From positions 1 to 45,401 of the forward strand of contig CALEDR010000029.1 in NCBI GenBank assembly GCA_937949545.1: 45,401 nt of DNA, written 5' to 3'. Positions 1 to 45,401 of the stretch are shown here, in pieces (position 1 is the stretch's first letter; each line of letters begins with the position of its first letter). Made by a program: the position numbers and the translations under genes. The DNA comes from an uncultured Phycisphaerae bacterium. Its GTDB lineage: Bacteria; Planctomycetota; Phycisphaerae; Sedimentisphaerales; Anaerohalosphaeraceae. Under the pieces are notes generated by a model that ran no database searches, was not told the DNA's origin, and saw nothing but the letters and a program-made list of their open reading frames with translations.

Positions 1-561
1 GGCCGTAATCAGATTCTGCTGTCCCGTCAAAAGACGCGCCTCTCCGTCATTGAGAATCAGCATATCAATCCGATCCAGCAGCTCCTTCAAATCATCATTG
101 GCCGTGACAATCCAGTGATTCATTGTGTCCGCGGCCACAAACGCCGGACTGCCCAGCTGACTGAGCAGCTCCATCTGGAGGGCCGGAGCTGTATTGGCCA
201 GGAAGACATATTCACAGTCCAGATAACTGTCCGGAATCCGCGGCGGCGCTTCGGCCAGCACATTCAGTTCTACCGACTCCGTACGGGCCTCATTCATATC
301 GCCCTGATAGGAACCGCACCAGCGGAACGTCTTGCTGCCCTTGCGGATTTCCAGCCCCGTCAAATCCACGCGGCGTTCCTGAAAGATTTCCTTCAAATCA
401 AACGGGAAATCCTCGCCGACTACGCCGAGGAACTTGACATCCGTAAAAATTCCGGCGCCCATCGCAAAATGAACTGCCGAGCCGCCGATGCAGTCTTCGT
501 TGTATCCGAACGGCGTGCGCACCGTATCAATTCCAACCGAACCGGTTACCAGCAATGACAT
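1..561 (-). CDS. PfkB-family sugar kinase, N-terminal part (runs off the window)
   Basis: The minus strand is open from an ATG at 559-561 to the window edge, giving 187 codons and no stop; the C-terminal ATP-binding half is outside. The start follows an AAAGGGG ribosome site about 5 nt upstream. The protein begins MSLLVTGSVGIDTV, then has IGGSAVHFAMGAG and KFLGVVGEDFP. This is the N-terminal signature of PfkB/ribokinase-type carbohydrate or nucleoside kinases, with the substrate-side glycine pair in GGSA. It would phosphorylate a sugar or nucleoside in the cytoplasm; the substrate cannot be told. It starts 14 nt after the gltX stop on the same strand, so the two are probably co-transcribed. 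Confidence 0.85.
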   Translation of the reverse strand, partial: MSLLVTGSVGIDTVRTPFGYNEDCIGGSAVHFAMGAGIFTDVKFLGVVGEDFPFDLKEIFQERRVDLTGLEIRKGSKTFRWCGSYQGDMNEARTESVELNVLAEAPPRIPDSYLDCEYVFLANTAPALQMELLSQLGSPAFVAADTMNHWIVTANDDLKELLDRIDMLILNDGEARLLTGQQNLITA

Positions 562-575
562 CGCATCCCCTTTCT

Positions 576-2201
576 TTACGCATGGCTGAAAAGCTGAATC
601 GCTCGTTCAATCCGTTTCCTTGTCCGCTCCAGCCCCAGAAGATTGACCGCATCAAAAATAGGCGGACTAATCGTCGTTCCTGTAATTGCCACCCGAAGCG
701 GCTGGGCGACCTTGCCCAGACCGACCTGCGTTTCCTCCGCCAGATTCCGCAACATTACTTCCAGCGATTCGGCCGTAAACTCTTTCAGCTGCTCAAGCCG
801 CTGAGCAATCGTTCTCAGAATATCGGCCGCCCCTTCTTTCTGCAACACCTTTTTGACCGCTTCCGGGTCATAGACAACCGCCTCGTCCGGGATAAAAGCA
901 AAGCGGCACTTTTCCTCAATCTGAGCCAGCGTCCGAGCGCCTTCATTAATCCGAATCAGATGCTCCAGCATCGCATCATCCGCCGCCGCCACTGGTGAGC
1001 CGGTCGCCTCCAGAAACACCCGAAAATGACGCACCAGCGTCTTCAGCGGCACCCGTTTGATGTGTTCCGTATTGAATGCCAGCAGCTTCTTCCGGTCAAA
1101 CAGACTGTTGGACTTGTTCAGGCGGCTCAGGTCAAAGGCCTCAATCAGTTCCTGACGGTCCATAATCTCCTGTCTGCCGGCCGGGCTCCATCCGAGCAGG
1201 GCCAGGAAATTGACCATCGTTTCCGGAAGATAGCCGCTCTTGAGGAAATCCACCACATTAATTTCCGGCAGATGCACGCCGAGAAACGCCGCCATGGCAT
1301 CAATGGCCGGCACATCCGGCATTTTCTCCCCTGCCAAAAACAAATCCAGCTCCTGTCGGCTCAGGCCGGCGGCCTTGGCCAACGCGTCCAAATCAACCCC
1401 TTTTTTCTCCTGAATTGCTTTTCGGAGGGCCTCGGGTCTTTCCCGTTTGGACAGTTTTCCTCCGCTTTCGCTGACGGTAACGGACATATGCAGGTATGCC
1501 GGTGTTCGAAAGCCCAGCGCCCGCTGGAGCAGAAGATGATTCGGGGTATTCATCAGGTGCTCCTGCCCTCGAATGACATGCGTGACCCCCATCAGCTCAT
1601 CATCCACCACCACCGCCAGATGATAGGTCGGGAAACCGTCTGATTTTAAGATGACAAAATCCCCGATTTCTGCCGGATTGAACACCACATCCCCCCGGAG
1701 TAAATCCTGAACCACAATCGGCTCCGTCTCGGTCACAGCCAGACGCACCGTAACGGGTCGCCCCTGGGCTTGTGCTTTTCGGGCCTCTTCCGGCTCCGGG
1801 AAATGCGCCGGCCGCGGATACAAAAAGACCTGCTTTTTGGCCTCGGCCTCTCGACGAAGCCGTTCAATCTCCTCCGGGGTATCAAAGCAATAATAGGCCT
1901 TCTTTTCTTCTATCAGTTTGAGGACATAATGCTGATAAATCTCCAGCCGCTGCGACTGAAAATAGGGCCCGTTCGGCCCCCCGACTTCCGGCCCCTCATC
2001 CCAATCAATCCCCAGCCAGCGTAAATCCGCCAAAACCTGCTGGGTCGCCGTGGGCGTATTGCGCTTCAGGTCGGTATCCTCGATGCGCAGCAGAAACCTG
2101 CCGCCGCTTTTGCGGGCCAAAAGCCAGTTAAACAGCGCCGTGCGGGCTCCGCCGATATGCAGATACCCCGTCGGCGAAGGAGCAAACCGTGTTACAATCA
2201 T
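576..2201 (-). CDS. gltX: Glutamyl-tRNA synthetase with an extra insertion after the KLSKR loop
   Basis: A class I aminoacyl-tRNA synthetase that charges tRNA-Glu in the cytoplasm. The HIGH-type motif is HIGG at residues 15-18 (PSPTGYLHIGGART) and the KMSKS-type motif is KLSKR at 249-253. The anticodon-binding C-terminal half is present (GYLPETMVNFLALLGWSP at 323-340 leads into it). At 541 residues it is longer than the usual 470-500. The extra is about 60 residues (256-316) between KLSKR and DFLKSGYLPE, including ALAKAAGLSRQELDLFLAGE and AAFLGVHLPE, which read like a small helix-turn-helix fold. The ATG has GAGGG 6 nt upstream. It is divergent from glnS across 213 bp. Confidence 0.97.
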   Translation of the reverse strand: MIVTRFAPSPTGYLHIGGARTALFNWLLARKSGGRFLLRIEDTDLKRNTPTATQQVLADLRWLGIDWDEGPEVGGPNGPYFQSQRLEIYQHYVLKLIEEKKAYYCFDTPEEIERLRREAEAKKQVFLYPRPAHFPEPEEARKAQAQGRPVTVRLAVTETEPIVVQDLLRGDVVFNPAEIGDFVILKSDGFPTYHLAVVVDDELMGVTHVIRGQEHLMNTPNHLLLQRALGFRTPAYLHMSVTVSESGGKLSKRERPEALRKAIQEKKGVDLDALAKAAGLSRQELDLFLAGEKMPDVPAIDAMAAFLGVHLPEINVVDFLKSGYLPETMVNFLALLGWSPAGRQEIMDRQELIEAFDLSRLNKSNSLFDRKKLLAFNTEHIKRVPLKTLVRHFRVFLEATGSPVAAADDAMLEHLIRINEGARTLAQIEEKCRFAFIPDEAVVYDPEAVKKVLQKEGAADILRTIAQRLEQLKEFTAESLEVMLRNLAEETQVGLGKVAQPLRVAITGTTISPPIFDAVNLLGLERTRKRIERAIQLFSHA

Positions 2202-2414
2202 AAAACCCTCACATAAGTTCCGGAAAACCCGACAAGATAGGTCAATCTCTCGGCAAAGTCAAGAAGTCTCTGTTCGGCAATGAAAACACTTGATGCCGAA
2301 CCCAATTTCTGAAACTTTTTATTGAAAATGCCGAAAGATAGTTTAGTTTATCCTTCTATTAGTCAAAGTAATAGAATAAAAAGCCAATAACAGGATACAA
2401 TAAATCGCAAAACT

Positions 2415-4121
<1,707 letters not shown>

Positions 4122-4122
4122 C

Positions 4123-5484
4123 ATGATCCAGCCGGAGCGGATTCGAACCCTGAACCGCCGACAAGCCCAGAACAGGGGATATGTTCTGTATTGGATGCAA
4201 AGCGCTCAGCGGGCGGTCTGTAATCATGCCCTTGAATACGCCGTCCGCTGCGCCAATGAACGAAAAAAACCGCTCCTGGCTGCGTTCGGGCTGACGCCTG
4301 CCTTCCCGAACGCCAACCTGCGTCATTATGTCTTTCTGCTCGAAGGGCTTCAGGAAACCCAGGCCGAGCTGGCCCGCCGAGGCATTCAGCTGGCCGTTCA
4401 AATCGGCCAGCCCGCGGATGTCATTTCCAACCTTGCCGCCCAAGCGGATTTGGTGATTACAGACGAAGGATACCTGCGCATTCAGCGTCAATGGCGCAGT
4501 ACCGTTGCGGAAAAAATCGACTGCCCTTTGTATGAAGTCACAGCCAACCTGGTTGTTCCTGTGGAGACCGCCTCCGAGAAAGAAAATTACTCCGCCGGAA
4601 CACTTCGCCCCCGCATTCATCGTCAGCTCGAACGATTTCTCGTTCCGCTGCAGGAAACTCGGCCGCATCTGTCATCGCTTCCGCTGGGGATAAAAAGCAT
4701 CCAAATTGAAAATCCCCTTAAACTGGCTCGCTCCCTATGCATCGACAGCTCTGTGCCGCCTTCCCCTTGCTTTCGAGGCGGTTATCAGCAGGCCCGGCGG
4801 CATCTGCTTCATTTCCTCCAGACCAAACTGGCCCACTACGACAAAGCCCGAAACAATCCTGTTCTCGACGGCCAGTCCAACCTGAGCCCCTATCTGCACT
4901 TCGGCCAGATTTCTCCCCTGGAAATCGCCCTGGCCGCCCGCGAGACAGACGAAAAAGCCGCCGTGCCCTTTCTCGAAGAACTCATCGTCCGGCGGGAATT
5001 AAGCCATAACTTCGTTTATTACAACCCGCACTACGACCAATTCGAAGCCCTGCCCCCTTGGGCTCAGCGAACCCTGCGGTATCATTCGCGCGACAAACGC
5101 CCGGTTCTCTACACAATCGAACAACTGGAGACGGCATCGACAGATGACCCGTACTGGAATGCTGCTCAGATGGAAATGGTTCTGACCGGAAAAATGCACG
5201 GCTATATGCGAATGTACTGGGGCAAAAAGGTCCTCGAATGGACCCGCCGTCCAGAAGAAGCCCTTGAAATCCTCATCACTCTCAATGACAAATATGAACT
5301 GGACGGTCGAGACCCCAACGGATACGCCGGGATTGCCTGGTGTTTGGGCAAACACGATCGCTCCTGGAAGGAACGCCCTGTTTTCGGTCAGGTCCGCTAT
5401 ATGAATGCCGAAGGGCTCCGGCGCAAATTCAAAGTCGACCTTTATGTGCAGAAAATCCGCCGTCTGCAGGAAGAACTAAAATAG
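4123..5484 (+). CDS. phr: Class II deoxyribodipyrimidine photolyase
   Basis: A light-driven flavoenzyme repairing cyclobutane pyrimidine dimers. The 453 residues have the class II pattern: an N-terminal antenna domain starting after NRGYVLYWMQSAQRA, the central LSPYLHFGQISP, then FLEELIVRRELSHNF and TGKMHGYMRMYWGKK. Near the C-terminus are DPNGYAGIAWCLGKHDR and VFGQVRYMN, which are typical of class II and absent from class I enzymes. FAD is the expected cofactor. The ATG at 4123 begins 1 nt after the glnS stop, so translation is probably coupled. The gene converges on the membrane-protein gene at 5503 with an 18 nt gap that shows no terminator hairpin. Confidence 0.96.
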   Translation: MIQPERIRTLNRRQAQNRGYVLYWMQSAQRAVCNHALEYAVRCANERKKPLLAAFGLTPAFPNANLRHYVFLLEGLQETQAELARRGIQLAVQIGQPADVISNLAAQADLVITDEGYLRIQRQWRSTVAEKIDCPLYEVTANLVVPVETASEKENYSAGTLRPRIHRQLERFLVPLQETRPHLSSLPLGIKSIQIENPLKLARSLCIDSSVPPSPCFRGGYQQARRHLLHFLQTKLAHYDKARNNPVLDGQSNLSPYLHFGQISPLEIALAARETDEKAAVPFLEELIVRRELSHNFVYYNPHYDQFEALPPWAQRTLRYHSRDKRPVLYTIEQLETASTDDPYWNAAQMEMVLTGKMHGYMRMYWGKKVLEWTRRPEEALEILITLNDKYELDGRDPNGYAGIAWCLGKHDRSWKERPVFGQVRYMNAEGLRRKFKVDLYVQKIRRLQEELK

Positions 5485-5502
5485 TCTGCGACCTTTAACG
5501 GA

Positions 5503-6195
5503 TTATTTAATATCCCATTTCGAGGAATGCTGGATAAATTTGTGCTGAATAAACATCCCGATCAGGGTCGGCACGATAATCACTGTCGGCAGGAACCACG
5601 GATGCAGGTAAACCAAATCCTCAATATAGTGAGTCGGATCCGGCCGGTTCATCTCATATTCATGCAGCAGTGCCAATACACCTACCAGCGTAATCAGACT
5701 GCCCCCCAAACTCGTAAAGAGCATTACCGATGCCTTCAGCAGAATAAAAGAAATCATTCCGCCCGCTACAATCCCGATAATCGCCCCCGCCCAGATATAC
5801 TGCTCCGGCAGCCGGCAGGCATACCAAATCCCGCTGGTGATAATTCCTCCCGCCGCAGCCCCCAGGAAACTGACACACCACTTCATCAGCGGAACAGCCA
5901 AAAAAGCAAAAACAGCCGTTCCCGCCAGCCCGCCTGCGGGCACATTCCCAAACCGCTCCCCCGCCTTCATTCCAAGAAACATCCCAATCATCCCAAAGCA
6001 AATCACCACCAAAACACGAAAAATTCGCCACCCATAAAGCAAATAAACCACACCAAAGGAAATAGCCAAAACCGCCTGAAACCAGGTTAAAACGGTAATT
6101 TGCTCCCACAATAAGTCAATGACCTGACGAACCAGACTCACATCCGCACTTGCCGACCTATGCACCTGTGCGGCAAGAAGCAGCCAATTATCCAT
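5503..6195 (-). CDS. Multi-pass membrane protein of unknown function
   Basis: A 230-residue very hydrophobic protein with roughly six or seven predicted membrane segments, for example WFQAVLAISFGVVYLLYG, FRVLVVICFGMIGMFLGM, LAGTAVFAFLAVPL, IWAGAIIGIVAGGMISFILL and WFLPTVIIVPTLIGMF. Glycine-rich helices and the layout loosely recall DUF4203/TM198-like proteins, but I do not recognise a family with certainty and assign no function. The ATG has GGAGAT about 6 nt upstream. It lies downstream of tRNA-Leu on the same strand and converges on the photolyase gene. Confidence 0.75.
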   Translation of the reverse strand: MDNWLLLAAQVHRSASADVSLVRQVIDLLWEQITVLTWFQAVLAISFGVVYLLYGWRIFRVLVVICFGMIGMFLGMKAGERFGNVPAGGLAGTAVFAFLAVPLMKWCVSFLGAAAGGIITSGIWYACRLPEQYIWAGAIIGIVAGGMISFILLKASVMLFTSLGGSLITLVGVLALLHEYEMNRPDPTHYIEDLVYLHPWFLPTVIIVPTLIGMFIQHKFIQHSSKWDIK

Positions 6196-6343
6196 CTTTT
6201 CATCTCCGAAAAATTTTTACCATTTTAACAGACACTCTCCCCCTTACAATGCGAATATCGGTAATCTATTCGAAAATCCCTTAAAAAAAGAGGACATGAC
6301 GTATCAAATATGCTCGAAAATCACGATAAGGAAGGAGACAAAA

Positions 6344-6428
6344 TGCGGATGAGAGGAGTCGAACCTCCACGAGCGCAATGCCCACAGGCACCTGAAGCCT
6401 GCGCGTCTGCCAATTCCGCCACATCCGC
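6344..6428 (-). tRNA. tRNA-Leu (anticodon CAG)
   Basis: The minus strand folds as a class II tRNA of 85 nt. The acceptor stem is GCGGATG (6428-6422) pairing with CATCCGC, followed by discriminator A at 6344. The D-arm contains GCGGAATTGGCAGACGC. The anticodon stem CAGGC/GCCTG encloses loop TTCAGGT, giving anticodon CAG (6392-6394). There is a long variable arm, and the T-arm reads GGAGGTTCGACTCC. Leucine fits both the anticodon and the long variable arm. The 3' CCA is not encoded; the next bases are TTT. Confidence 0.96.
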
Positions 6429-6439
6429 AACAATTGCAA

Positions 6440-6468
6440 AATATAGCCGGGTTTCCCTATCCCGTCAA
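6440..6468 (-). promoter_or_regulatory. Promoter of tRNA-Leu
   Basis: On the minus strand TTGACG (6468-6463) and TATATT (6445-6440) are separated by exactly 17 bp, a near-consensus sigma-70 promoter. The start point would fall around 6433, only a few bases before the tRNA 5' end at 6428. The spacer contains GGGAAACCC. Confidence 0.75.
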
Positions 6469-6772
6469 GAATTATATCAACAGTTTTTGCCGTAAATGAT
6501 TCCGAAATTTGCCTCTTATCTTGCGAAAAAATAGCGTTTCCCTATATAGTAATAATCTATACTTACGTGTTTTCTTTATTTTTACCACAAAAAATAAATT
6601 TTCACAACTTCATTATTATCAACCACATACGCAAGTACAAAATAATTTTTTATTCTCTTTTCTTTTCTGTAAGTAAAATTTACTATTTGGGAGGAATATA
6701 CAAAATAGAATGGTTTTATTAAGTGACCCCTGCCTGATCAGGGGGTTGAAGCTTTCCTGAAAGGGTGGACAT
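6469..6772. other. AT-rich intergenic region upstream of the hydrogenase genes
   Basis: About 300 bp without a convincing gene, clearly more AT-rich than the flanking coding DNA. Plus-strand elements that can be seen: a possible promoter TTGCGA (6521-6526) and TATATA (6543-6548) with 16 bp spacing; a perfect inverted repeat AGTAAA-A-TTTACT at 6672-6684 that could be an operator; and the leader elements at 6689-6765 described separately. If the promoter is right, the hydrogenase mRNA has a leader of over 200 nt. Confidence 0.4.
6689..6765 (+). promoter_or_regulatory. Possible hydrogenase leader: small ORF, hairpin and ribosome site
   Basis: A strong GGGAGGA (6689-6695) precedes a 16-codon ORF, ATG at 6710 to TGA at 6758-6760 (MVLLSDPCLIRGLKLS). 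The spacing is 14 nt, which is long. Inside it lies a hairpin CCCCTG-cctgat-CAGGGG (6727-6744). The hydrogenase ribosome site AAGGG/GGTGG (6761-6768) begins right after the small ORF stop. The arrangement could couple leader translation or folding to small-subunit expression, but it rests on sequence only and could be chance. Confidence 0.3.
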
Positions 6773-7822
6773 ATGCGATTGTCCAGACGGGATTTTCTCA
6801 AAATCGCTGGTGCAGCAGGCATCACTTCGGTTCTTCCGCTCGACCTCATCCAAAAAGCCATGGCCGGCAGCGGAGACCCTCGTGTCATCTGGCTTCAGGG
6901 ACAAAGCTGCAGCGGCTGCAGTGTCTCCCTGCTCAACAGCGTAAAAACAACAACGATTGATGACATTCTCCTGAATAAAATCAACCTCGAATACCATTCC
7001 ACCCTTATCGCAGCCGCAGGAGACCTGGCGATAAAGGGTGCCTTGGGGCCGCATCCGAATTTGACGGAACTGGGCGCATTTGAAAATCAGTGGCTGATGG
7101 AAGGAACTGAGCTGAAATTTGACCTGGATAAAGACGGGCGAGTCAACCTGGTTGATTTCAACGCCCTCTGCAGGCAGGGTTATATTTTGGTCGTGGAAGG
7201 CTCCATTCCTGCAGAAGACGCTGCTTGTCCCGTGAAATTTTGTGATATCGGCGGTCACCTTTCTATGGAGGAGGCATTCAGCATCCTCAGCCAAAAAGCC
7301 GACAAAATCATCGCCCTCGGAACCTGTGCCTGCTACGGCGGCATCCCTCACGCAGTTCCAAATCCAACAGGGGCCAAAGGCGTATCAGACAAACTGATTG
7401 AACTGGGATACAGTAAACCCCTAATCAATATCCCCGGCTGCCCGGCACATCCGGACTGGTTCGTGCTGACCCTGCTGAAGGTGCTGGCCGGTCAAACAGT
7501 AACTCTCGACAGCAAAGGACGTCCGGCAGAGTTATTCGGAGACTCCAGCAGCCAGAAAGTACACGCAAAATGTCTGTTTCATCCCTCCCGCTGGCCTGGA
7601 ACGGAGCCGCCGAAGGCCGAAACTCTCGGCGATTACGGCTGTCTGGAAACCCTCGGCTGCAAGGGCAAAAACACCTGGTCAAACTGCCCTGTCCTGAAAT
7701 GGAACAGCGGCAGCCCAGGCCAAAACGGTGTCAATTGGTGCGTCGAAGCTCGAACTCCGTGCTGCGGCTGCGTTGAACCGGATTTTCCGGACGGAAAGAC
7801 CCCCTTTATTACAGGGTCTTAA
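6773..7822 (+). CDS. [NiFe] hydrogenase small subunit (Tat-exported, Fe-S) with an EF-hand-like insertion
   Basis: The electron-transfer subunit of a periplasmic [NiFe] hydrogenase. Residues 4-13 are a twin-arginine signal (SRRDFLKIAG). Proximal-cluster ligands are C46, C49, C185 and C223. Distal ligands are H264, C267, C290 and C296. Medial ligands are C305, C330 and C333, plus C323 in NWC where three-iron enzymes have NWP. Between AAAGDLAIKGAL and GYILVVEGSIP, where relatives are short, about 45 residues are inserted; they contain a perfect calcium-loop pattern at 117-128 (D-x-D-x-D-G-x-V-N-x-x-D). There is no C-terminal membrane anchor. It is first in a unit with the large subunit (43 nt gap) and a maturation protease. 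Group 1 is likely by layout; the subgroup is not determined. Confidence 0.95.
   Translation: MRLSRRDFLKIAGAAGITSVLPLDLIQKAMAGSGDPRVIWLQGQSCSGCSVSLLNSVKTTTIDDILLNKINLEYHSTLIAAAGDLAIKGALGPHPNLTELGAFENQWLMEGTELKFDLDKDGRVNLVDFNALCRQGYILVVEGSIPAEDAACPVKFCDIGGHLSMEEAFSILSQKADKIIALGTCACYGGIPHAVPNPTGAKGVSDKLIELGYSKPLINIPGCPAHPDWFVLTLLKVLAGQTVTLDSKGRPAELFGDSSSQKVHAKCLFHPSRWPGTEPPKAETLGDYGCLETLGCKGKNTWSNCPVLKWNSGSPGQNGVNWCVEARTPCCGCVEPDFPDGKTPFITGS
7121..7156 (+). other. EF-hand/dockerin-type loop inside the hydrogenase small subunit
   Basis: Codons 117-128 encode DLDKDGRVNLVD. Asp occupies calcium positions 1, 3, 5 and 12, Gly is at 6 and Val at 8. This is the dockerin form of the loop and closely resembles the tail of the LamG protein at 38967 (YDLNGDCIVNLGDL). 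It is a direct sequence observation; calcium binding is inferred. Confidence 0.7.
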
Positions 7823-7865
7823 CCATCAGAGAGAATCAGACCCAGTGGAACTGAGGAGATAAACA

Positions 7866-9161
7866 ATGGCGACAACCTTTACAATAGACCCTGTTACGCG
7901 AATCGAAGGACATTTGAAAATTGAAGTGACGGTGGATACCGTCGATAACCAACAGCAGGTTGTCAATGCCAGGAGCTGCGGAGTGATGTTCCGGGGTTTC
8001 GAGAAAATCCTCATCAATCATGATGCATTCGACGCCCCGATTATTTCTCAGCGAATCTGCGGTGTCTGTCCGGTTTCCCACGCGACGGCAAGCTGTCTGT
8101 CCCTCGAAAACGCTTTCGGAGCGACTCCTCCGGCCAATGGACGCATCCTGAGAAACCTCATACTCGGTGCCAACTATATCCAGTCGCACATCCTGCATTT
8201 TTATCACCTGGCCGCCATGGATTATATCAACACGCAGGGCATCCTGGACATGGCCCCTTGGACTCCACGATTCATTACTCCGGATATGATCTCCGGTTCT
8301 TTGGCCCAAACACTTGTCAGTCATTATGTTCAAGCCCTTGCCATCCGTCGAAAAGTCCATCAAATGGGAGCCCTGTTCGGGGGCAAACTGCCGCATCCGG
8401 CCAGTTTCATGCCGGGCGGATGTCTGGATGTGCCCTCTACAGAGAAGCCAGCGGCCTTTCGGGTTTTGCTGGATGAAATCAAACAATTTATTGATACGGT
8501 CTTTGTTCCGGACACCCAGGCATTAAAAGACCTCTTTCCCCAGTATTCAGAAATCGGACGCGGATGCGGAAAACTGCTCGCCTACGGTGTTTTTGACCTG
8601 AATGATGCGGGCACTTCAAAACTGCTGGCTCGGGGCAGATACAACGGAACCTCCATTGAACCGCTCGACCCGGCCGTCATTGCGGAAGACGTCAAATACT
8701 CCTGGTTCAGCAGTCCCAGCGGCCTGAATCCTTCCGTTGGAGAAACCGAAGCCGACCGTTATAAAGAAGGAGCTTACTCCTGGACCAAAGCTCCACGCTA
8801 CAATGGACAGGTTTATGAACTGGGACCGCTGGCAAGGATGTGGGTAAACGGTGATTACCGGAATGGAATCTCCGTCATGGACCGTCTGTTGGCACGAGCG
8901 CTCGAAGCCCAAAAAATTGCGTATGCCATGGACAGTGCCGATCACACCTCGGGCTGGCTGAACGAACTTTCCGTAGGGGCACCCTCTTACTCAAAACCAA
9001 CCATTCCGACAGTCCCAAACCCGCTGAACGGAATCGGTCTGACCGAAGCCCCGCGGGGCGCTTTAGGCCATTGGTCAACCATCAGTGCATACATTCCGGC
9101 CGGAAGCACCACAGCAAAAGGAAAAATTCTGCGATATCAGGTAATTACCCCGACTTCCTGA
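7866..9161 (+). CDS. [NiFe] hydrogenase large subunit, ended early by an in-frame UGA
   Basis: The catalytic subunit that would hold the Ni-Fe(CN)2CO site. The N-terminal half is intact: FTIDPVTRIEGHLKIEV at 5-21 and the first metal motif RICGVC at 63-68 (C65, C68). Translation stops at UGA 9159-9161, codon 432. The next 67 codons remain open in the same frame and encode the missing, well-conserved C-terminus, including the second metal motif. The stop replaces the Trp of the usual PTTWNASPRD stretch (here PTS-stop-NASPRDD), so one G-to-A change (TGG to TGA) explains it. As read here the product lacks two Ni-bridging cysteines and would be inactive. A sequencing error, a recent mutation or read-through are the options. 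Confidence 0.93.
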   Translation: MATTFTIDPVTRIEGHLKIEVTVDTVDNQQQVVNARSCGVMFRGFEKILINHDAFDAPIISQRICGVCPVSHATASCLSLENAFGATPPANGRILRNLILGANYIQSHILHFYHLAAMDYINTQGILDMAPWTPRFITPDMISGSLAQTLVSHYVQALAIRRKVHQMGALFGGKLPHPASFMPGGCLDVPSTEKPAAFRVLLDEIKQFIDTVFVPDTQALKDLFPQYSEIGRGCGKLLAYGVFDLNDAGTSKLLARGRYNGTSIEPLDPAVIAEDVKYSWFSSPSGLNPSVGETEADRYKEGAYSWTKAPRYNGQVYELGPLARMWVNGDYRNGISVMDRLLARALEAQKIAYAMDSADHTSGWLNELSVGAPSYSKPTIPTVPNPLNGIGLTEAPRGALGHWSTISAYIPAGSTTAKGKILRYQVITPTS

Positions 9162-9365
9162 AATGCCTCTCCGAGGGATGACCAAAATCAGCCCGGCCCT
9201 CTCGAACAGGCATTAATCGGGACGCCGGTGGAGGACATCTCTCAACCGGTAGAAATTTTGCGGGTGATTCATTCCTTTGACCCCTGTCTGGCCTGCTCGG
9301 TGCATCTGCTTCGTCCGGACCAGACCAAGGCCCAAACGATTGTTCAGACGGGATGCTGTCTTTGA
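9162..9365 (+). pseudogene. Displaced C-terminal part of the hydrogenase large subunit (in frame after the UGA)
   Basis: This is the same reading frame as the gene at 7866 and continues NASPRDDQNQPGPLEQALIG, then VEILRVIHSFDPCLACSVH, ending with TGA at 9363-9365. DPCLAC (residues 472-477 if the UGA is counted as one codon) is the second metal-binding motif. Cleavage by the maturation protease would be expected after H480, removing a 19-residue tail that ends in GCCL. There is no start codon with a ribosome site here, so it is not an independent gene. The protease gene begins directly at 9366. Confidence 0.9.
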
Positions 9366-9824
9366 ATGGCGGAAAAACCCCGAACGTTAATTCTGGGCAT
9401 CGGCAATATCCTTCTCGGCGATGAAGGAATCGGAGTCCGGGTCATTGAACATCTGCGAAATCGTCCTCTGCCGGATTTCGTCGATATCCTGGACGGCGGC
9501 ACGGCCGGTGCCGACCTGCTTGATACGTTGTGCCGTTATGAGCGGGTGATTCTGATCGATGCACTGGACGGGAACTATCCTCCGGGCACTATCGTGCAGA
9601 TGACACCGGATGAACTGCTGCCGCCGAACCCCTCTGCTTTATCGCTTCACGATTTGGACTTGCCCCAGACTCTGGCGATGGCGAAAATGCTGGGACAGGC
9701 ACCCAAGGAAGTGGTCATCGTTGGAATCCAGCCTGAAAACACGACCTGCACTATGGAACTCAGCCCTCGGCTGAAACATTTACTACCGAATATTGCCAAC
9801 CTCCTTTTGTCTTTGGTGAATTAG
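9366..9824 (+). CDS. Hydrogenase maturation protease (HyaD/HybD family)
   Basis: An endopeptidase that trims the C-terminal tail of the hydrogenase large subunit after nickel insertion. The 152 residues match the family length. GIGNILLGDEGIG at 11-23 contains the conserved Glu that senses nickel, followed by DGGTAGADLL, VILIDALDG and the conserved SLHDLDL. The ATG lies immediately after the stop that ends the complete large-subunit frame, so the three genes form one unit with translation coupled to the full-length large subunit. The gene is intact, which argues that the large subunit was functional until recently or still is. HypA-F factors are not in the window. Confidence 0.94.
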   Translation: MAEKPRTLILGIGNILLGDEGIGVRVIEHLRNRPLPDFVDILDGGTAGADLLDTLCRYERVILIDALDGNYPPGTIVQMTPDELLPPNPSALSLHDLDLPQTLAMAKMLGQAPKEVVIVGIQPENTTCTMELSPRLKHLLPNIANLLLSLVN

Positions 9825-9856
9825 CTCCGCCTTTCCAGAAGAAACAGTTCTTTACA

Positions 9857-10693
9857 CTAATAAATCTGCGGAACGAAGTTTTGGTCTGTAATCGGCGGTC
9901 TCACGTAGCCCTTATCTTTCTGTCGAGGCGGCAGTTTAATCGGCGGCGGCGTCAGGTCTTTATACGGAATCATGCTCAGAAGGTGGGCAATGCAGTTCAG
10001 ACGGGCCCGCCGTTTATCGTCCGCCTCCACCACATACCATGGGGCCTGTTTGATGTCTGTATGCGCAAACATCTCATCCTTGGCCTTTGAATATTCCACC
10101 CACCGGGCCCGTGACTCCAAATCCATCGGGCTCAGCTTCCATCGCTTGGTCGGGTCTTCCAGACGGGCCTGGAAACGACGCTCCTGCTCTTCATCGCTGA
10201 CAGAAAACCAATATTTAATCAGAATAATCCCTGAGCGAATCAGCATGCGCTCAAATTCCGGACAGGAGCGAAGGAACTCGCGGTATTCCTCCTCCGTGCA
10301 GAATCCCATCACCCGCTCTACACCGGCTCGATTGTACCAGCTGCGGTCAAACAAAACCATTTCACCTGCCGACGGCAGATGGGCGACATACCGCTGAAAA
10401 TACCATTGTGTCTTTTCTTTCTCTGTGGGCGTCCCCAAAGCCACCACCCGGCAGACGCGGGGATTGAGCTTTTGTGTGATTCGCTTGATGACCCCTCCCT
10501 TGCCGGCAGCGTCGCGCCCTTCAAAAAGCACAACAACCTTCAGGCCTTTATGTTTAATCCACTCCTGAAGCTTGACCAGTTCGATTTGAAGTTTTTCCAG
10601 TTCCTTCTCATAAAACTTCTTATCAAGTTTTTCCGGCTTTTCAGAAGCTGCTTTTTCGTCCTGCTTTTTCCCTTTGTTTTTTGCCTTGCTCAT
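9857..10693 (-). CDS. ppk2: Polyphosphate kinase 2 family protein
   Basis: A cytoplasmic kinase that moves phosphate between polyphosphate and nucleotides, usually making NTPs or NDPs from polyphosphate. The 278 residues fit single-domain PPK2. The Walker A is GRDAAGKGGVI, the Walker B region is LFDRSWYNRAGVE, and the lid region carries the conserved arginines around RRFQARLEDPTKRWKLSP. The lysine-rich N-terminus is low complexity. I place the start at the ATG of MSKAKNKGKK (10691-10693) because AGGAGAG lies 4 nt upstream; a longer frame begins at 10729 without such a site. The subclass (ADP-, GDP- or AMP-preferring) cannot be told. Confidence 0.93.
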   Translation of the reverse strand: MSKAKNKGKKQDEKAASEKPEKLDKKFYEKELEKLQIELVKLQEWIKHKGLKVVVLFEGRDAAGKGGVIKRITQKLNPRVCRVVALGTPTEKEKTQWYFQRYVAHLPSAGEMVLFDRSWYNRAGVERVMGFCTEEEYREFLRSCPEFERMLIRSGIILIKYWFSVSDEEQERRFQARLEDPTKRWKLSPMDLESRARWVEYSKAKDEMFAHTDIKQAPWYVVEADDKRRARLNCIAHLLSMIPYKDLTPPPIKLPPRQKDKGYVRPPITDQNFVPQIY

Positions 10694-10774
10694 TTTTCTC
10701 TCCTGTGTTAAAGACAAGAGACACAACAAGACTTTCTACATCTTCTTCATCCGCTCCTCAGTGGCTGTTATCGA

Positions 10775-11680
10775 CTATTTTTTTCGCAAAGTTAACAGGG
10801 TGATTTCAGGCGGACAAAAAAACCGGACCGAAATTCCGGAGACCCCAAGCCCCCTCGAAGTATAGCCAATCATTCCTCCCTTTTTCCATAAGCCCTTTGC
10901 AAATCGTCTGCTGACAGAGGAACAAGTAACCGGTGGGAAGCCGTTCGGCAGGCAGACTTGCCCGCCGTGAGTATGTCCGCAAAGGCATAAATCAAATAAA
11001 TATCCATCCGTTTTATTTACAATTTCTGGCGAATGTGAGAGGAGAATCTTAAAGCAATCATTCGGTATCCCAGCTAAAGCGGCTTCTAAATCATCCCCCC
11101 TGTAATAATGGCAGTCATCGACACCGGCCAGATAGACGCATTGACCGTCTCTTTCCAGGCGGCAATACTCATTAACGAGCATTTGAACACCCCAATTTTC
11201 GAGAATGCGGCCCATTTCATACCGATCGTGATTGCCCAAAATGCCGTAAACAAGCACCCGCTTTAAAAGCGGCTTGGCAATCTTCCACATTTGCTCCACG
11301 GCTTTTTCCGTGAGGTCGTAATGAAAGGCACAATCCCCACCCAACACGGCTATATCAAAATCAAGCGGTTCCACAGCCTTTATCAAGGCCTCCGGCAACC
11401 CTTCGAGAGGTTCGATGTGAAAATCCGACAGCCACAGAACCCGCAGTCCATCAAACGCCTCCGGCAAACGTTCAAAAGCGATTTCGACTCTCTCAATCCG
11501 CAAATCGAATAGATTTTGAAAGCCGATTCTATAAAGGCCTGACAGTCGAAGTCCTTTCTCTACAAGACGTTCCAACCGCTCCATATCCTCCCAAGTCAAT
11601 CCGGCAAACCCGGGACGGCGAAGCTTATACTTTCCCGTCTTCTGCTCTATTTCCACACGATTTCCCGATATCGGCCCCAT
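10775..11680 (-). CDS. Calcineurin-like metallophosphoesterase
   Basis: A two-metal phosphoesterase of the YaeI/YkuE type. Motifs in order: LWLSDFHI (D, H ligands), VLGGDCAF (GGD), GILGNHDRYE (GNHD), LLSHSPEI and LCGHTHGGQ. About 300 residues. No convincing signal peptide or membrane segment is seen at the N-terminus, unlike many YkuE proteins, so it may be cytoplasmic. The start is placed at the ATG of MGPISGNRVE because GGAGA lies about 5 nt upstream; an in-frame TTG 12 nt earlier is less likely. The natural substrate is unknown. It lies 81 nt upstream of ppk2 on the same strand, so they may be co-transcribed. Confidence 0.88.
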   Translation of the reverse strand: MGPISGNRVEIEQKTGKYKLRRPGFAGLTWEDMERLERLVEKGLRLSGLYRIGFQNLFDLRIERVEIAFERLPEAFDGLRVLWLSDFHIEPLEGLPEALIKAVEPLDFDIAVLGGDCAFHYDLTEKAVEQMWKIAKPLLKRVLVYGILGNHDRYEMGRILENWGVQMLVNEYCRLERDGQCVYLAGVDDCHYYRGDDLEAALAGIPNDCFKILLSHSPEIVNKTDGYLFDLCLCGHTHGGQVCLPNGFPPVTCSSVSRRFAKGLWKKGGMIGYTSRGLGVSGISVRFFCPPEITLLTLRKK

Positions 11681-11781
11681 CAGATTCTCCAAAATAATTT
11701 AAGTATAAATCCCCTATTATCAGAGATTTAAAACATTTCCATAATTTTCTGAAAATTTTTATGTCATCAAAGCAGAGGATT

Positions 11782-11807
11782 GGCGAGCTTCTCTCGCCGC
11801 CTTTTTT
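11782..11807 (+). terminator. Hairpin plus T-run ahead of miaB
   Basis: GGCGAG (11782-11787), loop CTTCT, CTCGCC (11793-11798), then a run of six T at 11802-11807. This has the form of an intrinsic terminator on the plus strand, yet no plus-strand gene ends just upstream. It is followed at once by TATAAT (11810-11815). It could insulate miaB from antisense or read-through transcription, or be a leader attenuator. Confidence 0.4.
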
Positions 11808-11918
11808 CGTATAATTCGCATCATTTTAACACGGATTGAATCAATCCCCCCGTCTTTCCAAACATCTTTTCCTAATGCTGGAATCAGTCGCCCGGCTACG
11901 TTATACTGGCTGGTTCTG

Positions 11919-13331
11919 ATGAACGGCAAAAAAATACATCTGAAGAGTTTCGGCTGCCAGATGAACAAACTGGACTCGTCGCTTCTGGCCGCCGCCCTGA
12001 CCGAAAACGGATGGGAAATGACCGATTCGCCTGCCGAGGCCGACGTCGTTGTCATCAACACCTGCTCCGTCCGTGAGCACGCCGAACAGCGGGTGTTCTC
12101 GCATTTGGGCCACCTGCAGCACCTGAAAAAAAAACACCCGCGTCTGCTCGTGGCGGTCATCGGCTGCATGGCCCAGCGGCTCGGGCCTCAGCTGCTTGAA
12201 CATCCGGTTGTTGATTTGGCCGCCGGACCCGAACAGCTCCACGAAGTCCCCGCCCTCCTTCAGCAGGCCCTCGAGGAGCGTTGCAAAATCCTTGCTGTTA
12301 CCGAAAAAATCCGCCGACCAGCCGACAGCCCGGACGTCCATACTGTCAGCGAGAAACTGGACGAGTTTGAAGTTGCCTATGATTCAGATGACAATCATCT
12401 GAAATCACAGGCCTTTATCCGAGCCATGCGTGGGTGCAACAATTTCTGCACCTTCTGCATTGTCCCTTACGTCCGCGGGCCTGAAGTGTCCCGACCGCCC
12501 AAGGTCATTCTGCAGCAGGCCCAAAAACTGGCCGAGCGGGGCATTCAGCAAATCACCCTGCTGGGTCAGACGATTAACTCCTACCGCTATACCGAAAACG
12601 GCCGCACTTATACTTTGGCCGACCTGCTCGAAATGGTCAGTCAAATTGATTCGATCCGGTGGATTCATTTTATCACCAGTCATCCGGCCCAAATGGATGA
12701 CTCTGTTTTTGAGGCGATGGCCCGACTGCCCAAGGTTTGTCCCTATCTGCACATGCCCGCTCAGAGCGGCTCCGACACGATTCTAAAGGCGATGAACCGC
12801 GGCTACACGGCCCGACAATACCTGGACCTGATTGAAAAAGCCCGGTCGATTGTCCCCAATCTGGCCGTCACCGGCGATTTTATCGTCGGCTTTCCGGGAG
12901 AAACGCAAGAGGATTTTGAGGCCACGGCGGACCTGGTCCAGAAAGTCCGCTACAAAAACTGCTTTATCTTCAAATATTCCCCTCGCCCGGGCACCTATGC
13001 GGATAAGCGGCTTGAAGACAATGTCCCCCCGGAAGTCAAACAGCAGCGAAACATTCGTCTGCTCGAACTGGTCAACAAAATCGCGGAAGAAGACAACCGG
13101 CGTTTCCAGGGACAAACTCTCGAGGTGCTTGTAGAAGGTCCCAGCAAAAAGCCCCATCTGAACAAGGCCGAGTCCGCCGACCAGCCCCAACTGATCGGAC
13201 GAAGCGCTCACGACTACATTGTCGTGTTCAACGGCCCTGCCGACCTGACCGGACAATTTGTCCAAGTCAAAATCACCAAAACCTCCGCCCTGACCCTTTT
13301 TGGGGAATGGGTCAATCAATCCAGGGAATAG
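11919..13331 (+). CDS. miaB: tRNA-2-methylthio-N6-dimethylallyladenosine synthase
   Basis: A radical SAM methylthiotransferase modifying A37 of tRNAs that read UNN codons. The N-terminal UPF0004 domain starts LKSFGCQMNKLDS and contains INTCSVREHA and VIGCMAQR, giving the three cysteines for the auxiliary 4Fe-4S cluster. The radical SAM motif is CNNFCTFC (C-x3-C-x2-C), after AFIRAMRG. A TRAM domain lies in the last 70 residues. The 470-residue length and the motif set fit MiaB better than RimO or MtaB. There is no strong ribosome site before the ATG. The 3' end overlaps the converging tsaE gene by 16 nt. Confidence 0.95.
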   Translation: MNGKKIHLKSFGCQMNKLDSSLLAAALTENGWEMTDSPAEADVVVINTCSVREHAEQRVFSHLGHLQHLKKKHPRLLVAVIGCMAQRLGPQLLEHPVVDLAAGPEQLHEVPALLQQALEERCKILAVTEKIRRPADSPDVHTVSEKLDEFEVAYDSDDNHLKSQAFIRAMRGCNNFCTFCIVPYVRGPEVSRPPKVILQQAQKLAERGIQQITLLGQTINSYRYTENGRTYTLADLLEMVSQIDSIRWIHFITSHPAQMDDSVFEAMARLPKVCPYLHMPAQSGSDTILKAMNRGYTARQYLDLIEKARSIVPNLAVTGDFIVGFPGETQEDFEATADLVQKVRYKNCFIFKYSPRPGTYADKRLEDNVPPEVKQQRNIRLLELVNKIAEEDNRRFQGQTLEVLVEGPSKKPHLNKAESADQPQLIGRSAHDYIVVFNGPADLTGQFVQVKITKTSALTLFGEWVNQSRE

Positions 13332-13780
13332 GGGCAGTTTTGAATGGCAATTCGCCGCTCTGTCGGTCCCACATGCGAAAAATCAATGCGGATATACGCA
13401 AGGCCGTCCAGAGCCGCCAGCACCTTATCCGCCCACTCGATTAAAAGAACTGCATCCGGCCCCAGATAATCCGAAATCCCCAGATTCTCGAATTCCTCAA
13501 TCGTTCTGAGCCGGTAGGCATCGATATGATACACCGTCAGCCGTCCGTCCCGGGCGCAATACTCATTCATCAGGACAAACGTCGGACTGCTCACCGCTCC
13601 CAGCCGCGCTGCCCCCAGTCCGGCTGCAACCCCCTTGATAAAATGCGTCTTGCCCGTCCCGAGTGTCCCAATCAAGGCGGCCACTTCGCCCCCTTTCAGC
13701 GCCGCCCCGAACCGCCGGCCCAGCTCTATCGTCTCTTCGGGCGAATGCGTAATCGTTTCAAAAAGGTTCGCCTCTGTCAT
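13316..13780 (-). CDS. tsaE: tRNA threonylcarbamoyladenosine biosynthesis ATPase TsaE
   Basis: The ATPase of the t6A37 complex (with TsaB and TsaD) acting on ANN-decoding tRNAs. The 154 residues have the Walker A in [15 protein letters not shown], the family motif [18 protein letters not shown] and LIEWADKV. The ATG overlaps the thiL stop (4 nt, ATGA type), so translation is probably coupled. It is last in the argH-thiL-tsaE operon, and its stop lies inside the 3' end of miaB on the other strand. Confidence 0.94.
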
Positions 13781-14724
13781 AAATGGTCATACCCCCGCGG
13801 CACCAGCGGTTCCACCCGCCCATCCGGCATCCGAATCTGCATCCGGCGGCTGTCCGTAATCCTCCCAATGACAGTCAGCGGAACCATTGAAAAGCCCTTC
13901 AGTTTTTCCCATTGGTCCTGCGGGAGTGTAAAGAGCAGTTCAAAATCCTCCCCGTCATTCAGCGCCGCCTCGAGCGGATTGGGCATTTGTCGGGCCGCAT
14001 CCGAAATCGGAATCGCCTCCGCCTCCAGCAGAGCCCCGACACCGCTTTGTGTACAGATTCGGTTCAGGTCTGTGCTCAGACCGTCCGTGATATCCATCAT
14101 CGAATGAATCCGGGCCAGCCGCGTCATCTCCAGCGCCTCCCGCACCCGCGGCACAAACTCCAGATGCTTGCCCAGAATAGACCCGCCCAGCGTGCCGGTC
14201 ACACAAATCAGGTCTCCGACCCGGGCTCCGCTCCGCCGCACCGGCGGATGATGCCCGCTGGGCCGGCTGAGCATCGTATAGCAGAGAACCAGCTTGCCCC
14301 CCGGATGCCGCCACTTCGTAATATCCCCCCCCACCACTTCGCAGTCAAAGGGCTCTCCCGCCTGCACGCGTCCGGCATGCAGCTGTTTGAGATGCTCAAT
14401 GCCGAAGTCCGTCGGCAGCGACACCGCCGCCACGGCACAAAGGGGCACCGTCGCCATCGCCGCACAATCGCTCAACGAGGCCGCCATCGCCTTATAACCC
14501 GCCTGCTCAAGCGTACAGACAGACAGGTCAAAATGCACCCCGTCCATCAGCGTATCGGTTGTAATCAGAACCGATACCCCCTCCGCCAGCTGAATTTCGG
14601 CCATATCATCTCCAATCCCAATCGGAAACCGCTTCGGATCCAGCCGACTCTGCGCCGCAAACCACGATGTAATCTGATCTTCGCAACACATAAAGACCGT
14701 TTTCCCTTCTCTGCTTTCCTCCAT
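13777..14724 (-). CDS. thiL: Thiamine-monophosphate kinase
   Basis: Phosphorylates thiamine monophosphate to thiamine diphosphate, the last step of vitamin B1 cofactor synthesis. The AIRS/PurM-like fold motifs are present: [11 protein letters not shown] near residue 38, [34 protein letters not shown] and [13 protein letters not shown]. The length of 315 is normal. The ATG overlaps the argH stop codon (TAATG). A later in-frame Met ([10 protein letters not shown]) is a possible alternative start. Coupling to argH and tsaE gives a mixed metabolic operon. Confidence 0.95.
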
Positions 14725-16115
14725 TACTGGGCTTTGATTTTTTCTTTCCAGTACTGAATTTGGGCGCGGGTGTTCTCGAGGCCGCCGGCGCCGAGCGTTT
14801 TATAATGCCGACACACGCCGGCTGGATTCAAAACATCATACACATCCCCGCCAATCACTCGGCAGACAGCCTGCATCTGATCCAACGACAGATGCGAGAG
14901 TTTGACCTTGCCTTCTTTTTCGCACTGAGCCACGAGGGTTCCGACGATTCCGTGCGCCTCTCGGAACGGAACTCCTTTGCCGACCAGATACTCGGCCATC
15001 GCCGTTGCATCCAGAAACCCTTCCTCCAATCCCTGCGCAATGCGCTTCGTCTGAAACGTCGTATGTTCGACAATCGCCCGGGCCATCTGCACACACGCCT
15101 CTGTCACATCCGCCGCTCGAAATACATGCAGTTTGTCTTCCTGCAAATCACGATTGTAGGTGGACGGCTGAGCCTTCAGAATCGTCAGCATCCCCACCAG
15201 AGATCCATAAACCGAACCCGTTTTGCCGCGAATCAGTTCAAGCATATCCGGATTGCGCTTCTGCGGCATCATACTCGAAGAGGTGCAATAGGCATCAGCA
15301 ATTCGGACAAAGCCGAACTCGGTTGTCGCAAACAGAATCCAGTCCTCCGCCAGACGCGACAAATGGGCGGCAATCAGAGCACAGCAGAAAATAAACTCTG
15401 CACAAAAATCCCGATCCGAAACCGAATCGATACTGTTATAGGTAATGTCGGCAAAACCGAGTGATTTGGCTGTCATTTCCCGGTCCAGCGGCAGGGTCGA
15501 GCCTGCGACAGCCCCGCTGCCCAGCGGACAGACATTCAGACGTGCACGGCAGTCTTTCAGACGGCTCCAGTCTCTGGCCAGCATCTCCACAAAACTGAGC
15601 AGATAGGCCCCGATTGTCACCGGCTGTGCCCGCTGCAGGTGTGTATAGGCAGGCATAATCTCCTCCGCATACTGCTCCGCCTGTTTCACCAGCGCCCGCT
15701 GCAGGTCCGTCAGATACGCCTGCAGAATCTCAATCTCATCCCGCATCCACAGCCGCAGGTCCGTCGCTACCTGGTCATTGCGGCTGCGTCCGGTGTGCAG
15801 TTTCTTGCCCGCCTCGCCGATTTTGGCAATCAGCGCCGCCTCCACCGCCATATGAATATCCTCCTGCCGCTTGTCAAACACAAACCGGCCCGAGGCAATC
15901 TCCTCAGCAATCTCCAGAAGCCCCTTTTTGATGTCCACCAGCTCGGCCCGGGTAATCAGACCCCGTGCGGCCAGCATTTCGGCATGTGCAATCGAACCGG
16001 CTATATCGTGCTTATACAACCGCCTGTCAAACGACAGAGACTCAACAAAATCCACCGCCAGTTCATCCGGTCCGCCTGCCAGCCGCTTTTCCCAGCTTTT
16101 TTCACCTTGTGCCAT
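14724..16115 (-). CDS. argH: Argininosuccinate lyase
   Basis: Cleaves argininosuccinate to arginine and fumarate, the final step of arginine synthesis. The 463 residues match the family. Conserved regions: [24 protein letters not shown] and the signature [12 protein letters not shown], which holds the catalytic serine loop. The ATG has GGAGA about 7 nt upstream and a near-consensus promoter at 16161-16189. It heads the argH-thiL-tsaE operon with overlapping stops and starts. No other arginine gene is nearby. Confidence 0.97.
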
Positions 16116-16160
16116 AGTCAGTCTCCAGACAGAATAAAAGACCTCTTGTGTCTATTTCGA

Positions 16161-16189
16161 ATCATAGACCGCCGCAGAAAAACTGTCAA
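16161..16189 (-). promoter_or_regulatory. Promoter of the argH-thiL-tsaE operon
   Basis: On the minus strand TTGACA (16189-16184) and TATGAT (16166-16161) are spaced by 17 bp, a near-perfect sigma-70 promoter. It gives a leader of roughly 40 nt before the argH ATG. Confidence 0.75.
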
Positions 16190-16201
16190 TTGAAGATTTG
16201 T

Positions 16202-17212
16202 TTACTCCTGCTGGTTTGATTCAGACGAGCAACCGGCCACCGACAGCTCCTCCTTCGGACGGGTCTTCCAGCGGCGGTGTATCCACCAATACTGCGTCGG
16301 ATCTTTGCGGATAAACTCTTCCAGAGCCCGCGTATACTCCTGAGCCAGCCAGCTCAGCGGATCCTCTTTATCCTGCCATTCCTGCGGAAGGATAATCCGG
16401 CTGCACTCCATCTCAAAGAAAAACCGGTTTCCTACCCGACGGCTTCCCCCAATCACCAGCGGCAGATTGTAATGAATCGCCAGCAGGGGAATGCTTTTGT
16501 AGGAACTGGCCTTGCGTCCGAAGAAATCCACAAAAATGCCCTTGCGTCCGGCGTCCTGGTCGGCAATAAAGCACAGCGTGGCCCCTTCTTTGACCAGCTG
16601 TTCCATCTGCTCGGAGGCCCCGAACTTATCAATAATCTTCTGTCCATGACGCTGACGAATGCCGTACAGATAGCGGTTGATGTAGGGATTATCCAGAGGC
16701 CGGGCGATGCTGTACACATTAAAGCCCCACTGACCGAGCATATACCCGATAATCTCAAAGTTGCCGTAATGGCCTCCGGCCATCAGGAGCCCCTTCTTTT
16801 CCTGCATCATCCATTTGACCCGTTCAATATTGATCAGACGGGCATAACTGGGCCACCGCTCTTTGACCACCAGACGAGGCGTAAAAAACACATCCATCAC
16901 CAGCATCACCAGCTGCTCAAACGAACGCCTTCCGACTTCTTCATGCCAATGCGGATCTTTGTCCGGATAGGCCGCCCGAAGATTCTCCAAAGCCCTCATC
17001 CGCCCCCGATGATAATACGTCCACAGAAGCCGCCCCAAAAAACACGCCAGCCGCAGATTCCATTCAATCGGAAAAAAGCCCAGAACAAAAAAGAGAATCC
17101 GCAGGACGGCATATCCCAGCCAGTCTAAAAACAGATTTCGTTCCTTTTTCTTTTTTTTCTTGCGCAGCAGCACGTTTTCTTGATTCCTGACCCAAAAACA
17201 AGAAGATTTCAT
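16202..17212 (-). CDS. Lipid A biosynthesis type acyltransferase (LpxL/HtrB-like)
   Basis: A membrane-bound acyltransferase that would add a secondary acyl chain to lipid A or a similar lipid at the inner membrane. After a lysine-rich stretch comes one membrane segment (LGYAVLRILFFVLGFFPI). The catalytic H-x4-E motif lies in GGHYGNFEIIGY. CFIADQDAGRKGIFVDFFG and YWWIHRRWKTRP are typical of the LpxL/LpxM family. The start is uncertain: ATG at 17212 lacks a ribosome site and sits in a possible -10 element; GTG at 17173 has TCAGGA upstream; the frame is open to 17284. A poly-A tract encodes six lysines. It is divergent from sppA. A Gram-negative type envelope is implied. Confidence 0.88.
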   Translation of the reverse strand: MKSSCFWVRNQENVLLRKKKKKKERNLFLDWLGYAVLRILFFVLGFFPIEWNLRLACFLGRLLWTYYHRGRMRALENLRAAYPDKDPHWHEEVGRRSFEQLVMLVMDVFFTPRLVVKERWPSYARLINIERVKWMMQEKKGLLMAGGHYGNFEIIGYMLGQWGFNVYSIARPLDNPYINRYLYGIRQRHGQKIIDKFGASEQMEQLVKEGATLCFIADQDAGRKGIFVDFFGRKASSYKSIPLLAIHYNLPLVIGGSRRVGNRFFFEMECSRIILPQEWQDKEDPLSWLAQEYTRALEEFIRKDPTQYWWIHRRWKTRPKEELSVAGCSSESNQQE

Positions 17213-17233
17213 TATTTCAACAAGACTGGATTT

Positions 17234-17253
17234 GTCAAGAATCGTTTCTTGAC
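17234..17253. promoter_or_regulatory. Palindromic operator-like site between the acyltransferase and sppA
   Basis: GTCAAGAA-TCGT-TTCTTGAC is a perfect 8-bp inverted repeat with a 4-bp centre. Its right arm overlaps the -35 box of the sppA promoter (TTGACT). Its left arm, read on the minus strand, supplies TTGACA for a promoter toward the acyltransferase. A repressor bound here could control both genes. Confidence 0.45.
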
Positions 17254-17277
17254 TCTTCTGTGCATACTCCTTACAAT
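17249..17277 (+). promoter_or_regulatory. Promoter of sppA
   Basis: TTGACT (17249-17254) and TACAAT (17272-17277) with 17 bp spacing. The likely start point near 17284 leaves about 30 nt before the ATG at 17314, containing GGAAGGA at 17301-17307. Confidence 0.7.
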
Positions 17278-17313
17278 TTTCCAATTAAAAGTTATTTTTC
17301 GGAAGGATTTATT

Positions 17314-18384
17314 ATGGATTTTGACAATTATACACCGGCAGAAGCGCCGCAGTCGGGCCCAATTCCGACAGCGATTCCCCTGCAGACTCCCCCTCCGCCT
17401 CCCTCTCCTCGCAAAAAAGGACTCGGCTGGAAAATTTTCTGGGGAGTGGTGCTGGTTCTCTCCATCCTGACCAATCTGCTGCTTCTGCTGGCTTTAGGAG
17501 GAATGGCCGCTCTCGTTTCCAGCACGGCCTTCAGCGGCTACAAGCAGACGTTTGAAGAATCCGTCCTCATTGACGGCCCCCGCCACCAAACACTGGCCGT
17601 TATCAATCTCAAAGACCTCATCGATGAAACCGCCAGTGAACTGGTCCGCAAACAGATCGAACAGGCCGCCAAGGATTCCTTCGTTCGCGGCGTCATCGTC
17701 CGCATCATCAGCCCGGGAGGATACGTCTCCTCCAGCGACCAAATTTACAATGAAATCAAACGCTTCCGTGAAAAAACCGGAAAACCGGCTGTAGCGTTTC
17801 TGCAATCCGTTGCCGCTTCCGGCGGATATTATTCCGCCGTGGCCTGCGACAAAATCATCGCTGAACCAACCGTCATCACCGGCTCCATCGGCGTCATCCT
17901 GAGCCACTTGGTGATTCAAGACCTGCTCGAACAGAAACTCGGCATCAATCCCGTCGTCGTCAAAAGCGGGGAGAAAAAAGACTGGCCCAGTTTGTTCCGA
18001 CGCACCACAGAAGAACAAACCGCTTACTTAAAGGAAAAACTGATTCAGCCCGCCTTTGAGCGGTTCCTCGAGGTCGTCCGTGAAGGCCGACGGGATGTGC
18101 TAACCCCCGAAGAAGTACGCCGCCTGGCCGACGGCAGCATTTATCCCGCCCCCGAAGCCCTCCAAAAACGGCTGATCGATGAAATCGGCTATCTGCAGGA
18201 CGCCGTCGCCCTTACCGAACAATTAGCCGGGATTCAGGGCGCCCGTGTCGTTGAATACAAGCAGCGTTTCGCTTTCTGGGACCTGCTGACTGCCCAGGAA
18301 AAAACCGCCTTCAAATTCGACGCCAAAACTCTTCACCAATGGACCACCCCTCAGCTGATGTACCTATGGGACGGACGACCATGA
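17314..18384 (+). CDS. sppA: Signal peptide peptidase SppA-like protease (S49 family)
   Basis: An inner-membrane serine protease facing the periplasm that degrades leftover signal peptides. The 356 residues begin MDFDNYTPAEAP, chosen because GGAAGGA lies 6 nt upstream. A proline-rich cytoplasmic part precedes one membrane segment (FWGVVLVLSILTNLLLLLAL). The nucleophile Ser lies in SVAASGGYYSA and the general-base Lys in KSGEKKDWPS, the Ser-Lys pair of short SppA proteins. VIVRIISPGGYVSSSDQIY and ITGSIGVI are also conserved. Its promoter and a palindrome are shared with the divergent acyltransferase. The TGA overlaps an ATG (18381) discussed under the next gene. Confidence 0.94.
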   Translation: MDFDNYTPAEAPQSGPIPTAIPLQTPPPPPSPRKKGLGWKIFWGVVLVLSILTNLLLLLALGGMAALVSSTAFSGYKQTFEESVLIDGPRHQTLAVINLKDLIDETASELVRKQIEQAAKDSFVRGVIVRIISPGGYVSSSDQIYNEIKRFREKTGKPAVAFLQSVAASGGYYSAVACDKIIAEPTVITGSIGVILSHLVIQDLLEQKLGINPVVVKSGEKKDWPSLFRRTTEEQTAYLKEKLIQPAFERFLEVVREGRRDVLTPEEVRRLADGSIYPAPEALQKRLIDEIGYLQDAVALTEQLAGIQGARVVEYKQRFAFWDLLTAQEKTAFKFDAKTLHQWTTPQLMYLWDGRP

Positions 18385-18397
18385 ACTTTGACTCATC

Positions 18398-18997
18398 TTG
18401 CAACAGAAAGAAAAACCCCTCAGGGGGGCATGGCTGCCGCTCGGACTGCCTCTGGTCCTCTCTCTGTCTGTTTATATAGCCTATTTTGCCGGCTGGACAG
18501 CTTTCTATGAGAAAAGGATCCACGAAATTCTGGCACTGCCGATTCTGGCTGCGGCTTTCTTTGTTTTTTTCGCCAGAACCTGCCGGGAACGTCATCCGCT
18601 CTTTATCCTCCTAACGGCTCTTGCAGGAGCATTCTTTCTCCGCGAATGGCACTTCAGCGGCACCAGCAAAGGCATCTATATTGCACTCGTTGTTCTGGCT
18701 GCTTTGGCATGGAAATGGAAAGAAGCCCTGAAAGTCCTTCATCAATGGCTCCCTATGAAAGTCTGGCTTCTCACGGCTTTTCTTACGTATGGTCTTTCCC
18801 AATTTACAGCACGCCGAGGATTTCGCGTTCTCCATCTCCCCCTCGAATATGAACTGCACGTCGGACTGGAGGAAGTGCTCGAAACGGCCGCTCACCTGAT
18901 GCTGCTGTACATCAGTTTTCTGTCCTGGCGATTCTCGGCCAAACCGCAGGCTGAGCTGCTCACTTCGGCCCCAGATTCAGCCGAATCAGCTCAATAA
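18398..18997 (+). CDS. Multi-pass membrane protein of unknown function
   Basis: A 199-residue protein with about five or six hydrophobic segments, including LPLVLSLSVYIAYFAGW, LALPILAAAFFVFFA, FILLTALAGAFFLREW and GIYIALVVLAALAW. I do not recognise a family. In the present frame the only start is a TTG at 18398 without a ribosome site, because a TGA lies at 18389. An ATG at 18381 that overlaps the sppA stop would read into this frame if the G-run at 18422-18427 had one more base. The start is therefore doubtful, by sequencing error or a real frameshift. The last 38 nt overlap the converging GxGYxYP gene. Confidence 0.65.
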   Translation: MQQKEKPLRGAWLPLGLPLVLSLSVYIAYFAGWTAFYEKRIHEILALPILAAAFFVFFARTCRERHPLFILLTALAGAFFLREWHFSGTSKGIYIALVVLAALAWKWKEALKVLHQWLPMKVWLLTAFLTYGLSQFTARRGFRVLHLPLEYELHVGLEEVLETAAHLMLLYISFLSWRFSAKPQAELLTSAPDSAESAQ

Positions 18998-20597
18998 ACT
19001 CTTCCGGCCCTGCAACCCGAACGGCTGGTTCCAGCCGCTCGATGACCGCATAGACCTCATCCAATCCCCGGCTCCAGGCGTGAACCGTCACAAAACTGTA
19101 CCCATCCGGACTGTCTGGATTTTTCGGCATAGCATTCAGAGCCGCCGCAAGCTCCTCTGGACTTGAACGCACGTGCGGATAAAACTTTTCCTGTCGGAAA
19201 TCAAAACGAGCCGTCACAATGGGTTTTTCGCCGACCCAGAAAATCTGCCCTTCTGAATGAGCGTATGCCATGTACTCCAGATAGAAAAACCCCCGCAGGC
19301 AGTCGATTTGTGCAAAGGGCTCGATGATACGGGCATAATCCTCCGTCAACCGTTGGGCGGGTTCCAGGCGGTCAATCAGCAGAAGCGTCCGCAGGTCCGC
19401 CCGCTCCAGATATCCTTTCAGCCGCTCTGCATGCACATCCATAGCCGGAAAATGACTCGGATAAAAATAGCCCAGTCCGCAGTATCCGACAAAGGCATCC
19501 TGTTTCGTCGCCTTCTCATACCACATCTCCACCCCGCCGGGGGATAACTCGACCAAAGCCGGGGCCATTCCCCAGCCCATCGGAAATTGTCCCCGATGAG
19601 GATTACGGTAAAACCGGCGGTTCGAGAAGAACGAATGCGTTCCGATTTCCGTTAAAATATTGTCCATATCGCTTAGGATAAAGGTGACGGTATGAACCCC
19701 TTCCCGCCGTACGGGCTCTTTTCTTTCGGCCTTTTGGACAAACCGCCGCTCCTTCATCACCGGCCCCAAAGAGGCGTGAACCGACAGATTCACCATCCAG
19801 TCCGAGGGAATCTGGAAAAATCCGGCCTCGGAATGCTGCTGAATCGTCACCCCTTCATCGGAGGAATTCGGGGACTGCCAGCCGTACACCGGTGAGCAGA
19901 GAGCGATTTTCTGATAGACCTTCTGCGACAGCTCCTTATCCGGATACCACCAATCCAAAGCCTGCAGCGCCGGCCCCCAGTCTCGCAGAAAAGCCGCACT
20001 TGGATGCTGACGGCGGGTATGAGTATGAATGAGAATCGCCTCCGGATTGAGCTGCTCTATATAATTCTCATACACCCACCGGCAGTCTTTCTCCCGCACA
20101 TCGAGAGCCATCGTATAGCCGGCCTTTTCAAACACCTCTTGGAGACTGACATCCGCCGCCGGCGCATCCAGAAGCCCCGCCATCGTTGTCGCCGCACTCA
20201 GCGAAGCCCGCTGACGCAAATCATACAAGACATACCGCCCGCTCGTGCAGGACTTCAGGGCCGCAATGAGCCCTGCAAAATCTTCTGCATAGGTCCGGTC
20301 CAACACAATCTGGTATTTGGCGGAAAGATAGTCCGGAAATGTCGGATCTCCCAAATCAATCCAAATTCGAGGTCCGGTCGTCCGAGCCGCTATCCCCTGC
20401 AGGGTTTGCACGGCGACAAACTGACTGTCCGGTGTATCCGCTTTTTTGGCAAATACATAAATAGATTGTCCTGCCTGAAGCGGCTTCACGGGGCCATACA
20501 GAGGGCTTCGTTCAGCGGGTGCTTTTTGAGCCGACACAGCGTGTACCGTACAGCCGCCCAGCCCCAGCAGAACAGCTGACAAGACAGAGAAGTTCAT
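18960..20597 (-). CDS. GxGYxYP-domain protein (putative glycoside hydrolase, likely lipoprotein)
   Basis: A 545-residue exported protein. The N-terminus ends its hydrophobic stretch in LGGC at residues 13-16, a usable lipobox, so outer-face anchoring is likely. The family-naming motif appears as CGLGYFYPSHFPAMD in the C-terminal half, with an N-terminal domain before it (RIWIDLGDPTFPDYL). GxGYxYP proteins are found in glycan loci and are suspected glycosidases, but I know of no defined substrate. It is last in the mannan gene run, 10 nt after GH125, which suggests work on the same glycan. Confidence 0.85.
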   Translation of the reverse strand: MNFSVLSAVLLGLGGCTVHAVSAQKAPAERSPLYGPVKPLQAGQSIYVFAKKADTPDSQFVAVQTLQGIAARTTGPRIWIDLGDPTFPDYLSAKYQIVLDRTYAEDFAGLIAALKSCTSGRYVLYDLRQRASLSAATTMAGLLDAPAADVSLQEVFEKAGYTMALDVREKDCRWVYENYIEQLNPEAILIHTHTRRQHPSAAFLRDWGPALQALDWWYPDKELSQKVYQKIALCSPVYGWQSPNSSDEGVTIQQHSEAGFFQIPSDWMVNLSVHASLGPVMKERRFVQKAERKEPVRREGVHTVTFILSDMDNILTEIGTHSFFSNRRFYRNPHRGQFPMGWGMAPALVELSPGGVEMWYEKATKQDAFVGYCGLGYFYPSHFPAMDVHAERLKGYLERADLRTLLLIDRLEPAQRLTEDYARIIEPFAQIDCLRGFFYLEYMAYAHSEGQIFWVGEKPIVTARFDFRQEKFYPHVRSSPEELAAALNAMPKNPDSPDGYSFVTVHAWSRGLDEVYAVIERLEPAVRVAGPEEFIELIRLNLGPK

Positions 20598-20607
20598 CGA
20601 ATGGTCC

Positions 20608-22038
20608 TTATATTTCTCCCAGTTTCAGCAGGTCCGGATGCTCGTGATAAACCTTCAGAATCAGTTCGCCGAAGAGCGTGTTCGCCCAGGCGAACCAATC
20701 TCGCGAGAAGTCCTTAGGGTTGTCCTTATGAAACGATTCATGTATAAATCCCGTATCGGCATCCGTGGTTTTAAGCCAATGCAGACACATCCGAATCTCC
20801 TGCGGGTCCTGACTGGTCAGCGCCCGCAGAATGATGCCCATCGGCCAGATATGCGTCTTGCCGGTATGCGGACTGCCGGCTCCTTCCGCGGCCTTGCCTT
20901 TCAGATACCACGGATTCCATTCGCTCAGGAGAAACCGCCGCGTCCGCTGATACAGCGGGTCGTTCGGACGGCAAATCCCCAGATACGGCAGCGACAGCAG
21001 ACTGGGCACATTCGAATCATCCATAAACAGAACATTGCCGAAGCCGTCCGCCTCATAGGCGTAAATTGTCCCAAATTGCAGGTGTTTGGCCGTCCCACAT
21101 TTCATAACGGCCTTTTCAACCTCGTCCGCCAGCCGCCTGCAGTCCCGTGCAAACGCTTTCTCCATTCGCCCTTTTTCGTAAATTTCCGCTGCCTGACGGA
21201 GCGACTGGACCGCGAACAGATTCGACGGGATCAGAAACGGCAGCACCGTCGCATCATCCGAGGGACGGAACATTGAGGAAATCAGCCCCACCGGACGCAT
21301 CGGCTGGCCCGTCCCCTCAAAGACCGGCGCATCGGTCATTCGCGACGTAAGCCGGATAAATCGGTAGGGGCTTTGACCGTCTTTCCGCTGTTCCGTTTTA
21401 AATGTGGAGACAATCAGCCGCATCGCCCGGTCCCAGTCGGCATCAAAACAGGACATATCTCCTGTTTGCCGCCAATATTCATGCGCCAGCCGAATCACAT
21501 AGCAGAGCGAATCCACCTCCCATTTGCGCTCATGAACGCCCGGGCCCGGTGCCGGCCGGTCGGACGCCCAGTGAGAGGGACGATTCATATCTTTGTAAAA
21601 CGCATTGGCATACGGGTCCAGCAGAACGCACTTTGTCTGCCGACGGATCAGCCCCGCAATCATCTGACGCAGGTTGGCATCTTTTTGAATCAGCGGCATA
21701 TAGGGCCAGACCTGGCAGGTCGAATCCCGCAGCCACATTGCATCGATATCACCTGTAATGATGAAAGTGTCGGGTTTTCCGTCAATAACTTCAAAATCCA
21801 CCGTCGTATCCAGCGTGTTCGGATAGCAATTCTCAAACATCCAGGCCAGTTTCGGGTCTCGAATCTGCGGCTTGACCTGCCGAATGGTCTCTTCCACCGC
21901 CTCGCTCACAAACGTCCGTTTTTCCACCGGCGGACGGCGGGAAACATATCCGTCAGCCGCCTGCGAAACCCCGCCCGCCGTCAATCCCAGCAAAACCGTC
22001 CATTTAATCAATCCGCTTACGGCTTCCAACCGAATCAT
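20608..22038 (-). CDS. GH125 exo-alpha-1,6-mannosidase
   Basis: A metal-independent glycosidase releasing mannose from alpha-1,6-linked mannose. Family hallmarks in order: NTLDTTVDFE, FIITGDIDAMWLRDSTCQVW, KWEVDSLCY, DDSNVPSLLSLPYLG, GKTHIWPMG and FIHESFHKDNP followed by FAWANTLFGELIL. The Glu of HESF is the likely catalytic base. A signal peptide is present (IKWTVLLGLTAGGVSQA), so the enzyme acts outside the cytoplasm. The start is placed at MIRLEAV because GGAAAGGA lies upstream; a longer frame begins with TTG at 22065. It follows the ROK kinase by 27 nt. It would trim the alpha-1,6 backbone pieces made by GH76. Confidence 0.94.
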   Translation of the reverse strand: MIRLEAVSGLIKWTVLLGLTAGGVSQAADGYVSRRPPVEKRTFVSEAVEETIRQVKPQIRDPKLAWMFENCYPNTLDTTVDFEVIDGKPDTFIITGDIDAMWLRDSTCQVWPYMPLIQKDANLRQMIAGLIRRQTKCVLLDPYANAFYKDMNRPSHWASDRPAPGPGVHERKWEVDSLCYVIRLAHEYWRQTGDMSCFDADWDRAMRLIVSTFKTEQRKDGQSPYRFIRLTSRMTDAPVFEGTGQPMRPVGLISSMFRPSDDATVLPFLIPSNLFAVQSLRQAAEIYEKGRMEKAFARDCRRLADEVEKAVMKCGTAKHLQFGTIYAYEADGFGNVLFMDDSNVPSLLSLPYLGICRPNDPLYQRTRRFLLSEWNPWYLKGKAAEGAGSPHTGKTHIWPMGIILRALTSQDPQEIRMCLHWLKTTDADTGFIHESFHKDNPKDFSRDWFAWANTLFGELILKVYHEHPDLLKLGEI

Positions 22039-22065
22039 CTTCGTTTCCTTTCCTGATTCGTCCAA

Positions 22066-23172
22066 TTATCCGTTCAGCTGACTGAGGGCAAATGCGTACG
22101 CCCCTACCGAAACAGCCCGACTGGTTTCCATCACTGCCCTCCCAATTCCGATTCGTTTCATCGAATCATAGCAAATCGTTCGATGAGAACCCTGCACAGC
22201 AATCTCCTTGACCCGGCCGGCCAGAAAGGCCCGTCGTCCTTCCTCGCTTTCCAAATCAAAGCAGTGCTGCACCAGCCGATTAAACTTCTTGCCGCTGCAG
22301 CTTTCCAGCTGCCCGTTCATTTCCGTCAGGACTGCTTCAATAAACAGAGGATACGCCGCCGACAGCCCGCCTCCGATGACAATCAGTCCATCCAGCAGCG
22401 TGATGGCGTTCGCCAGGGCATCGCCGAGCACCTCGCCCAGTTCCGCATAAGCCCCGAGGGCCGCCGCCTGATTTCCTTCCCGCTGTCCTATCCCGATTTC
22501 ATAAATCTCCTTGGGGCTGGGGGTCTGGTCAAACGGAATCCCCGCCAGCCGAGCATAGGAACCCCGCACCGCACGGATACTCACCCCTTCCTCTGCAAAA
22601 CTGTTTGGATGTCGTTTCTGGCGGACAATCCAGATTTCGCCGGCTGCGGAGTTGTCCCCGACATACAGCCGGCCGTCCGCCACAATCCCGCCGCCGAATC
22701 CCGTTCCGAGCGTCACACCGAACAGTTTTGAATACCGTTTCGGAGAGCCGGCCTCCTCAAGCATCCGATTGACCTTCGGCAGGAAACCGGCAATGGCCTC
22801 TCCGTATGCAAACAAATCGCCGTCATTATTGATAAAAACCGGAATCCCAAAGGTCTCTTCGAGAAAGTCCTTCAAGGCCACACCGCCCGCATACGCCGGC
22901 AGATTCCCGACATTATCGATAATCCCATTCGGATAATCCGCCGGCCCAGGAAACGCAAAACTGATGGCCGCCGGCTTTTTTTTTAATTGGCCGCTCACCT
23001 GCCGAAAACCGGTGATCATCGTTTCCAGGCTCTTGGCAAGGTCATTCGCATGGGCGGGCAGACGAATCGGCTCGACAACTTCCTCAAAGCCCTGCATCGC
23101 CGAAAAAACAAAGTTTGTACCGCCCGCATCGAGCGTCAATACCGTCCTCGGGTCTTTTTTCCAATTCTCCAT
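22066..23172 (-). CDS. ROK-family sugar kinase lacking the zinc motif
   Basis: A cytoplasmic kinase of the ROK family, expected to phosphorylate the imported hexose, here probably mannose. The phosphate-binding N-terminus is VLTLDAGGTNFVFS. FINNDGDLFAYGEA holds the catalytic Asp region, and FGVTLGTGFGGGIV and LIVIGGGLSAAYP are conserved. The usual ROK zinc site (His plus a CxCGxxGCxE stretch) is missing: the equivalent reads AAGEIWIVRQKRHPNSFAEE. The start at MENWKKD has AAAGGG upstream. It lies between the MFS transporter (24 nt) and GH125 (27 nt), which supports a role with the transported mannan product. Substrate is inferred from context only. Confidence 0.88.
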   Translation of the reverse strand: MENWKKDPRTVLTLDAGGTNFVFSAMQGFEEVVEPIRLPAHANDLAKSLETMITGFRQVSGQLKKKPAAISFAFPGPADYPNGIIDNVGNLPAYAGGVALKDFLEETFGIPVFINNDGDLFAYGEAIAGFLPKVNRMLEEAGSPKRYSKLFGVTLGTGFGGGIVADGRLYVGDNSAAGEIWIVRQKRHPNSFAEEGVSIRAVRGSYARLAGIPFDQTPSPKEIYEIGIGQREGNQAAALGAYAELGEVLGDALANAITLLDGLIVIGGGLSAAYPLFIEAVLTEMNGQLESCSGKKFNRLVQHCFDLESEEGRRAFLAGRVKEIAVQGSHRTICYDSMKRIGIGRAVMETSRAVSVGAYAFALSQLNG

Positions 23173-23196
23173 TTCCCTTTCTCCCAAACGCAAGGA

Positions 23197-24357
23197 TTAG
23201 GCACAAACCGCCTCTTTTTTTGCTTCTTTCCACAGCGACAGCATCAGCAGGTACACAAAACAAATCGCGGGAACCAAAAAGGCATTTTGTCCCCAGCCGC
23301 TGTCCACAAATTTGCCCATCAGCAGCGGCACAACCGCCCCGCCTGCGATTGCCATACACATCAGACCGCTCAGTTCACTGCTGTGTTTGGGGTCTTTTTC
23401 AACCGTAATGGAAAACAGCATCGGCCAGATGTTTGCATAGCCTAGTCCGGCCGCCAGAACACCCACTGGCGCCAGCACGGCATTGCCAAACATCAAAATC
23501 ACTGCTCCGGCAAGTCCCAGAACCGCTGAAATCACAAAAAACACCCGCGGAGCAATCCAATGCAGCACCACCGGCCCCAAAAGCTGCCCGGCCGTGAGCA
23601 CCAGGAAAAAGAATGCCGGCCCGAACTTCGAAGCCGTTCCCTCCGCTACCACCATCTCTTTCATCAGCGGCAATAAAAACCGCCCCATACACACCTCTGC
23701 CCCCACATACAGAAATATCCCAAAGACGGCAAAAGCAACAAACGGTTTGCCCAGCAGGGCCAAACTGGACCCGATGCTCGGCGGCACCTCCGCTTTGGTT
23801 TCCTCTATCTTCAGCAAGGCCGCCCAAATGAAGGTAATCAGCATCAGGACAAAGAAAATCGGGAAGACCGCCCGCCAGCCCAGACGCTCCAGCAGAAAAA
23901 ACCCAGCCGCCGCCGTCACTAGATAGGACGAAATCGTGCTGCCGACCCCCTTGAACCCCTGCGCCAGACTCAGATTCCGGCTGTACTTTCCTTCGGCACT
24001 GACATCCCGCATAATGGGATTGCCCGCCACCTGCAGCAGGGTTGTGCCGACCCCGAGCACAAAAATACAGCCCAGGAGAAAGGCAAACCCAGGCTCAAAC
24101 AGACAGGGAATCAGCATAGCGGCCGCATTCAGCCCCAGCCCCAGCAGCAGCAGATTCTTCTTGCCGATTTTGGCCGCCAGAACCCCGCCCGGCACGCTGA
24201 ACACCGCAAAGGCGATAAATACAAAGAACGACAGCAGCGTCGCCATCACATTGCTCAGCTGATAATTCTGACGGACGGCCTCCGAAAACGGCCCCATCGC
24301 ATCCGCAACCCCCATCACAAAAAACGCCAGGTAAATCACTCCGGTTTTGTTTTTCAT
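23197..24357 (-). CDS. Sugar MFS transporter (FucP/fucose-glucose symporter-like)
   Basis: An inner-membrane major facilitator protein of about 387 residues with around twelve helices. It resembles the fucose/glucose:H+ symporter type, with VPGGVLAAKIGKKNLLLLGL after helix 2, VGTTLLQVAGNPIMRDVS and GLGYANIWPMLFSITVE. The conserved NP (GNPIM) and the asymmetry fit that subfamily. The start at MKNKTGVIY is supported by GAGGGA just upstream; a longer frame begins at 24396. It sits between GH92 and the ROK kinase, so the monosaccharide released outside the membrane is probably imported here and phosphorylated next. The sugar (mannose is the best guess) is inferred. Confidence 0.88.
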   Translation of the reverse strand: MKNKTGVIYLAFFVMGVADAMGPFSEAVRQNYQLSNVMATLLSFFVFIAFAVFSVPGGVLAAKIGKKNLLLLGLGLNAAAMLIPCLFEPGFAFLLGCIFVLGVGTTLLQVAGNPIMRDVSAEGKYSRNLSLAQGFKGVGSTISSYLVTAAAGFFLLERLGWRAVFPIFFVLMLITFIWAALLKIEETKAEVPPSIGSSLALLGKPFVAFAVFGIFLYVGAEVCMGRFLLPLMKEMVVAEGTASKFGPAFFFLVLTAGQLLGPVVLHWIAPRVFFVISAVLGLAGAVILMFGNAVLAPVGVLAAGLGYANIWPMLFSITVEKDPKHSSELSGLMCMAIAGGAVVPLLMGKFVDSGWGQNAFLVPAICFVYLLMLSLWKEAKKEAVCA

Positions 24358-24411
24358 AAGTCCCTCTTCTTTCGCTGAGTAATGCGTTTCAACCAAGTTG
24401 GAAACCTGTTC

Positions 24412-26718
24412 CTATTTTTTCCGAGACATTGAATACGGCGCATCCTCCGGCCTGCTGCCCCATTTTTCATTGGGCACCGGCCCCATCTTCAGCTCCAGCC
24501 GGCCTCCCTTCATCAGCTCCTCATGCTTCAAATAGGTTCGAGTTATGGTTCGCCCATTCAGTTTGGCCGACTGAATGTACCGATTGTCCGGAGAGTTCCC
24601 CCGGGCTACAATGATAAACTTTTTACCATTCGACAATCGAACTACCGCTTCTTCAAACAGCGGTGAGCCCAGCACATACTCGCCCGTCCCCGGGCAGACC
24701 GGATAAAACCCCAGCGCTGAGAACACATACCACGCCGAGGTCTGCCCATTGTCTTCATCCCCGCAAAGGCCGTCCGGCGTCGGGTGATACAGCCGCTCCA
24801 TCACCTCCCGCACCCATTTCTGCGTCTTCCAGGGCTGTCCTGCATACGCATACAGATAAATCATATGCTGAATCGGCTGGTTTCCGTGGGCATACTGGCC
24901 GAAATTCATCACGGTCATCTCAATAATCTCGTGAATCGGGAAACCATAATAGGAACAGTCATACTTGGGGGGTGTGGCGAAAACCGCATCCATTTTGGCG
25001 ACAAATGCCTCCCGCCCGCCCATCAGGTCAATCAGTCCCTGCGGGTCATGGAAGACCGACCAGGTATAATGCCACGCGCAGCCCTCTGTAAAATCGCCGC
25101 CCCATTTCTCCGGAACAAACGGACTGGCCCAAGTGCCGTCTTTGTTGCGTCCGCGCATAAAATTCGTGGAGGAATCGAACAGATTTCGATAATACTGAGC
25201 CCGCCTGCGGAACCGCTCGATTTCCTCCTGCGGACGGCCCAGGGCCTGCGCCAGTTTCCAGATGGTAAAATCATCATAACTGTATTCGAGTGTCCGTGCG
25301 GCGCTCTCCCGAATTCCGACATCGGAGGGGACATATCCGAGTTCATTGTAATACGACACCCCCAGACGTCCGACAGAGCCGAGCGGCCCGCTGTTTTCCG
25401 TGTTTTTCAGAATCGCCTCGTACAGCGTCTGGATGTCGCAGCTCCGGATTCCTTTCAGGTATGAATCGGCGATAATCGCCGCCGAATGCGAACCAATCAT
25501 GCAGTCGCGATGTCCCGGGCTGGCCCATTCCGGCAGCCATCCGCTTTCCCGGTACGTATTGGCCAAGCCCTCCATCATTCGCGCATTTTCCTCCGGATAC
25601 AAAAGCGTTGTCAGCGGGAAAGCCGCCCGGAAGGTGTCCCAGAAACCGTTGTCTGTGTACATCGGCCCCGGCAGAACTTTGCCGTTATAGGGGCTGTAAT
25701 GAACGATCTGACCCTGCGCATCCACCTCTGTAAAATCCCGCGGAAACAGCAGGGTGCGATACATTGCCGTATAGAAATTTTGATGCTGCTCTTTCGTTCC
25801 GCCGCGAACCTCCACGCGTCCCAGATGCTCATTCCAGACATCCCGCGCCTTCCGACAGGTCTGGTCAAAGGTATCGCTTCCAATCTCCCGCTTCAAATTC
25901 CGTTCTGCCTGCTCCAGGCTGATAAAGGACGAGGCCGCTTTGAGACAAACCGGCTCACCGCGGCGGGTCTTCAGGCGAACCGCCGCCATCACATGCTCGC
26001 CCTTCTGCTCCGGAGCCCCCTGGTGAATCTGCCCGTCACGCCAGAACGTCACTTCTTCAAAATCGCGGTCAAATACCACCACAAAATAATCGGCGAAATT
26101 GTCCGGCACCCCGCCATTGTGATTGCGGCAGTATCCTACAATCTTCCGCTCTGCCGGGACAGCCTTCACCCACGAGCCCTTGTGAAAACCATCCACAATC
26201 ACATAGGAAGCCTCTGAATCGGGAAACCAAAAACGAAATTGCGCCGCCCGCTGGGTCACCGTCATCTCCGCCGTCGTATCCGGATCCGCCAGATACACCT
26301 TATAATAGTAGGGCTTGGCAATCTCTGTCTTGTGCGAAAACCAGCTGGCCCGCTTCTCTCCATCAAAAACCAACCGGCCCTCCAGCGGCATCAGAGCAAA
26401 CGCCCCGTAATCATTAATCCACGGGCTGGGCTGATGCGTCTGGCGAAATCCGCAGATCTTATGTGCATCATGCTGATAAATCCACCCGTCGCCCATTTTG
26501 CCCGTCTGCGGCGTCCAGAAATTCAGTCCCCGCGGCAGCCCGACCGCCGGATACGTGTTGCCCGTCGAAAACCCAAACCAAGAATCCGTCCCCACCAGCG
26601 GATTGACATAATCAACAGGCTCCATCATCTTCTCTTTTGCCGCCCCGCAAACGGCCTGCAGGACAAAGATCACCGCAATACCGGCTCCGTTCCGCCGCAT
26701 CTTCCATCCCGTCTTCAT
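24412..26718 (-). CDS. GH92 alpha-mannosidase
   Basis: A calcium-dependent exo-alpha-mannosidase family (alpha-1,2, -1,3 or -1,4 by member). The 768 residues start with a signal peptide (MRRNGAGIAVIFVLQAVCGA), then DYVNPLVGTDSWFGFSTGNT and GLPRGLNFWTPQTG, both typical. The strongest hallmark is GDEDNGQTSAWYVFSALGFY at about 653-672, containing the catalytic acidic residues, after AHGNQPIQHMIYLYAYAGQP. The ATG at 26718 overlaps the GH76 stop (ATGA), so synthesis is coupled. Together with GH76 and GH125 this is the classic alpha-mannan set. Linkage specificity cannot be read by eye. Confidence 0.96.
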   Translation of the reverse strand: MKTGWKMRRNGAGIAVIFVLQAVCGAAKEKMMEPVDYVNPLVGTDSWFGFSTGNTYPAVGLPRGLNFWTPQTGKMGDGWIYQHDAHKICGFRQTHQPSPWINDYGAFALMPLEGRLVFDGEKRASWFSHKTEIAKPYYYKVYLADPDTTAEMTVTQRAAQFRFWFPDSEASYVIVDGFHKGSWVKAVPAERKIVGYCRNHNGGVPDNFADYFVVVFDRDFEEVTFWRDGQIHQGAPEQKGEHVMAAVRLKTRRGEPVCLKAASSFISLEQAERNLKREIGSDTFDQTCRKARDVWNEHLGRVEVRGGTKEQHQNFYTAMYRTLLFPRDFTEVDAQGQIVHYSPYNGKVLPGPMYTDNGFWDTFRAAFPLTTLLYPEENARMMEGLANTYRESGWLPEWASPGHRDCMIGSHSAAIIADSYLKGIRSCDIQTLYEAILKNTENSGPLGSVGRLGVSYYNELGYVPSDVGIRESAARTLEYSYDDFTIWKLAQALGRPQEEIERFRRRAQYYRNLFDSSTNFMRGRNKDGTWASPFVPEKWGGDFTEGCAWHYTWSVFHDPQGLIDLMGGREAFVAKMDAVFATPPKYDCSYYGFPIHEIIEMTVMNFGQYAHGNQPIQHMIYLYAYAGQPWKTQKWVREVMERLYHPTPDGLCGDEDNGQTSAWYVFSALGFYPVCPGTGEYVLGSPLFEEAVVRLSNGKKFIIVARGNSPDNRYIQSAKLNGRTITRTYLKHEELMKGGRLELKMGPVPNEKWGSRPEDAPYSMSRKK

Positions 26719-27893
26719 CTTGACTCCCGTTTTGATTGGTTGGTTTCCTTTTTTCCGTAAGCCGCCGCCAGAGCCCAATATCCCCGGGCCGCTGCCGACG
26801 GATACAGCAGTTTCCATTCACGAATCGGTTCCGGATTCGGCCGGTCCCATCGTTTTGAATAACGCCCCTCTGGGTCCCGCACCTGCTGATGAACATACTC
26901 CATCCCTTTTCGGGCCGCCTGCCGCCACTCTTCCTGACCGGAAATCTCCCCCAATTCAATCCATGCCTCAATCAGGGTAAAAGCAAACATCGCTTCACAG
27001 CGCAAGGCCCCTGTTTTTTCATCCATCCAGCGCTCTCGGGCGGCCAGCGCTGTCCGCCGGGCCTTCTGCAAATACTCTTCGCGCCCCGTCAGCCGATACA
27101 AAAGGAGCCAGCCGCGAATCGGCATAGCAGAATTGTACGTCCATTTCCTGCGGCCGAGCCGCCCATCCTGCCGAATATGGTCGAAAAACAGCCCATCCTC
27201 ATCCTGGAGCGTGTTTTCCAGCCAATCCAAAAGCCGCTGTGCCGTTTTTAGAAAGCCCGTGTCTTTCGTCAATTCGCAATAGCGCAGACACGCAAAGGCC
27301 GTCGGCGCCGTCGAACAGGCATTTCTTCCGCGTCCGGGGGAGGCCGGTTCTTGACGCCACCAAATGCCGCCCTGCGGCGCTTCGCCGCTCAGACAGAACT
27401 CGATGGTTTTCCTCGCCTGCTCCAGAAAGTCTTTCTTTCCGCAGGCCTCATACGCATCCAGCAGCCCCATGGCAATCCAGGCGTTGTCATCATAATACCG
27501 CTCGACCTTCTTTCGCCCTTCCGGAAGACAGTCATATCCGCCGATGCCGTTTTCCTGAACCCAATACGACTGGAGAAAGCCGATGAGGTCCTCCGTCTTT
27601 TTGCAAAAAACGGGATCCACTTTTGCCGCCTGAGTACAGGCCAGCAGCAGAATTGAATATCCCCATGCATAGGCCGGTGCCGTGCGGCTTTGGTCTTCTG
27701 AATACCCGCCGTCCGCCAACCGATGGTCCCGTTCGATTGCCTCCAGCGTCTCACGTCCCCACTGCTGAAACACCTTGCCGGCCGGCAGGTCTTCTCCGCG
27801 GGCATACGACCTTACGCCCGGGCCTGCAAGCCCGACAAGAAAGCACAGTCCCCAACCCATCCAGAAAGATTTGTATTCTACTGCACCTTCCAC
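26715..27893 (-). CDS. GH76 endo-alpha-1,6-mannanase
   Basis: Cuts the alpha-1,6-mannose backbone, as in fungal cell-wall mannan. The 392 residues form an (alpha/alpha)6-barrel pattern. The two catalytic aspartates lie in VERYYDDNAWIAMGLLDAYE (D135, D136). GGIWWRQEPASPGRGRNACST and KWTYNSAMPIRGWLLLYRLT are typical. A signal peptide is present (MGWGLCFLVGLAGPGVRSYA). The start is unclear: GTG at 27893 keeps a charged N-terminus and overlaps the GH127 stop by 16 nt; ATG at 27860 is the alternative. Neither has a clear ribosome site, so translation is probably coupled to GH127. The stop overlaps the GH92 start. Confidence 0.92.
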   Translation of the reverse strand: MEGAVEYKSFWMGWGLCFLVGLAGPGVRSYARGEDLPAGKVFQQWGRETLEAIERDHRLADGGYSEDQSRTAPAYAWGYSILLLACTQAAKVDPVFCKKTEDLIGFLQSYWVQENGIGGYDCLPEGRKKVERYYDDNAWIAMGLLDAYEACGKKDFLEQARKTIEFCLSGEAPQGGIWWRQEPASPGRGRNACSTAPTAFACLRYCELTKDTGFLKTAQRLLDWLENTLQDEDGLFFDHIRQDGRLGRRKWTYNSAMPIRGWLLLYRLTGREEYLQKARRTALAARERWMDEKTGALRCEAMFAFTLIEAWIELGEISGQEEWRQAARKGMEYVHQQVRDPEGRYSKRWDRPNPEPIREWKLLYPSAAARGYWALAAAYGKKETNQSKRESR

Positions 27894-30388
27894 TCGAGAA
27901 TGCCTCCGGAAAAGCCGTCCTGCAGCTGCACCTCCAGCCGAACCGTCCGCGTCTGAACCGGCTCAAACGCAACGCGGCTCCAGCCGTCTTTGACAATCGG
28001 ATAGTCCCCTGAAACATACACCGGCTTCCACGCGGCCCCCTCCAGAACCAGCAGACGCCATGACGCCGGCACTCGACACTGTCCGATGCCCGTATCATCG
28101 AACCAATAAACTTCAGCTTTTGAAATCATTTGCGGTCTTTCAAACCAGAACTGGACCCACTCCGCTGTCCCTTTCCGGTCCCACCAGGTAAACCGCGGAA
28201 TGGAATGGTCTGCGGAACGGCTCGGCTCAAGGCCGTCGCACAGGGCTGATATTTCATCGTGTACGTAAGAAGCCGTCACGGAAGTCAGCGGCGGTCTGGG
28301 AAATGTCTGGGGTTTCCATTTCTTCGCCTCCGCGTCTTCTCCAATCACCGGAAAAGCGGATATCCGCAGCCGTGCCGCCCCCATCGGAATCAGGGTCACC
28401 GTCTCCGACGGCTCATTGGACCGAACGGGACTGTCCTGAAGCGGACTGCATAGACCATACTGATCCAGCGTCCAGCTGACAATCTTTTTCGCCGTGGTTT
28501 TCAGCTCCAGCGGCACCGCCTCCGGCGTAAACGGAAAATCTTCGGCCGGCCATGGTTTTCGAATTATCTCGAACCCTTCCTCCGGCTTTGTCTCCTTCAG
28601 AACCAGACCGTAATTCCACGCCGACGCTGGGTAAATTTCATAGGAAGGCCATTGTTCCTTCCTGACATCCGCCCGCCACTTGGAATCCCAGACAGCAGTC
28701 TTGGTGCTGTCCGCCCGCACATACAGTTCCTGAATCTTCAGCGAAAATGTCAGCGGCCCATAGGAAACGCTTGCACTGTTGTGATTGGCCGTCCACCGCT
28801 GCACCCGCAGCTCCATCGGCAGATTCAGCTCCACCCGGTCTCCGTCCCGCCAGGTGCGCTCTATCCGGATGTACCGGCCCGACTTTGGTTCTATCGACAC
28901 ACGCTGTCCGTTGAGCTGCACAGAGCCCTTTGAACACCACGAAGGCACCCGCAGATAAAGCGGAAACGCCGTCGGCTCAGACACCCGCACCGTCAGCCGT
29001 ACCTGTTCGTCAAACGGATAGTTTGTCTCTTCGTCAATGCTAACCTCAATCCCCATGCCGACTTTGGCCTTGACTCGGCAGGCCGCATACAACGCTGCAC
29101 AAAGCCCGCTGTCCGGGGTCGCCCACCAGAGCGACTTGGCATAATTCGGCCAGCCGTGCGAATGGTTATGCTGACAGCACCGGTGGCTGAACGGATTCAT
29201 TATCAGAAACGGGCCCCTGTTATCCACTCCCGGATGGTGATCCGCCCCATCGCTGACCGGCTGATTCGGCGCCGTCAGGTACCGCAGAGCCCGGAAATCC
29301 GGCATCACCGCCGCCGGGTAGGTATTCAGCGCAACCTCCTCGCAGTGGTCCGCCCAGAACGGGTCCCCCGAGATGCGCATCATCATTCGGTCGGAAAACA
29401 TCTGCTCGACAATCCCGCAGGTCTCAATGCACTGCCGCGGGTCGTCAAATCCGACTCGACAGTTCTCATCTCCGCCGAACATCCCGCCGGGCACCTGCCC
29501 GAAGCGTTTCCGCACCTGCCAAAAATTGTTGTAGGCAAACTCCAAATCTCTCGGGACTTTGCTCATCAGAAAATAAATTGCCGGTTCCCGAAAGCCCTGA
29601 GCAATATTCACATTGTGCCAGCTAGGCAGGTCGCCCTCCATCCGCCAATCAGCCGTCCGACGATGAATCTTTTCCGCCAAATCAAGCAGCTGTTTGTCGC
29701 CCGTCCGATTGTACAGCCACAGCACACAGTACAAATTGTCTCCTCCGCGCATTCGTTGCCAGTAGCCCGTTAGGAACTTTTCCTCCGGCACAGTCAGCTG
29801 ATAAGCGAAATACCGCCGCATCAGGTCCAATACCCGCTTATCGCCGCTCCAGTCATAATACGACTGCAGACAATACAGCATCACCATATTGCCCCAATAG
29901 TCCCGCGAGCCGTCCTCCAGCCGCATATCCGGCCCGAAATCCCCGTCCGGGCGCTGACTGCGGAGCACCCCCTCTATCCAAAGCTTCGTCTGGGCAATCA
30001 TCCTCGGTTCATTCAGAAGGTATGCCAAATCCTGATAGCCCCGCAGCCAATAGGGTACCTCCTCCCAGCCCCATTTGCCCTTACCGTCCGGATTCAGCCA
30101 GGCATTGTCCTCCTTCTGGAGCCAGGCACTGATTTCCTCCAGATGCCCTGTCATCCCGTCCCGCTGCCTCCGCAGGTATTCCCTCAGCCAGCCTTTCGGC
30201 TCAATCGACCCGACCGGCAGCTCCAGAAAATAAACCGGCTTTAGAGGCGCTCGGCTGCCGACATAATGCGAATTCACCGAAGCAATATCCGGACGCTCAA
30301 CAACCATTATCGAATCCGCTGCCGCCAGCCCCGCACAGAGAAAAATTCCCCAAAAACACCTCTGGATTGTCATAAATGAATCCTTCAT
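27878..30388 (-). CDS. GH127-type beta-L-arabinofuranosidase (zinc-cysteine glycosidase)
   Basis: An 836-residue exported enzyme of the DUF1680 fold (GH127/GH146). Known members use a zinc-bound cysteine as nucleophile with one Glu and three Cys ligands. The matching residues are visible: E322 and C324 in CIETCGIVEQ, C404 and C405 in SHRCCQHNHSHGWP. PVGSIEPKGWLREYLRRQ at the N-terminus is typical. The last 150 residues look like a discoidin-like beta-sandwich (SKAEVYWFDDTGIG). The start at MKDSFMTIQ is supported by GAAAGGA upstream; the frame is open further, to 30586. A 255 bp gap precedes it. Arabinofuranosidase is the best call; related families have other activities. Confidence 0.9.
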   Translation of the reverse strand: MKDSFMTIQRCFWGIFLCAGLAAADSIMVVERPDIASVNSHYVGSRAPLKPVYFLELPVGSIEPKGWLREYLRRQRDGMTGHLEEISAWLQKEDNAWLNPDGKGKWGWEEVPYWLRGYQDLAYLLNEPRMIAQTKLWIEGVLRSQRPDGDFGPDMRLEDGSRDYWGNMVMLYCLQSYYDWSGDKRVLDLMRRYFAYQLTVPEEKFLTGYWQRMRGGDNLYCVLWLYNRTGDKQLLDLAEKIHRRTADWRMEGDLPSWHNVNIAQGFREPAIYFLMSKVPRDLEFAYNNFWQVRKRFGQVPGGMFGGDENCRVGFDDPRQCIETCGIVEQMFSDRMMMRISGDPFWADHCEEVALNTYPAAVMPDFRALRYLTAPNQPVSDGADHHPGVDNRGPFLIMNPFSHRCCQHNHSHGWPNYAKSLWWATPDSGLCAALYAACRVKAKVGMGIEVSIDEETNYPFDEQVRLTVRVSEPTAFPLYLRVPSWCSKGSVQLNGQRVSIEPKSGRYIRIERTWRDGDRVELNLPMELRVQRWTANHNSASVSYGPLTFSLKIQELYVRADSTKTAVWDSKWRADVRKEQWPSYEIYPASAWNYGLVLKETKPEEGFEIIRKPWPAEDFPFTPEAVPLELKTTAKKIVSWTLDQYGLCSPLQDSPVRSNEPSETVTLIPMGAARLRISAFPVIGEDAEAKKWKPQTFPRPPLTSVTASYVHDEISALCDGLEPSRSADHSIPRFTWWDRKGTAEWVQFWFERPQMISKAEVYWFDDTGIGQCRVPASWRLLVLEGAAWKPVYVSGDYPIVKDGWSRVAFEPVQTRTVRLEVQLQDGFSGGILEWKVQ

Positions 30389-30643
30389 CTTCCTTTCTGC
30401 ATCCTTTTTATCGACCGTTCTGAGAAAGCGGAATCCGCACCGTCTTTTTCCCTCGCGTCGGCCGGATAACCCTCCCAGACGAGATTTGTGCAGGGAAGTG
30501 TCACGAATTGTCTGCTGCAAGAGGCCAAAAAACGAACATCGACCGCTGCCGCCGTCCGAAGAACGCATCGCCTCATTTCCACACATCCTTTGTGGTGAGT
30601 TCGAATCTCCTATTCTCCCCTTGCAGCGAGCTGCCTGCTGCTC

Positions 30644-33271
30644 CTACTCCTGCTCGGTTACGTAGGCAAAGCCGGCGTCAATATATTGGCCTCCGCCGGT
30701 TTGTCGGCAGGCAATCGCCAAAACATTGTTTCCCGGCCGCAAAGCCGCCCGTGCCTCCGGAGAAAGAGGATAGATAGAATAATCCGTGGTGTACCCATCC
30801 AGTCGGGCCGCTAGGATACCATTGATATACACCTCGGCGTCTTCATCGTGATGAATCATCAGGCACAGGTCCGGACGAATCTCCTGGTCGAGTGCAAAGG
30901 TCCGACGCAGCCAGATCGTCGGCGTATTCCACTGGGTCCGCACCCGGCCGCCGGGCGTGCCGCGTGTTCCAAACCCGCCGGGCCCGCGCTTCCAGCCCGC
31001 CGAGGCCGCATCAAAACGCACCTGCATCCAGTTCTCCGACGGCTTCTCAAACGTATAGAACCAGACTTGTGCACTGTCTCGCGAGGTCGGAACCACTTCT
31101 GTAATCACCGGCGGCTTCGGCAACGGAGCCCAGGTCCCCTGCACGCGCTCGGCACGAGAGACCCACTTCTTCCAGACCTCCGGATTGTCCATCAGCCGAA
31201 TAAAAACCCCACCGACAACAGGCCGGGCCTGAAACCCCTGATGTCTGGCGTTGTGCGTCCAGTACCAGTCCGTCATCGGTACCCGGTCCGGCGTCTCATT
31301 CAGAAACCGCACAATCGGCGCAATCAGGGCTTCAAAATCTTCCTGTTTGCCCGTCAGACACGCCGTCCAGACTATCCAGTCCAGCTTCGTATAGTCGCTG
31401 CGGTTATCCAGCGGCAGCCCGTAGGGCTTCTGAATCTTCCGATAGAACGCCATTTCCTTTTCCGCTACCGACGGGGGAAACAGATTCAGTTTCAGCAGCC
31501 GGTCCCACACCAGATTGTACTTCTGGCTCCAGGTGCCCGGCTTGTCAAACGCCAGCCGGTAGTGGTCCCCGTCATCAGCCATCTGCATCCATTGTTTGGC
31601 ATATTCTTCCGCCGTTTTGCGATAGACGGCCGCTGTCTCTTTCTGCCCCATCATCTCGGCCATCTTCGCATAGGCCCCCAGCGCCGTAATCGCCTTCATC
31701 GACAGGTTGACGTTGCGGGCCAAATGCCCTGCGAAATCATCCGTACACAACTGATTTTCCGGGTCCAATCCCTCGGCCTTCAGATACTCCGCCCAGCGGG
31801 TCAAGATGTCCCAGTACTGACGGGCAAACTCAATATTTCCTTCGGCCTCGACCACCGCCGCCACCAGGAGCAGCATATTGCCGCACTCCTCCACCGGCAT
31901 TTGGTTCTCTTCCGAATACTCGCCTCCCCCGTACACCTGCCCCATTGCATGCGGATAGGTTCCGATATCATGCGGAGCAAACGGGAATTTCCACCGCTCG
32001 CTGCGTCCGTATTCGAGAATCGGCACAAATGAGGCCTTCGCCAGTGTCGGGTTCAGCAGCAGCACCTGCGGGGCAAACGGATAAAACACATCCACCGTCC
32101 CCATACAGCCGTTGCTGAAATTCTCCTTGCTGAACATCAGGGGCATGCCGTTTTTGTCGGCCGCAATTTTATTGGCCCCCAGCGCCTGCCGATACGCCAG
32201 ACAGCCGATGGCGACATAATCGGCCCCGCCCGCCTTGTACAAATCTTCCATCAGCTCTGCATCAAACCGTTCACATGCCTGGACAAGCGACGCATACAAT
32301 TTATCCGACTCCTTCAGCAGCGTCTGAATGGTCTTGCCGTTCCGTTTCCAGTAGGCCGGCAGCCGCTTGCCGAAATACAGAATCGATTCAATATCATCAT
32401 AGGCCAGAACGGCCTGACAGATTTTGCCGTCGCCGCCGACCTTGCCCAAATCAAACTGCATCGCCATCACCGGCGCATTGTCGCGAACGGGCCGCGGCAT
32501 CTGCTGGTCCATCTGGGTCGGCAGTGTTCCCTTTTCCATAAATTCTCTCCGGCAGTCCTCCGCCTTGGCAATGACGGTCTGCACCGGCTGCTTTTCGGAT
32601 GCCGCCAGATAGAAATACCCCCAGTCAATCCGTACGTCATCGCCCTTGCGCCCCAGCACATTCTGCTGTTTGGTGCCGGCTTTTAAGACCTTCAGGCCTT
32701 CCATCGCAGGCGTCTCCCAGACAACCTCCTGGGAGGGCTCATTGACAACCAGTTCCATCCCGGCATCCAGGTACACACTGACGGTGTGATTCTTCCCGTC
32801 CAATGCGGAACATCGCCATGTCAGATAGACTACCGGCCGGCTCATCAGGTCAATATCATGCGGCAGGGCCGCCTGCAGAAACTCCATCTGGAGCCGAACG
32901 CCGGCCCCTTCAAAGGTATAAATCGTTCGAGTCGGCAGCACCGAAAGGTGTGTCTGCTTGAGCACCGGCAGCGCCGCGGGCTCTTTGCCCATCAGCCGAT
33001 AGGTCGTTCCGTCTATCCGGACCAGCGACGTGAGCGGATGAGGCCGTCCGGTCCAGTGCCGTGTCAGATCTCCATAGAGCGTATCCGAAGCCGACCAGAT
33101 GCTGAAGTACGGATCACAAACCGCCAGCGGCACCGAAGGCGGACGCACCAGGGAAGAGGCCGGAAGTCCCCACGCAGAGGCAAACAGCCCAAGCACACAA
33201 ATCGCCGAAATAACCGAAAAACCGACTCCCTTCTGTTCTGCTGTACTCATTCGAACCATTCTCATCTCCAT
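30644..33271 (-). CDS. DUF4965/GtaA-like 'glutaminase domain' protein with C-terminal beta-sandwich
   Basis: An 875-residue exported protein. The order fits the DUF4964-DUF5127-DUF4965-DUF1793 family: N-terminal RPPSVPLAVCDPYFSIWSAS, middle SLVQACERFDAELMEDLYKAGG, then PLMFSKENFSNGCMGTVDVF and QPYGLPLDNR-like (KPYGLPLDNRSDYTKLDW). Fungal relatives were called glutaminases, but bacterial members sit in glycan loci and resemble alpha/alpha-barrel glycosidases, so the glutaminase name may mislead. The last 150 residues (VVPTSRDSAQ to the end) are a separate module shared with the next GH2 protein. The start at MEMRMVRM has GGGAAAGAAA upstream. It lies 54 nt after GH2. Actual substrate is unknown. 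Confidence 0.85.
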   Translation of the reverse strand: MEMRMVRMSTAEQKGVGFSVISAICVLGLFASAWGLPASSLVRPPSVPLAVCDPYFSIWSASDTLYGDLTRHWTGRPHPLTSLVRIDGTTYRLMGKEPAALPVLKQTHLSVLPTRTIYTFEGAGVRLQMEFLQAALPHDIDLMSRPVVYLTWRCSALDGKNHTVSVYLDAGMELVVNEPSQEVVWETPAMEGLKVLKAGTKQQNVLGRKGDDVRIDWGYFYLAASEKQPVQTVIAKAEDCRREFMEKGTLPTQMDQQMPRPVRDNAPVMAMQFDLGKVGGDGKICQAVLAYDDIESILYFGKRLPAYWKRNGKTIQTLLKESDKLYASLVQACERFDAELMEDLYKAGGADYVAIGCLAYRQALGANKIAADKNGMPLMFSKENFSNGCMGTVDVFYPFAPQVLLLNPTLAKASFVPILEYGRSERWKFPFAPHDIGTYPHAMGQVYGGGEYSEENQMPVEECGNMLLLVAAVVEAEGNIEFARQYWDILTRWAEYLKAEGLDPENQLCTDDFAGHLARNVNLSMKAITALGAYAKMAEMMGQKETAAVYRKTAEEYAKQWMQMADDGDHYRLAFDKPGTWSQKYNLVWDRLLKLNLFPPSVAEKEMAFYRKIQKPYGLPLDNRSDYTKLDWIVWTACLTGKQEDFEALIAPIVRFLNETPDRVPMTDWYWTHNARHQGFQARPVVGGVFIRLMDNPEVWKKWVSRAERVQGTWAPLPKPPVITEVVPTSRDSAQVWFYTFEKPSENWMQVRFDAASAGWKRGPGGFGTRGTPGGRVRTQWNTPTIWLRRTFALDQEIRPDLCLMIHHDEDAEVYINGILAARLDGYTTDYSIYPLSPEARAALRPGNNVLAIACRQTGGGQYIDAGFAYVTEQE
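30647..31096 (-). repeat. C-terminal beta-sandwich-like module, copy 1 (DUF4965 protein)
   Basis: It encodes about 150 residues closely matching the GH2 module at 33440-33892: shared WKRGPGGFGT/WSQGPGGFGT, then IHHDEDAEVYINGILAA/IHHDEDAEVYLNGVLAA and CRQTGGGQYIDAG/CRQTTGGQFIDVG. It looks like a galactose-binding-like jelly roll of the GH2 sugar-binding-domain type (my inference). Confidence 0.7.
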
Positions 33272-33325
33272 CGTTTCTTTCCCGTTTTTCATCCAAATTC
33301 TCATATGTTTTGCAAACCCCAACAC

Positions 33326-35656
33326 TCACAGCATCCCGAACCATTCCGAGGCCAGCATCGCCAAATCCCCGAAATCCACTCGGCAGTCCTGATTCAGGTC
33401 CGCATACGGATACCCCCGCTGTCCGCAGGCATCCGATGTCTGCACGGTCTCGAGGGCCAAACCGACATCAATAAACTGTCCGCCTGTCGTCTGACGGCAA
33501 TGTACGGCGATCAGATTGGACTGGCCGGTCCGCAGGGCTGCCCGAGCCGCCGCGGTGATCGGAAGATAGACATAACTGGTCGTATAATTGGTCGCCGCGG
33601 CCGCTAAAACGCCGTTCAGATACACCTCAGCATCTTCATCGTGATGAATCCGAAGCACAAGACGATTCATCTGCTCCGATGTCAGCGACGGCAGAGAAAA
33701 CGTTCGTCGAATCCAGATATCCGATGTATTCCACACCGTCCCCACTACGGCCCCCGGCGTGCCTGTCGTGCCAAATCCCCCGGGTCCCTGCGACCAGCCG
33801 GAATCATTAAATCCTTCATTCATCCAGCCGGACGCCGGCTGGCTCGTTGTACAGCGCCAGGTCTGAGCTGTTTTTTCCGATGTCGGAACCACGCTTTCAA
33901 AGGAGCGGTTCATTGCATTGGACCGCCGAATCGCCCCCACATCGGCCTTGATGACTTTTCGGTCATACGTAATCAGACCGTTGATTTCCACTTCAACATC
34001 CGTAATCTGGGTATAAACACCGGCACTGAGCCCCAGTTCATCCCGCAGACCGGCCAGCTGCTGAATGTACGCATCATACAGCACAGCCAGCTCCTGGCCC
34101 GTATTGACCATGGTGTAGCCCCAGGAATTGGGATTCCACATATGCCCGTCCACCCGCATGCCGATGCCGCCGTATTCCCCGCAGACACTGGCTCGGGTTT
34201 CGGTCGGCGCCAGCCCGCCGGGGGCCGGGTAGCTGTGCGTATCAATGATGTGTCCGACCGGATGGTCCACCCAGCCGCTGGCATTCGAAACCAGCCGCGA
34301 CGGATCCTGTTCCATCACCTTCTGCGTCAGACGCACCGTATCATACTGGCCCCATCCTTCGTTGAACACAATCCACATAATAATGGACGGATGATTGCCC
34401 AGCTTCTCAACCATCTGCTCCAGCTCCCACTCAAACTGGGTTCGCAGGGCGCCGGACGGTTCACTCCGCATGCTGGGCATATCCTGCCAGACCAGCAGGC
34501 CCATTTTATCCGCCCAGTAATACCAGCGGGCCGGTTCAATCTTCACATGCTTGCGGACCATATTGAAGCCGAAGGCCTTAATCATATCCAAATCCCACTT
34601 CAGCGCCTCGTCCGTCGGAGCCGTATAAAGCCCGTCCGGCCACCAGCCCTGGTCCAGGGGGCCGATCTGGAAGATAAACTTGCCGTTCAGCAGAAGCCGC
34701 TGGACGCCGTTGACCTTTCCGATGCCGACTTTGCGCATTCCAAAATAACTCTGCACCTCATCGAGTACCTGGGAACCCTGTTTAATCCGCACTTTCAGGT
34801 CGTACAGGTACGGGTCGTCCGGCGACCACAGCCGCACATTTCGCAGCCGCAGCTTCAAGTCTTCCCCCGCTGCCCCGCTCACCTGACCGGCTTTCTCGGT
34901 TCCCTGATAGGCAGCGGCTTCCACCGTCAATCCCTGTGCAGAACCGCGGACAAATGCCTTCACCCGCACCAGCTGATTGTCCACGTCCGGCACAATTTTG
35001 ATGCGTTCAATTGATACCTCCGGTACCGGCTCCAGCCAGACCGTCTGCCAGATACCCGTGACCGCCGTGTACCAGATGCCGTTCGGATTCAAATCCTGCT
35101 TGCCGCAGGCAATCGCCTGACTGTTGGTCGGGTCATACACCCGCACAATCAGTTCCTGTGGTCCGCCGGATGTCAAATGCGGAGTAATATCAAAAAAGAA
35201 GGGGTCATACCCGCCGCGATGAATCCCGACCGACGTTCCATTAATGAACACCTCTGCCTCCCAATCCACCGCTCCGAAATGCAGCAGAATCCGGCGTCCC
35301 TGCCAGCCCGACGGCACGGTGAAAGTCCGACGATACCACAGACGCTCATGATGCTCCATCACGCCGGAAATCGCCGATTCCACCGGAAACGGAACCAGAA
35401 TCTCGCCCGAGAGGGTTTGTCCCGCCGGCACCGGGTCTCCTGCATTGCCCGGCTGATACTGCCAGAGCCCGTTCAGATTCATCCAGTCCGAACGAACCAT
35501 CTGCGGACGCGGATACTCCGGCAAAACGGCAGAGGGTTCAACCTGCTGCGCCCACGGAGTCATCAGCGGGGCCTGTTTGAGCGTCCAGGCATGTCCGGCT
35601 GCTCCCAAGAAAGCCAAAAGAAAAATCGACGCCCATCGTACTGAACATTTGCACAT
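33326..35656 (-). CDS. GH2-family glycosidase with C-terminal beta-sandwich and dockerin-like tail
   Basis: A 776-residue exported enzyme; GH2 covers beta-galactosidases, beta-glucuronidases and beta-mannosidases among others. A signal peptide (WASIFLLAFLGAAGHA) is followed by the sugar-binding domain (DWMNLNGLWQYQ, WYRRTFTVP, AEVFINGTSVGIHRGGYDPF). The acid/base E433 is in IVFNEGWGQYDT and the nucleophile E494 in SVCGEYGGIG. A 151-residue module shared with the DUF4965 protein follows. A final dockerin-like tail reads DLNQDCRVDFGDLAMLASEW. The start at MCKCSVRW has AAAGGA 7 nt upstream. It lies 37 nt after GH43. Exact activity is open. Confidence 0.92.
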   Translation of the reverse strand: MCKCSVRWASIFLLAFLGAAGHAWTLKQAPLMTPWAQQVEPSAVLPEYPRPQMVRSDWMNLNGLWQYQPGNAGDPVPAGQTLSGEILVPFPVESAISGVMEHHERLWYRRTFTVPSGWQGRRILLHFGAVDWEAEVFINGTSVGIHRGGYDPFFFDITPHLTSGGPQELIVRVYDPTNSQAIACGKQDLNPNGIWYTAVTGIWQTVWLEPVPEVSIERIKIVPDVDNQLVRVKAFVRGSAQGLTVEAAAYQGTEKAGQVSGAAGEDLKLRLRNVRLWSPDDPYLYDLKVRIKQGSQVLDEVQSYFGMRKVGIGKVNGVQRLLLNGKFIFQIGPLDQGWWPDGLYTAPTDEALKWDLDMIKAFGFNMVRKHVKIEPARWYYWADKMGLLVWQDMPSMRSEPSGALRTQFEWELEQMVEKLGNHPSIIMWIVFNEGWGQYDTVRLTQKVMEQDPSRLVSNASGWVDHPVGHIIDTHSYPAPGGLAPTETRASVCGEYGGIGMRVDGHMWNPNSWGYTMVNTGQELAVLYDAYIQQLAGLRDELGLSAGVYTQITDVEVEINGLITYDRKVIKADVGAIRRSNAMNRSFESVVPTSEKTAQTWRCTTSQPASGWMNEGFNDSGWSQGPGGFGTTGTPGAVVGTVWNTSDIWIRRTFSLPSLTSEQMNRLVLRIHHDEDAEVYLNGVLAAAATNYTTSYVYLPITAAARAALRTGQSNLIAVHCRQTTGGQFIDVGLALETVQTSDACGQRGYPYADLNQDCRVDFGDLAMLASEWFGML
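33440..33892 (-). repeat. C-terminal beta-sandwich-like module, copy 2 (GH2 protein)
   Basis: The partner of the copy at 30647-31096, about 151 residues from VVPTSEKTAQ to LALETVQ. It lies between the GH2 catalytic part and the dockerin-like tail, whereas in the DUF4965 protein the module ends the protein. Confidence 0.7.
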
Positions 35657-35693
35657 TGCTAAATCCTTTCCCATCTGTTACCAATCGGCGGGT

Positions 35694-38600
35694 TTATCGT
35701 CCGCTCAAATTCATACATTCATCAAAGCCGGGAAGTGTGCAGGAAAGCCATCCTTCCGCCAGATAAACCAGATCGTTCATATCCATCACACAATCCAGCG
35801 TAAAGTCAGACACGGCATACCCCAGCGCGCCGCATTCATTATCGAGAACCGTCACAATCACCGGCTCGACCTCCAGTCCGTCATACTCCGGATCCGAGGC
35901 GCTTTCGACAGTCACCGAAAGAGCGATCTCCTGCCGGTCATTTTCCAGTTCATTGTCATCCACCGCCGATACCCAAACCGTCTGCGGCACATTCCAGTCC
36001 AGCGGTGTAAAGGTCAGAGAGACTCTGTTCAGAAGCACTTGCCCCCGCTGCTGCTGTTCAGTCAGATGCACTGTCACAGTTCCGGCAGGCGGATTTTTCA
36101 GAGAGAAGAACAATTGTCCCTGTCCGCCGTTTTCAGGAATCGTCAAGTCCGCCGGTTCTGCAAGGATGCCGGCATACTTGACTTCATAGAAGAGAAACTC
36201 CGATACATCCAGTGCTCGGCTGCAAATGCGAACTTCATCAATCAGGCCGAAAAATCGGTCGGTATGTGTTCCGTTGTACAACCCCCGCGCGACCGACCAG
36301 CCGCCGCCGTGCCAGTCCGCCCCGACCGAATCATCCGCAACCAGCCGTGTATCCGGGCTTCCGGAAGCCGCCAAATCTGTTTCGGCGACCAGCTGATAGC
36401 CGAGCCCGGAGGAGACATCATTCAAATACAGCCGCAGCCGCTGCCCGTCACAGACTGCCGCCATATGGTACCACCGGCCGTCATAGCGTATCAGCCCCGG
36501 CGCCGAAACCGCCTCGTGCCAGTACCCCGAGACATCCGCAAATTTAATGGCGACGGCATCTGCCGGAAGAAGCTGAAAATACAGCGCCGCCAAAGAACCA
36601 TTGACCGTCGCCACATTCCTTCCATCCCGCCCTACAATCGTCCGATATCCGCTGCCGCCGGGCTTAAACGACGCCTCAATCGTAAACGCAAACGGCTCCC
36701 ACGTCTCCAAATCCAGCAGAACATCCGACCGCCCGGTCGAAGAGGTAAACAACCCCGGAAGCGAATCCTCATTCTGAAGACTGAACTGATTGGCTTGCTG
36801 AATCTGCGGAACCTGCGAAGCGGGCACCTCCGTTCGATACACATGACCGGCAAACGCATCCGACCAGCAGGATAAATGATTCCCGTTGCCGGAAGCATCC
36901 AGAACCGCCGGATAAAACGCGCCGTTGGCCAGTCCGCCGTGCGGCACCCGTGCATCCGCAGGGCCTTCCTCAAACCGCCAGCAGGCCATCACGCCGGGCA
37001 TGCCGCGCCGGCTGCACAGAAAATCCTCCGGCGGCAAAGCCGCCTGACTGATGCGCACCTCATCGACATAGCCGTAAGCTCGGTCTGTATGTCCGCCGTT
37101 ATAAAGTCCCCGCCCAACCGACCAGTCGCCCGCATCCCAATCTGCGCCGTCACCGGCGCCGGCCGTCAGGGAGGTATTCGGACTGCCGCTGGCGGCGATG
37201 TTGGTCTGCGCAATCAGCCTGTAGGCCGAATCAACTCCCAGCTGCATCAGATACAGCGACAGGGTCTGACCGTCGCTGACACCGGCCATCGCATACCACG
37301 GGACCCCCGCTCCGTCCGGATTTGTCGAATAATCAAAACCGGTAAAAATATTCGTCGCCGAAACCGTCTGATGCCAGTATCCTGATACATCGCAAAACTT
37401 AAAGGCCAGACGATTATTCGGCGTCGCCTGGAAATATAACGCCGACAACGCGGGCGTACCCGTATTCGTCCCGTAACTGTCACGGCCCACAATCGTCCGA
37501 TATCCGCCATTTTCCAGCTTAAAAACCGCTTCAACTGTGAAGGCCGGCGGCGTCATCGTCCACAGGTCTTGGGCGGAACACCACATCGCCGGTCCGCCGC
37601 CGGTATTCTTCACACTCAGCAGGTTTGAAGCACCCGTCTGGGGAATCGGAGAGACACCGACTTCTGAACGGTAAGCATATCCGCCGCCGCCCCCCGTCTG
37701 CCAGACACTCAGATGGTTTCCTCGCCCCGTCACATCCAAAATATCCGGAGCGTACACTCCCTCGGAAGCTGTATGAACGACAGCACTGCCCGGTGTGCCG
37801 TCCTCAAACTGCCAATATGCTGCCGCCCCCGCATTCTCCTCTACAGTCGGCGCCGGCTGCGGTACACCCCGTGTAGCAATCCCATGCAGAACACCCTGGC
37901 CGTCAAACCACATCGGGTCCAGGCAAATAAAACGATTCCAGCTGATTTCCGTATCCGTTTTCTGATGATAAATATGCCACAGATTGCCGCGGGCATCCTT
38001 CACAATTGCTCCATGTCCCGGGCCGTAAACCCCGCTGCCGCCGGAAAGAATCGGGTTGCCTGCATACTTCGTATACGGCCCCATCGGATTCGCCGCTGTC
38101 GCATATCCGACCGCATAATACGGCGAATCCGCGCCGCTGCCCGAATAGACCAGATAATACATCCCGTTGTGCTTGAGCACCCAGGGCCCTTCCGTGACAG
38201 ACCCCCAGCGCATTTCCCACGACTGCGACGGCTGGAGAATCATCTCCCGAGTGCCCGTCAGCTGCGTTGGACTGGACATTCGCTGCACGTAAATATGCCC
38301 GACATCGCTGAAATACAGATAAAGACTGCCGTCATCATCCTGAAACAGATGGGCGTCAATAAACCCGTTCAGCAGGATGCCCTGATTCACAAACGGCCCT
38401 GCAGGCTTGTCTGACGTCGCCACCCCGATTTTAAAATCCTGCGTATAATAGAGATAAAATTTTCCGTCCGCCTGATTGTAAAAGACATCCGGCGCCCAGA
38501 CATTCACCCCGCCGGGCACAAAAACCTTCGGCCCTTTGCTCCAATGAACCAAATCATGTGAGGTGTAAACATGATAACTGACGTTATCCCCCGTCGGATA

Positions 38601-38765
38601 CAGATAATAGATTCCGTTATAATAAAGGACCGTCGGGTCCGCCGGACCGATTTCCGAGATAATCGGATTGGTGTAGGACACCGCCCCCTGCAGCCCCGCT
38701 GAAAAAATCGAACCCGTCAAAACGATTGCTGTCCACAGGATTTTTTGATTGCTGACTTGAGCCAT
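35694..38765 (-). CDS. GH43 glycosidase with two LamG modules, Calx-beta-like domain and dockerin-like tail
   Basis: A 1023-residue secreted enzyme. After the signal peptide comes a five-bladed propeller: catalytic base D43 (PADPTVLYYNGIYYLYPTG), pKa modulator D137 (FIDAHLFQDDDGSLYLYFS) and acid E192 (VTEGPWVLKHNGMYYLVYSG). GH43 covers arabinofuranosidases, arabinanases, xylosidases and some galactanases. Two LamG/concanavalin-like modules follow (about 314-586 and 595-866). A Calx-beta-like stretch comes next (LTIPENGGQGQLFFSL, FTPLDWNVPQTVWVSAVDD), then a tail DFTLDCVMDMNDLVYLAEGW. GGGAGAAGAG precedes the ATG. It is the first enzyme gene after the LamG genes. Confidence 0.92.
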   Translation of the reverse strand: MAQVSNQKILWTAIVLTGSIFSAGLQGAVSYTNPIISEIGPADPTVLYYNGIYYLYPTGDNVSYHVYTSHDLVHWSKGPKVFVPGGVNVWAPDVFYNQADGKFYLYYTQDFKIGVATSDKPAGPFVNQGILLNGFIDAHLFQDDDGSLYLYFSDVGHIYVQRMSSPTQLTGTREMILQPSQSWEMRWGSVTEGPWVLKHNGMYYLVYSGSGADSPYYAVGYATAANPMGPYTKYAGNPILSGGSGVYGPGHGAIVKDARGNLWHIYHQKTDTEISWNRFICLDPMWFDGQGVLHGIATRGVPQPAPTVEENAGAAAYWQFEDGTPGSAVVHTASEGVYAPDILDVTGRGNHLSVWQTGGGGGYAYRSEVGVSPIPQTGASNLLSVKNTGGGPAMWCSAQDLWTMTPPAFTVEAVFKLENGGYRTIVGRDSYGTNTGTPALSALYFQATPNNRLAFKFCDVSGYWHQTVSATNIFTGFDYSTNPDGAGVPWYAMAGVSDGQTLSLYLMQLGVDSAYRLIAQTNIAASGSPNTSLTAGAGDGADWDAGDWSVGRGLYNGGHTDRAYGYVDEVRISQAALPPEDFLCSRRGMPGVMACWRFEEGPADARVPHGGLANGAFYPAVLDASGNGNHLSCWSDAFAGHVYRTEVPASQVPQIQQANQFSLQNEDSLPGLFTSSTGRSDVLLDLETWEPFAFTIEASFKPGGSGYRTIVGRDGRNVATVNGSLAALYFQLLPADAVAIKFADVSGYWHEAVSAPGLIRYDGRWYHMAAVCDGQRLRLYLNDVSSGLGYQLVAETDLAASGSPDTRLVADDSVGADWHGGGWSVARGLYNGTHTDRFFGLIDEVRICSRALDVSEFLFYEVKYAGILAEPADLTIPENGGQGQLFFSLKNPPAGTVTVHLTEQQQRGQVLLNRVSLTFTPLDWNVPQTVWVSAVDDNELENDRQEIALSVTVESASDPEYDGLEVEPVIVTVLDNECGALGYAVSDFTLDCVMDMNDLVYLAEGWLSCTLPGFDECMNLSGR
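36167..36980 (-). repeat. LamG module, copy 4 (second in GH43)
   Basis: It encodes about 270 residues from MACWRFEEGPADAR to VRICSRALDVSEFLF. It is the most diverged of the four related LamG copies but keeps GGSGYRTIVGRD, ALYFQLLPAD and ARGLYNGTHTDR. Confidence 0.65.
37008..37826 (-). repeat. LamG module, copy 3 (first in GH43)
   Basis: It encodes about 270 residues from AAYWQFEDGTPGSAVVH to ISQAALPPEDFL. It is very close to copy 2 at 40389-41219, at the DNA level as well: both carry GTATGTCCGCCGTT and CCGACCAGTCGCCCGCATCCCA in the same order. Confidence 0.75.
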
Positions 38766-38821
38766 ACTCTTCTCCCGATTTCACCCACCTGCCGACAGAG
38801 GGACCGCTTTGCCTTTTCAGA

Positions 38822-38845
38822 ATTTTCGCCTGGTGAGACGAAAAT
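38822..38845. promoter_or_regulatory. Inverted repeat upstream of GH43
   Basis: ATTTTCG-N10-CGAAAAT, a perfect 7-bp inverted repeat about 57 bp upstream of the GH43 ATG. It could be an operator or part of a hairpin in the leader; no clear sigma-70 promoter was found next to it. Confidence 0.3.
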
Positions 38846-38892
38846 AGACCTGAATACCCCCCATCTTCATGAAAACATTTCTACTTTTTTGA

Positions 38893-38926
38893 AGAAGCGG
38901 ATGGAGGTTTCCCTCCATCCGCTTCT
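38893..38926 (-). terminator. Strong GAAA-loop hairpin after the LamG/dockerin gene
   Basis: A 15-bp perfect stem (38893-38907 with 38912-38926) with a four-base loop, read on the minus strand as GGATGGAGG-GAAA-CCTCCATCC. It lies about 40 nt after the stop of the LamG gene and before GH43. The minus-strand sequence after it is TCAAAAAAG, not a T-run, so it may be an mRNA-stabilising or processing hairpin and not a classic terminator. Confidence 0.55.
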
Positions 38927-38966
38927 CCCATCGCCAACTGGATCCGCCTTTACCGAAAGACGTTCC

Positions 38967-41288
38967 TTACAAACAATCCGGATACAGACCGCAATTGAGC
39001 CACTGAGCCGCAATCTGAGCCAGGTCTCCGAGGTTTACAATGCAGTCGCCGTTTAGGTCATACTTGGCATCCGGACGAGCGGAAGTCACGCAGACCGACC
39101 GGCCGGTCGTCAGATTGTAAAGCCCCGCTATCTCCATTTCCGACAGCGGATAGTTATAGAGCTTCACCTCATCGATCTGACCGGCAAAGAAATTCTGATT
39201 CGTCTGTAAAGACCCCATCCGCAAAACCTGCGGTTCGTCCTTGGTACCCAGCGGAGCGCTGCCGGCCGCCTCCAGGGAGCCATCCACATACACCCGAATC
39301 TGACCGGTCTGCGCATCGCGTGTGGCCACGCAGTAATGCCACTGACCGTCATTCACAACTTTTGCGGACTGAACGTTCCCGTAAGCACCGCTGACATCTC
39401 CGACCCCGAAGCAGAACACACTGCCCCGAAGGGCTGTACCAAAATCATTGCGATTGTAGCCGGTCATCTCACCGTCCACCAGACCCTGTCCGTCAAACCA
39501 GCCGTTGCCGACGCCGGCCGTCGAGGTCGTCTTGATCCACATTGCAATCGTCATACCGTTCTGAATGGTCCGCGGAATCTCCACTGCTTCGTCAACCCCG
39601 TTCAGCGAAATGCACTGTCCCTGCACACCGGCTGTATACGTCATCGGCAGCTTGACCGCCGTTCCGTGATAACCGCCGACCGAATCATTCAGATCGTTCT
39701 CAAAGGAATACCAGGCAACCAGCCGCTTGATCTCCAGATAAGCCGGCGAAGAGACCGCTGTGTACGGGCTGCTGTTGCTGACCACACAGTAATAGAATCC
39801 TTCATTCGCCACAGACACGCTGGAAAGCGTCAGCGTCGGACTGCTGCTGCCGACCTGGACATCATCCGCCGGCGTGGAATTGGACTTATCCTGCGACCGG
39901 TACCAGCGGTATGTCGGAGCCGTAACGCTGCTGGCTGTAATCTGGAAGACCGCTGTTCCGCCTGCATCCGCCGTTACACCCGTCGGATGAGCTGTAATCA
40001 CCGGCTGGCTGGGCAGCGACTGAACCGTCCAGGTTCCGCTGATGGGGTTATTGGGGTCCACATTCTTCAGCGTACTGACACCCGGTGTGAACGACTGCTG
40101 ATGGCCGGCCAAAGCCGCTACAACCGCCCACTGATACGTTGCATCAAAATCCCAGAGCATCTGGAACGATGACTCCGGTGTATTCCCCGGGTCAACGCCG
40201 GTCGCCCCGACGTAATAGAGATTCGGGTCCGGAGTCGATACTTTCCGGACGAAAACATACTGATCCGCCACCGCCGGGTTGACCAGATACGGAGAATTCA
40301 GGTCCGGGTCCCGCGGGGCCTTCCATTGCAGCGAGGCTTCGACTTTTCCAAGTCCCAGATTGGCTGTCAGCGACACGGAAGGATCATAAGCACTCGAACC
40401 CATCAGGAAAGCAGACGGCGGAAGAGCAGAAGTTGTAATCCGCACTTCATCAATATAGCCGTATGCCCGGTCCGTATGTCCGCCGTTGTAAAGTCCGCGG
40501 CCCACCGACCAGTCGCCCGCATCCCAGTCCCCGCCGTCACCGGCGCCGGCCGTCAGGGCCGTATTCGGGCTCCCGCTGGCCGTCATATCCGTCTGGGCAA
40601 TGAGCCGATATTGTGTATCAACCCCAAGCTCCATCAGATAGAGGGACAGCGTCTTTCCGTCACTGACGGCCGCCATCGCATACCACGGAACCCCGACGCC
40701 GTCCGGATTCGTCGAGTAATTAAAACCGGTGAAAATATTCGTTTGAGATACGGCCTCATGCCAGTAGCCGGCCACATCGCAGAACTTAATCGCCAGCGCA
40801 TTATTCGGAACCGCCTGGAAATACAGCGCCGCCAGCGCCGCATTGGTTGGGGTACCAGCTGTATTGGTTCCATAACTGTCCCGACCCACAATCGTCCGAT
40901 AGCCGCCGTTTTCCAGTTTGAAAATGGCCTCTACCGTAAACTGAGCGGGCGTCATATACTGCAGCCCAGGGGCCGAACACCACATTGCCGGCCCGCCGCC
41001 GGAGTTCTTCACGCTCAGCAGATTCGCCTCTCCGGTCAGACGAATCTTCGATGTGCCCACTTCGGAGCGGTAGATATATCCGCCGCCTCCGCATGTCTGC
41101 CAGACACACAGATGATTGCCGTTCCCTGACACATCCGGAATATCCGGATAATAAACGCCGTTCGACCCTGTATGAACTACACAAGAGGCCGGCGTTCCGC
41201 CTTCAAACCGCCAATAAGCAACCGTGTTGGCCAGTACAGGCGCACCAACCAAACATAAAATTACCGCTGCCGTCCACACCTTTTTCAT
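38967..41288 (-). CDS. Secreted LamG/Ig-like/LamG protein with dockerin-like tail
   Basis: A 773-residue exported protein with no catalytic motif that I can see. The signal peptide is MKKVWTAAVILCLVGAPVLA, with AGGAGA before the ATG. A LamG module (about 24-300) is nearly the same as the first one in GH43. A linker domain follows (NLGLGKVEASLQWKAP). Then an Ig-like domain (QPVITAHPTGVTADAGGTAV, ending GFYYCVVSNSSPY) and a second, different LamG (AWYSFENDLNDSVGGYHGTA, GNVQSAKVVNDGQWHYCVAT). The tail is YDLNGDCIVNLGDLAQIAAQ then WLNC. A surface or matrix binding protein for glycan is a fair inference. Confidence 0.88.
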   Translation of the reverse strand: MKKVWTAAVILCLVGAPVLANTVAYWRFEGGTPASCVVHTGSNGVYYPDIPDVSGNGNHLCVWQTCGGGGYIYRSEVGTSKIRLTGEANLLSVKNSGGGPAMWCSAPGLQYMTPAQFTVEAIFKLENGGYRTIVGRDSYGTNTAGTPTNAALAALYFQAVPNNALAIKFCDVAGYWHEAVSQTNIFTGFNYSTNPDGVGVPWYAMAAVSDGKTLSLYLMELGVDTQYRLIAQTDMTASGSPNTALTAGAGDGGDWDAGDWSVGRGLYNGGHTDRAYGYIDEVRITTSALPPSAFLMGSSAYDPSVSLTANLGLGKVEASLQWKAPRDPDLNSPYLVNPAVADQYVFVRKVSTPDPNLYYVGATGVDPGNTPESSFQMLWDFDATYQWAVVAALAGHQQSFTPGVSTLKNVDPNNPISGTWTVQSLPSQPVITAHPTGVTADAGGTAVFQITASSVTAPTYRWYRSQDKSNSTPADDVQVGSSSPTLTLSSVSVANEGFYYCVVSNSSPYTAVSSPAYLEIKRLVAWYSFENDLNDSVGGYHGTAVKLPMTYTAGVQGQCISLNGVDEAVEIPRTIQNGMTIAMWIKTTSTAGVGNGWFDGQGLVDGEMTGYNRNDFGTALRGSVFCFGVGDVSGAYGNVQSAKVVNDGQWHYCVATRDAQTGQIRVYVDGSLEAAGSAPLGTKDEPQVLRMGSLQTNQNFFAGQIDEVKLYNYPLSEMEIAGLYNLTTGRSVCVTSARPDAKYDLNGDCIVNLGDLAQIAAQWLNCGLYPDCL
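40389..41219 (-). repeat. LamG module, copy 2 (LamG/Ig protein)
   Basis: It encodes about 275 residues from VAYWRFEGGTPASC to ITTSALPPSAFLMG. It shares long stretches with copy 3, such as GGGPAMWCSA, FKLENGGYRTIVGRDSYGTN and GRGLYNGGHTDRAYGY. Confidence 0.75.
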
Positions 41289-41319
41289 ATCTGTCTCCTG
41301 CAAAACTTTCCGTTTTCCC

Positions 41320-42267
41320 TTACTGCCTGCGGCGAAGCAGTCCCAAAGCACCCAAACCAATCAAAACAATGCTGGCCGGTTCCGGAATCAGAAATTCACT
41401 GACCGACAGAGCCGTATCCGAAATCCGAACCTCATCGAGGAACCCGTACGCCCGGTCCGTATGACCGCCGGCATACATTCCGCGGCCGACCGTCCACGTG
41501 CCGGCAATCCAGTCAGAGCCGCTGCCCTGTCCCATCGTCAGCGCCGTATTCGGACTGCCGCTGGCCGTCATATCCGTCTGAGCAATCAGCTGCCAGCCGG
41601 TGCCGGCCCCAATCTGCAGCAGATACAGCGAAAGCGTCGAACCGTCGCTCACGGCCGCCATGCTGTACCACGGAACACCGATGCCGTCCGGATTCGTGCC
41701 CCAGTCAAATCCCGTAAAAATGTTCGAAGCCGAAACCGCTTCGTGCCAATAGCCCGAAACATCACAGAACTTGATTGCAAGGCCGTTGCCCGGAATCGCC
41801 TGGAAATACAGTGCCGCCAGATCCGGATTCCCCGCATAAGCCCCGCGGCTGTCTCGCCCTACAATCGTCCGCCATCCGCCGTTTTCCAGCTTGAAGGTCG
41901 CCTCAATCGTAAAGGCCGAAGGGGTTATGGTTCGAATTGAATCATCCGGATTTGTAAACAGAGTCGGATATCCGCCGGTGTTCTTGACGGCAAACTGATT
42001 GGGCTGGCCTGTCCGCGGAACATACGAAATCCCTACATCACTCCGATATTGATATCCGGCCCATCCTTCTGCCCACACAGAAAGACCATAGCCGTTGCCG
42101 GAACTGTCGGCTGTTCCTTCATAATAGACACCGTCCGGCAGCCCGCCGTGCGAAACCTGCGCCAGGTCCGGACCTTCCTCAAACCGCCAGTACGCAATAG
42201 TCGATGCCTGAACCGACATCGCCGCAATACACATGAGTCCCAATACTGTAAGAATCCTGCTCTTCAT
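41320..42267 (-). CDS. LamG-domain protein with PEP-CTERM sorting signal
   Basis: A 315-residue exported protein: signal peptide (MKSRILTVLGLMCIAAMSVQA), one LamG module related to those in the next two genes, then a PEP-CTERM signal at the very end (IPEPASIVLIGLGALGLLRRRQ without its last residue is the Pro-Glu-Pro, hydrophobic helix, basic tail layout). PEP-CTERM proteins are processed by exosortase and are usually tied to exopolysaccharide or surface display; no exosortase is in this window. GGAGGAAAG precedes the ATG. It is 31 nt upstream of the LamG/Ig gene and 117 nt downstream of the FecR gene. Confidence 0.92.
   Translation of the reverse strand: MKSRILTVLGLMCIAAMSVQASTIAYWRFEEGPDLAQVSHGGLPDGVYYEGTADSSGNGYGLSVWAEGWAGYQYRSDVGISYVPRTGQPNQFAVKNTGGYPTLFTNPDDSIRTITPSAFTIEATFKLENGGWRTIVGRDSRGAYAGNPDLAALYFQAIPGNGLAIKFCDVSGYWHEAVSASNIFTGFDWGTNPDGIGVPWYSMAAVSDGSTLSLYLLQIGAGTGWQLIAQTDMTASGSPNTALTMGQGSGSDWIAGTWTVGRGMYAGGHTDRAYGFLDEVRISDTALSVSEFLIPEPASIVLIGLGALGLLRRRQ
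41385..42198 (-). repeat. LamG module, copy 1 (PEP-CTERM protein)
   Basis: It encodes about 270 residues from IAYWRFEEGPDLAQVSHGG to DTALSVSEFL. It shares FKLENGG-RTIVGRDS, AIKFCDVSGYWHEAVSA, NIFTGFDWGTNPDG and VGRGMYAGGHTDRAYGFLDE with copies 2 and 3. Confidence 0.75.
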
Positions 42268-42384
42268 CGCTTCTTTCCTCCAAAAAAATAAGGGTTCATG
42301 AATTCACTTCTCCCAAACTCCTCACAACACACTCCACTTCACACACACTTCACACGTCTATCACATCTGTACACAAAAACGTCC

Positions 42385-44064
42385 TCACATCTCCAGCCGC
42401 GGGTTCCCGAACACGCACCAGTCTGAATCCGTCGCCCGCATTCCCGGCTGGTCCGGATGGTCCACGTCTCCGCCGTCCGTGGTCACCAGCGTCAGAAACC
42501 GCTCCGTCTCCTTCAGCTCAATCCGAATCGGAACACACAGGCTCTTGTCCTGAAGACGCGTACGGAACCGAACCTGACCGTCCACCAGCACCCAAACCTC
42601 TGCATTCGGCGTTCGATCAATATCTGAAGACAAACCGGCCTCCGCCGCAAAATGAGTAAACCGAAATCCTGTCGGCAAATCCCGCCGGATCGCCTTCAAA
42701 TCAAATGTAATCCCCAGATTGGCGTGCATGAAAAGACCCGGATAATCCGCCGTCCCGAATTCCCGTCCCCCAATCTGACAAGTTGCCTGACGATAAATTG
42801 CCGTCGTCAGGTCCCTCGCCGCTCCATTCACGATTTCTGCAAAGAAAATATTATTGGTCGGCGGACATTCCTGGAAAATATGCCCTTGACTGCTGACAAC
42901 CTGCGGCCGGCTGCCTTCCGGCACAAAAACCCCGTCAATATACTGTTCACCGGGAAGCGGTCGATATTCCCGGCTTCCTTCCCGGTCTTCACCTCGAATC
43001 TCTCCGCGTTTGCCGCTGCGTGGGTCAATCCCGACTTCGGGAGTTCCGGTCCCCCATCCGTTGCCTCCGCCGACAATATCCGCCAGACTCAGGGCCCTCT
43101 GTCCCCGCCAAATCAGATTCGCCTTCGAATTGATCTGACGCACAAAAAGGGACTCCGCCAGCGGAATCTCCTGAACCTCCGAGGTCAGACCGCACACCCG
43201 CCAGCCCATTCCCTCTCTGGCCTCCACACTGACCTTCCGCTGTTTATCGCCGGACAAAAGCCGCGTCAGCCCGCGGCTCACATGAAGTTCCGTCGTCCCA
43301 TTGAAATCCGCCTGGACGCCGAACTCAGTGCCCAAATCCACCACCATGACTGTAGGCGTCACAACGGAAAAACCCAGGGCCTCCTGCGGCACGATGCAGT
43401 AAAGACGTCCGTACTGCATTCGAATTCGGTCCTCGGACACGAGCTCGAATTCCGCCGGCCCTTCCACGGTTACGACTGCATTGTTGTCAAATTTCAGACT
43501 GGCAACCCCTCCCCGCAGGAAATGGCTTCTGCGGGTCGTCAGACGCAACCCGGCCTTGAGTCCCCCGTCTGATTCCCCCCATTTGGCCTGGATGCTGTCC
43601 TCCAGCGTTGCCACCTCCACCCCCCTGCGGAAGGTGACCAAATGGGCATAGACCACAACTATCAAAATCGCCGCGGTGGAAAGGAGCAGCGTATAAATGG
43701 ACAGCTTGCTCACACGCGGTCGCGTCTTTTGAATCGCTTTCGAAGGGGCGGATGCGGCATCAGGGGTTTCTTTGGATACCGGAACCTCCGGTGCCGTTTG
43801 TTCATCTTCGGCCAGGGCCTGCCATAAATCCGCATTCAGCAGGCTGTCCGCCGGTCCCGTCGAATCCGCAGCATCCAGCCGCGACTCTTCGTAAATCTTC
43901 ACGGCTGTATAATTCTTGATAAACTCCCAATAGTCCTCCGCCGCACCTGAAGTCTGAAACCAGCGTTCCAGCTCCGCCAGACCCGCATCATTCAGATCGC
44001 CTTCAATCAGCCGCAGCAGCAGCTCATATTTTCTGTATGGTTTTAATGAGTCCGAAGGATTCAT
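42385..44064 (-). CDS. FecR-like membrane protein with C-terminal NPCBM-like carbohydrate-binding domain (putative anti-sigma factor)
   Basis: A 559-residue single-pass protein. The N-terminal cytoplasmic part (1-120; RKYELLLRLIEGDLNDAG) is short and helical, as expected for a sigma-binding domain. A membrane helix lies at 121-143 (LSIYTLLLSTAAILIVVVYA). The periplasmic FecR domain (about 170-280) contains LKFDNNAVVTVEGPAEFELV and VDLGTEFGVQADFNGTTELH. The last 190 residues resemble an NPCBM/galactose-binding-like module (GITFDLKAIRRDLPTGFRFT, NAEVWVLVDGQVRFRTRL, LTLVTTDGGDVDHPD, ending NPRLEM). The ATG overlaps the ECF sigma stop (ATGA). Fusing a sugar-binding-like domain to FecR suggests the protein senses glycan and releases or activates the sigma factor. 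Function is inferred. Confidence 0.88.
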   Translation of the reverse strand: MNPSDSLKPYRKYELLLRLIEGDLNDAGLAELERWFQTSGAAEDYWEFIKNYTAVKIYEESRLDAADSTGPADSLLNADLWQALAEDEQTAPEVPVSKETPDAASAPSKAIQKTRPRVSKLSIYTLLLSTAAILIVVVYAHLVTFRRGVEVATLEDSIQAKWGESDGGLKAGLRLTTRRSHFLRGGVASLKFDNNAVVTVEGPAEFELVSEDRIRMQYGRLYCIVPQEALGFSVVTPTVMVVDLGTEFGVQADFNGTTELHVSRGLTRLLSGDKQRKVSVEAREGMGWRVCGLTSEVQEIPLAESLFVRQINSKANLIWRGQRALSLADIVGGGNGWGTGTPEVGIDPRSGKRGEIRGEDREGSREYRPLPGEQYIDGVFVPEGSRPQVVSSQGHIFQECPPTNNIFFAEIVNGAARDLTTAIYRQATCQIGGREFGTADYPGLFMHANLGITFDLKAIRRDLPTGFRFTHFAAEAGLSSDIDRTPNAEVWVLVDGQVRFRTRLQDKSLCVPIRIELKETERFLTLVTTDGGDVDHPDQPGMRATDSDWCVFGNPRLEM

Positions 44065-44588
44065 AAAGCCCCGCCGGCAACCTTTCGCTCAATGCACAAC
44101 TTCAGAAAATGAAGAATTCGAGACAGACTTTTGTACAGCGAATCCGCTGAACGGCCCGTGTACTGCGAAAGCAGCTTCACCGGGATATTTTCATGAAACC
44201 GGAAGGAAATCAGCTTGCGGTCCACATCCTTCAGCGTCTGCAGACAGGATTTCAGCGCCGAAACCCGCTGTCCGATATCGTCCCGCCCCCCTTCGGCAAT
44301 CCGAAGAATCTGTCCGTATACCGAATCCGAAAACAGTTTCCGAGACCGCTTGTTGGCCCGCAGATATTCCAAAACCTTGTTGCGGGCGATTCCCAATGCC
44401 CAGGCGGCAAACGGTTTGTCGGGCTCATATGTTTCAAACCGTTCCCACAAAATCACACTCGTCTCCTGGAACAGCTCCTCCGCATCATTGCGGTTATGAA
44501 CCACCGACAAAATAAAGGCAAACAGCTTGGTCTGGATGCCCGCATACAGCCGTAAAAATCTTGCATGTTGGGAACTGCTTGAATTCAT
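44061..44588 (-). CDS. ECF-type RNA polymerase sigma factor
   Basis: A 176-residue sigma-70 family factor with only regions 2 and 4. Region 2: LYAGIQTKLFAFILSVVHNR, DAEELFQETSVILWERFETY and PFAAWALGIARNKVLEYLR. Region 4: LKSCLQTLKDVDRKLISFRF and VKLLSQYTGRSADSLYKSLS (the helix-turn-helix that reads the -35). It is translationally coupled to the FecR-like gene, the standard layout for a sigma factor and its membrane partner. The start is the ATG of MNSSSSQHARF. It lies 36 nt downstream of the pseudopilin gene. Likely targets are the LamG and glycosidase genes that follow, but no shared promoter motif was identified by eye. Confidence 0.94.
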   Translation of the reverse strand: MNSSSSQHARFLRLYAGIQTKLFAFILSVVHNRNDAEELFQETSVILWERFETYEPDKPFAAWALGIARNKVLEYLRANKRSRKLFSDSVYGQILRIAEGGRDDIGQRVSALKSCLQTLKDVDRKLISFRFHENIPVKLLSQYTGRSADSLYKSLSRILHFLKLCIERKVAGGAL

Positions 44589-44624
44589 TTGCACACTCAG
44601 GACTTCAGTCGTGTCCTCTGTTTC

Positions 44625-45361
44625 TCACCACCAGAACCACATGCCGATCTGGATGCGGGGGTTCATCCGGGCAAAACTCCGCCATTCCACATGCCCGTCC
44701 GCATAAGCAATCATTCCCCCTTCCGGCAGCAAAGACGCATTGTTCCTCTGACGAGCAAAATGATTCGTATTGTCCCACAAATTGCCGCCGCTCAGCTCAT
44801 CAATCCCGCCCTCCGTCAGCTGGTCAAAACTGCTGCCCTGACGGCTCGTCCCGTTGCTGATCACCGCATCCAGAATCATCTCTCGTGTACCGGCCGATTT
44901 CAAATCGGAAATCCGACGAATCCAGTGTGCAGGTTCCGATGGGTTGGACAGCGTGGTGTACTGCTGAGAACGATAAACCGGGGTCGTCCCGTTCATATAC
45001 ATAAATTGGCCGGGCAAAAGAACGTCTTATTGTCGTCAAAACCTGCATAGTGAGCCATTTGATTGGTGGTTTCAAACAACATATCCCACAGCCACCACAA
45101 CCTTGTCCCGCCCTCCGGCTGGAACGAAGGCAGCTTGCTGTCATTGTCATTGGAATACAAAAGGGCCCCTAAGGCCTGTTGCTTGAGATTGTTCGTGCAC
45201 AACGTTTTCTGGGCATAAGTCTTGGCCCGGCTCAGAGCGGGAATCAGCACTGCCAGCAGCAGGGCAATAATCGCAATCACCACCAGCAGTTCAATTAATG
45301 TAAACCCTTTCGCTCGTCCCTCCTTGTCCCGCTCATATTTCGAGAACCTTCTTTTTCCCAT
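44625..45361 (-). pseudogene. Type II secretion-type pseudopilin gene, frameshifted
   Basis: The first frame (45361 down to a TGA at 44993-44995) encodes [10 protein letters not shown], then the prepilin signal [20 protein letters not shown] with cleavage expected after the Gly before F, and ends ...[11 protein letters not shown]. The rest continues in another frame from about 45017 to 44625 as [18 protein letters not shown], finishing IAYADGHVEWRSFARMNPRI and GMWFWW. ADGHVEWR close to the end is typical of the planctomycete pseudopilin family (DUF1559-like), so both halves belong to one protein. A one-base change near CCAATTTATGTATATGAA (about 45000) would join them. Either an assembly error or a real break. 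Start chosen with AAAGGGA about 10 nt upstream. Confidence 0.85.
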
Positions 45362-45401
45362 TCGTTCCAATCCCTTTCAATTTATCCTTAATTGTGGAAC
45401 G

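Follow-up and report, generated by a model that had tools for sequence, protein, structure and literature searches.

A clade-restricted half-dockerin insertion in the small subunit of a planctomycete [NiFe] hydrogenase

The small subunit of a [NiFe] hydrogenase encoded in the window (the whole stretch of DNA analysed here, 45,401 nucleotides) contains an internal dockerin-type module, the parts of which are listed in Table 1. The module is a real domain insertion that is restricted to one clade, and the product is a known enzyme with a half-dockerin, neither a full dockerin nor a demonstrated tether. Its likeness to the tails of secreted proteins, its junction, its clade restriction as searched, the purifying selection on it and its kept ligand positions are computed observations. 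The reading that we prefer, with a probability of approximately 0.55, is that the half-dockerin entered once and was kept as a calcium-stabilised surface module that is loaded after Tat export. Among the literature matches listed, in a search that lay mostly outside the subscription journals, no title or start of an abstract mentions an insert of dockerin or EF-hand type in the small subunit of a hydrogenase.

Table 1. Features of the hydrogenase locus and of the inserted module (positions in the window).
Feature	Positions	Strand	Remarks
[NiFe] hydrogenase small subunit	6773..7822	+	349 aa; Tat signal; cluster-ligand cysteines present
Inserted half-dockerin module	7055..7174	+	residues 95-134: helix, linker, calcium loop, helix
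First helix of the module, predicted	7061..7102	+	residues 97-110; DSSP of two low-confidence models
12-residue dockerin/EF-type loop DLDKDGRVNLVD	7121..7156	+	residues 117-128
Second helix of the module, predicted	7157..7177	+	residues 129-135 in the first and 126-132 in the second of two low-confidence models; the third strand comes next
Large subunit	7866..9161	+	frame halted by TGA 9159-9161, reads on through DPCLACSVH to the next gene
HycI-type maturation protease	9366..9824	+	PF01750, 89 bits

The small subunit is recognised by the Pfam models PF01058 (86.7 bits) and PF14720 (57.6 bits) at a cut-off of 27, and its Tat signal is recognised by PF10518 (23.4 bits, cut-off 22.7). Its score on the NCBIfam model TIGR00391 (169.5) is below the cut-off of 179.5; an insert-bearing orthologue (L129:8771-9889) reaches 211.8, and the shortfall of the window protein is therefore not taken as non-membership. 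C46, C49, C185, C223, H264, C267, C290 and C296 are present, among other Cys and His residues, and their assignment to particular clusters is presumed from the family. The best solved relatives are the periplasmic [NiFeSe] small subunits 2wpn (chain A, E 1.4e-55) and 1cc1, which are alike in domains and Tat signal.

A comparison with these two structures reveals a major difference in that 47-48 residues lie between residue 88 (or 87) and residue 136 of the window protein, whereas 11 residues in 2wpn_A and 12 in 1cc1_S occupy the same junction, for a net gain of approximately 36 residues. The earlier note, which placed the addition at 7046-7177 (residues 92-135), was thus right about the insertion and about the shortness of the junction in known small subunits, and its estimate of approximately 45 added residues was too high. 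In the alignment, 38 columns at the junction are absent from insertless planctomycete relatives such as L108. The insert sits before the third strand of the first domain, in what we take to be the turn that links helix 2 to strand 3 in a flavodoxin-like fold, and its GC content (0.50) is near that of the whole gene (0.54). The structure models of the whole subunit and of the first domain, each built from 17 rows, have mean pLDDT values of only 50.8 and 52.3, with values below 50 for insert residues 95-124 in both; the helix that follows the loop appears in both of these low-confidence models. A Foldseek search with the second model returned only hydrogenase small subunits among the 50 matches listed, at an rmsd of approximately 10 Å.

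The perfect 12-residue dockerin-type loop that had been proposed at residues 117-128 is confirmed, and it fits DxDxDGxxxxxD exactly. In a search with the whole protein, residues 95-134 or 96-132 alone match three unrelated proteins of relatives at 46-49% identity (E 5.9e-5 to 5.5e-4). The same holds at the level of the profile A2, which comprises the insert with both junctions (7 rows, 68 columns): the module alone (residues 95-134, columns 17-56) matches unrelated proteins, for example a 1758-residue frame at E 6.8e-11, and it is absent in the insertless relatives. The profile finds many more such proteins. Of 21 loci compared, fifteen follow one pattern, a helix with WL or WM, a linker, the loop and a helix, and six do not; 12 of these 15 segments finish no more than about 25 residues before the stop codon.

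A profile of 14 dockerin-type segments, picked by their likeness to the insert, gives the isolated window insert 54.8 bits, compared with a maximum of 14.4 in 5000 shuffles; each insert-bearing subunit of the searched file obtains 33 to 53 bits, and no insertless one is reported. Given how these segments were picked, a second profile was made from 17 segments (some repeated) that were picked by the loop motif alone from the Pfam-dockerin loci of the source genome and from the window. With this profile, the window protein scores 18.3 bits (E 6.5e-4 per 10,000 sequences) in a match that covers no more than the loop and second helix. The matches of four of the ten orthologues (L010, L011, L030 and L031) are weak (E 0.2-0.7), and no insertless subunit of the searched file is reported at E values up to 100. 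The Pfam model Dockerin_1 (PF00404, cut-off 22.9) accepts two of six insert peptides, at 24.9 and 23.0 bits; the window insert peptide, at 16.5 bits, falls below the cut-off, as do three of the five others, and none of four tail peptides from the source order reaches it. In the whole window protein, the insert region receives only sub-threshold EF-hand matches from Pfam. Searched against the PDB, the insert profile finds cellulosomal enzymes as its three best matches (E 0.0034-0.0039, including 2mte and 1daq), and the EF-hand protein secretagogin at E 0.15; the three best chains presumably contain dockerins.

The insert shares with type I dockerins (PF00404; 2mte, 1daq) the DxDxDGxxxxxD loop, after which a helix is predicted with low confidence. 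Type I dockerins have two such calcium loops in tandem, whereas the insert has one and is internal in an enzyme instead of being a tail. No acidic ligand set precedes the first helix in any of the ten inserts, as read by eye. Judged from these comparisons, the module corresponds to one and a half dockerin repeats, that is, a calcium loop, its helix and the preceding helix, with the first loop gone; it is the match to one and a half repeats of the tails that makes it a half-dockerin and not a full one. The layout of helix, WL, linker, loop and helix is common to planctomycete secreted tails (L064, L065, L081, and the window proteins at 33326-35674 and 38967-41360, in which the loop and helix are seen), and the hydrogenase module differs in being held at both ends inside a fold.

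Three large proteins on the minus strand of the window (33326-35674, 35694-38765 and 38967-41360) end in single-loop dockerin-type tails, the middle one degenerate. The resemblance to secreted tails in the same window that the earlier note pointed out hence applies to two of them by motif and not to the degenerate third, and the general relation of the insert to the tails of secreted proteins is borne out by the profile searches. Dockerins outside cellulosomes, to which the insert may be likened, are described for the freshwater planctomycete 'planctosome' (PMC6461901), and a non-cellulosomal cohesin/dockerin system is described for ANME archaea (PMC9012536). The available portions of the two papers deal with peptidases, ABC transporter proteins and scaffold-like proteins and contain no hydrogenase insert.

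Of 161 genomes of the source order that were compared with the A2 profile, 11 match it at E <= 1e-10. In ten, the match covers columns 1-68, which places the insert inside a small subunit with an identical junction, and the other, G031, matches columns 17-56 only, within a 1758-residue frame. The ten insert-bearing genomes are spread over six genera and three families, and an identical junction in so many lineages indicates that the insert is not a product of chance. Within the source genus, three of six genomes carry it and the other three do not; within the family, it is found in 8 of 39. In wider samples, the insert occurs in 8 of 397 genomes of the class, all from the source order, and in 2 of 392 genomes of the phylum, both from the source genus, with no occurrence outside the order in either sample. 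These order, class and phylum searches scored part of the first-look candidates of each genome, so that isolated misses are possible. A non-exhaustive scan with six peptide patterns, covering one genome per species (84,980), yielded 16 loci, three with the insert, all in Planctomycetota. The restriction to a clade, which the earlier note would count as support, therefore holds in what was searched, where the insert occurs in the source order alone.

Other small subunits of these genomes have no insert: L050 in the source genome (G000), L047 in G027 and L048 in G013. L050 is the second small subunit of the source genome (G000:C2), and CTGD replaces CSGC at its proximal cluster, which we would liken to the Cys3Asp cluster of actinobacterial-type enzymes. 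A plasmid search returned 123 records, each below 60% identity.

The origin of the insert was addressed with two trees. In the first (LG+G4, 36 rows), the insertless L012 falls within the insert-bearing group with a support of 53, which would mean one loss or two gains. In the larger tree, which was computed under a mixture model from 42 small subunits and 241 columns with the insert region excluded, L012 is not within this group; the nine insert-bearing rows form one side of a branch with a support of 91/87 that recurs in 90% of 200 bootstrap trees, and 19 insertless planctomycete rows adjoin them. This tree was made without L030 (broken frame), L025, L027, L028, L029 and L105-L107, which are copies of rows already included, 15 loci without the insert that had been in the first tree (L016, L017, L019, L020, L022, L023, L024, L033, L035, L038, L039, L040, L047, L049 and L051) and L052-L054, which repeat three of the omitted insertless loci. 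The branch of the insert clade is unstarred in the larger tree, so one origin is likely, short of proof, and a single gain is the simplest reading of the tree.

In three of the ten orthologues, the small subunit contains CxxCH, a possible c-type haem site: L031 (G013), L061 (G303) and the second frame of L085 (G022). The loop that bears it is inserted between what are presumably ligands of the distal cluster. Among 65 small-subunit frames scanned, copies included, CxxCH was found in L031 and L061 only, the second frame of L085 lying outside this set; on the larger tree, these two form a sister pair (96/95).

Several residues of the module are conserved. All ten distinct orthologues have D at loop positions 1, 5 and 12 and either D or N at position 3, the helix tryptophan is likewise kept in all ten, and N or Q replaces the usual G of position 6 in four. 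Three pairwise comparisons among three species of the genus give pN/pS values of 0.08-0.13 for the insert and 0.05-0.06 for the remaining mature protein, and the small subunit exhibits no sign of relaxed selection by the same measure. The insert is thus under purifying selection, somewhat weaker than that on the core. These values bear on the view that the insert is a neutral relic, i.e., a recombined tail fragment tolerated without a role at a permissive turn. The length of this turn varies among other small subunits and change is tolerated more readily in the insert than in the core, as expected of such a relic; retention of the ligand positions and the tryptophan across three families and a pN/pS of about 0.1 speak against it, and we regard it as unlikely.

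The preferred reading of a calcium-stabilised module can be set out as follows. A dockerin-type module would have been inserted, most simply once, into the turn that precedes strand 3 in a Tat-exported small subunit. The recipient would have been an ancestor within a single planctomycete order, and the C-terminal tail of a secreted protein from such genomes is the most likely donor. Tat-exported proteins fold in the cytoplasm before export, and cytoplasmic calcium is scarce; given its Tat signal, the small subunit should fold in the cytoplasm and encounter calcium outside. After export, the loop would bind one calcium ion, which would fix the two helices as a small bulge on the surface, and this bulge may close the turn and stiffen that edge of the subunit. 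Several observations speak against this reading: the low pLDDT of the insert, the sub-threshold Pfam score of the window insert peptide, the somewhat faster change of the insert relative to the core, the position of L012 in the first tree, the three insertless genomes of the source genus and the interrupted large subunit of the source genome. Calcium binding by half a dockerin may also be weak. A role as a sorting tail is unlikely, as the module is internal.

The suggestion that a calcium-binding or docking element was built into the subunit is upheld in so far as the element is dockerin-type and probably binds calcium, and it fails for docking to a classical partner. In the docking alternative, the helix faces would bind a partner, either a cohesin-like protein that escaped detection or a redox protein, and so hold the hydrogenase at the cell surface or beside its electron acceptor. 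Dockerins are binding modules, and the insert at its turn is expected to be exposed, presumably so from the flavodoxin-like fold; additionally, one Pfam cohesin is present in G373, and in G303 and G384 the two hydrogenase genes flank a gene for an apparently secreted protein with Fn3-like repeats. However, one of the two dockerin calcium loops is absent, and no Pfam cohesin is found in nine of the ten insert-bearing genomes by a search in which G010 and G037 of the order are positive, although three of the nine are 68-87% complete, so that a miss is possible there. The source genome itself has 12 Dockerin_1 matches and no match to the cohesin model PF00963, both at E <= 0.001. With the first calcium loop missing and no Pfam cohesin found in this genome as well, docking to a classical cohesin is not supported. 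Partner contact via exposed helix faces is possible, and docking as a whole appears possible but doubtful; a structural role of the module is favoured.

The protein between the hydrogenase genes (L129:9923-11338 in G303; L131 at approximately 1860-3586 in G384, split over two frames) begins with an unnamed domain, in addition to its Fn3-like repeats, and looked like a possible cohesin-like partner. It is rejected as a general partner: hhalign gives its first domain a probability of 0.3% against local cohesins (shallow profiles, 5 rows each), the Pfam matches are mainly Ig/Fn3-like with no cohesin, NCBIfam gives none for the G303 copy, and the remaining eight insert-bearing genomes yielded no such protein.

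Two further readings would give the module a part in electron transfer. In one, the half-dockerin was domesticated as a calcium-gated contact for an unknown partner, in some proteins together with CxxCH, and the electron exit would thereby have been rebuilt so as to function only after export from the cytoplasm; this is rather unlikely. In the other, calcium tunes the electron-transfer chain in that the bound ion or its charge shifts a cluster potential. Judging by the fold, the turn that holds the insert, ahead of strand 3, is presumably an edge distant from the proximal cluster, and this argues against such tuning. Redox tuning of a c-type cytochrome by calcium is the subject of a paper on an anammox organism (PMC11791136), which counts in its favour, and the reading remains very improbable.

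The large subunit of the window has NiFeSe models as its best NCBIfam matches, below their cut-offs, and differs from the [NiFeSe] enzymes in having Cys codons, not selenocysteine, at DPCLAC, the first of which, at the nickel site, is TGT. Its in-frame TGA cuts off the last nickel ligands; W is present at this position in L009, L026 and L027 and in the more distant L011 and L012. A selenocysteine reading of the TGA is rejected, since relatives have W and no tRNA-Sec over the cut-off is found in the source genome. The hydrogenase copy may therefore be broken: either an assembly error at 9159-9161 or a hydrogenase disabled in the source strain may account for the TGA.

Among the ten insert-bearing genomes, three (G027, G029 and G373) have a tRNA-Sec over the Rfam cut-off, and the large-subunit ends of L011 and L130 (G373) have Cys at the nickel site. 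In the small subunit L030 (G022), a TGA occurs at the Cys of NLPG-C-PVHPDW, where G013 has TGT; no tRNA-Sec over the cut-off is found in G022, a genome that is 68% complete.

An old and conserved small subunit in which a foreign calcium module has been kept across three families offers a clean natural example of how a domain is domesticated, for which donor-like tails and insertless sister proteins can serve as comparators. The arrangement is unusual and testable in that a module typical of the tails of secreted proteins sits in the middle of an electron-carrying subunit. It also raises the question of the role of dockerin-type tails in planctomycete genomes without a recognisable cohesin. If calcium is needed for stability or for partner contact, the hydrogenase would be competent only after export.
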